This document shows positions 1-45,521 of a stretch of 45,521 nucleotides of DNA, one piece after another (position 1 is the stretch's first letter; each line of letters begins with the position of its first letter). The position numbers and the translations under genes were made by a program. The notes below the pieces were generated by a model, which was not told the origin of the DNA, did no database searches, and saw nothing but the letters and a program-made list of their open reading frames with translations. The stretch covers positions 1 through 45,521 of the forward strand of contig DYOB01000010.1 in assembly GCA_020720765.1 (NCBI GenBank), given 5' to 3'. The DNA is from Borreliella garinii. GTDB taxonomy: Bacteria; Spirochaetota; Spirochaetia; JABEVK01.

Positions 1-77
1 TGCTTCATACCTTGAATCAACACTCAGATAGCGACCCGTAACGCCCGAAGGGCCTTTGGATAAAATTAGGGAGCTAT

Positions 78-1049
78 CTATTCCGTGGTGTGGAAATAGA
101 CGTCCAGGTCGTCAAAGAGAATCTTTCGAACCTCTTCAAGTTTAAGGGTTGAATGAAAGCCGGCAGCGCGTTTGTGTCCGCCTCCGCTGAACTTCTTGGC
201 AAGCTCTCCGCAGTCCAGCCGGGTTCTGCTTCTAAGGCCTCCTATACAAGTCCCGTCCTCCTCCTCCCTGAGAAGGATAACAGCTTCAACGCTGTCCATG
301 CCCAGAAAAAGCTGATAGAGATTATCAGAACTCCTCGAGTCGGCGTGAAGCTCGGTTCTGTCCTTGAGATTCTCCCAAGAGTAAACAACCTTTTCATGGT
401 GCCAGAGCTCGTGCCGGTCCAGGATCCTTCCCATAAGCCTGATATTCGCAGAGGTCTTTCCGCTATTCATCACTTGGAAAATTTCCTTAAGGCTCACTCC
501 CAGTCTTGAAAGATCGGCCGTCATCAGAAGGGTTTCCTCCTGCCCGCCGTCCAAATGCCGGAAAAAACCCGTGTCGGTGCAATTCCCCAACATTAACGCC
601 TTTGCGGCGTCGTAGGAAGGTTCAAATCCCAGTTTCTTAAACAATCGATAAACAAGAAGTGCACACGAGGGTGCCGAACCGTCCACATACCTCTGGGTGC
701 CAAAATCGTCTCCGCTTGTATGGTGGTCGACAACCAGGACAGAGTCGTGTTGGGAAGCAACTTCCCAGGTTCCAAGTCTTTCAGGAGTGGAACAATCGAG
801 TATCAGAACATGCTGAATATCCGCAGGCCGCATTTCAGGATTTGTGAGAAAGAGGGTTTCAAAAGTTTGAACTTCGGGCCTGAGAAAAGGGCCGGGGGAT
901 GCCAGTATTGCGGTCCCGCCGAAATGCCTGATGATTTCTGAAGCTGCCAGCTGAGAACCGATACAATCTGCGTCGGGTTCTTTATGCCCTAAAACAAGAA
1001 AACGCCCCCCGGATTGAAGGGCGTTTACTAATTCTTCAGGAATCGTCAA
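78..1049 (-). CDS. nrnA: DHH/DHHA1 family phosphoesterase, NrnA-type (oligoribonuclease / pAp phosphatase)
   Basis: ORF 323 aa; GHKEPDADCIGSQ, VVDHHTSG (DHH) and C-terminal SGGGHKRAAG (DHHA1) motifs. Confidence 0.88.
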   Translation of the reverse strand: MTIPEELVNALQSGGRFLVLGHKEPDADCIGSQLAASEIIRHFGGTAILASPGPFLRPEVQTFETLFLTNPEMRPADIQHVLILDCSTPERLGTWEVASQHDSVLVVDHHTSGDDFGTQRYVDGSAPSCALLVYRLFKKLGFEPSYDAAKALMLGNCTDTGFFRHLDGGQEETLLMTADLSRLGVSLKEIFQVMNSGKTSANIRLMGRILDRHELWHHEKVVYSWENLKDRTELHADSRSSDNLYQLFLGMDSVEAVILLREEEDGTCIGGLRSRTRLDCGELAKKFSGGGHKRAAGFHSTLKLEEVRKILFDDLDVYFHTTE

Positions 1050-1495
1050 AACTTAAACTCAGGGTCTTTGGTGGGATCGAACTGGTCGGCTATACTTACA
1101 CCTCCAGGCAGAACCCCCCAACTCGGATCACCATAATCCCGTCTTACGTAGAGGCGGACGTGGTGGAACTTCCCGTCCTTCCAGTAAATTGTCATATAAG
1201 GATAAGCGGCGTCGTCGCCAAGGAGAAGCTCGGCTTTGGAATTCCCGTCTTCGGTCCTGATATCGGGGTTAGAACGGGAAAACCACTCGATGGGGATGTA
1301 GGCGACAATGGGTTGAAGACGCGAATTCCAGTATTGCACCCTATACCCTTGTTGGGTACTGATGATACGGTTGATGAAAACCGTCTTGCTATAATAGGGG
1401 GACTCGGTCCTCTGTGGACGACGGGTCGCAGGAGCATCCTGGCCAAAAACACCTAAGCTGACCAGGGTCAGCAGTAAAACCATAAAACGGCGCAT
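1046..1495 (-). CDS. Small secreted hypothetical protein
   Basis: ORF; internal Met at MRRFMVLLLTLVSLGVFGQ gives a signal-peptide-like N-terminus preceded by AGGAGG; 4-bp overlap with the downstream nrnA. Confidence 0.65.
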   Translation of the reverse strand: MRRFMVLLLTLVSLGVFGQDAPATRRPQRTESPYYSKTVFINRIISTQQGYRVQYWNSRLQPIVAYIPIEWFSRSNPDIRTEDGNSKAELLLGDDAAYPYMTIYWKDGKFHHVRLYVRRDYGDPSWGVLPGGVSIADQFDPTKDPEFKF

Positions 1496-1538
1496 CCTTC
1501 TACCTCCTAAGGCAGTATAAATCTCTAAGCCCAGTCTA

Positions 1539-2498
1539 TCAAGTAGATTTTTCAAAAATGGGCAATGTTGCTAAAAGAACGGCCTTGGTTGTGTGTTTTC
1601 TGTTCTCGCTTTGATCCCAAACCCTGCTATTCGGCCCTTCCAGGACCTCGGAAGTGACTTCATTCTCCCGTACTGCCGGCAAACAGTGTAGGAAAATCGT
1701 GGATGGTTTCCCGGTTTTTGCCATTGCACGTGCATCGACCTGGTAAGGTTGGAGGAGTTTTATTCTTTGAGAAAGTTTATCCTCTTCACCCATGCTCGCC
1801 CAAACATCGGTATAAACGGCGTCGGCACCCTCGAGGGCCTTGTCCATGTCGTGAACGATCTGGACGGGTTTACCGGAATTGACTAGGTATTTTTTACTTT
1901 CCTCCACCCAATGTGATTCCGGGGTCAGTTCGGGCGGACAGGCAAGGACGAGTTCGATTCCCGCCATGGCGCAACCGAAAATCAAGGTATTGGACATATT
2001 ATTGCGTGCGTCACCGGCGTAAACCAGTTTACGCCCCACGAGTTCGCCCCAGTTTTCCTCCATGGTCATCAGGTCGGCAAGAACCTGCATGGGGTGGAAA
2101 TCGTCGGTCAGACCGTTGTAAACGGGTACGCCCGAGTATTCGGCGAGGATTTCGACGGATTTTTGTTGAAAACCGCGGAACATCAGCCCGTCAAACATCC
2201 GTCCGAGAACCCTTGCTGTATCTTCGATGGTTTCTTTTGCTCCCAGTTGAATTTCACGGGGGCTCAAAAAACTCGGGTGTCCCCCCTCTTCCCCAAAAGC
2301 CGTCTCAAAGGCGCTACGGGTACGGGTGGAAGGTTTTTCAAAGAGCATACCCAGACTCAACCCGTGGAAACGGCTTGCGGCCTCGCGCCTCTTCCTCTGG
2401 GCCTTAACTTCGTGGCTCAGGTCCAAAAGGTAACGGAGTTCAACGTGGCTTAAATCATGCAGTTTAAGCAGGGACCGGCCCAGCATGGGACTCGTCAT
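1539..2498 (-). CDS. argF: Ornithine carbamoyltransferase family protein
   Basis: FEKPSTRTRSAFE, MFRGF, GLTDDFHPMQVLADLMT and HCLPA motifs; start may be 2498 or 2513; overlaps the 3' end of lon. Confidence 0.88.
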   Translation of the reverse strand: MTSPMLGRSLLKLHDLSHVELRYLLDLSHEVKAQRKRREAASRFHGLSLGMLFEKPSTRTRSAFETAFGEEGGHPSFLSPREIQLGAKETIEDTARVLGRMFDGLMFRGFQQKSVEILAEYSGVPVYNGLTDDFHPMQVLADLMTMEENWGELVGRKLVYAGDARNNMSNTLIFGCAMAGIELVLACPPELTPESHWVEESKKYLVNSGKPVQIVHDMDKALEGADAVYTDVWASMGEEDKLSQRIKLLQPYQVDARAMAKTGKPSTIFLHCLPAVRENEVTSEVLEGPNSRVWDQSENRKHTTKAVLLATLPIFEKST

Positions 2499-4887
2499 GG
2501 CCTTCCTCCTCAAATAGGATATCGAAAGCCTCGACCGCTGTCTTTACCCAGTGTATATGTAGATCATCGGTTATTTCGGCGGGAATGTCTTCCATCTGGG
2601 GTTTGTTTTCAGCAGGAAGAATCACCTGGTACAGTTTCTGTCTGTGGGCGGCAAGGAGTTTCTCCTTGAGACCGCCGATAGGGAGGACTTTCCCGGTCAG
2701 GGTAATCTCGCCGGTCATGGCTGTCCCAGAACGCAGCGGAATTTCCTTGATAGCAGAGCAAAGAGCGCTAGCCATCGCAACCCCTGCGCTGGGTCCGTCT
2801 TTTGGGATGGCGCCTTCGGGGAAATGGATATGAACATCCCGGCCTTCCAGTTTCGAAGGTTCGATTCCCAAAAGTGCTGCGTGCGACTTGATAAAACTTA
2901 AAGCAATCCTCGCACTTTCCTTCATAACATCGCCAAGGCTCCCCGTCAGCACAAGCTCGCCCTTTCCGGGGAAAAGTGTGACCTCGACAGGCAGGACGCG
3001 TCCTCCGCTTTCGGTCCAGGCAAGCCCGGCTGCGACACCCGGTCTCTGTTCGGGCATCAGAGCCTCCGGTCGGAGAAGTGGTTGTCCGAGGGCTTCCCGT
3101 ATTCTTTTGGAGTCGATAACGATGGGTGGAAGCACAGGAGTCTCGGCGACCTCCTCGGCCACAATGGTTTCCCGCCGGCCCAGTTCTGGGTGGTCTTCCA
3201 GAATTTTCCGGGCTGTTTTTCTTAAGGCTTGGGCAATATTCCGTTCCAATCCCCTCACCCCGCTTTCAGAAGTGTAGAGATCGACGATATCCTTGACTGC
3301 GGTATCCTCGAAACTCACTTCGAATTGACCCAGTCCATTTTCCATGCGCTGTTTGGGGATTAAAAAATCCTGGGCTATCCTCAGTTTTTCGAGGCTTGTA
3401 TACCCAGGCACCTCGATGACTTCGAGGCGGTCGAGGAGGGGCCGTGTCAGGGTATGGATGCTGTTGGCGGTAGTGATAAAAAGCACCTCGGAGAGATCGT
3501 AGGGAACCTCAAGGTAATGGTCAGAAAAATTTTTATTCTGTTCCGGGTCGAGAACCTCAAGCAATGCGGCGCTCGGGTCGCCCCGATAATCAGAACTCAG
3601 TTTATCGATTTCATCAAGGAGAAAAACAGGGTTCGAGGTACCCGCCCTCTTCATACCCTGGATAATCCTTCCAGGAAGCGCACCGACGTAAGTTTTCCTG
3701 TGTCCGCGGATTTCAGCCTCGTCCCGGACGCCTCCTAGGCTGATCCTCACGAAACTTCGGCCTATGGCCCTCGCTACGCTGCGTCCCAAGCTTGTTTTTC
3801 CCGTACCGGGAGGTCCCAAAAGACAGAGTATAGGGCCTTTCAGTTTTTCCTGTAGAGCGCTGACGGCCAGAAAATCCAGGATCCTGTCCTTAGCCTTTTT
3901 CATATCATAATGGTCTTCGTCGAGAATCTTTGAAGCCGCTGCGATTTCCATATGGTCATCCGACCTCTTATTCCAGGGAAGGTCCGTTATCCACTCGAGG
4001 TAATTCCTGAGAATTCCCGCTTCGGGCGTCGTGGGTTGGAGCTTGCTCAGACGGCTGGCTTCCTTTAAACACTTCTCCCGGATTTCGTCCGAAAGGCTCA
4101 ATTCCTCGATCTTTTTTTTGAGTTCTGCGGCACCCGTAGGATCGCCGTCTTCCTGCCCCAGTTCTTTCTGGATCTCGCGCATTTGTTCGTTGAGGTAATA
4201 CTCTTTCTGGTTGCGGTCCATGCGCCCTTTCACACGTTTGCCTATATCCAGGTTTAAACGCAGAAGCTCGGCTTCAAGCCGGATGGAAACAGCGAGTTCC
4301 TCTAACCTTAAAATGGGATCCAGGGTCACATAGAGTTCTTTTTTCTTTTCTTCGGAAACACTTAAAAACGGAGCAAGCGCATCCACCAGGGAATCGGGTG
4401 TTTCGGCCTGCAGGATGTTTTTCAGTTTGTCCTTCGGGATTTTCTTCTGGATATCCTTCGAATCCTGGAGTGTCCCGATGATGGTCTGCATCAAGGCCGC
4501 CGTCTGCGGCGTGAGGTCAAACTGCGGGGAGATGGTTTCCATCTCTGCGCGGAGATGCGTAGCCGTGAATTGTAACTTAATCAGAACGGCCCGTGCGAGG
4601 GGTTCCACCATAACCCTGACGCTGCCGTCCGGCATTTTCAAAGTCTGCTGGATTCGGGCCACGGTACCCACCTTCTCTAATTCCCCGGTTGCCGAATTAT
4701 CCTTGGGGGGGATGATGATGATTTCTTTTGTGTCGCCCAGGGCCACCTCGACGGCATGGATGGAATCGCGCTCGGTGAGAAAAAAAGGTATGCCATTACC
4801 CGGAAAAAGCAGGGGCTGGTGAAGTGGGAGAACCGTCAGGTTGACACGGGACTTCTTGTTAGGCCGAGTTTTGGTTAGAAAATTCAT
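2464..4887 (-). CDS. lon: ATP-dependent protease Lon (copy 1)
   Basis: 807 aa; LON N-terminal domain, Walker [10 protein letters not shown], catalytic [12 protein letters not shown]. Confidence 0.96.
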
Positions 4888-6142
4888 AGAGCTCCCGATT
4901 CCAAGGCCGGTTGATTTCTTTTGGGTCCGAAAGGACGACAGGCTGCGCTTTTTCTAAAAAGACTTCCTTCGTCATGATCACCTTTTTACGCCCCGGCATA
5001 CTGGGAATTTCGTACATGAGGTCCATCATCGCAGTTTCAATAATCGACCGGATACCACGGGCACCTGTCTTGCGCTTGATAGCGAGTTCTGCGACAGCGT
5101 AGATAGCTTCTTTCTCAAACTCGAGACTTGCCTGATCCATTTCGAAAAGTGTCTGGTACTGTCTAATAATACTGTTTTTGGGTTCGGTCGCCACCCGTAA
5201 AAGATCCTCGATCTTCAGGTCATCGAGGGCGGCTGTGACGGGTAGCCTTCCGATAAACTCCGGGATCAATCCATATCTGATAAGGTCGTCGGGAAGCACT
5301 TCGCGGATAAGCTGGCTCAAGGTGTGCTTATTTCTCGGTGTTACCTCGGCTCCGAAACCCAGGGGCTGGGCGTTCATACGCCTTTCGATAACCTTATCGA
5401 GACCAACAAAAGCACCGCCGCAGATAAAAAGGATATTAGTCGTATCGATGCGTAACATTTCCTGGTTCGGGTGTTTCCGTCCACCCTGTGGCGGCACCGA
5501 GGCCACCGTCCCTTCGATGATTTTCAAAAGAGCTTGTTGAACACCCTCGCCACTGACGTCCCGGGTGATACTGACATTCTCACCCTTCTTAGCGATCTTA
5601 TCGATCTCGTCGATGTAGACAATCCCTCTTTCCGCACTTGCAACGTTATTGCCTGCGGCCTGGATCAGTTTTAAAAGAATATTTTCCACATCTTCACCCA
5701 CGTAACCCGCCTCGGTGAGAGTCGTCGCGTCGGCTATGGCGAAAGGGACACGCAGTTTTTTGGCTAGGGTCCTCGCTAGAAGGGTCTTTCCTGTCCCGGT
5801 GGGTCCAATCATCAGAATATTGCTTTTATCGAGCTCTACACCCTTGTTTATTCCTTCCTGGGTCTGGGTAATCCTCTTGTAATGGTTGTAGACAGCAACA
5901 GAAAGGGTCCGTTTTGCGTCTTCCTGCCCTATAACAAACTCATCGAGGTAACTTTTTAATTCCATCGGTAGAGGGAGGGTAAAATCCAACTCGGGTGCTT
6001 TTGTTTCTTCATCGATAAGGTTCTGGCAGAGCACGATGCATTCGTTGCAGATATTCACAGCCCTGGGACCGCTGATCATACGCTGAACCTGGTTAGCCTT
6101 CTTTCCGCAGAAACTGCACGTCGCCGTATCACCTCTTGCCAT
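4859..6142 (-). CDS. clpX: ATP-dependent Clp protease ATP-binding subunit ClpX
   Basis: N-terminal Cys4 zinc-binding domain (CSFCGK..CNEC), [17 protein letters not shown]. Confidence 0.97.
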
Positions 6143-6755
6143 GGGTTGTTTCCTTTGTAAGCACTCTGTCGATTATACCATACTCCACGGCTGTCGGGGG
6201 TTCCAAAAAGAAATCCCTTTCCATATCTTCGGCTATTTTCTCACGGTCTATCCCCGTGTGTTTGGCGAAAATATCGATGCTCATGGATTTCAACCTGATG
6301 ATTTCCCTCGCTTGAATACCGATATCCCTGGCCTGCCCCTGGACACCGCCCCATGGCTGGTGGATCAGAATACGGCTGTGGGGAAGACTCAGGCGTTTAC
6401 CCTTCTCGCCTCCGGCTAAAAGGAGCGCCGCCATACTTGCTGCCTGCCCCATGCAGATGGTTTGAACATCACAGCGGATGACCTGCATGGTATCGTAAAT
6501 GGCAAGTCCGGCTGTGACACTCCCGCCGGGGGAGTTGATATAGAGGGCTATATCCTTCTCCGGATCCTGGGATTCGAGGAATAAGAGCTGCCCTACCACG
6601 ATATCTGCGGAGAAATCGTCGATCTCCCCGCCCAAAAAAATAATGCGATCCTTGAGCAAACGGGTAAAAATATCGTACCCTCGCTCACCTGTGCTTGTCT
6701 GTTCCCAAACGTTGGGAACATAATGCGCCATCCTGGGTGATTTTTCGGAATTCAT
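6129..6755 (-). CDS. clpP: ATP-dependent Clp protease proteolytic subunit
   Basis: [14 protein letters not shown] and [12 protein letters not shown] motifs; likely start at internal Met (MNSEKSP). Confidence 0.96.
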
Positions 6756-6756
6756 A

Positions 6757-8124
6757 CTATTTATTATCACTCTTTTGACGCGGACCGTCAATCAATTCTT
6801 GAAATGTCTGCCTTGGCCCCTTTTTCACTTTGACTGCGGAGAGAAGGTGGTTGACCGTATTTTTGCGCCGCAAATCGTTTTTCAGGTTTTCCATCATACC
6901 CTTATTCGCATAATATTCGCGGGTTTCCTCGACCGTGATGGTGAACTTTGCCGCAAGTCTTGTGATTTCTTTCTCTTCCAATTCAGGGGTCACTTCAAAC
7001 TTCAGCCCCTCTTCAATGGTTTCCATGATGAGCTGGCGGCGAAGGTGCTGTTCGGCGCCGGGGCGCCAGCCGTCTAAGATTTTCGTTTTGGTAGGTCCCC
7101 CGAAGATCCTGTCGAGCTGCTCCGGCGGTACACGGTTCTGTTGTGCAAGATTTTCCCAGGCCTGACCCAGGTCGATCTGGACCATGGACTCAGGAAGGTC
7201 GATGGAGGTCTTAAGAATTAAAGCGTCCAGCAGTGACTCGACTTTTAGGGATTCTACCTTATCGGCGAGTTTATCTTCAAGACTCTTTTGGATATCCACC
7301 TTGAGGTCCTTTAACGTCGCAAACTTTTCACTGATATCCTGGGCGAAGTCGTCGTCGAGAATAGGAAGTTCCATGGCCTTCAAGACCTTGAGTTTCACAT
7401 AGAGATTTTTTGTCGAACCGGCTAGTTCTTTATGCCCGAAATCTTCGGGATATTCCTTAGTAAAGGTCCTTTCCTCCCCGGCTTTCATACCGGTTAACTC
7501 CCGGTCGAAGTGGTAGAGGTTCTCGGTTTTTCCCAAGGTCATCACGAAGTCCTGGCGCTCCGAACCGGGCAGTACCTTTCCGTCGACGTCGAGTTCGTGG
7601 AAATCCAGGGTCAGGACGTCGCCTTCGGCAGCGCCGCCTGAAGTTTTATTGACCACAACACCGTTTTGTTCCTGTAGGACCTTGAGTTCCTTCGCAATAT
7701 CTTCGTCTCCGATGGAAACTTGGGGTTCGATAACTTCGATCCCCTTGTAGTCCGGAACGGTGAACTGGGGAAATGTGTCGTACTCGACGGTGAATGACAG
7801 GTCTTGGCCGATTTTCAGGTTGAGTTCCTCGTCTATCACGCGTGGGCGGTCGTACGCAAGGGGTTTGAGTTCTGCTTTAGGGAGATTTTCCTTCAATACC
7901 TCTTCAATAAGTTCTTGTAAAGCCTCGGCTTGAAGCGCCTCGCCGAACTTTTTTTCAATGAGGGAAACGGGCACCTTCCCCCTACGGAAACCAGGAAGCT
8001 GGATTTGATCCGTGTACTTGGTTAAAAGCTTACTGTAAGCTCCGTCAACTTCGGTCGATGGCACGTGAAATTTAAGTCTGGCCACGGAGCGCGGCATTCT
8101 TTCCAATTCCATTTTTGCATTCAT
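6757..8124 (-). CDS. tig: Trigger factor
   Basis: Ribosome-binding GFRRGKVP motif, PPIase-like middle domain, adjacency to clpP/clpX; RBS CGGAGG. Confidence 0.95.
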
Positions 8125-8140
8125 GATTTTCCTCCGAGTA

Positions 8141-8173
8141 AAAAAAAGGCAGTCCGGAACTCCGGACCGCCAA
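8141..8173 (-). terminator. Rho-independent terminator of the tRNA operon
   Basis: Minus strand GGCGGTCCGG-AGTT-CCGGACTGCC followed by TTTTTTTT. Confidence 0.85.
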
Positions 8174-8179
8174 TTGTGA

Positions 8180-8251
8180 AGCGAAAGACGGGAGTCGAAC
8201 CCGCGACATCCACCTTGGCAAGGTGGCGCTCTACCACTGAGCTACTTTCGC
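8180..8251 (-). tRNA. tRNA-Gly(GCC)
   Basis: GCGAAAG/CTTTCGC acceptor stem, anticodon loop TTGCCAA, GGTTCGA T-arm. Confidence 0.95.
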
Positions 8252-8281
8252 AATCGGTGAACCTTTAACACGTATCCCCTC

Positions 8282-8363
8282 TGCGAGAGAAGGGACTCGA
8301 ACCCTCACACCTTGCGGCACCAGATCCTAAGTCTGGCGTGTCTACCAATTCCACCACTCTCGC
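8282..8363 (-). tRNA. tRNA-Leu(TAG)
   Basis: GCGAGAG/CTCTCGC acceptor, anticodon loop CTTAGGA, long variable arm. Confidence 0.95.
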
Positions 8364-8364
8364 A

Positions 8365-8393
8365 ATTTTACCAAGCCCCTTTCACCCTGTCAA
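8365..8393 (-). promoter_or_regulatory. Sigma70-type promoter inside the tRNA cluster
   Basis: Minus strand TTGACA-N17-TAAAAT immediately upstream of tRNA-Leu. Confidence 0.65.
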
Positions 8394-8406
8394 GTGTTAA
8401 AGGGTT

Positions 8407-8479
8407 TGAGCCGTGAAGGATTCGAACCTTCGACCCGCAGATTAAGAGTCTGCTGCTCTACCAGCTGAGCTAACGGCCC
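8407..8479 (-). tRNA. tRNA-Lys(CTT)
   Basis: GGGCCGT/ACGGCTC acceptor, anticodon loop CTCTTAA. Confidence 0.94.
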
Positions 8480-8495
8480 TCAAATTTACTCTCGA

Positions 8496-8568
<73 letters not shown>

Positions 8569-8575
8569 AAGCCCG

Positions 8576-8648
8576 GGTGACCGACGGGATTTGAACCCGC
8601 GACAACCAGATCCACAATCTGGTGCTCTACCACTGAACTACGGCCACC
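8576..8648 (-). tRNA. tRNA-His(GTG)
   Basis: Extra G-1 opposite C73, anticodon loop TTGTGGA. Confidence 0.95.
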
Positions 8649-8663
8649 AAGAAACAGGAAAAA

Positions 8664-8692
8664 AGTATACCCAAGCGCCCTCTCGGTGTCAA
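8664..8692 (-). promoter_or_regulatory. Sigma70-type promoter of the tRNA operon
   Basis: Minus strand TTGACA-N17-TATACT, 16 nt upstream of tRNA-His. Confidence 0.82.
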
Positions 8693-9690
8693 TGTACCAT
8701 CTCCAAACCAGCACTTGAATTTGAAGAAAGGCTCTCGCCGGGAATTTCACGTAATGCCCTTTCCACCACCTCTTCAGCGGTCCGGCATTTGAAAGGCGGA
8801 CTGATAAGCTGTTTCCACCGCCTAGAGCCTGGTAAACCTGAAAAAAGACCGCTGAAGTGACGCAAAAGCAGATGCCACCGGTTTCCGGCGTCCTCCCACG
8901 GCTTCCAGTACTCGGACATTTGCTTTAATAAAGATGCACGGGAGGGAGGGATTCCAGACCCGTAGAGGGCCCTTTCTGCGTCTGCCACCAGGTAGGGGTC
9001 GTCGTATGCGGCTCTTCCCAGCATCACCCCGTCGAAAGTTTGCGCAAATCTGAGGATTTCAGAAAGTTGGGTAATTCCACCGTTGATTTCAATGTTCCAG
9101 GACGGAAACTCTTCCTTCAGCCGGACAACATCTTCATAGCGCAAAGGCGGCACGGTACGGTTTTCTTTAGGGCTCAGCCCTTCGAGTATCGCTATGCGGG
9201 CGTGGATGATGAGCCGGGATGCCCCTGCGTTCCAAACGGAGGCGGCAAATTCCCTCATATCCTCGTAAGTCTCCCTTCCTCGGATACCTATTCGGTGTTT
9301 TACAGTGACTGGAACAGAAGGTGCTGACTCAACCATAGCCTTTACCAGACGTGCGCTGAGTTCGGGTTCGGCCATCAGGCAGGCCCCGAAATGGGCTTCC
9401 TGGACCTTGTCGCTCGGACAGCCGCAGTTAAGGTTGATTTCGTCGTAACCCCATTCGACCCCGATAGCAGCTGCCTTGCCGACCATTTGGGGATCATCAG
9501 CGGCGAGTTGAAGAGCCAGAGGGTGTTCAGTAGGGTCAAAATCAAGGAGATGGTTTTTATCCCCGCGAAGTACGGCAGGGGCCGTGATCATCTCCGTGTA
9601 TAAAGTCGTCGAAGGCGCAAGCCTTCGTAAAACCCACCGGAAATGCCTGTCTGTACGGTCTACCATGGGTGCTATGCTTAATCTTGACAC
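8689..9690 (-). CDS. dusA: tRNA-dihydrouridine synthase (DusA-like)
   Basis: SIAPMVDRTDRHFR, INLNCGCPSDKVQEAHFGACLM, VKHRIGI motifs. Confidence 0.93.
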   Translation of the reverse strand: MSRLSIAPMVDRTDRHFRWVLRRLAPSTTLYTEMITAPAVLRGDKNHLLDFDPTEHPLALQLAADDPQMVGKAAAIGVEWGYDEINLNCGCPSDKVQEAHFGACLMAEPELSARLVKAMVESAPSVPVTVKHRIGIRGRETYEDMREFAASVWNAGASRLIIHARIAILEGLSPKENRTVPPLRYEDVVRLKEEFPSWNIEINGGITQLSEILRFAQTFDGVMLGRAAYDDPYLVADAERALYGSGIPPSRASLLKQMSEYWKPWEDAGNRWHLLLRHFSGLFSGLPGSRRWKQLISPPFKCRTAEEVVERALREIPGESLSSNSSAGLEMVH

Positions 9691-9783
9691 GGAAACACAG
9701 TAAACCGTGAAGATTTTCCAGTCAAGACTTAGAGAATGGAGAAAAATTCACCACAATTACCTTGTTTGTGATAAAATAGCCGT

Positions 9784-12700
9784 GTGCAGGAACTCAAAGA
9801 CTACATCAACAGCGAATGGGAAAAGTGCCGCCTGGAAACCCAAAAAGGACAGACGCAATTTTTAATCCTCAACGGGGTACTTCCCGACCAGGCTCAGCTC
9901 GATCTGGAACCCTACCGTCTTCGAGCCTCAGAAGGCCGCCACCTGAGATTTTCCGAATCTTCCCACCTAACAGCTTACGGCCCTTTTTTGGTTTGGATCC
10001 GTACCCTCTGGCTCGCACTTCCTGCGGTAAAAAAAAGCGAATTTAAAAAAAACACAAAGCCTTTACCCATTGTTACAAGCACAGTTTTTTCTTTTTTGGA
10101 AAAAGGGTTCCCCGATGAATGCGACCCTTTCCCCGCCTACCCTGCCGAGGTTGCCTTTTATTCCCGTGGTTTTGATAGGCTCCTGGTTGAGCTCTGGTCT
10201 TTTCTCACAGCTTTTTCCCAACCTCAAATTATTTTTTTGGAGAATCTTCAGTTCGCACCGGACTCCATGATTCGCTTCCTCAATACCTGGTTTAAGAACC
10301 CTTCAGCTTCCCCAATTCTCTTTATGGCTACGTATGAAAAACCCGTGTACTCGCATAGATCCGAAACTTGGGATGAATTTCAAAAACTGATCGATAAATT
10401 TTCACTTAAATTTACCCGACAGCCTGCGAACCTAGGCCGTACTGTAGCTCCAATATCCCATGCACTACCGCTTGAAGCCAACGTCCTTCTGAGAAATGCA
10501 CGTTTTGCCTTTAGATTTCTCGCCCTCGAAGAAGCAAGACGGGACGCACAACTCGGACTCAACCTGCTTAACCAGCAGGAAGAGACAGATTTGGAAGACC
10601 ATGTTTTTGCGTCACTTCTCGGGGATATCCATAACGCTGCCCAACAAAACGACACGGCAATACTTTTTTTAAACCAGGCTCTGCAGTCAGCGCTCCACCA
10701 AGGTGATCTTAAACGCATAGGTCTTATTTATTTAAAACAATCTTTTATTTATTTAAAAAAGGATGACTTGGAAGAGGCCAACCTGCTTTTTAACAAAGCG
10801 ATTAAACTTGTCGAGCCCATAGCCGACGAACCTATGCTCGCGTGGCTGAGTTTTTTAAGTCAAATGCTTGCAACCGGGCGGGGGAGTAACTCCGTCATAA
10901 CCGATGTACAAACCCTCGCCACCCGACTCGAAAAGATGCATTGGAACAACCTTGCCTCCATTTTAAGGGTTCAACCTTTCTATTTGCTGGCCATTTTGAC
11001 TACTTTGGGGGTCGAAGCGGCAGTTAAGGAATGTTTCAAGGTTATCCGGTATTGCCGCAGAACCGGCCATGAGTTTCGTCTGAGCGTAGCTGAACACGCT
11101 ATCGGGATGGTTTTTCAAATGGCCGGTGATGATATAAAAGCACTTATTCATTACCACAAAGCCATACGTCTCCGCTGCACGCTCGGGAACAAGTTGGAGA
11201 TGATCAAGATCTACAATGGAACCGGATATTTCTCTTTTACCCGCGGACGGTTCCACGAAGCCATACGACTCTTTGAGAAAAGCCTGCGTCTCCTGGAAGA
11301 AGTCCATGATTTTCAAGAGATTGCTCTTACACTTTTTAACATTGGTAGCGTCTATATTTTTTCTGGAAATTCTTCTCTAGCCCTCCAGTCTTTTGAGGGG
11401 GTTCTCCGCATCATGGACGAACTCCATCTTCCAGGTATGCCTTTTCACAATAGGTGGGAAATATACGCTTTAATGGGCATCAGCGCCTTTCTTTCCGGTT
11501 TTGAAGAAAAGGCCCGTGATTCCCTCCACCTCTGTTTGGTCAGTTCACCACCTTCCCGCCATGACCTTATCAAGCTCCTCGATTTTCTTGTCAACGCCAC
11601 ACATTCCGATCATAAAAAGGTTGCTAACGAGTGGGAAGAACTTTCTAGCAGGCTTACCCATTCCTTTGAAATACCCATGGAAGGCTTGATCGACCTAGTA
11701 AATACAGTTATCGCCATAGGTTCGGCAGAAGAACATGCACCTATAAGACTTCCTAAACTCGTGCTTCATATCGAAAGTATCCTTGACTCCGCCCGACAGG
11801 AAGCGAGTCTTAACCACCTGCATAAAAAGATAAACGAGATCCAATTCCTCAATAACCTACAGGCTATTATCGTCCACACCTCCACCTGGCAGGACCTGGT
11901 CAGGGATTCCATGCACCTTGTGAAAAACAGTTTCCTTGCATCGTACCTCTACCTTGTGCTCGTCAACCAGAAAAACCAGAAGGAACTCGTGTTTTCCCAA
12001 CCTGATTCTGGTACGGGAAAAATTGATTTTTGGAAGGACTTGGGACAATGGGCGGACGTGAAGTCGGAACAGATCGTGTCCCCTGAAAAACTCCCGGCAG
12101 GGATCGGAAGCCTGCTCGCACTTCCCCTGGTCCAGTCCGACGATGTCTCCGGTGCCATGATCTGCGCAACGAGCGAAAGGGAACCTCCACTCTCAACCGA
12201 CGACCTGAAAGCCCTCTCGATTGCAGTACGGCAAATCGCCATGGCGGTGGAGTTGAAAAGGGCGAACGAAAAACTTATCCGTGCCGCGACTATAGACAGC
12301 CTCACCGGGCTCCTCAACAGGCAGGAAGTCTATAAGATGATGGCCAACGAAAGAAAAAGGGTTCTCCGGTATAAAGGAAAATCTTACGGCCCCTTTAGTC
12401 TTCTTTTTATCGATTTGGATAATTTCAAATATTATAACGACGAGTTCGGACACACTGTCGGGGACCTGGTTCTTTTACTTTTTGCAGATTTAATCCGGAA
12501 GGTGATTAGGGATGTCGACATAGCCGGTAGGTTCGGAGGGGACGAGTTTCTCATTATCCTGCCCGAGACCGACATGCTTGGGGCAAAAATTGCAGCCCAG
12601 AGAATTTTCGAGGAAATGGAACTCCGGAAAGCTTTCCAAGACGACATCAATAGTTTCTTAAAAAAACGGATATCGATCCCCGAGGCAAATCTTATCACGT

Positions 12701-12861
12701 GTTCTATCGGAATCACCGAATTCACCAACACATTGAATATGGATATCGAAGAACTCGTCGCTCGTGCCGACAACGCCCTCTATGAAGCTAAACGCGCTGG
12801 TAAGAACAGGGTAGTTTTGATCGATAATTCACAGACGACTCTCAAGCCAGCGGTCAAGTAA
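9784..12861 (+). CDS. TPR-GAF-GGDEF diguanylate cyclase with degenerate STAND-like NTPase N-terminus
   Basis: 1025 aa; C-terminal RDVD-IAGRF-GGDEF (I-site plus active site); TPR-like repeats; Walker-B-like IIFLENLQFAPD without a canonical P-loop. Confidence 0.88.
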   Translation: MQELKDYINSEWEKCRLETQKGQTQFLILNGVLPDQAQLDLEPYRLRASEGRHLRFSESSHLTAYGPFLVWIRTLWLALPAVKKSEFKKNTKPLPIVTSTVFSFLEKGFPDECDPFPAYPAEVAFYSRGFDRLLVELWSFLTAFSQPQIIFLENLQFAPDSMIRFLNTWFKNPSASPILFMATYEKPVYSHRSETWDEFQKLIDKFSLKFTRQPANLGRTVAPISHALPLEANVLLRNARFAFRFLALEEARRDAQLGLNLLNQQEETDLEDHVFASLLGDIHNAAQQNDTAILFLNQALQSALHQGDLKRIGLIYLKQSFIYLKKDDLEEANLLFNKAIKLVEPIADEPMLAWLSFLSQMLATGRGSNSVITDVQTLATRLEKMHWNNLASILRVQPFYLLAILTTLGVEAAVKECFKVIRYCRRTGHEFRLSVAEHAIGMVFQMAGDDIKALIHYHKAIRLRCTLGNKLEMIKIYNGTGYFSFTRGRFHEAIRLFEKSLRLLEEVHDFQEIALTLFNIGSVYIFSGNSSLALQSFEGVLRIMDELHLPGMPFHNRWEIYALMGISAFLSGFEEKARDSLHLCLVSSPPSRHDLIKLLDFLVNATHSDHKKVANEWEELSSRLTHSFEIPMEGLIDLVNTVIAIGSAEEHAPIRLPKLVLHIESILDSARQEASLNHLHKKINEIQFLNNLQAIIVHTSTWQDLVRDSMHLVKNSFLASYLYLVLVNQKNQKELVFSQPDSGTGKIDFWKDLGQWADVKSEQIVSPEKLPAGIGSLLALPLVQSDDVSGAMICATSEREPPLSTDDLKALSIAVRQIAMAVELKRANEKLIRAATIDSLTGLLNRQEVYKMMANERKRVLRYKGKSYGPFSLLFIDLDNFKYYNDEFGHTVGDLVLLLFADLIRKVIRDVDIAGRFGGDEFLIILPETDMLGAKIAAQRIFEEMELRKAFQDDINSFLKKRISIPEANLITCSIGITEFTNTLNMDIEELVARADNALYEAKRAGKNRVVLIDNSQTTLKPAVK

Positions 12862-13536
12862 AGGAAAAAGCACTACCTTGGTCAGCTGGCTGAATTGCGC
12901 TGTTCGGGTAAGTATGTCATCGGGGCTCTGCACCATTTCAGGGCACGTTTGCAGTCCGGTAGCGATATATTCCCTGTCCGATTCGATAAAGGATTCCACT
13001 TGATCCGTTCCCACTTCAAGATGAAACTGAAGGGCCAGTGTCGAGGGAGGCATCAAGAATCCCTGAAGAAACCCGGGTGAGCTTTCGCCCAGAGTAACTG
13101 CGCCTTCGGGCAGGCTGAAGGTGTCCCCGTGCCAATGCAAAACTGTGAAGGGTCCCTTTTCAACCCCGAGAATTTCAGCGCCACGAGGCGTTAAATCCAC
13201 GGGAAACCACCCGATTTCTTTTTTTCCCGAAGCCCAGACCCTTCCACCCATAGCATGCGATAGCAATTGTGCCCCAAGACAAATTCCCAGGACGGGGAGA
13301 CTTCCTATGGCTTGTTTTAAAAGGGCAACCTCTTCGTCTAACCAGAAATATTTGCCAGTTTCGTACACCCCCATAGGCCCTCCCATCACGAGAAGGCCAT
13401 CGTAGTCCTTCCAATTCGGAGGTGCTGTTTCGGTCCCGAAAAGGTATTCGGTATATGTATGCCCCCTATCCTGGAACCAATTCAAAATCATACCGGGTCT
13501 TTCCGTTGGAGTGTGTTCAAAAACTAAGATTTTCAT
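12829..13536 (-). CDS. Class I glutamine amidotransferase (GMP synthase-like GATase)
   Basis: GICLGAQLLSHAMGG nucleophile elbow and QFHLEV; start at internal Met MKILVFEHT overlapping the upstream stop (TAATG). Confidence 0.88.
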   Translation of the reverse strand: MKILVFEHTPTERPGMILNWFQDRGHTYTEYLFGTETAPPNWKDYDGLLVMGGPMGVYETGKYFWLDEEVALLKQAIGSLPVLGICLGAQLLSHAMGGRVWASGKKEIGWFPVDLTPRGAEILGVEKGPFTVLHWHGDTFSLPEGAVTLGESSPGFLQGFLMPPSTLALQFHLEVGTDQVESFIESDREYIATGLQTCPEMVQSPDDILTRTAQFSQLTKVVLFPLLDRWLESRL

Positions 13537-14108
13537 TAAAAGAAGCTCGCCTGTCCGCCGGGGTTGAGCCTTTTCAAGCACTGCAGGAAAAGCTCCTGGC
13601 ATACCCGCGCATCGTCCTTGGCTCTGTGGGCCGAGCCCGTTTCGATTTCTAAATCGCGGGCCAGGTTTTGAAGTTTATAGGACTTTCGTTCGGGGAATGC
13701 CTGTTTCGACATGGGAAGAGTATCAACAATTTTATGCGGAAGGTCCGAACCCAGGCCGTGCGAGGCCATGCTCCTAAGAATGAAGTTGACATCAAACTCG
13801 GCGTTATGCGCCAAAAGGATGGTCCCTTGTGCAAACTCGAGAAAGCGTGGAAGCACTACGCGTATATCGGGTTTTCCTACCAGCATGTCTTCGGTAATCC
13901 CATGGATTTCCACCGACTGGGGCGGAAGAGGTATTCCGGGGGAAATCAATTCCTGGAAGGTATCAACCACCTCGCCATTTTGAAACTTTACTGCACCCAA
14001 CTCGATGATCCTGTCCAGCGTCGGACTCAGCCCCGTTGTTTCGATGTCAAAGGCGACGAAAACCGTATCCGGATTCTCCAGCCAGCTGTAGGTAGACAGG
14101 ATTTCCAT
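13536..14108 (-). CDS. DnaQ-like 3'-5' exonuclease (DNA polymerase III epsilon family)
   Basis: FVAFDIETTGLSP, HNAEFDVNF, HRAKDDA exonuclease motifs. Confidence 0.92.
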   Translation of the reverse strand: MEILSTYSWLENPDTVFVAFDIETTGLSPTLDRIIELGAVKFQNGEVVDTFQELISPGIPLPPQSVEIHGITEDMLVGKPDIRVVLPRFLEFAQGTILLAHNAEFDVNFILRSMASHGLGSDLPHKIVDTLPMSKQAFPERKSYKLQNLARDLEIETGSAHRAKDDARVCQELFLQCLKRLNPGGQASFF

Positions 14109-14109
14109 T

Positions 14110-15807
14110 TTAGCTTAAGACCGAATCCAGGGAGCGCCTGAGGATGTCCGCCTTAGTGTCAGCTTCTGCCTTACCTTCGCTCAGAGGGATTCCCGCTGGA
14201 CCCCGGCAGCTCGCGTAAATCTTGATCTTGGGTTCGGTGCCTGACGGCCTTACCGAAACCAGGGAGCCATCCTTGAGTAAAAACTGGATAACATCCGAAG
14301 GCGGGAAATTTTCCCCTTTTAAGTAGTCTATCACCCTGTCGGTTTCCATATCCTCAAAGCGTGCAGGAGGGTGTTGCCTCAGCCTTTTCATAATGTTTTT
14401 CATATTTTCCATACCGGACTGGCCCGGGAAATTTTTAGAAATTAAAATCTCTTTGAAATACCCGAATTCAGCGTAGATGCTGTCGAGTTTATCCAACAGG
14501 TTCAAACCTTGTCCGGCGTAGAAAAGGGTCATTTCAAGGACCAGTATTGCCGTTGCTACCGCATCCTTGTCCCGTACCTTTGTCCCATAAAGAAAGCCGT
14601 AACTCTCCTCGCCGCCGAAGACGTACTTCGGGCCGTGGTGCGTTTCCCATTCCCTGATCTTCTCACCGATATATTTAAACCCTGTCAGAACCTTAAAGGT
14701 CTGGGCTCCATACTTTTTCGCTATAAGGACCTGCAAGTCCGAGGTGACTATCGTATTCACAAAGGCCGGACGAGGAGGCATTTTCCCCAGCTCCTTTAGG
14801 CTGGAAAAAATATACTCGGTGAGAAGCGATCCCAACTGGTTTCCGTTCAGAAGGGTCCATTCACCCGACCGTTTCACGGCAATACCGATTCTGTCGGCGT
14901 CAGGGTCGGTGGCGAGAACCAGATTGGCCCCTTCCCTGTCAGCCTGTTCGATGGCCATTTTCAGGGCACCGGCCTCTTCGGGGTTGGGGGATTTAACGGT
15001 GGGAAAGCCTCCGTCCGCTACCATTTGTTCGGGAACCGTGCTCAAGGTGAAACCCAGTTTTTGAGCGAGCTGGGGAATCAAGGTCATGCCCGCTCCGTGA
15101 AGCGGAGAATAGACGGCCTTAAAGCCACCGGCTTTTTGAAAGACTTCCGGTCTGAGAAGGGATTCGACAACCGAAGCCGTATAGGCATCATCGACCTCTT
15201 TATCCACCCAAACTAAAAGTCCGCGTTTCTCAGCATCTTCCCTTGTGAGTTTTTTTATCTGTCCTGCAGAACGGACCTTATCAATAATACCCTTATCGTG
15301 GGGCGGGACAATCTGTGCCCCGTCTGACCAGTAGGCTTTGTAACCGTTGTATTCCGGCGGATTATGACTTGCGGTCACCATAATGCCCGTCTGGGCCTCA
15401 AAAAAGCGCACGGCAAAACTGAGTTCGGGAGTGGGCCGCAAGGAAGAAAAAAGGTAGGTTTTAATACCGTTTCCAGCAAGAACCAAGGCAGCTTCGAGGG
15501 AAAAAAGGTCGGAATAATTTCTATTATCGTGGGCAATGACCGCAGACGGGTGGGAACCGCCGTTTGCAAGGACATACTCGGCCAGACCCTGCGTGGCCCG
15601 CGCCACGACATAGGGGTTAATGCGGTTGGTACCGCCACCGATGATTCCTCGGATTCCACCTGTCCCAAAGCTCAGTTCGGTATAAAATCTTTCTCTGAGT
15701 TCATTTTCCGCCCCTGCTTGGAGGAGATCTGAAACCTCTTTCAAAAAGATGGGGTTGGTTTCCCTTGAAAGGTAGTTTTTCGCAAGTTTCTCAATGTCGT
15801 GTTCCAT
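14110..15807 (-). CDS. Phosphoglucomutase/phosphomannomutase
   Basis: GTGGIRGIIGGG, catalytic TASHNPPEYNGYK, DPDADRIGIA; start placed at MEHDIEK behind a GGGGGAGG RBS. Confidence 0.93.
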   Translation of the reverse strand: MEHDIEKLAKNYLSRETNPIFLKEVSDLLQAGAENELRERFYTELSFGTGGIRGIIGGGTNRINPYVVARATQGLAEYVLANGGSHPSAVIAHDNRNYSDLFSLEAALVLAGNGIKTYLFSSLRPTPELSFAVRFFEAQTGIMVTASHNPPEYNGYKAYWSDGAQIVPPHDKGIIDKVRSAGQIKKLTREDAEKRGLLVWVDKEVDDAYTASVVESLLRPEVFQKAGGFKAVYSPLHGAGMTLIPQLAQKLGFTLSTVPEQMVADGGFPTVKSPNPEEAGALKMAIEQADREGANLVLATDPDADRIGIAVKRSGEWTLLNGNQLGSLLTEYIFSSLKELGKMPPRPAFVNTIVTSDLQVLIAKKYGAQTFKVLTGFKYIGEKIREWETHHGPKYVFGGEESYGFLYGTKVRDKDAVATAILVLEMTLFYAGQGLNLLDKLDSIYAEFGYFKEILISKNFPGQSGMENMKNIMKRLRQHPPARFEDMETDRVIDYLKGENFPPSDVIQFLLKDGSLVSVRPSGTEPKIKIYASCRGPAGIPLSEGKAEADTKADILRRSLDSVLS

Positions 15808-15908
15808 CGTTGATGCCTCCCCCAGTAGTATATGCAAGAAAACAAAAAAAATTCTAGGCGTTTTCATAAGCCTAAAAGATTGTGTATATTGGAATCTAGG
15901 AGAAAATT

Positions 15909-17369
15909 ATGAGAAAGACCACATGGATACTTCTTGCTGCTTTGAGCCTGGGATGCGCAGGGCAAATTACTTTACCGCCGCACCCCTATACGGGTTTAGT
16001 AAGTTCGGACATGACCTACTTTTTACAATTAGGACAACCCGAGTCCTTTTTGAAAAAGGCCTTCGACATAACCCGGTACCTTGAAATAAAAGAAATACAA
16101 GGACAGGATTGGAAGGAAGCCTTACTTCTAGAAATCAACGATACGAATGCGCGGTCTAATTTGGCCGACTTTCTTGAATCCCTGGATACTTCGCAACCTC
16201 TGCTTCTTGCCGGAAATATCCAGCATCAAAACTTCCAGTTTATTTTTTCGGTAAAATCCCCGCTCAGCGAAAAACTCAGAGAAATGTTCGAGGAAGATTC
16301 CACAGTTAAGATCACCGGCAATATCGTTTCCGTGAAATCCTTGCGCGAGGGGGGACGCGAATTAGCAGAAGCTGTGCCTCTTGACCTTACCCCACTCAAT
16401 ACCCTTCGTGAGCCGCTTTTGAGTGTTTATGCCCAGCCGCTCGGGACCGAATGGAATGATACGATTGGAAAGCTCGGTGAAATTGCTGGAATAGGGGTCG
16501 ATCTTCGTCTCGACCCGAACCCTATTTTTTCCTTTTATCTGAAAACCAACCCCGGCACCCCTATTTCGGACCGTCTGGCGAAAATAGGAAGCGAAACCTC
16601 TGGGTCGCTTGATATGTTGCGGCGTCTGCCTTCAGATAGTCTCCTGGCAGGGGGATCGCATTTAAATTATAAAGAGTACACCAATTTTTTATCAGAAGTT
16701 CTAAGCCAGTTAGACCTTCCGGTGGAAGAGTTTATTGAACAGATGGAAAAGGCACCCCAGCAAGGCAACCTTTCAGGAAGTGCTTTGTCTTTTAGACTCC
16801 GGGACGGGCAACTGCTTAGGAAACCCTTTCCCCAGACTGAAAGGTTAATGCAGTACCTTGATTTCAACTATACCATCCTCACGGATTTTCAAGACTTGAA
16901 GGACTTCATTGAGCCGTTTAGTTCTTCTTATTCCGCCTTCCTACCTTTAGACATGGTCGAAAGTATCAAGCAAGTCAGGAAGGAAAGCATCACCATCGAA
17001 GGGATGGAGGTCACCCGAATGAATTTCAGCCAAGTCTTGGAGTCCTTTCCTCTCACTTTACTGTTTAAAAAAGCCCAGCCCCTAAACGTCATCGATATTT
17101 CCACTACAAACTCAGAAACTTCCCCGGCCAGACTACGCGCCGAACTCAGGCAGGAAAATTATCCCTTTCCTGAGGACACCGAAATCGCAAGTTTCCTCGA
17201 TGTTATAGAACTCGTCAAACTTGTCTCAAAAGATAACCTTGGCGAGAGGACCCAGGACGGGAAAATCTGGGTATGGGCCAGTACCGATGCTATCGGAATG
17301 ACCTCAGGTTTGAAGACCAATTGGGAAACCGTCAAGCTCGCCTTATTATTGGCTAAGAAATTCCTATAA
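15909..17369 (+). CDS. Hypothetical lipoprotein
   Basis: 486 aa; signal peptide with lipobox-like LSLGCAG. Confidence 0.7.
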   Translation: MRKTTWILLAALSLGCAGQITLPPHPYTGLVSSDMTYFLQLGQPESFLKKAFDITRYLEIKEIQGQDWKEALLLEINDTNARSNLADFLESLDTSQPLLLAGNIQHQNFQFIFSVKSPLSEKLREMFEEDSTVKITGNIVSVKSLREGGRELAEAVPLDLTPLNTLREPLLSVYAQPLGTEWNDTIGKLGEIAGIGVDLRLDPNPIFSFYLKTNPGTPISDRLAKIGSETSGSLDMLRRLPSDSLLAGGSHLNYKEYTNFLSEVLSQLDLPVEEFIEQMEKAPQQGNLSGSALSFRLRDGQLLRKPFPQTERLMQYLDFNYTILTDFQDLKDFIEPFSSSYSAFLPLDMVESIKQVRKESITIEGMEVTRMNFSQVLESFPLTLLFKKAQPLNVIDISTTNSETSPARLRAELRQENYPFPEDTEIASFLDVIELVKLVSKDNLGERTQDGKIWVWASTDAIGMTSGLKTNWETVKLALLLAKKFL

Positions 17370-17987
17370 CAGGGAAGTCAACTCTTTCATGACCTCTTCT
17401 GGTGACGGAGAGGCATCGAGAGTTTTTAGAATTTTTTTGTTGGTGTAGAACTGGAGCAGGGGTGCTGTCTGTTGGTCGTAGAGGTCCAGCCGTTTTATGA
17501 TAGCTGCGGGTTCATCGTCGGGCCTTACTGCAACAACTCCGCCACAGACGTCGCAAATTCCCGGTACCTTGGTGGGCACGTTTGTTTTGTGGTAGACGGC
17601 CCCGCAGTTCTTACAGACCTCTCGCCCGCCGAGTCTCTGGAGGATTTGCTCCCGCGAAAGTTCGAAACTGATGGCCCAGTCGAGGTTGCAAAAAGTCTCT
17701 AAGGCCTCTGCCTGGGCTACGGTCCGCGGAAACCCGTCGAGGATAAAGCCATCGTGGACTTCCGGGCCGTCAAGTTTCTCCCTGACTATGGCGATCGTGA
17801 GTGCGTCGGGGACCAAGCCTCCGGTGCTGACGACGGTCTGAACTTCACGACCCAGGACCGTTCCTTTTTTTATAGCTGCTCGAAATAAATCACCCGTTGA
17901 AATATGGGGTATCTTGAAAAGTTCTTTTGCCAGAGCTGACAGGGTGCCTTTTCCGGCTCCGGGGGGTCCCAAAAATATAAGTTTCAT
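17364..17987 (-). CDS. adk: Adenylate kinase with Cys4 zinc LID
   Basis: MKLIFLGPPGAGKGT, DGFPRT, LID CKNCG...CDVCG. Confidence 0.96.
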   Translation of the reverse strand: MKLIFLGPPGAGKGTLSALAKELFKIPHISTGDLFRAAIKKGTVLGREVQTVVSTGGLVPDALTIAIVREKLDGPEVHDGFILDGFPRTVAQAEALETFCNLDWAISFELSREQILQRLGGREVCKNCGAVYHKTNVPTKVPGICDVCGGVVAVRPDDEPAAIIKRLDLYDQQTAPLLQFYTNKKILKTLDASPSPEEVMKELTSLL

Positions 17988-17997
17988 GCGAGCTCCT

Positions 17998-18228
17998 TTA
18001 TTCATCCAGGTTGAGTCCCGGAATTACCGGTGCCGGTTCGCGGCACTCCTCTGAACAATACCCATCTAAGGATTCCTCTGCAAGAAAGTACCTCCCGCAA
18101 ACGATACAACTTTTCCAATTTCCCCCGCAATGGGGGGAACAATAGACCTGGAGGCTTTCTTTGGGCAATTCCATCCATTTTCCACACGTGAGACAAGCCC
18201 TTTGTGTCGTACCGGTGATTTTTTCCAT
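17998..18228 (-). CDS. Small double zinc-ribbon protein
   Basis: 76 aa with CLTCGK...YCSPHC and CIVCGR...YCSEEC. Confidence 0.7.
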   Translation of the reverse strand: MEKITGTTQRACLTCGKWMELPKESLQVYCSPHCGGNWKSCIVCGRYFLAEESLDGYCSEECREPAPVIPGLNLDE

Positions 18229-18262
18229 GATATTGATTATATTATATTTACAGGAGGCTACA

Positions 18263-18577
18263 ATGAGCTTTTGGGATAGTATTCAGGAAACAATCAACGA
18301 GGGACTTGCCGCGAGCAAGATTCTTGTTTCAAACACGGCCCAGACCGTAAAAGAGCTGGGGCAGGAAGGAGCGCTTCGTTTTGAAATCCTTCAACTGCGA
18401 AATCAGGCAGAAAAACTCAGTGCTAAACTCGGTGCCCGCGTTTTTCAGATGCTTAACGAGGAGAATGTCGGGAGCGTCACCGGTAAAGAAGAATCATTGG
18501 CACCCTTGATGGAACAAATCGATGCAATTAAGGATAAGATCGAAGAAAAATCTGAAAAGATTAAGAAGAAGGAATAA
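18263..18577 (+). CDS. Small coiled-coil protein
   Basis: ORF from ATG preceded by AGGAGG; Lys/Glu-rich heptad-like C-terminus. Confidence 0.7.
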   Translation: MSFWDSIQETINEGLAASKILVSNTAQTVKELGQEGALRFEILQLRNQAEKLSAKLGARVFQMLNEENVGSVTGKEESLAPLMEQIDAIKDKIEEKSEKIKKKE

Positions 18578-18586
18578 CCGACACCG

Positions 18587-19681
18587 ATGAATTGGGCAAG
18601 AATAGAATCTCTCTTCCACCGAAAAAAAGAAATAGAAATTCTTTTGGGTGCCCCGGAAGTCACGCGTGACGTAAAAAAATTCCGGACACTTTCTTTAGAA
18701 TTTTCCCAGCTGGAGGAGCCTGCCCGATTATGGCTTGATTACGAAAGGCTGGCGGGTGAATTATCCCAGTCTGAAAAGTTAGCAGCGGAAGAAAAAGAGC
18801 CGGAAGTTAAAGCTATGGCGCTTGAAGAAATTGATGATCTGAAAAAACAATTGGAACAAATCGAAGAGTTGGCTACGACCCACCTTGTTCCAAAGGATCC
18901 CCTTGACGGTAAAAATATCATTATGGAAATCCGTGCGGGTACAGGCGGGGACGAGGCGGCCCTTTTTGCCTCCGACCTTCTCAGGATGTACACACGCTAC
19001 GCCGAGATCAAAGGTTGGAAGATCGAGCTAATGGATATGTCCGAGGGCGAGCTTGGCGGAGTAAAAGAAGCCGTTCTCGCCATGAGCGGTAAGGAAGTTT
19101 ACGGACATCTGAGATGGGAGAGCGGGGGACACCGCGTACAGCGTGTTCCTGTCACCGAGGCCGGAGGCCGTATCCATACGAGCGCAGCAACCGTGGCAGT
19201 GTTGCCCGAAGCCGAAGAAGCCGAGGTGGAACTCCAGGATAAGGACCTTAGAATCGATGTGTTCCGGTCCAGTGGAAAGGGCGGTCAGAGCGTCAACACC
19301 ACCGACTCGGCGGTGCGTATTACCCACCTTCCTTCGGGAATAGTCGTTCAATGCCAGGATGAAAGGTCCCAGCTAAAAAATAAAGATAAGGCCATGAGGG
19401 TACTTCGTTCGCGTATCCTTGAGGTTGAACAGAGCAAAAGGGATTCGCAACGCGCCCAGGACAGAAAGTCGCAGGTCGGAAGCGGCGACCGCGGTGACCG
19501 CATACGAACGTATAATTTCCCCCAGAATAGGGTGACTGACCATCAGATCAATTATACTGCGTATAATTTAGAACGGGTAATGGAAGGACAGCTCGAAGAG
19601 ATTATTTCTCAAATACGTGTGAACGCCCAGACCGAAGCGCTGAAAGGCCTCGAAGAGGCGGGAGCCTCCTTATCAACTTAA
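18587..19681 (+). CDS. prfA: Peptide chain release factor 1
   Basis: SGKGGQSVNTTDSAVRITHLPSG (GGQ domain), PVTEAGGRIHTS, NFPQNRVTDHQIN. Confidence 0.96.
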   Translation: MNWARIESLFHRKKEIEILLGAPEVTRDVKKFRTLSLEFSQLEEPARLWLDYERLAGELSQSEKLAAEEKEPEVKAMALEEIDDLKKQLEQIEELATTHLVPKDPLDGKNIIMEIRAGTGGDEAALFASDLLRMYTRYAEIKGWKIELMDMSEGELGGVKEAVLAMSGKEVYGHLRWESGGHRVQRVPVTEAGGRIHTSAATVAVLPEAEEAEVELQDKDLRIDVFRSSGKGGQSVNTTDSAVRITHLPSGIVVQCQDERSQLKNKDKAMRVLRSRILEVEQSKRDSQRAQDRKSQVGSGDRGDRIRTYNFPQNRVTDHQINYTAYNLERVMEGQLEEIISQIRVNAQTEALKGLEEAGASLST

Positions 19682-20586
19682 GGGATCTGCTCTGCACAGG
19701 CCAGAAGACCCTCGAAGGGTCTCATACAGGAACCGAAGCCCTTGATGCTTCGCTGATTCTCTCCCACGTACTCGGAATAACGCGGTTTCAACTCTTCACT
19801 GGATCCAGGGAGACCCAGGCAACCCCTGACCAGGAGAAAATCTTCCAAGATTTAATAAAAAGGCGTTTAACCGGAGAGCCCGTTGCCTACCTTACGGGTC
19901 AGAAAGAGTTCTGGGGCTTGTCCTTTAAATGCGATACAAGGGCTCTTATACCCCGTCCTGAAACCGAGCTCCTCGTCACGAAGGCCATTGAAGCGGGCTT
20001 AAAGTTAGAAGGAAATTATGGGCGTCCCCTAAAAGTCCTAGATCTGTGCTGCGGGACAGGCTGCCTCGGCATTGCCCTGGCCATCGAAAAACCTCACTGG
20101 CAGATCACGCTTGCAGATATCAGCACTGATGCTTTAGAACTCTGCTGTATAAACGCAAACAACCTTCTTTCGGGTAGACCGAACACAGTTTCAATCCTGC
20201 AGAGCGACCTCTTTTCGGACATCACCGGGAAATTTGATATCATCACAGCGAACCCGCCCTATCTGACCCCGCAGGAAACACGGGATTGCTTGGATTTGGG
20301 ATGGAAAGAACCCAGTCTTGCCTTGGATGGGGGTGAGGTGGGACTTGGTATTATCAAACGACTTATTGAGCAGGCAGCTTCCCGCCTTGAGGATGATGGT
20401 ATCCTCCTCCTGGAAGCAGCGCCTCACCAAGACAGAGAAATACAAAAACTCATTCGTGATACAGGGTTCGAAACATCAGGGCCATGGAAGGATCTGACAG
20501 GACATTTACGCGTCTGGGGAGGCAATCGGAAGTTCAACCAGATTCCAGAATCTGAAAGCGCTGAAACTCACCCTTTGCGGGAATAA
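19672..20586 (+). CDS. prmC: Release factor glutamine methyltransferase, probable AUC start
   Basis: Reading frame open from 19567; NPPYLTP, LDLCCGTGCLGIALA, LTGQKEFWGL; N-terminus (I/M)NLRDLLCTGQ...LDASLILSHVLG is encoded upstream of the ORF-track TTG at 19918. Confidence 0.85.
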   Translation: MNLRDLLCTGQKTLEGSHTGTEALDASLILSHVLGITRFQLFTGSRETQATPDQEKIFQDLIKRRLTGEPVAYLTGQKEFWGLSFKCDTRALIPRPETELLVTKAIEAGLKLEGNYGRPLKVLDLCCGTGCLGIALAIEKPHWQITLADISTDALELCCINANNLLSGRPNTVSILQSDLFSDITGKFDIITANPPYLTPQETRDCLDLGWKEPSLALDGGEVGLGIIKRLIEQAASRLEDDGILLLEAAPHQDREIQKLIRDTGFETSGPWKDLTGHLRVWGGNRKFNQIPESESAETHPLRE

Positions 20587-20815
20587 CTTCTTTTTCGACC
20601 TCTTCAATTCTTGCACCCGGCGGACCTCTGCGCAAGGCGTCCTCAAATTGGTCAAGACGGAAATCAGGACCTTCTATAACGACACTGACAGTTCCGTCGG
20701 TTTCATTTCTGATCCAGCCGGTTAGACCCGAACTGCATGCGTAGCGGGTGAGGAAAAACCGATACCCTACACCCTGGACTCTTCCACTGATCTTAAATTT
20801 CCGTGCTGTCATCAT
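20534..20815 (-). CDS. acyP: Acylphosphatase
   Basis: KISGRVQGVGYRFF and GWIRNETDGTVSVVIEG. Confidence 0.94.
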   Translation of the reverse strand: MMTARKFKISGRVQGVGYRFFLTRYACSSGLTGWIRNETDGTVSVVIEGPDFRLDQFEDALRRGPPGARIEEVEKEVIPAKGEFQRFQILESG

Positions 20816-21183
20816 GTAGGCAGAACGGCTTTCACCTTTTCCTCGATATCTGAATAGGAATAGGGTTTGACAATAAGTTCATAAGGTACCGGGAATTCGG
20901 GTTTTAGAAATCCGCTCGTGAGAAAAATATGAATATCCTGACAAAATCTTTTAAGGAACCGAACCCAATAGTCTCCTCCGAGAATATCCATTCTATAGTC
21001 CGTAACTATTACTTTTACAGGGTAATCCAAGAGTTGTTTGATGGCTCCCACACCGTCAGAAGCTACTATAACGCTATAACCGAGTTTTGTAAGATAGTCC
21101 CTCAAGGTCAGTCGTATCGAATCCTCATCTTCAACAATGAGTACCATGCTTTTCTCAGACACCACTACCTCCGTATGATACAT
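20812..21183 (-). CDS. Single-domain response regulator (REC)
   Basis: VLIVEDEDS, phosphoacceptor VTDYRMD, LTSG, VKPYS. Confidence 0.88.
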   Translation of the reverse strand: MYHTEVVVSEKSMVLIVEDEDSIRLTLRDYLTKLGYSVIVASDGVGAIKQLLDYPVKVIVTDYRMDILGGDYWVRFLKRFCQDIHIFLTSGFLKPEFPVPYELIVKPYSYSDIEEKVKAVLPT

Positions 21184-21770
21184 CCCTCTATGGCGCCGGC
21201 TATTTCATCCATATCGATGGGCTTAGAGAAGTATCCTTCTGCACCTTCAAAAAGAACTGTCTCCCTGTCGGTCTGGCTATCAAACCCAGAAATCGCTATG
21301 ACAATGGGTTTTCCCAGCTGTGAATCGTTCTTAATATTTTTACAGATGGTTACACCGTCTACCCCGGGCAAGTTAAGGTCGAGAACCACTACGGCAGGTC
21401 TCATTTTTTGAAGCATGACACCGGCCTCGTAACCGTCATATGCTGAAGCTATCTGAAATTCTGGAAATTGTTTACTAAGATGGAGCACGACAGCTGCGTT
21501 AAAATCCTTGTCGTCGTCGATGACGAGTATCGAGCTATCTTTAAAGCTATCCCGCAGAACGGCCTCGTACTCCGGTGGTATTCGCATCTGTTTCTCTTCG
21601 AGAAAGTTTAATAGATCATCTGCATAGACCCTGTATTGGCCTCCAGGAGTAGTGAAGGCCTTAAGGTATTTATTCTTAATCCAGTTTATCGCAGTTTGGT
21701 TGACAACACCACAAATGTTCGCCACCTCGAGGGCGGAGAAAATCCTCATCCTGTCGTTATTTTTGACCAT
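21165..21770 (-). CDS. HTH (MerR/excisionase-like) - REC response regulator
   Basis: N-terminal FSALEVANICGVVNQTAINWIKNKYLKAFTTPGGQYRVYADDLLNFL, then REC ILVIDDDKD..VVLDLNLPG..FSKPI. Confidence 0.85.
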   Translation of the reverse strand: MVKNNDRMRIFSALEVANICGVVNQTAINWIKNKYLKAFTTPGGQYRVYADDLLNFLEEKQMRIPPEYEAVLRDSFKDSSILVIDDDKDFNAAVVLHLSKQFPEFQIASAYDGYEAGVMLQKMRPAVVVLDLNLPGVDGVTICKNIKNDSQLGKPIVIAISGFDSQTDRETVLFEGAEGYFSKPIDMDEIAGAIEGCIIRR

Positions 21771-21818
21771 AAATTGATTATATTACCAATCTATAAAAAG
21801 TCAAGGAAAATAAATAAA

Positions 21819-22208
21819 TTAACGCTTGCTGAACTGAAAACTTCTGCGCGCGCCGGCTTTTCCGAATTTCTTACGTTCCACCATTCTCGGATCTCTGCGA
21901 AGAAGCCCGTTTGCCTTCAGAACACTGTGGTTGTTTTCATCAAGTTTATCAAAAGCCCTCGACATTCCGTGGCGGACCGCCTCGGCCTGGCTATGGATTC
22001 CGCCGCCTTTAACGTTTACAACGATGGAAAAGCTCTTATTTGCGTCAAGGACTTCAAGAGGCATCTGTACGATCTGCTGGAGAAGAACCCCGGGAAAATA
22101 ATCATCCAGGGTACGTCCGTTAATAATGATGCCCCCTTTCCCTTTCTGAAGGTACACACGGGCAACACTTGTTTTTCTTCTTCCAACTGCGCTAATGGGA
22201 TTAACCAT
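21819..22208 (-). CDS. rpsI: 30S ribosomal protein S9
   Basis: GRRKTSVARVYL, VRHGMSRA, KFGKAGARRSFQFSKR. Confidence 0.97.
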   Translation of the reverse strand: MVNPISAVGRRKTSVARVYLQKGKGGIIINGRTLDDYFPGVLLQQIVQMPLEVLDANKSFSIVVNVKGGGIHSQAEAVRHGMSRAFDKLDENNHSVLKANGLLRRDPRMVERKKFGKAGARRSFQFSKR

Positions 22209-22211
22209 GAT

Positions 22212-22646
22212 TTACTCCTTTATCGACATGGGCTGGGGCTTTTGAGCAACATGAGGGTGCCTGCCGTCGCTATATACCTTAACGTTATTGAACAATTTCC
22301 TGCCCAACCTGTTTTTGGGGAGCATACCCCGTATGGCGATTTCAAGTGGCGCTACGGGTTTTCTTTTGATCATCTCACCGAAAGTCTTGCTTTTAATACC
22401 GCCGGGAAATCGGGTGTGGTCTATATAGATCTTATCAGTGACTTTCTGACCGGTCACCTTGATCTGAGCAGCGTTGATCACAACAACATAATCACCAAGC
22501 TCATGGTGGGGAACAAAATGAGGTTTATTTTTCCCCCGCAATATGGCTGCCACCTCAGCGGCGACTCGCCCCAAAATCTTCCCCGACGCATCAACTATGT
22601 GCCAATTTCGCACTGCAACAGCCGGCTTGACGTATAAAGTCTTCAT
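22212..22646 (-). CDS. rplM: 50S ribosomal protein L13
   Basis: WHIVDASGKILGRVAAEVA, GDYVVVINA, RGMLPKNRLGRK. Confidence 0.97.
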   Translation of the reverse strand: MKTLYVKPAVAVRNWHIVDASGKILGRVAAEVAAILRGKNKPHFVPHHELGDYVVVINAAQIKVTGQKVTDKIYIDHTRFPGGIKSKTFGEMIKRKPVAPLEIAIRGMLPKNRLGRKLFNNVKVYSDGRHPHVAQKPQPMSIKE

Positions 22647-22656
22647 ATAATCACCT

Positions 22657-22685
22657 ATTCTTGCAAAGTTCTACAGAGCAAGAAT
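22657..22685 (-). promoter_or_regulatory. Perfect 8-bp inverted repeat upstream of rplM
   Basis: ATTCTTGC-N13-GCAAGAAT, 11 nt upstream of the rplM start and abutting AGGTGA. Confidence 0.6.
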
Positions 22686-22712
22686 CATGACTGAAAAAGG
22701 TTTTCTTGTCAA
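22684..22712 (-). promoter_or_regulatory. Putative sigma70 promoter of rplM-rpsI
   Basis: Minus strand TTGACA-N17-CATGAT. Confidence 0.6.
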
Positions 22713-22870
22713 GAGAGCCGCTTTTAAAACTACTGCGGAGGGGTTATTAGTTCGCAAAAAACTCGCTCAAATCCTCATTTACCCGAGTAAACTCCGGTTT
22801 TCGCATCGTTTTCACTTCTGAAACCCCTTCCTCTTTGACTTTTAAAAGTGGCTCAAGTTGACGAGGCTTT

Positions 22871-23110
22871 TTATTTCGTTTCTTCCTTTGCGGATTCCTG
22901 GGCTTCCTTTTTCGCAGCCATTGCATCTTTCATGTCGGCTATGCCTACGAGGATTGCCAAAAGTCCTAAAAGAAGGACGACAAGCGGTGCGCCGCCCTGG
23001 AGTACCGCCAGGACTTGAGGTCCCCAGTTCAGTCCTAAGGGGAATGCAAAGGGAAGCACAGCCCAAATACCCAGCACGATGAAAACCAAACCTAAAATTA
23101 TTGCTACCAT
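22871..23110 (-). CDS. Small integral membrane protein
   Basis: 79 aa, two hydrophobic segments and charged C-terminus. Confidence 0.6.
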   Translation of the reverse strand: MVAIILGLVFIVLGIWAVLPFAFPLGLNWGPQVLAVLQGGAPLVVLLLGLLAILVGIADMKDAMAAKKEAQESAKEETK

Positions 23111-23141
23111 ACTAGTAGAGTAGGAAAAGCGGGGAAGGTTG

Positions 23142-23462
23142 TCAAGACTTATTTTTCGACAAACGCTGAATATTTTTCAAGGCTAAAACCAAGCCAACGG
23201 CGAGGCTTAAGCTGGATAGAACCCCTAAAATCCATGAAAGGACAGAAATTCCATTCAGTGATAGAACTTCAAGGTCAGCAAGTCCAATTTCATCGAGAAA
23301 ACGAAGCATAATATCTAAATAAGCAAGCACCGAGGAGGCAATCACCCAGACCCAAGAGGTTTCCCGAGTCTGGCTCCAGAGAGCTACTCCGGCGGCTCCT
23401 GCAAAGAACGCCGCTGTCATACGGATAAGGACATCAATCCATTGTGAAGGTTCCCAACTCAT
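23142..23462 (-). CDS. Small integral membrane protein
   Basis: 106 aa with several hydrophobic segments. Confidence 0.6.
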   Translation of the reverse strand: MSWEPSQWIDVLIRMTAAFFAGAAGVALWSQTRETSWVWVIASSVLAYLDIMLRFLDEIGLADLEVLSLNGISVLSWILGVLSSLSLAVGLVLALKNIQRLSKNKS

Positions 23463-23493
23463 AGTTTGAAGATACCTTAAAATCGCCTTTCTG

Positions 23494-24162
23494 TCAGGAG
23501 GTGATGGAATGGCAACTCAGCCACTTTTTCCTTTCGCCTGGAAGGACCTCCCATGGAAGGCAAATCGGTGTTGCGGGGTCTTTAGGCAAACGGATGAGGG
23601 ATTTGTAACAGACTTCGCGGAGAATTTTGTACGAGTCTTCGTTTCCATTGTACGACATCCACGGGCCTTTCCGGGTCCAGGGTTTCACTTCCCATTCGTT
23701 CCAATGGACGGGTAAAGGTTCTTCGTGGGATATCCAGGATCCAAGTGCTGCGCAACTGGCAGCTACCCTGTGAGCAGGAGATGAAAAAGTCCCTGACACC
23801 TGAGATTTCTCCATAACGAGATCAACACCTAACCCGAGGTCGGGGAGAAGGACCGCAAAGGTATCGGTGGCTGGAGTTTCCCAGGGTCGGATCAAGGGCA
23901 GGTTATCCTCCTCCCTAACCAACCGAGTTGAGAATCCAGGAAACCTGGCGGAAAGAAGTTTAATGAGACGTTTTTCCCAGTATGTCGGAAAAATTCCCGT
24001 AAGGCCCCTGGCGAGTTCCTGGCGGTAACGGGTCAGGACCCTTGAATCGCTCCACCCGAAGAGCGCCCGCCCTCCTTCCCTATCCAGGTCGAGGTACCGT
24101 CCGCCTTCTCGGGTATAAAGAAAAGAGCCCCTGGCCCGGGTAACAGGAGGTAGTTCACTCAT
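23494..24162 (-). CDS. Hypothetical protein resembling the N-terminal segment of class III aminotransferases
   Basis: ARGSFLYTREGGRYLDLDREGGRALFGW...GIFPTYWEKRLIKLL; no recognisable PLP-lysine core. Confidence 0.55.
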   Translation of the reverse strand: MSELPPVTRARGSFLYTREGGRYLDLDREGGRALFGWSDSRVLTRYRQELARGLTGIFPTYWEKRLIKLLSARFPGFSTRLVREEDNLPLIRPWETPATDTFAVLLPDLGLGVDLVMEKSQVSGTFSSPAHRVAASCAALGSWISHEEPLPVHWNEWEVKPWTRKGPWMSYNGNEDSYKILREVCYKSLIRLPKDPATPICLPWEVLPGERKKWLSCHSITS

Positions 24163-26221
24163 CAGAACCTATCCTTTCAAGCGGGGTGTAAGCCGTGAGA
24201 AACTTACCTATAAAACCTGTGTCAAAACGTACTTGAACGACGGGGTCGGCTCCCGCTGTCCAGGAACGAATCACATAGCCGGTACCGTAATCCTCGTGGT
24301 AAACACGCTGACCGGATTTCCACCCGCCGGAGCCGAAACCCTCGCGAGGTGCTTCCGGGGCACCAATAAAAAGGACATTTTCCTCGGGGAGGTCGGACAG
24401 AAAAGAGCTGGCTTGCCGGTACTCGGTTTTTCCCCATAACATCCGGTAACGTGCGGATGTCAAAAGCAATTCCTGCCTGGCTCGAGTCATTCCCACATAA
24501 AAGAGACGCCTCTCTTCCTCCACTTCTTCAGGGTGTTCAGCGCGCGGAAAAAGCCCTTCTTCAAGGCCCGTGATCACAACTCTGTCAAATTCAAGGCCTT
24601 TTGCGTTATGGAGGGTAATCAGTAAGGTTTTCGCTGTCACGCCGTTATCCCGTTCTACAGCACCTTGGAGAGCAGCCTGCTCAAGGAAGGCCGTAACTCC
24701 CTCGCGGCCCGGAGGGAAGCCAGCGGTAGCACTGACTAATTCACCGATATTTTCAAGCCTGTCGGTCCCCTCTTTCTTATCGCGTTCCTGGAAAAATAAG
24801 CCTAGCCCAGAACTTTCAAGAATTAAACCGATAAGGTCACCCAGGGGAAGGGTTTCACCGGTTTCAGCAAGCGTATTGATTAAAATATCGAAGGCTAAAA
24901 TGCTTTTTTTTGCCATACCCTTCCACCCCGGGTGGTTGCCGAACTTTCCCGCTAAAACGCCTTCCTCAAGGAGCAACAGCGCATTTTTCAAGGCTTCAGG
25001 TCCCAGTCCCCTGGCCGGCTTGTTGAAAATCCGTTCCAGTGAAGCTCTATCTCGGGGATTGAACATCACTGCCAGATAGGCCAAAACGTCTTTAACCTCC
25101 TCCCTCTGGAAGAACCCCACCCCGCCGACTAGCCTGTAGGGTATATGGTAACGGTTAAGCGTCATTTCCAGCACGCGGCTCTGGGCGTTTGTACGGTAAA
25201 GCAGGGCTGTTTCCGCTCCAGGAGTTTTTTGAATATACTGAGCGGCAAATTCAGCCTCCTCGTCCTGATCCTGAAAAAATAAAACCCTTACAGGCTCCCC
25301 CGGGCCGGACTTGGTCCATAAGGTTTTCCCGAGCCTCCCGGAGTTTCTGGCAATCATGGCAGAGGCGGACGCAAGAATATTTCCTGTAGAGCGGTAATTC
25401 TCTTCGAGCTTGACTATGGATGTACCGGGGTATTCCGCTGTGAAATTCAGGATGTTTTGTATTTCAGCCCCCCTGAACTTATAAATGCTCTGGTCATCGT
25501 CACCCACCACCGTCAGCCATTCACCCTTGGGCGAGAGTGCTTTCAGAAGAAGAAACTGGGCAAGGTTGGTGTCTTGAAATTCATCAACCAAAAGACAAGT
25601 GAACCTTTGACGGATGCGGTTCGCTGCGGCTTGCTGACTGCGTAGGAAATTCAGGGTATTAAGAATCAGTCCCCCGAAATCAACCGCCCCGGACTGGGTC
25701 AAAAGTTTCTCATAACGCTGGTAGACTGCTGCTAAGCCCGGATAGAGTTCATCCACCTGGGGATCGTACGGGGAAAGCGCCCTGTCCTTACACGAAGAAA
25801 TTTTTCGCCCCAGGTCCTTGTATTCCGAGAGGCTTAATCCTGGATGGGCCGCCTTGATGATTTTCTGACTGTCTTCATCGTCATAAATGGTAAAACTCTC
25901 AGGAAGTCCTGCGGCTTGGGCATTTCTCCTTAAAAACCAAGAACAGAAGGAGTGAAAAGTACGAATCTGGCTTCTCTGGGCGCGCGGGTCCAAAAGTTGC
26001 GCCCTTTCCTTCATTTCAGCTGCGGCTTTATTGGTAAAGGTCACCGCCAGGATAGCCTCCGGCGCTGCAAGGTTGGTTTGGATAAGGTGGACTATGCGGC
26101 GGGTAATGACCCTCGTCTTTCCGCTTCCTGCGCCGGCAAGGATGAGGAGAGGAGAATTTCCGTGGGTCACTGCTTCAAGTTGGGGTGGATTCAGACCTGA
26201 GAGATGGTTGCTCCCGGACAT
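24155..26221 (-). CDS. UvrD/Rep/PcrA family superfamily 1 DNA helicase
   Basis: LNPPQLEAVTHGNSPLLILAGAGSGKTRVITRR, VDEFQDTN, VGDDDQSIYKFRGA, LYRTNAQSR. Confidence 0.95.
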   Translation of the reverse strand: MSGSNHLSGLNPPQLEAVTHGNSPLLILAGAGSGKTRVITRRIVHLIQTNLAAPEAILAVTFTNKAAAEMKERAQLLDPRAQRSQIRTFHSFCSWFLRRNAQAAGLPESFTIYDDEDSQKIIKAAHPGLSLSEYKDLGRKISSCKDRALSPYDPQVDELYPGLAAVYQRYEKLLTQSGAVDFGGLILNTLNFLRSQQAAANRIRQRFTCLLVDEFQDTNLAQFLLLKALSPKGEWLTVVGDDDQSIYKFRGAEIQNILNFTAEYPGTSIVKLEENYRSTGNILASASAMIARNSGRLGKTLWTKSGPGEPVRVLFFQDQDEEAEFAAQYIQKTPGAETALLYRTNAQSRVLEMTLNRYHIPYRLVGGVGFFQREEVKDVLAYLAVMFNPRDRASLERIFNKPARGLGPEALKNALLLLEEGVLAGKFGNHPGWKGMAKKSILAFDILINTLAETGETLPLGDLIGLILESSGLGLFFQERDKKEGTDRLENIGELVSATAGFPPGREGVTAFLEQAALQGAVERDNGVTAKTLLITLHNAKGLEFDRVVITGLEEGLFPRAEHPEEVEEERRLFYVGMTRARQELLLTSARYRMLWGKTEYRQASSFLSDLPEENVLFIGAPEAPREGFGSGGWKSGQRVYHEDYGTGYVIRSWTAGADPVVQVRFDTGFIGKFLTAYTPLERIGSDE

Positions 26222-26229
26222 AGGAAACC

Positions 26230-27345
26230 TTAATACAGCGGATCGAGACGAAGTTGAAAGGCGTTACCCGAGCGGACCCAACGCAGCAGACGGGCAGATA
26301 CCTGGCCTGCCTCGCCCATTTCAAGCTCCTTCCCGCCAACCCTGACAACAAAGGCGCCAGCATTGCTACCGGCAAGGACAACCTGTTTTGAAGCGTCGAT
26401 TCTGACGGATTCGCCTTTATCCCAGAACCCTTCCTCGCGCGGCTTATCGTCCGCCTGGTAGCGGAATAAGGAATTACCCCTGAACACAACTTCTACCTGA
26501 AACGGTGCTGTGGCTGGGGCATCCTGGATGACCTGGCTCTGGCGCTGTCTTTCAGGCCTGATACTCGCAGGCGCGGTAAGTGCTACAAGGGCTTCTTCAC
26601 CCAGAACGACTTCATTCGCCACAGGGATAATATTCACGGTAGCCAGTTTTTGTACGATAAGACTAACACCTTTCTTTTCATCGGATTCGTCAATGTCCAA
26701 AAGGGCGAACCTCAGATCTGTCGTAGAATTCCCGTCGAGATCGAGGAAACTCTCCTGCCCCAACCTGAGATGGGTTTCTCCGGATCCGCCGGTGATAACA
26801 AGAGAGTCATCGATGGACTTTACGGTAAATTTGGAGATCAGGCCGTCACCGCGGACTTCGATGGTATCTTCAAGGAAGAATCTGCGCTCGAGTTCGTTCT
26901 GGTCCTCTTCTAAAACAACAACCTCTGGTACTCTGGTGTTTTGAACGTTTGAGGTGACCCAAGAACCGAGGCCCCCGAACCAGCCGCCTACATCCTGAGA
27001 TCTCCAGATTAGGAGAATAATGATGAGCAAAGCAGCTCCGCCGAGTGCTAAGAGTCTAATAGGCAATGGTTTATTTTGATTGAGAAGGGCTTCCATCGGC
27101 GCAGGCTGTTCTTGAATTTTCAAATGCCTGTAGGCTCCCATAAGTTCTTCGGAATTCAGATCCAGGTATTCGCAGTAGGTTCTCAGGAACCCGACAAGGT
27201 AGGGCTCGCCGGGAAAGGCCGAATAGTCGTCAGCTTCAAGAGCTACGATATAAGAGCGGGAAATATTGGTTTCCCTGGCGACAGTGTCGAGGGACATTCC
27301 AGATTTTTCCCGCGCTGTGAAGAGAATCCGGCCGATTGATTCCAT
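26230..27345 (-). CDS. RodZ-like protein (cytoplasmic HTH, one TM, extracytoplasmic region with C-terminal DUF4115-like part)
   Basis: GRILFTAREKSGMSLDTVARETNISRSYIVALEADDYSAFPGEPYLVGFLRTYCEYLDL; TM LALGGAALLIIILLIW. Confidence 0.82.
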   Translation of the reverse strand: MESIGRILFTAREKSGMSLDTVARETNISRSYIVALEADDYSAFPGEPYLVGFLRTYCEYLDLNSEELMGAYRHLKIQEQPAPMEALLNQNKPLPIRLLALGGAALLIIILLIWRSQDVGGWFGGLGSWVTSNVQNTRVPEVVVLEEDQNELERRFFLEDTIEVRGDGLISKFTVKSIDDSLVITGGSGETHLRLGQESFLDLDGNSTTDLRFALLDIDESDEKKGVSLIVQKLATVNIIPVANEVVLGEEALVALTAPASIRPERQRQSQVIQDAPATAPFQVEVVFRGNSLFRYQADDKPREEGFWDKGESVRIDASKQVVLAGSNAGAFVVRVGGKELEMGEAGQVSARLLRWVRSGNAFQLRLDPLY

Positions 27346-28010
27346 TATGCGTCTGGCTCAAAGAGATAGTTGTGAATCCGGTTGGCATTTGGAGGGCTTT
27401 CGTACTGAAACCTGCCATCACCGACACCGGTGTTGACCTCGATATCCGTAAGGTCGAGTTGAACCGTTTTATAGTTTACCGTGACCCCAGTTATCCGTCG
27501 AATCAGACCGTTTTCGGCAATAGCCAGGTCGATTTGACGAAAAGCTTCGTCGGCGCTTTTCCACGTCAATCTCAGCTTCCTCACAAGTTCGGACGATCCC
27601 TGTTGAAGCGGCTGGGGAGTTGGACTGCTTGCGAAGGAAATGGAAAAGTTGTTTCGGAGAATATTTAAACCCTGGCGGCTTGCCATATTTGCAACGTTAC
27701 CCGAACCGACATCCTGGGTGAAAGCGACAGCGTAGGCTGGAACGTAGACCGTGAGTGTACGCCCGTCGGAGACAATGACCTGGCCGCGCGGGTCAAAAAA
27801 ATCTATGCGCACGCGGTTTGGGTTTTTATAGACGAGATTTCCCATCTGCACAACATTTCCCTGGGTAATAACGACGCGTGCGGTGTAATCCCCGATAGTT
27901 GCATAGCGGTCACTTACTTCGTTAAACAGTGCACTGGCCGTTTTAATATCTTGAGAAAACGCCTGAACAAGCGATATGGCGAACAAGAAGAAAAAATGGA
28001 ATCTTTTCAT
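27345..28010 (-). CDS. lolA: LolA-like outer-membrane lipoprotein carrier protein
   Basis: Signal peptide; YKNPNRVRIDFFDPRGQVIVSDGRTLTVYVP is typical of the LolA fold. Confidence 0.75.
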   Translation of the reverse strand: MKRFHFFFLFAISLVQAFSQDIKTASALFNEVSDRYATIGDYTARVVITQGNVVQMGNLVYKNPNRVRIDFFDPRGQVIVSDGRTLTVYVPAYAVAFTQDVGSGNVANMASRQGLNILRNNFSISFASSPTPQPLQQGSSELVRKLRLTWKSADEAFRQIDLAIAENGLIRRITGVTVNYKTVQLDLTDIEVNTGVGDGRFQYESPPNANRIHNYLFEPDA

Positions 28011-28041
28011 TGGTTTGATCCTAAGCAAATAAGCGAGTTTG

Positions 28042-30468
28042 TCAAGAAGAAGCCCCCTCTCCAGCCTCGAGAAATCGCTTGAGAAGGTAGACGAGGGTCT
28101 TGTCGAGAACGAGGGGTTCTCCGCTTTCGGGACAAATAAACCGCCCTTCCAAAAGGTGAATCTGGGCGCAATTGACGCAATAGACCTTCCCTGTCACTGG
28201 ACTTTTTCCCGCCGGAGCCTTTCCCGGAGGCTCGCCTACCAGCCTTAGGGTTCCGGGATCGGGAAAGTTTTTGGGAATAAACCAATGCTGGGAACAGGAA
28301 GCGCACTGAAGACGGTCGTGGGTTGCGCGCAGAATTTGTTCTTCAAGTCCTGTCCAATCGGCTTCGGTGTTGGCTATTTTCGCCTTTTCCAAGACCTGGG
28401 ACGCTTTATCAAACCTGGCCCTCTGCAGATAGTGCCGAACAAGGCTTCTAAGGGCTCCCTCATGGCCGGGTTGGATGCCTTGGATAAGGTTGATAGCGAG
28501 TTCACCGCGTGGCCAGTCTCCAAGGGACCAGGACAATTCTGCCATATCCAGAAGGTATTCGGTGTTTTGAGGGTGAAATTCGAGAAGTTTACTGAGGATA
28601 TTATCAAGTTTGCCCAGGTGGCCCGATTCCCACAGTGGACGTCTGATGTTTGCAAGGGCATCTTCCATATCGGGTTCGAGCTCGAGGGCTTTCTCGTAGC
28701 ATGTTTGGGCTGTTTTCCAGTCTGCCCCTTCTGTGTAGAAGTTTCCTATCATATTCCAAGACGCCGCCGTGTTGACGGGAGAGAGAAGGCTAAGCGCTTC
28801 ATCCTGCCTGCCCTGTCTATTCAGCTCCCAGGCGAGGTTGAGAAGGGGCTCCTCCAGTTCGGGGTCTAAACCCATGGCTTTCAGGAATGCAGCCTCCCTG
28901 TCGGATCCGGTTTCAAGAGTCAGTCCTAGCAAGTTCCACGCCCAAGCCGAATTGGGGTCGATCCGACATGACTCCCTGGCTTCCGCTGCAGCTCCTTCCT
29001 TCCCAAGACCGAAAAGCATCTCGGCGTAACGAAACCGAAAAAGTCCGTACTGCGGCTCTTTTTCAACCGCCCGGGAAAAAAACTCGAGAGCTGCTTCGCG
29101 GTCTCCCTTGTCCCTAAGTATCATGGCTTCCAAGTAATCAAGGGCTGCGTCGTTGTCACCCAATTTGCGGCCCTTTCTGATCAATTCCAGAGCCTTATCA
29201 AAATCCCCTTCTTTATAAGCAATTTTCCCCTCCAGACTCAGGGACAAACCGTTTTCCGGGGCAAGGATTTTCATCCTACCTAAAACATTGTCGAGGTCAT
29301 TCCAGGATTCCTGGCGGAAAAAAAGTTCAGCCGCACGAGGATAGAAACGCATAGCCAGGGTTGGATCACCGGCCTTTTCCCAGGAAAGAGCGGTATAATA
29401 GGGTGCGAGCGGGAGATCGGGTTCGTTTTCAAACCACCGCGCATACGCCTCAGCGGCCTTTTCGTAATTCGCCAACTGGAATTCAGAGTGCCCGAGGTAC
29501 ATCCAAAAAAGGCCATCTTGTGGATATCCGGCTGAAAGCGGCAGAATATAATCCCGCAGATCGAGGAATCTTGATTGAAGGTAGAGGATGGATGCTTTCT
29601 GTTTTAAAGCTAGAAACCAGGGTTCGGTTTCAAGAAGATTTTCGACCGCACCCAAGGCTTCCTCGTACAGTCCTTCCTCCATCCAACATTGCGAGAGAAG
29701 CAGTGTAGCCTCCCTTGTCATCTCACCCTTGGCACGGAGCTTGGATAACTGGTAAGCAGCCTCACGACGGAAGCCGCCTGATGCCAGGACTTCCGCAAGA
29801 GCCATCCTTTGGGAAGAAGGAATGGAGACGTCGACGCTCCAGTGTGAATGTTCCTTCTCAACCTGGATCTCCCGTGACTCGATTTCGCAAATATGAAGTT
29901 TGATGGAAAACTCATCAGCGTTAAAGTTTTGGCATGCCAGTCCGATGTGTCCCTTCTCCAACATTTCATCCGAAGCCTCGCCTGCCCAAATGCCGTTGAT
30001 GGAAAAAACGAAACTCGCGCCCCTGGCGATAATTTGAAGATCAAATTCCTTTTCCATTTTTGACGGGGCTGGTGTCCAGGGTATTACCGGGTGGGGTGAA
30101 CCGTTAAAGACGACATCAAAACGGAATTGACCCTGATTTGAAACGAGAAAATAGTAGAAGGAGGAGTCGTCCATATGGCGAAAAACAAAGCCCGCAGCAC
30201 CATAGCCTTCAGTTAGGAATTGGATACGGGCCTTTAAGGAAAAATCCTGATAACGCCCGAAAGGGTTCATAGACCAGGCAAAAAGCCGGGGGCGGGATAA
30301 CCAGAGTTCCGGTCCTGAGGAATCCGTGGTAAGTTCGAAATCTTGGGTGAATTCCTCTGTCCAACGCCACTGGGGGTGGTGTTTATCAGCACGCCATAAT
30401 TCCAACGGTTCAGAATCAGGGTCGAGCTGTGCTACTTTTTTTCGGAAAAACCAGTTAAAAATTCCCAT
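28042..30468 (-). CDS. TPR protein with N-terminal LamG/concanavalin-like domain and C-terminal zinc ribbon
   Basis: Multiple TPR repeats; N-terminal beta-rich GYGAAGFVFRHMDDSSFYYFLVSNQGQFRFDV; C-terminal CASC...CVNC; start placed at MGIFNWFF. Confidence 0.75.
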   Translation of the reverse strand: MGIFNWFFRKKVAQLDPDSEPLELWRADKHHPQWRWTEEFTQDFELTTDSSGPELWLSRPRLFAWSMNPFGRYQDFSLKARIQFLTEGYGAAGFVFRHMDDSSFYYFLVSNQGQFRFDVVFNGSPHPVIPWTPAPSKMEKEFDLQIIARGASFVFSINGIWAGEASDEMLEKGHIGLACQNFNADEFSIKLHICEIESREIQVEKEHSHWSVDVSIPSSQRMALAEVLASGGFRREAAYQLSKLRAKGEMTREATLLLSQCWMEEGLYEEALGAVENLLETEPWFLALKQKASILYLQSRFLDLRDYILPLSAGYPQDGLFWMYLGHSEFQLANYEKAAEAYARWFENEPDLPLAPYYTALSWEKAGDPTLAMRFYPRAAELFFRQESWNDLDNVLGRMKILAPENGLSLSLEGKIAYKEGDFDKALELIRKGRKLGDNDAALDYLEAMILRDKGDREAALEFFSRAVEKEPQYGLFRFRYAEMLFGLGKEGAAAEARESCRIDPNSAWAWNLLGLTLETGSDREAAFLKAMGLDPELEEPLLNLAWELNRQGRQDEALSLLSPVNTAASWNMIGNFYTEGADWKTAQTCYEKALELEPDMEDALANIRRPLWESGHLGKLDNILSKLLEFHPQNTEYLLDMAELSWSLGDWPRGELAINLIQGIQPGHEGALRSLVRHYLQRARFDKASQVLEKAKIANTEADWTGLEEQILRATHDRLQCASCSQHWFIPKNFPDPGTLRLVGEPPGKAPAGKSPVTGKVYCVNCAQIHLLEGRFICPESGEPLVLDKTLVYLLKRFLEAGEGASS

Positions 30469-30534
30469 AGCCCCAGTATAGCCTAGCCCCTTCACGTATT
30501 CCACCACTTCGGGTACATTGAAAGAGGAGGCACC

Positions 30535-31227
30535 GTGAGCACAGAAACAGTTATTATCAGCCTGGGGGGATCCCTGATCAGCCCCGAATTTCCCGATACC
30601 GCCTACCTGGCCGGACTTCGGTCAACCTTGAAAAATTGGTACGCCGCCCATCCTTTACGCAGGGTCATCCTTATCACAGGTGGCGGCGGTCCGGCACGCA
30701 GGTATCAAAACGCTGCGAGGGATATTTTTCCTGAACTCGACGACGACAGCGCAGACTGGATTGGAATCCGGGCCACCCGGCTCAACGGGGAACTTGTCAA
30801 GGCTATTTTCGGTTCGGATTGCGGGGATCCTGTTGTATGCGACCCGACCGCTAACGGGGATTTCACTGCACGTGTATTGGTGGCTTCGGGTTGGAAACCC
30901 GGTTTTTCGACAGATTTTGACGCAGTACTGATGGCGGACCGTTACGGGGCAAAAAAATTGATCAACCTTTCGAATGTCACCCAGGTTCACACCGCTGATC
31001 CCAAGCATAACCCCGACGCCAAACCTTTAGATTCCATTAGCTGGGGGGAATTTCAGCTTCTCGTGGGTACGAGCTGGACCCCTGGAGCGAACCTTCCCTT
31101 CGACCCGATAGCAACCGCAAGAGCAAGGGAACTGGGTCTGGAGGTTATAGTCGCCGGCTCGGATTTATCCAACCTCACCGCTATCCTTCTCGGAGACCCC
31201 TTCCTGGGCACAAAGATCCATCCATAA
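30535..31227 (+). CDS. pyrH: UMP kinase, archaeal-type amino acid kinase family
   Basis: GTG start behind GAGGAGG; VIISLGGSLISPE, ITGGGGPARRYQ, NLSNVTQVHTADPKHNPDAK, PGANLPFDPIA, GTKI. Confidence 0.8.
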   Translation: MSTETVIISLGGSLISPEFPDTAYLAGLRSTLKNWYAAHPLRRVILITGGGGPARRYQNAARDIFPELDDDSADWIGIRATRLNGELVKAIFGSDCGDPVVCDPTANGDFTARVLVASGWKPGFSTDFDAVLMADRYGAKKLINLSNVTQVHTADPKHNPDAKPLDSISWGEFQLLVGTSWTPGANLPFDPIATARARELGLEVIVAGSDLSNLTAILLGDPFLGTKIHP

Positions 31228-31230
31228 AAA

Positions 31231-31263
31231 AAGCGCCATCAACACCAAGGTGTTATGACGCTT
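31231..31263. terminator. Bidirectional terminator between pyrH and rpsU
   Basis: AAGCGCCATCAACACC/GGTGTTATGACGCTT stem with A tract on one side and T-rich sequence on the other. Confidence 0.75.
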
Positions 31264-31283
31264 ATTTGGGTTTGATTAAGGTA

Positions 31284-31502
31284 TTAACCGCGGTAAGTTG
31301 TTTGAACCTTGCGGAGTTTTTTCATCTGCTTGCGTTCCATGGCTTTTTCTTTTCGGTTCCGAATAGCGGAGGGTTTCTCGAAATATTCACGCTTCTTCCA
31401 TTCCCGAATAATCCCTTCTTTTTCAACAAGACGTTTAAAGCGTTTTATGGCTTTTTCCAACATCTCGGTATCATCAATCTGTATGACAGCTATAGTAATC
31501 AC
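31284..31502 (-). CDS. rpsU: 30S ribosomal protein S21
   Basis: [31 protein letters not shown]. Confidence 0.93.
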
Positions 31503-31538
31503 CCCCTTTTGGTCAAAAACTGGTTTATGCTAGCTTTT

Positions 31539-32465
31539 CTACTCGGGTATGTCAAGGAGGGGTTTTTCTAAAAGGAGCCTCGGAGAAATAGGAATTCCAT
31601 GAATCCTCACTTCCCAATGCAGGTGCGGACCTGTACTGAGACCGGTCGTCCCCAAGGTACCGAGGGTATCTCCCGCTTTTAAAACTTGACCCGTTTGAAC
31701 GGAAAGGGATTGCATGTGGTAATAAATGGAAATGACGCCGGGAAGGTGTTCGATCATGACCGTATTGCCGGAAACCACGCGTTCCTTGGCTAAAAGTACG
31801 GTCCCCGATGCGGGTGCGTACAGCGCTGTTCCCTCAGGAGCCGCCAAATCCATACCCCAATGAAAGGAAATTGACGACCTGCCAGTCGAATACTGGTAGG
31901 TTCTGCGGACACCAAAAGGCGAGCTAAGGCGGAATTCGTCCCTAACGGGGAGCAGAAAAAGAGGAAAATTCTCCGTGGAGAACGCTTCATACCTGTTAAT
32001 GACTCTCCAAAACTCAGCAGCATCGGTTTCCTTTCGGGGGTCGGGTCTGGTGACGAGGTTTGTGAGGGTGCGGTCGAGCCTGAGGTTGGCCTGGGGGTAG
32101 TCGATGTCTTCAAGGGTGAATTCTTTTTCTGTGGTCCATCCGGTTTTGAGGTTCGATATTTCCACAGTGTAAATTCCGGGGAGCCACTCGATATACATCC
32201 CCATCACAAGGGCCTGGATTGGGAGGCCAAAACTTCCCGTTAAGAGAAAAGTGTCTTTCTTTAAAAGTTCTTTTCGGGCGGAATCCAGAAGGCGAACTTG
32301 GAAACGGGCGTCGAATCCTTCCTGGGCTGCGTAATCCCTGATGATGACCGAACACCACTCGCCCTGCCCGACCGTAGGGCTGATATCGATACGGACCCTT
32401 TCCGGCAGAGCCTGGAGTCCAAACATTTGTAGCAAAAATACTAATATTCCGATTTTAAACCGCAT
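31539..32465 (-). CDS. M23 family (LytM-like) metallopeptidase
   Basis: Signal peptide; HWGMDLAAPEGTALYAPASG, IYYHMQSL, GPHLHWEVRIHG. Confidence 0.93.
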   Translation of the reverse strand: MRFKIGILVFLLQMFGLQALPERVRIDISPTVGQGEWCSVIIRDYAAQEGFDARFQVRLLDSARKELLKKDTFLLTGSFGLPIQALVMGMYIEWLPGIYTVEISNLKTGWTTEKEFTLEDIDYPQANLRLDRTLTNLVTRPDPRKETDAAEFWRVINRYEAFSTENFPLFLLPVRDEFRLSSPFGVRRTYQYSTGRSSISFHWGMDLAAPEGTALYAPASGTVLLAKERVVSGNTVMIEHLPGVISIYYHMQSLSVQTGQVLKAGDTLGTLGTTGLSTGPHLHWEVRIHGIPISPRLLLEKPLLDIPE

Positions 32466-34578
32466 TGTTGATATCCTGTATCATAAACTGAAGACTTTCT
32501 TTTCCCTGGTAATAATTTCTCTGAACCTGAAAAGCTACATCGACCTTTTCTTCAAGCTTGTATGCGCCCGCACCCCAGAGATCCGCCCCATCCCATCTTA
32601 TAGCTGGCCACCTTGCATCGCCTATCTGCAGCGAGAGACGGAGGTGCTTGGCGTCTTTACCCAAAGGTTCTGCACTCACAATGTGTACACGTCGGATGGA
32701 GAATGTCAAGGGAGGCCAGGTTTCTCCGTAGGGTTCGAGGGTATCCAGACACCGCATTAAAACTTCGGGGGTCATTAGGTTATGTGGCAGCTCCGCGTCG
32801 ATATTGATCACTTCTTCTGCGGAAGAAGTGTCGAGGGCGAACATCACGGACGTCTTTTCGAGCCTTTCAAGAAATTCAGGAAAACGCTCTCGTGACATTT
32901 GGAAACCCGCTGCGGCCGTGTGACCTCCGAAATCAAGAAAAAGATCCTGGAAGCTTTCCAAAAACTTCCGGGTTTCAAAACCGCGGCACGCCCGAAGACT
33001 GGCGACAAAGTGATCACCAGCCAAACTCATCACAAGGGAGGGGACTCTGAGCATATTCATAAAACGGCTTGAAAGTATCCCTGTGATTCCCCTCGGCAGA
33101 TCGGCGCTGTAAATAAAGGAAAGGGTTTTATATTTTTCGACACTCTGGGAAGCCGCTTCAACAAATTGGTCCCAGCCCTGGGTGCTTAGGAGTTTTCTAT
33201 CCTCGTTAAGCAAAGCAATCTCCCGGGCTAGGGATTTTTGTTCCTCGTCCTTGGTTGTCAATAGCAGGCGTACGCTTTTATCGGGAGTCCCCATTCTCCC
33301 TGTTGCATTGATAAGCGGGGTGAGGTACCAGCTGATATCCTGGGCCCCCAGTTTCTTGGTGCCCAGTTTTGTCTGAAGGATAAGGTTTCTCAAACCTGTG
33401 CGTGAAGTAGAATTGAGAACCTTAAGGCCCTGCCTTACAAGGATGCGGTTTTCATTTTCCAAGGGCATCATATCGGCCAGGGTGCCTAGTGCGACTAGGT
33501 CTAGCTGTTTCAGGAATTCCTGGCTCAACCCCGGTTTGCTCTTATAGAAGTAAGAAGTAAAAAGGCTGATCAGAATATCGAGATCTGTTAGTTCCTGTTC
33601 CTGGTAACGGACCATTCGGCTTCGAGCACGGAGTCCCGGCAGATCAATGCCTGCCAGAGCCGGGTAAGCCTGGACTACCTGTGGAACCATATCGGTGAGA
33701 TGGATGTCGACCCCGCGTCCGAAAATGGTCCTCAGAAGAGATGTTTGTAGAGCGGCTCCGTAAACCAGGATTTCCGTGCCCATCAGAAAACTTGCCAAGG
33801 CCTCCCTTTCCCTGCCTTGTCCATTTTCCTTGAATTCGAGGTTGATGCGCTTGACTTCGAGAAGGTTTACAAGTTTAACAGCTTCGACTTTCAGAAAACC
33901 ATCGGCGGGCGAAGCGTTGAGGATGCAGGTGCTCTGGTTGTACCACTCGGTATCGGCAAACCTCAGAGCCCAACACAACTTGGCAGTAACTGCACAAGCG
34001 GCGAGGTTGGCGTAGGGGTATCTTTCGCCGGGTACCTTGGGGTTGACAATGGCCAAGGCGGAAGGAAGGGTAGAGCCCGCCTCGTGGTGGTCGACAACTA
34101 GGGTATCGATACCGAGAGCCCGGGCGTACTCTATCTCCTGGAAATTCGAAATACCGCAATCCACGGTAATGATCAGGGTCCCTTCTTTCGCTGCAAATTC
34201 GTCGACGGCCCTTTTTGTTAGACCGTAGGGGTCGTCACCGAGGGGAACCCTCCATTCAAGAGTTTTTACCCCGAGGGCGTTAAGGCATTCAACAAGGATA
34301 ACGGTGCTCGTGATGCCATCGGTATCCCGGTCGCCGAAAACCAGGATGGGTTCATCCTCGTCCCGAGCCAAGAGAATTCGGTCGACCATGTCTTCCATTT
34401 GGTTGAAGAGAAAGGGATTATGGGTCCATCTCAGATCATCTTCAAAGAAGAATTTCAGTCTTTCCGGCTGGGTTACGCCGCGCCTGACGAGAATAGCCGC
34501 CTCTAAAGAATCAATTTCAAGTTTTTGCCCCAGGGTTTTCACAAGTTCCTGGTCTAAATCAGCCTTTAGCCATCTCAT
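32455..34578 (-). CDS. recJ: Single-stranded-DNA-specific exonuclease RecJ
   Basis: VFGDRDTDGITST, VVDHHEAG, GGHTAAAGFQ. Confidence 0.93.
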   Translation of the reverse strand: MRWLKADLDQELVKTLGQKLEIDSLEAAILVRRGVTQPERLKFFFEDDLRWTHNPFLFNQMEDMVDRILLARDEDEPILVFGDRDTDGITSTVILVECLNALGVKTLEWRVPLGDDPYGLTKRAVDEFAAKEGTLIITVDCGISNFQEIEYARALGIDTLVVDHHEAGSTLPSALAIVNPKVPGERYPYANLAACAVTAKLCWALRFADTEWYNQSTCILNASPADGFLKVEAVKLVNLLEVKRINLEFKENGQGREREALASFLMGTEILVYGAALQTSLLRTIFGRGVDIHLTDMVPQVVQAYPALAGIDLPGLRARSRMVRYQEQELTDLDILISLFTSYFYKSKPGLSQEFLKQLDLVALGTLADMMPLENENRILVRQGLKVLNSTSRTGLRNLILQTKLGTKKLGAQDISWYLTPLINATGRMGTPDKSVRLLLTTKDEEQKSLAREIALLNEDRKLLSTQGWDQFVEAASQSVEKYKTLSFIYSADLPRGITGILSSRFMNMLRVPSLVMSLAGDHFVASLRACRGFETRKFLESFQDLFLDFGGHTAAAGFQMSRERFPEFLERLEKTSVMFALDTSSAEEVINIDAELPHNLMTPEVLMRCLDTLEPYGETWPPLTFSIRRVHIVSAEPLGKDAKHLRLSLQIGDARWPAIRWDGADLWGAGAYKLEEKVDVAFQVQRNYYQGKESLQFMIQDINNAV

Positions 34579-35882
34579 CAGGATTGGCTCTCGCTAAGTA
34601 TCACTTGAACGGGTTCTGGTTCCTTTTCTTCCACCCTAACCGCACGCTGTACGCGCCCCTTCGCCTCTAAAAGAAGTGCGTCGTCGTCGGCCCAGATAAG
34701 GCAAAGTTCGTCACCTTTTTCAACCTTCCGGCCGCGCGGTTGGAGGATTTGAATCCCAGTATTGGGAAGAATCCTGTCTTCCTTGCGGGCCCGTCCCGCC
34801 CCTATGCTTCCGGCTATCAAACCGATTTCCATTGCATCCCAGGAAGTTACCCACCCACCCCGGTCTGCTTTAACTGCAAGGCAGCAATAAGCACGGCGTT
34901 TACCCCGGTCAGAAAGAACCTTCTCTGGAACACCTCCCTGCGCTTCAATATTCTGTAAAAAGAGTTCCATGGCCGAGCCGTCTGAAAGTTTCCTCCGTCC
35001 CAGCTCAAGTCCTGCCTCCCTTGTGGCCGCCAGTTTTCCGGCAACGAGCATTCGGGCATTGAGTTCGAGTGTCAGCTGAAGAACATCCTCAGGCCCCTTT
35101 CCTTCCAGGATGTCTAGGCTCTCCTCGACTTCCAGCCAGTTTCCCACCATAAGACCGAGGGGTTCCTCCATCCTTGTTACAAGGGCAATCGCGGATTTTC
35201 CTAGAGACCTGGCGGTGCCTGTCAGACTTGCAGCGAGCTTCTCGGCCTCAGCCTGGGTCTTCATAAAAGCGCCTTGCCCGCACTTCACATCAAAGACCAG
35301 GGCATCGGCCCCTTCTGCAAATTTCTTTGAAAGAATGCTGGCAGTAATCAGAGGGATCGATTCAACAGTCGAAGTCACGTCCCTCAAGGAGTAGAGCAAC
35401 CTATCCGCGGGTACCATGGTATCACTCTGCCCGAACATGGCGTACCCGATTTTTTCAAGAAGTTTCCTGACAGACGCTGAATCCTGTTTCGTGGAAAACC
35501 CTGAAATACTTTCAAGTTTATCCAGGGTTCCGCCCGTATGGCCCAAACCCCGTCCGCTCATCATGGGAACTCTGAGTCCGCACGCTGCAGCCAACGGAGC
35601 GAGAGGAAGGCTGATCTTATCCCCAACACCCCCTGTCGAGTGCTTGTCCACAAGGGGCCCAAGACCGCTGAAGTCTAGGATCTCACCCGAATCGATCATC
35701 AGGCGGGTGAGGACGCCGGTCTCTTCATCGTCCATTCCCTGGAAATAAATGGCCATCAGAAGGGAACTGATCTGGTAGTCAGGAATATCTCCCGCCACGT
35801 ACCCCTTCAGAATAAATCCGAGCTCTTCGTGGGTGAGTTTTCTACCCTCTCTCTTTTTTCGGATAACATCAACGGCTCTCAT
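34578..35882 (-). CDS. Pyrimidine-nucleoside (thymidine) phosphorylase
   Basis: VDKHSTGGVGDKISLPLAPLAAACG, SGRGLGHTGGTLDKLE. Confidence 0.94.
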   Translation of the reverse strand: MRAVDVIRKKREGRKLTHEELGFILKGYVAGDIPDYQISSLLMAIYFQGMDDEETGVLTRLMIDSGEILDFSGLGPLVDKHSTGGVGDKISLPLAPLAAACGLRVPMMSGRGLGHTGGTLDKLESISGFSTKQDSASVRKLLEKIGYAMFGQSDTMVPADRLLYSLRDVTSTVESIPLITASILSKKFAEGADALVFDVKCGQGAFMKTQAEAEKLAASLTGTARSLGKSAIALVTRMEEPLGLMVGNWLEVEESLDILEGKGPEDVLQLTLELNARMLVAGKLAATREAGLELGRRKLSDGSAMELFLQNIEAQGGVPEKVLSDRGKRRAYCCLAVKADRGGWVTSWDAMEIGLIAGSIGAGRARKEDRILPNTGIQILQPRGRKVEKGDELCLIWADDDALLLEAKGRVQRAVRVEEKEPEPVQVILSESQS

Positions 35883-36573
35883 CCTTCCCTCCTGTTGGGA
35901 AAATCATCTTCCAATCGCGTAAAGTTAAAATCTCCCGCCCCATGATCTCGTGCAGTCTCTGGAATACCACCCTTTCTGCGGATTCTATAGAAAAAGGAGT
36001 CTCCAGGGTACCCAGTCCAGACAAGCCGGCATGGAGGAGCCATGAAAGCACTTGGCCCCCATCACTAGAGTAATCCGATTCCGGTGTGTTTTTGCTTGAG
36101 TTATCCTCGTTTTTTTCAAAAGGAGACCCTAAAAAGGACAACCACCGAACACAATAGTGCAAACTCAGCGAACGGATACCCTCTACAGGCCATTTACTTA
36201 AAAGCAAATACGCTTCAAGCAAAAACCTGTAGGCCCCTTCGGGGTCTCCTCCGGCGTGGCCGAGAATAAGCAATTCCGCCCATAGACTTGCGGCGTAGAA
36301 CCTGCCCACATTGTCCCTGACCGTGGAGAAGTCGTGGAGCTCCTTCCAGTCGCTCACCTTCCAATTGTCGGCCGCGGGCTGGTGGTAAAGCCAAACTTCA
36401 AGGTGCCGGAAGGGACTCGAAAGCGGACCAAGCCGGCTTTTCTGGCTACGTGCCCCAAAAACTGTCGCCCTGATCAGCCCGTAATCGGGGCAAAGCAAAA
36501 CAACTCCCCTGTTCTGTTCGCCCAAGGGGTAGTGCTTTATGAGAAGGGCTGTTGTGTGCTGACTGCGATCCAC
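35869..36573 (-). CDS. recO: DNA repair protein RecO
   Basis: N-terminal OB-like ALLIKHYPLGEQNRGVVLLCPDYGLIRATVFGARSQKSRLG; GTG start. Confidence 0.82.
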   Translation of the reverse strand: MDRSQHTTALLIKHYPLGEQNRGVVLLCPDYGLIRATVFGARSQKSRLGPLSSPFRHLEVWLYHQPAADNWKVSDWKELHDFSTVRDNVGRFYAASLWAELLILGHAGGDPEGAYRFLLEAYLLLSKWPVEGIRSLSLHYCVRWLSFLGSPFEKNEDNSSKNTPESDYSSDGGQVLSWLLHAGLSGLGTLETPFSIESAERVVFQRLHEIMGREILTLRDWKMIFPTGGKDESR

Positions 36574-36630
36574 TGACTTGCTTTAACCGCCCTTGAACAA
36601 TACCTTATTAGAAGAATAAGCGAGGATAGA

Positions 36631-38979
36631 ATGAGCGACAACCCCTTGATACCGGCAGACATGCTTTTGCCTCACCGCCTCCTACTCATAGGACTGGAAG
36701 GAAGACCCATATTCCCGGGGGTTTTTACCCCCATCATGATAACAGGAAAGGCCGACATAGAAACGATTGAAGAGGCGACATCCTCATCGAAGGTCATAGG
36801 TTTTGTACTCACGCGGAACGGGGAGGAAAGCGATTCCCCCAAGAGAACCGAGTACTACGAGATGGGAACGGCCGCAAAGATCGTAAAGAAAATCAACCTG
36901 CCCGACGGGGGGCTGAATATCTTCGTCTCAACCATCCGGCGTTTCCGGGTGGTGAAGTTCCAAACGGACGGGGAGCGCAAGTCGGCGATAGTCGAATACC
37001 CGGAGGATGAGGCGCTTCCAAAAGAGGCCTTGGAGATTAAGGCCATGAGCAGGTCGATTCTCACTGAAATCAAACAACTCAGCGACAACAACCCGCTCTT
37101 CTCCGAAGAAATCCGCCTCAACCTGGTCAACATCGACCAGGCTGGAAAACTGGCCGACTTTATCATTGGCATCCTGAACATAGCCAGGGAACACCAGCAG
37201 GAGCTTCTCGAAACTCTAAGCGTGAGAAAGAGACTTGAAAAAGTTCTTATCGCCATTCAGAAAGAGCAGGAACTTCTGAAGATTCAGAAAAAAATATCGA
37301 AACAGATCAACGAAAGAATTGAAAAAAACCAGAGGGAATACTTTCTCCGCGAAGAACTCAAGACAATCCAAAAAGAACTGGGGATCACCACCGATGCAAA
37401 AGGTTCGGACTACCAGAACTTTAAAGAAAAAATCGAGAGTTTCCAGTTCAAGGGTGAACTGAAAGAATCAGTAGAATCCGAACTCGAAAAGTTCGCCCTT
37501 ATGGACCCGAATTCAAGCGAATACATTGTCACCCGGAACTACCTTGAGACTATTGCCAAATTGCCTTGGCTCGACCCTCCTCCTGAAGAAATCGATATGG
37601 CCAAGGCTGAACGGATTCTCAATAAGGACCATTACGGCCTCGAAGACGTCAAGGAACGTATTCTGGAATTTATCGCTGTTCGGAAACTCAAAAAAGATTC
37701 CCGCGGTTCCATCATCTGTTTGATAGGTCCTCCCGGCGTCGGGAAGACGAGCATAGGACGCAGCATAGCCCGGGCCCTCGACAGACCCTTTTTCCGTTTC
37801 AGTGTGGGAGGCATGCGCGACGAGGCCGAGATCAAGGGACACCGTCGAACCTACGTGGGAGCTCTCCCAGGTAAAATCATCCAGGGTTTAAAAATAACTG
37901 GAAGCAAGCGCCCGGTTTTTATGATTGATGAGATCGATAAACTTGCCCAGAGCTACCAGGGAGACCCGAGCTCGGCCCTGCTGGAAGTCTTGGACCCCGA
38001 ACAGAACGTGGCTTTCCGCGACCATTACCTGGACCTCCCCTTCGATATCAGCAAGGTCCTTTTCATTGCCACAGCCAACACCCTGGATACCATTCCCAGA
38101 CCACTCCTGGACAGGATGGAATTGATCCGTCTCAGCGGCTATATCGAAGAAGAGAAAGTGTCTATTGCTACGCGCTACCTGATACCCAAAAGCCAAAACA
38201 GCCACGGCATCCCCAAAACACTGATCAAATTTTCCAAACCCTCGCTGATCAGCATTATCCGGGGTTTTGCACGTGAAGCCGGCGTGCGTAACCTTGAAAA
38301 AGCCATCGACAAGGTTCACCGTAAACTGGCAAGTAAAATCGTGCGGGGCCTGCTCAATGAGAACTTTATCGTCGAGCCAGAAAACCTGAACGAACTCCTC
38401 GGTAAACCCGTGTTTCTTGAAGACGAGGAATTACCCCTGACGCGTCCCGGCATGGTTCTCGGACTAGCTTGGACCTCGCTCGGTGGAAGTGTTTTAACCA
38501 TTGAATCTGAAAAAACTTTTGGAAAAGGCGGCATCCGCCTGACGGGACGTATGGGCGACGTTATGAAAGAAAGCGCCCAGATAGCCTATACCGTCGTTAT
38601 GGCACGCTCGGGCGAAAGGGGGGTTCCCGCTGATTTTTTTGAGAAAAGCACCATCCACCTGCATATTCCCGAAGGAGCAACACCTAAGGACGGTCCTAGT
38701 GCAGGTATTACGATGGCTACGAGTTTTCTCAGCCTCTCCCTGGGTAAAACAATTAAAACAGGTTTTGCCATGACGGGCGAGCTTTCCCTTACAGGCCAGG
38801 TGATGGCCATCGGCGGACTGAAAGAAAAGACTATAGCCGCTCGACGAACGGGTTTAAAAAATGTTATCTTCCCCAAAAGCAACCTCCGCGATTGGGAGGA
38901 AATCCCCGAGTATGTCAGAAAAGGGTTAAAAGCCTATCCTGTCGACCGGGTGGAACAAGTATGGGAGTTGGTATTATGA
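36631..38979 (+). CDS. lon: ATP-dependent protease Lon (copy 2)
   Basis: 782 aa; [42 protein letters not shown]. Confidence 0.96.
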   Translation: MSDNPLIPADMLLPHRLLLIGLEGRPIFPGVFTPIMITGKADIETIEEATSSSKVIGFVLTRNGEESDSPKRTEYYEMGTAAKIVKKINLPDGGLNIFVSTIRRFRVVKFQTDGERKSAIVEYPEDEALPKEALEIKAMSRSILTEIKQLSDNNPLFSEEIRLNLVNIDQAGKLADFIIGILNIAREHQQELLETLSVRKRLEKVLIAIQKEQELLKIQKKISKQINERIEKNQREYFLREELKTIQKELGITTDAKGSDYQNFKEKIESFQFKGELKESVESELEKFALMDPNSSEYIVTRNYLETIAKLPWLDPPPEEIDMAKAERILNKDHYGLEDVKERILEFIAVRKLKKDSRGSIICLIGPPGVGKTSIGRSIARALDRPFFRFSVGGMRDEAEIKGHRRTYVGALPGKIIQGLKITGSKRPVFMIDEIDKLAQSYQGDPSSALLEVLDPEQNVAFRDHYLDLPFDISKVLFIATANTLDTIPRPLLDRMELIRLSGYIEEEKVSIATRYLIPKSQNSHGIPKTLIKFSKPSLISIIRGFAREAGVRNLEKAIDKVHRKLASKIVRGLLNENFIVEPENLNELLGKPVFLEDEELPLTRPGMVLGLAWTSLGGSVLTIESEKTFGKGGIRLTGRMGDVMKESAQIAYTVVMARSGERGVPADFFEKSTIHLHIPEGATPKDGPSAGITMATSFLSLSLGKTIKTGFAMTGELSLTGQVMAIGGLKEKTIAARRTGLKNVIFPKSNLRDWEEIPEYVRKGLKAYPVDRVEQVWELVL

Positions 38980-39764
38980 AAAAAATATTTGGGGTTTTGG
39001 CATTTTTTATTTCTTCAGGTCTCCAGGGTCAATCACTTCACCCGGATTTTAACCTCAGCGCCGTTCAACTTGCCTCGCTGGTGAGTTCACTTCCTCGTGA
39101 AACTCAGGAACTCGTCGCTTCAAGTCCTTCAGAATTTCTGGGGTTGATTTCAGAGATTCTATCCCAGGACAGCCGGTATGTTATACTTGTCGATAAAACC
39201 CACGCGTTGTCCGCGGAAGACGAACCCGAAGACATGGTAAGCCTCGACGACTACCCTGTGAAAGTCAGCCGCCGCGGGATGACCCTGAGAAACGCAATCA
39301 TGCCCGCCGTCCTTGTTCTCACCGAAAAAGCCCGCCAAGCCGGCGCCGAACCCATCATCTCCAGCACTTACAGGAGTTACAGCTACCAGGAAGGTCTTTT
39401 CAACCGTTACGCCGCACGGGACGGAGTGGAACAAGCCAACCGCTACAGCGCCCGTGCGGGTCAGAGTCAGCATCAACTGGGAACAGCCTTCGACCTCGGC
39501 GACATTACGAACGCTTTTGCCACTACTGCAGCGGGAAGATGGATGGCCGAAAACGGCGGAAGTTTTGGTTTCAGTCTTTCGTACCCCCGGGGATACGAAA
39601 GCGAGACTGGATACCAGTGGGAGAGCTGGCACTGGAGGTACATCGGTGTCGCCGCCTGCAAGATGCAGAAAACGTATTTCGAAGACCTTCAGTTTAAACT
39701 TCTTACCTACCTGCACCGTGCGCTCCCTGAATTCCGCAGGGCATGGAAGGGCCGTGGCCCTTAA
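38976..39764 (+). CDS. VanY-like M15 family D-alanyl-D-alanine carboxypeptidase
   Basis: Signal peptide MKKIFGVLAFFISSGLQGQ; SSTYRSYSYQ, GQSQHQLGTAFDLGD, WESWHWRYIG; ATGA overlap with lon stop. Confidence 0.88.
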   Translation: MKKIFGVLAFFISSGLQGQSLHPDFNLSAVQLASLVSSLPRETQELVASSPSEFLGLISEILSQDSRYVILVDKTHALSAEDEPEDMVSLDDYPVKVSRRGMTLRNAIMPAVLVLTEKARQAGAEPIISSTYRSYSYQEGLFNRYAARDGVEQANRYSARAGQSQHQLGTAFDLGDITNAFATTAAGRWMAENGGSFGFSLSYPRGYESETGYQWESWHWRYIGVAACKMQKTYFEDLQFKLLTYLHRALPEFRRAWKGRGP

Positions 39765-40254
39765 CCTCGTTCTCGTCGAACCCGAGATTCCCCAGAATAC
39801 GGGGAATATTGCGCGTTCGTGCGCGGCAACCGGAGCGAGGCTCCACCTCGTTCACCCCTTGGGATTTAAAATCAACGACACGAAGCTCAAAAGGGCCGGG
39901 ATGGACTATTGGTACCAGGTGGAAATTATCCATCATGAAAACCTCGAAGCATTCTTGACCTATTCAGGCAATGCCCGTTTGTGGTTCTCCTCGACCAAGG
40001 CTGCTCAGGCTCATTCCCAGGTTGCCTATCAGGATGAGGACTTTATCCTCTTCGGAAAAGAAGGAGCCGGCCTCCCCGAAGATCTCCTCGAAAAAAACCT
40101 TCAACATCTTATCAGAATCCCCATGTTGCCCGACCGCCGCAGCCTCAACCTATCAAGCGCCGCCGCAGTCGTTCTTTTTGAAGCCCTGCGCCAAATGGAT
40201 TTTCCCGATCTCCAGCACTGGGGACCCAAAAGGGACGGCGGCCGTTTTTCGTGA
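39754..40254 (+). CDS. trmL: tRNA (cytidine(34)-2'-O)-methyltransferase (SPOUT)
   Basis: LNLVLVEPEIPQNTGNIARSCAATGARLHLVHPLGF, FGKEGAGLP, LNLSSAAAVVLFEALRQ; GTG start at 39754 rather than the ORF-track start. Confidence 0.92.
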   Translation: MALNLVLVEPEIPQNTGNIARSCAATGARLHLVHPLGFKINDTKLKRAGMDYWYQVEIIHHENLEAFLTYSGNARLWFSSTKAAQAHSQVAYQDEDFILFGKEGAGLPEDLLEKNLQHLIRIPMLPDRRSLNLSSAAAVVLFEALRQMDFPDLQHWGPKRDGGRFS

Positions 40255-41366
40255 ATGCTGCCTGCCAAGAAAATGAAGCCTACCTGACACAACAGCTGAT
40301 CACTTACCTCGGCAATAAACGCTCGCTTCTGGATTTTATAGGAATTGGAATTCAAAAGGTAAAGGAACGGTTGGGGAAATCAAAAATCCGCAGTCTCGAT
40401 GTTTTCTCCGGGAGCGGTATAGTTTCGAGATACCTAAAAAAGGATTCCTCCTTTTTGATTGCAAACGACATGGAAAACTATTCGGGCATTATCAATAGTT
40501 GCTATCTTTCAAACAGAAGCATAGTTCCGATGGAAGAGCTCCGAGAAATCCACAAAAATTTCTCCGGGATTCTGGCCCGTGATGAAAACCTGCGTGAGGG
40601 CTTTATCCGCCAACTTTATTCGCCCAAGGATATGAACGACATCCAACCGGGCGAACGGTGTTTCTTTACACCCCAGAATGCAGCCTTTCTCGACACAGCG
40701 CGCCAAATGATTGCCACACTACCGGAGGAACTTCAAAAATTCTTTCTCGGGCCGCTTTTTTCCCAAACCTCGATCCATGCCAATACTTCCGGGGTGTTTA
40801 AAGGCTTTTATAAGGACTCAAGCACTCGTCTTGGGCAATTCGGAGGGACAAAAAAGGACGCACTGACTAGAATTCTGGGCAGGATGGAGCTCGTGTTTCC
40901 TGTCTTTAGTAACTTCGAGTGCACCTTCCAAGTGACCAAGGGCGACGCCAACCTAATGGTCGAGACTTTCGACGAAGTAGATTTAGCCTACCTCGACCCT
41001 CCCTATAACCAGCACCCTTATGGGTCGAACTACTTCATGCTCAACCTTATAGCGGAATATCAAAAGCCTTCCGAAGTGAGCCTTGTTTCCGGAATCCCTG
41101 ACGATTGGAACCGCTCAGAATATAATAAAAGGAATAAGGCTCTAGAAACAATGGCCGACCTTGTCGAAAAAATCCGTTCCCGTTTTCTTTTAATTTCCTT
41201 TAATTCAGAGGGTTTTATCTCTCGGGAGTCGATGGTCAAACTTCTTGAAAAATATGGTAAGGTCGAGATTTTGGAAACCCGCTACAATACTTTTCGGGGA
41301 AGCAGAAACTTAAAAGCACGGGAGCTCCACCTGAGTGAATACCTCTTTCTTGTGGAGAAATCCTAG
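40251..41366 (+). CDS. D12-class (alpha) N6-adenine DNA methyltransferase, orphan
   Basis: TYLGNKRSLLDFI, LDVFSGSGIVSRYL, LAYLDPPYNQHPYGSNYF; GTGA overlap with trmL. Confidence 0.87.
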   Translation: MNAACQENEAYLTQQLITYLGNKRSLLDFIGIGIQKVKERLGKSKIRSLDVFSGSGIVSRYLKKDSSFLIANDMENYSGIINSCYLSNRSIVPMEELREIHKNFSGILARDENLREGFIRQLYSPKDMNDIQPGERCFFTPQNAAFLDTARQMIATLPEELQKFFLGPLFSQTSIHANTSGVFKGFYKDSSTRLGQFGGTKKDALTRILGRMELVFPVFSNFECTFQVTKGDANLMVETFDEVDLAYLDPPYNQHPYGSNYFMLNLIAEYQKPSEVSLVSGIPDDWNRSEYNKRNKALETMADLVEKIRSRFLLISFNSEGFISRESMVKLLEKYGKVEILETRYNTFRGSRNLKARELHLSEYLFLVEKS

Positions 41367-42094
41367 GAGTCCGATTGCCAGAGTCTCTTAGGCTTGAAAA
41401 AAGTAAATAGCCAGTCTGCGAGAAGCGCAAGGAGCGCTGCCGTGAGGGCCCCTTGGAGAAGGTAACTGTATTGAAATTGGGTTATCCCTGCGAGGATGGG
41501 ACGGCCAAGCCCCCCGGCACCCATAGTGGCCCCGATGGTAGCGGTCCCGATGTTGATTAAAAGGCTGGTTCTAATCCCGCCGAGTATGCCCGATGAAGCC
41601 AAGGGAACCTCGACTTGGCGGAATATCTGGTCCCGTGAATACCCCAGCCCTCTTGCCGCAGAGATAACATCCTTGGGAACCGACTCTAAGGACGCCAAGG
41701 TTCCATGGAAAATAGGAAGCACACCAAACGCCACCAACGCCCAGAACACCGGGAGGGTACCAAATCCAAGGACAGGAATTAAGAGTGCAAGAAAAGCCAT
41801 CGGGGGAACGGTTTGAAGGATGGTTCCTGAAAAGGAGATTACCCTGCGGGTACCCTCGAACCCTGAGAAAAAAGTCAGGACTCCGGCGGAAAAACCCAAA
41901 AGAGTACAAAGGGCGCTCGACCCGATAACAAGCACCAAATGGTCTGCTAAAAGGTTTACCGGGGAAATCAGCGGATAGATATCTGCTGAAGGATCGGCCA
42001 AGATCCACCTCAGAAGTTGTTCCAAAGTTGCAGGATGGATAAGAAGTCCTAATAATAGAACCAGTACAACCCCGAAAACCAGCGACCGGGTCAT
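41363..42094 (-). CDS. Osmoprotectant ABC transporter permease (YehW/OpuBB-like)
   Basis: TVPPMAFLALLIPVLGFG, AARGLGYSRDQIFRQVEVPLA, NIGTATIGATMGAGGLG. Confidence 0.9.
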   Translation of the reverse strand: MTRSLVFGVVLVLLLGLLIHPATLEQLLRWILADPSADIYPLISPVNLLADHLVLVIGSSALCTLLGFSAGVLTFFSGFEGTRRVISFSGTILQTVPPMAFLALLIPVLGFGTLPVFWALVAFGVLPIFHGTLASLESVPKDVISAARGLGYSRDQIFRQVEVPLASSGILGGIRTSLLINIGTATIGATMGAGGLGRPILAGITQFQYSYLLQGALTAALLALLADWLFTFFKPKRLWQSDS

Positions 42095-43185
42095 TCGGAC
42101 CTATCCTCGAGAGTAATAGCCTCAATGGTTCCCATGGAAACTTCCCCGATCAGACGTCCTTGATCGTCCACGACAGGTAAGACTTTCATCCCCGTGGACA
42201 ACATCAGTGAAAGCACGTCCTTCAGGTGTGTGCTTTTTTCTACTAAGCATTCTTTTCCGGGAAAGGGGCTGAGGGCTTGGGCCGCGGTTTGTTCCTTGCG
42301 GAGTACGGGCTGAGCTACCCATCCAAGCGGACGCCCTTCGCTGTCGACCACCCAACACCAGGGGGCGTCACCCATTTTGGGAGGGCTTTCATTAAAACCG
42401 CACGAACCAGCAGGTTTCATGACCTGTTCCACTTTAAACCGGATCAGCCTTTTCAAGCTCCGATCCGTTCCGACAAAAGTCCGGACAAAGGAATCAGCGG
42501 GGTTGTTAAGGATTGTTTCAGTTGAGTCGTTCTGAATCAGCCGCCCCTGGTTCAAAATCAAGATTCTGTCAGCCAGGAGTATGGCTTCGTCCAAGTCGTG
42601 GGTCACCATAAGGATGGTTTTACGAATCCTGTTTTGGATACTTAACAAGGCCCTTTGAAGTCTCTGACGCTGGACCGGATCCAACGAACCAAAGGGTTCA
42701 TCCATAAGTAAAAGCGGTGGATCAGCAGCTAAGGCCCTGGCAATCCCCACCCTCTGTGCCTCTCCGCCCGAAAGCTGCGCCGGATATTTGGCAAAAAAAC
42801 TTTGAGGATTCAGTCCTACTAGTTCGAGAAGCTCACCTATACGCGCTTTTATCTTATGCGCTTTCCATTTCAGGAGCCGGGGTACGGCAGCGATATTTCC
42901 CTCTACGGTCCAGTGGGGGAAGAGACCAACGCTCTGGATCACATACCCCATGGTCCGTCTCAGTTCCACAGGATCGTAGGAATCAAGGGGCTGTCCCTGG
43001 TAATGAATAAGGCCTGAAGTGGGAATAAGAAGACGGTTCACCATCTTCAGCGTGGTAGTTTTCCCACACCCGGAAGGACCAATAAGAACACCCAGTTCTC
43101 CGTCCTGAAGGGAAAAATTGAGATCGGAAACCGCCTTGATATCCCCATAATGAAAATGGACCTTTTTGAATTCAAGGAGCGACAA
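42091..43185 (-). CDS. Osmoprotectant ABC transporter ATP-binding protein with C-terminal CBS domains
   Basis: GPSGCGKTTTLKMVN, LSGGEAQRVGIARALA, LLMDEPFGSLDP; CBS-like C-terminus. Confidence 0.94.
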   Translation of the reverse strand: MSLLEFKKVHFHYGDIKAVSDLNFSLQDGELGVLIGPSGCGKTTTLKMVNRLLIPTSGLIHYQGQPLDSYDPVELRRTMGYVIQSVGLFPHWTVEGNIAAVPRLLKWKAHKIKARIGELLELVGLNPQSFFAKYPAQLSGGEAQRVGIARALAADPPLLLMDEPFGSLDPVQRQRLQRALLSIQNRIRKTILMVTHDLDEAILLADRILILNQGRLIQNDSTETILNNPADSFVRTFVGTDRSLKRLIRFKVEQVMKPAGSCGFNESPPKMGDAPWCWVVDSEGRPLGWVAQPVLRKEQTAAQALSPFPGKECLVEKSTHLKDVLSLMLSTGMKVLPVVDDQGRLIGEVSMGTIEAITLEDRSE

Positions 43186-44251
43186 GGGGCATCTCCTTTT
43201 TTACCAAGGTTGTAAGGGATGAAAGCACCCTATCCGAAATTAATGTTAAAAGAACCAATGTCAGCACACCAAGGAGGACCATATCGGTGGAAGTCTGCCC
43301 GATTCCTTGAAAAATGAAAAACCCGAGACCCCCGGCGCCTATCAGGGGAACAAGAGAGGCGTTGCCCAGGGTTTGAACGACACCCACACGCAACCCTGCC
43401 AGAATCAACGGAAGTGCTAGGGGAATTTCGACTTTCAAAAGGATCTGCCACCGGGAGAATCCAAGGCCCCTTGCCGCTTGGACAGCCCCGACGGGCAGAC
43501 TCTGGAGACCCTCCTGAACCCCTACCGCTAAGGGAAGAAGAGCGTAGAGAGTTAGGGCAACAAGAGCGGGAGCTGTGCCTATTCCCGAAATCCCCCAGGT
43601 CCTCAGGACGGGAAAAATGGTGGACAAGGCCCCGAGGGGAACCATCAGTAATCCAAATAGAGCCAAGGAAGGAATAGTTTGGACGAGAGAGGCAGCCTTG
43701 ATAAATATTTCTCCAAACCGTGAACGGACAGCCGCCACTCCGATGGGAACAGCAAGTGCCAAGGCAAAAAGAATAGACATTCCCGTGATGCCCAAGTGGC
43801 GAAGGGTTTCGGCCCCAAGCCGGGCCTCCTGAATTTTAAACTCTTGTACTAGGGACACGGAACGGAAACTGTCGTAGTACGAAAGAACGAGTATTAGGAC
43901 AAAAAGTATGGATAAAAAAATCACGTTCGATCTGTCCGGCTTACTATTGAAAAGCAAGGCTCTGATTAAGGAAGCAAGGTGCAGTGCCCAGAATCCCATA
44001 GCTGGACTGACCCGGAAGGTTGACCCAGCAAGTCCCAAATCCGGCCAAGCAACAACCGGAGTGAGCCAAAGCGAGACAGCCAATAGGATCAAAGCAGGAA
44101 GGAGAAAACGACGGAAAAGAATTCCATACAGGACTAAGGGAAACCAAAGAACCCCTACGAAGAGCGGTTGACGTATCAGGAGTGTCAACCAGAAAAACTC
44201 TTCCCCTCGGACGACCCTGTTCGGGTCAAGGCGGAAGATAGGGAAGACCAA
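43172..44251 (-). CDS. Osmoprotectant ABC transporter permease with N-terminal TM extension (YehY-like)
   Basis: QTIPSLALFGLLMVPLG, AARGLGFSRWQILLKVEIPLALP; about 130-aa hydrophobic N-terminal extension. Confidence 0.88.
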   Translation of the reverse strand: MVFPIFRLDPNRVVRGEEFFWLTLLIRQPLFVGVLWFPLVLYGILFRRFLLPALILLAVSLWLTPVVAWPDLGLAGSTFRVSPAMGFWALHLASLIRALLFNSKPDRSNVIFLSILFVLILVLSYYDSFRSVSLVQEFKIQEARLGAETLRHLGITGMSILFALALAVPIGVAAVRSRFGEIFIKAASLVQTIPSLALFGLLMVPLGALSTIFPVLRTWGISGIGTAPALVALTLYALLPLAVGVQEGLQSLPVGAVQAARGLGFSRWQILLKVEIPLALPLILAGLRVGVVQTLGNASLVPLIGAGGLGFFIFQGIGQTSTDMVLLGVLTLVLLTLISDRVLSSLTTLVKKEMPLVAP

Positions 44252-44310
44252 AAGGAGGGTTAGTATAAGTCCCCAGAAAACCAGGTCCCCGAGAACCCTC
44301 CTTGAAGTTT

Positions 44311-45243
44311 TCAGGGGATCAGTCCTTTTTCCTTCAGCCAGGCCAGCGCTACCGATTCAGGAACCTCCCCTTCCACTACAATCTTGGCGTTAAGCGTTTG
44401 GAGGGTGATAAGGTCCAAAGCACTAAATGCAGGAGCCAAGAGAGTCTCGATCTCAGGGTATTTATCTAAAACCTCTTTCCGAATCACAGGAGCAGGTTGG
44501 TATACGGGTTGGACCTGCTTGTCATCCTCTAGTACCACAAGGCCAAAAGCCGCCAGCTGTCCGTCGGTTCCGTAGGCCATGGCGGCGTTTACGCCGTCAG
44601 TGCCCTCCGAGGCAGCCTTTTCGGTGGTTGCTGTATTGCCGCCGGAGAGAACGAGAAGCTGGTCGGGTTTTAAAGTAAAACCATAGGCCGCATAAAAAGC
44701 GGGTAGAGCTGCAGCGGAATTCACAAATTCTTCTGATCCGGCAATTTTAAAGACACCGCCATTATTTATATAAACGGATAAATCCGAAAGAGTTTTCAAG
44801 TTCTCTTGGATTGCTAAATCACCCCTGACCGCTAGCGCCCAGGTGTTGTTCGCCGGGGAAGGTGTCAGCCAAACCAGGGAATTTTGGACTAGATCGAGTT
44901 CTTTTACCCGGTTCCAGGCTTGAACAGCGTCTTTCCATAGCGGGCTTTCGGCTTCATCAAAGAAAAACGCTCCGTTTCCGGTGTACTCCGGATAGAGATC
45001 GATTTCTCCCGCAATCAAAGCCTTGCGAACTATCGGTGTAGCACCCAGCTGTATACGGTCGGTGATTGTGAAGCCGCTACTGGTCAAAAGATGTTTTATC
45101 ATATGTCCAAGCAGTGCTCCCTCGGTATCCATTTTACTCCCCAGAACAAGGGTCCCTTTCCCGGCTTGTTCGGTTGAACACCCGGAAAATGCTAGGACAA
45201 TTGCAAGAAACGGGAGAAATCCCCATCCTCTTTTAGTCTTCAT
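44311..45243 (-). CDS. Osmoprotectant ABC transporter substrate-binding lipoprotein (OsmF/YehZ-like)
   Basis: Lipobox FSGCS; LVLGSKMDTEGALLGHMI, QLGATPIVRKALIAGEIDLYPEYTGNGAFFF. Confidence 0.9.
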   Translation of the reverse strand: MKTKRGWGFLPFLAIVLAFSGCSTEQAGKGTLVLGSKMDTEGALLGHMIKHLLTSSGFTITDRIQLGATPIVRKALIAGEIDLYPEYTGNGAFFFDEAESPLWKDAVQAWNRVKELDLVQNSLVWLTPSPANNTWALAVRGDLAIQENLKTLSDLSVYINNGGVFKIAGSEEFVNSAAALPAFYAAYGFTLKPDQLLVLSGGNTATTEKAASEGTDGVNAAMAYGTDGQLAAFGLVVLEDDKQVQPVYQPAPVIRKEVLDKYPEIETLLAPAFSALDLITLQTLNAKIVVEGEVPESVALAWLKEKGLIP

Positions 45244-45339
45244 TTTAAACTCCTTTAAATCCTTCATTGAAAAGTAATAGGATACCGGACAGAAATCAAA
45301 TATCCGAACCACCTATTCGAGAATCCCTCAGGGGTGTTC

Positions 45340-45368
45340 TTGACAATCTCACGCCCATTCTCTAGAAT
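45340..45368 (+). promoter_or_regulatory. Sigma70 promoter of tRNA-Leu
   Basis: TTGACA-N17-TAGAAT, 9 nt upstream of tRNA-Leu. Confidence 0.8.
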
Positions 45369-45377
45369 CGCTACTAC

Positions 45378-45459
45378 GCCCAGGTGGTGAAATTGGTATA
45401 CACGCTAGTTTCAGGTACTAGTGCCGCGAGGTGTGCGGGTTCGAGTCCCGCTCTGGGCA
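45378..45459 (+). tRNA. tRNA-Leu(CAG)
   Basis: GCCCAGG/TCTGGGC acceptor, anticodon loop TTCAGGT, long variable arm, no encoded CCA. Confidence 0.96.
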
Positions 45460-45521
45460 ATTCCTTTTCTAATAATGATTTATTTCATGTATCTTGTATT
45501 GAATACCCCTTCATTGCAACC

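Follow-up and report, generated by a model that had tools for sequence, protein, structure and literature searches.

The E. coli metY-rimP-nusA-infB operon has promoters before metY, two terminators, t1 and t2, before rimP, and, on the 3′ side of metY, a further promoter known as P2 (PMC6511841). Autoregulation of the operon by NusA through these terminators has been proposed, as stated with a reference in PMC4448216. This operon is the closest known system to the locus described here, in which tRNA genes likewise come first, with promoters on their 5′ side and a terminator before the protein genes of a housekeeping operon that is predicted to be reached by read-through. The tRNAs and proteins differ between the two, and both this further promoter next to metY and the proposed NusA feedback are E. 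coli features. The mixed tRNA-mRNA operons thrU-tyrU-glyT-thrT-tufB of E. coli and rplS-tRNA-Arg of S. agalactiae are also comparable in that tRNA and protein genes form one unit and are separated by processing. The classical tufB operon is not known to contain a strong terminator at its tRNA-protein junction. In spirochaetes, tig is not discussed in the main text of papers on Borrelia 3′ ends and on the T. pallidum transcriptome.

The window, the whole 45,521-nt stretch of DNA that was analysed, forms a single contig in a genome of 3.4 Mb, and Spirochaetia/Spirochaetales metagenome bins are the closest relatives that carry a name. On its minus strand, the single-copy tig gene of this genome follows P1, tRNA-His, tRNA-Arg, tRNA-Lys, P2, tRNA-Leu, tRNA-Gly and a hairpin, in that order (Table 1). 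As in the metY-nusA layout, a promoter 5′ of the tRNA and a terminator before the protein gene are found on one strand. The genes from tig to argF touch or overlap one another, consistent with a single operon. The first-pass annotation had already named this tig-clpP-clpX-lon-argF string, which was borne out by curated models for tig, clpX, lon and argF, all passing their NCBIfam cut-offs, and by the subfamily model for ClpP, which scored above the subfamily cut-off and slightly below that of TIGR00493.

Table 1 Predicted features of the tRNA-tig region in the window (promoter scores from a sigma70 weight matrix).
Feature	Position	Strand	Description
P1	8664..8692	−	sigma70-type promoter, TTGACA-17-TATACT, before tRNA-His; −35 overlaps the dusA stop codon; 15.0 bits
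tRNA-His(GTG)	8575..8647	−	
tRNA-Arg(TCG)	8494..8569	−	
tRNA-Lys(CTT)	8407..8479	−	
P2	8365..8393	−	near-consensus promoter, TTGACA-17-(TG)TAAAAT, between tRNA-Lys and tRNA-Leu; −10 abuts tRNA-Leu; 16.2 bits
tRNA-Leu(TAG)	8281..8364	−	
tRNA-Gly(GCC)	8180..8251	−	
Terminator hairpin	8148..8171	−	intrinsic terminator, GGCGGTCCGG-AGTT-CCGGACTGCC, 10 bp, stem conserved class-wide
U8 (T8) tract	8140..8147	−	U tract of the terminator
Shine-Dalgarno of tig	8131..8136	−	CGGAGG, read from the sequence
tig	6757..8124	−	trigger factor, 455 aa; TIGR00115
clpP	6129..6755	−	ATG at 6755 used as the start, 1 nt past the tig stop
clpX	4859..6142	−	overlaps the clpP end
lon	2464..4887	−	overlaps the clpX end
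argF	1539..2513	−	ornithine carbamoyltransferase; overlaps the lon end

The 55 nt separating the end of tRNA-Gly (8180) from the tig ATG (8124) read TCACAATT GGCGGTCCGG AGTT CCGGACTGCC TTTTTTTT ACT CGGAGG AAAATC. The hairpin and its T8 tract together span 8171-8140, beginning 8 nt past tRNA-Gly and ending 15 nt before the ATG. The stem consists of 10 perfect pairs, 8 of them GC, closed by a 4-nt loop and followed directly by the T tract, showing the GC-rich stem of at least 5 pairs, the short loop and the U tract expected of an intrinsic terminator. The isolated hairpin had a folding energy of −19.7 kcal/mol, and the fold of the 70-nt junction had z = −3.1, with an equally good fold in 2 of 200 shuffles; pairing between the U tract and the Shine-Dalgarno sequence was present in the MFE fold and absent from the centroid. 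The hairpin ranked first among the 11 terminator-like sites in the 7.5 kb from 7000 to 14500, a region whose shuffles yielded 11.2 such sites of any strength. The spacing of tRNA-Gly to tig and the strong hairpin with an 8-T tract were thus as described in the first-pass annotation, which had placed the T tract about 17 nt before tig, within 2 nt of the actual distance, and the ribosome-binding site immediately behind it, where ACT in fact intervenes. A 61-nt junction of the same layout in one genome of the same genus indicated that the junction in the window is not an assembly artefact.

Comparison of the tig loci in 41 genomes (the window genome and 40 relatives) showed a tRNA cluster immediately upstream of tig in most of them, spread over about 30 families, usually His-Arg-Lys-Leu-Gly and at times Leu-Gly alone or another subset. 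In nearly all loci with such a cluster, tRNA-Gly was followed by a hairpin. The stem sequence is conserved (GGCG[A/G]UC...G[A/G]UCGCC), and the 5′ arm matched [AG]GCG[AG][TC][TC] in 29 of 34 cases. From the base, the pairs were G-C/A-U/G-U, G-C, C-G, G-C, A-U/G-U/G-C, U-A/U-G/C-G, C-G/U-A and C-G/U-A. Two-sided changes that retained pairing were found at 9 of 11 stem pairs, and the changes in the stem were almost all transitions, the type able to pass through G-U; a pairing constraint alone therefore suffices to account for the recognisable stem, making a sequence-specific binder unnecessary. The exact stem pattern occurred at 23 sites in the 41 genomes, and tig loci accounted for 18 of these; the reversed control pattern matched once.

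When 118 genomes of the class were scanned with a covariance model of the hairpin, 72 of the 114 that have tig showed a match 15-234 nt before this gene. This count is a lower bound, since several genomes scored as negative (L149, L153, L156, L159 and L166) nevertheless carry the hairpin below threshold. Among the 72, the window genome has the smallest gap between hairpin and tig. The hairpin started 1-15 nt past tRNA-Gly (median 10) in 35 of 36 loci, and the gap between T tract and tig varied from 15 to 404 nt in the 36 loci. The fixed spacing to the tRNA and free spacing to tig indicate that the hairpin belongs to the tRNA unit, and its features identify it as an ordinary predicted intrinsic terminator of the His-Arg-Lys-Leu-Gly tRNA operon. 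A trailer sRNA of the kind derived from E. coli 3′ETS-leuZ was ruled out because conservation was limited to the stem and absent from the loop and the single-stranded flanks, and a DNA-binding palindrome because the spacing of the half-sites was variable. A dispersed repeat or general terminator motif was likewise ruled out by the location at tig of 38 of the 40 best matches in the 118 genomes; one of the remaining two was the same tRNA-Gly-tig junction in a genome where tig had been missed. The other off-target matches inspected were terminators remote from any tRNA.

When a sigma70 weight matrix built from generally known base frequencies was applied to the 620 nt before tig (sites unlike sigma70 would escape detection), two strong sites emerged, P2 and P1, followed by a runner-up of 8.3 bits. 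No promoter-like site matched this matrix between the T tract and the ATG, a 15-nt interval too short to fit one, in agreement with the first-pass claim that this gap lacks room for an independent promoter. In keeping with a read-through operon of the metY-nusA type, access to the protein genes from a promoter downstream of the terminator is excluded by space, which leaves read-through as the most probable origin of tig-clpP-clpX-lon mRNA in the window genome. The same annotation had offered read-through and promoters within the tRNA cluster as two options. P1 and P2 are indeed located upstream, but they do not constitute an alternative, because all cluster promoters found lie before the hairpin and would require read-through whichever is used.

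Most probably, the terminator of the tRNA operon acts as a fixed attenuator, stopping the majority of P1 and P2 transcripts and allowing a constant leak that generates the tig-clpP-clpX-lon-argF mRNA. Transcripts from both promoters would mostly end at the U8 tract and mature into tRNAs, and a small fixed share of polymerases would pass into the protein genes. RNase P and 3′ tRNA processing would release the mRNA from the tRNA portion, and tig would be translated from its own Shine-Dalgarno sequence just behind the U tract. The terminator would thereby scale an abundant RNA unit to mRNA level as a constitutive attenuator, and chaperone/protease output would track the activity of the tRNA promoters. 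A 10-bp GC-rich hairpin followed by U8 should be strong, so the leak could be too small for so important an operon.

A promoter of tig itself, overlapping tRNA-Gly or the hairpin in the manner of the rimP-nusA P2 at the 3′ side of metY, has this precedent in E. coli; we regard it as unlikely in the window. The candidate there is a weak TTGCCA-17-TCGACT match inside tRNA-Gly (7.2 bits), which is dictated by the tRNA sequence and would start transcription at about 8186, still ahead of the entire hairpin, and no site above 3 bits in the sigma70 matrix was predicted to start within or past the hairpin in the window. Two loci of at least one related genus (L012 and L014) do have a convincing tig promoter, TTTCCA-17-TATATT, just past the terminator (12.7 bits) with its −35 inside the hairpin, indicating that read-through is not universal in the class. 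The expectation that most relatives would contain a clear tig promoter past the terminator was only weakly supported: a significant one was present in none of the 7 loci of the window's family and, at p < 0.05, in 7 of the 52 loci outside it, where 2.6 were expected. The class thus appears to be mixed, and many of its members, the window above all, seem from their sequences to rely on transcription that enters from the tRNA genes.

The word gate, used in the first-pass annotation for the terminator, is apt only if taken weakly, to mean a fixed attenuator. A regulated gate, with read-through modulated by NusA or NusG level or an antiterminator, for example, and tig-clp-lon responding to stress or tRNA state, is rather improbable. 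The class-wide, locus-specific conservation of the stem sequence might suggest such regulation, as might the analogy with E. coli metY-nusA, for which autoregulation by NusA via the terminators has been proposed (PMC4448216). However, the pairing-preserving transitions account for the conservation; the loop, the flanks and the distance to tig are unconserved; and the predicted junction structures contain only the tRNA and the hairpin, with no alternative, antiterminator-like fold. Rfam returned only tRNAs at the locus, with no known RNA regulator such as a regulated attenuator or riboswitch, and the CIRCE inverted repeat that would point to HrcA had no match with up to three mismatches in the whole window. 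Apart from the metY-nusA analogy, then, nothing supports regulation at this site. A main role in the tig mRNA left after removal of tRNA-Gly, either as a 5′ stabiliser or as a processing mark, is highly improbable for the hairpin: it would lie at the very start of that mRNA, 8 nt past the tRNA, but its free distance to tig, its fixed distance to the tRNA and the U tract behind it fit termination.

The terminator is not found at every tig locus of the class, and its absence from some relatives, like other tRNA-ORF junctions of the window genome, speaks for transcription of tig from upstream of tRNA-Gly. In six loci (L025, L043, L075, L078, L157 and L168), tRNA-Gly leads straight into tig at 41-75 nt with no terminator, and none is present at the 110-nt tRNA-Gly-tig junction of L158; the conserved hairpin is missing between the two genes in L158 and in L157/L168. 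In the window genome, several other tRNAs are followed by an ORF 11-50 nt on with no recognised terminator, a common arrangement; examples at 11-40 nt include tRNAs for Met, Ala, Gln, Phe and Arg (contigs C165, C411, C410, C318 and C139). Of 19 readable loci from Spirochaetota classes other than Spirochaetia, 9 had tRNA-Gly 61-205 nt before tig and one more had it at 582 nt, and the conserved hairpin was not seen in the last 110 nt before tig in these classes. Judged by this distribution, the tRNA-Gly-tig linkage predates the class, and the conserved hairpin is seen only within it.

The position of P2 relative to tRNA-Leu is peculiar. Since its −10 box adjoins the tRNA, a P2 start at the customary 6-8 nt past this box would fall at about 8357-8359, inside the acceptor stem, and P2 transcripts should then begin within tRNA-Leu. 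For the remaining 24 tRNA promoters or best sites scored in the window genome (two low-scoring non-sites left out), 8 nt or more separate the −10 from the tRNA, and none of the 36 tRNA-His promoters of the class lies nearer than 10 nt. Significant P2-like promoters were present in 28 of 36 Lys-Leu spacers across the class, and of 40 P2-like sites of at least 9 bits, 22 ended 0-4 nt and 18 ended 9-78 nt before tRNA-Leu. We infer that P2 either uses an unusually short start distance or, in many genera, would serve tRNA-Gly and the genes downstream rather than tRNA-Leu. It is possible, though doubtful, that P2 acts as an intra-tRNA promoter in many Spirochaetia and is kept for tRNA-Gly and, via attenuated terminator read-through, for tig-clp-lon; transcripts starting inside tRNA-Leu would yield no intact tRNA-Leu.

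The core of the arrangement is conserved class-wide, and the read-through arrangement is of a kind already known; what stands out is the uncommonly well conserved stem and the oddly placed internal promoter. From a single window alone, the hairpin would be an ordinary terminator. Across the class, the conserved terminator and the oddly placed P2 offer a natural series of tig junctions: some with the terminator, some lacking it, and some in which a private promoter comes after it. If the fixed-attenuator reading is true, these spirochaetes would set the amounts of their main ribosome-bound chaperone and of two housekeeping proteases by leakage from the tRNA operon, and protein-folding capacity would be coupled to tRNA output.

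Minor variations were observed around the cluster. A tandem duplicate of tRNA-Gly occurs just upstream of tig in three loci (L035, L147 and L151), and tRNA-Leu is duplicated in L074. At the upstream end of the cluster in the window, the stop codon of dusA (tRNA-dihydrouridine synthase, 8689-9690) lies within the −35 box TTGACA of P1 (8687-8692), so that a tRNA-modification gene leads straight into the tRNA promoter.
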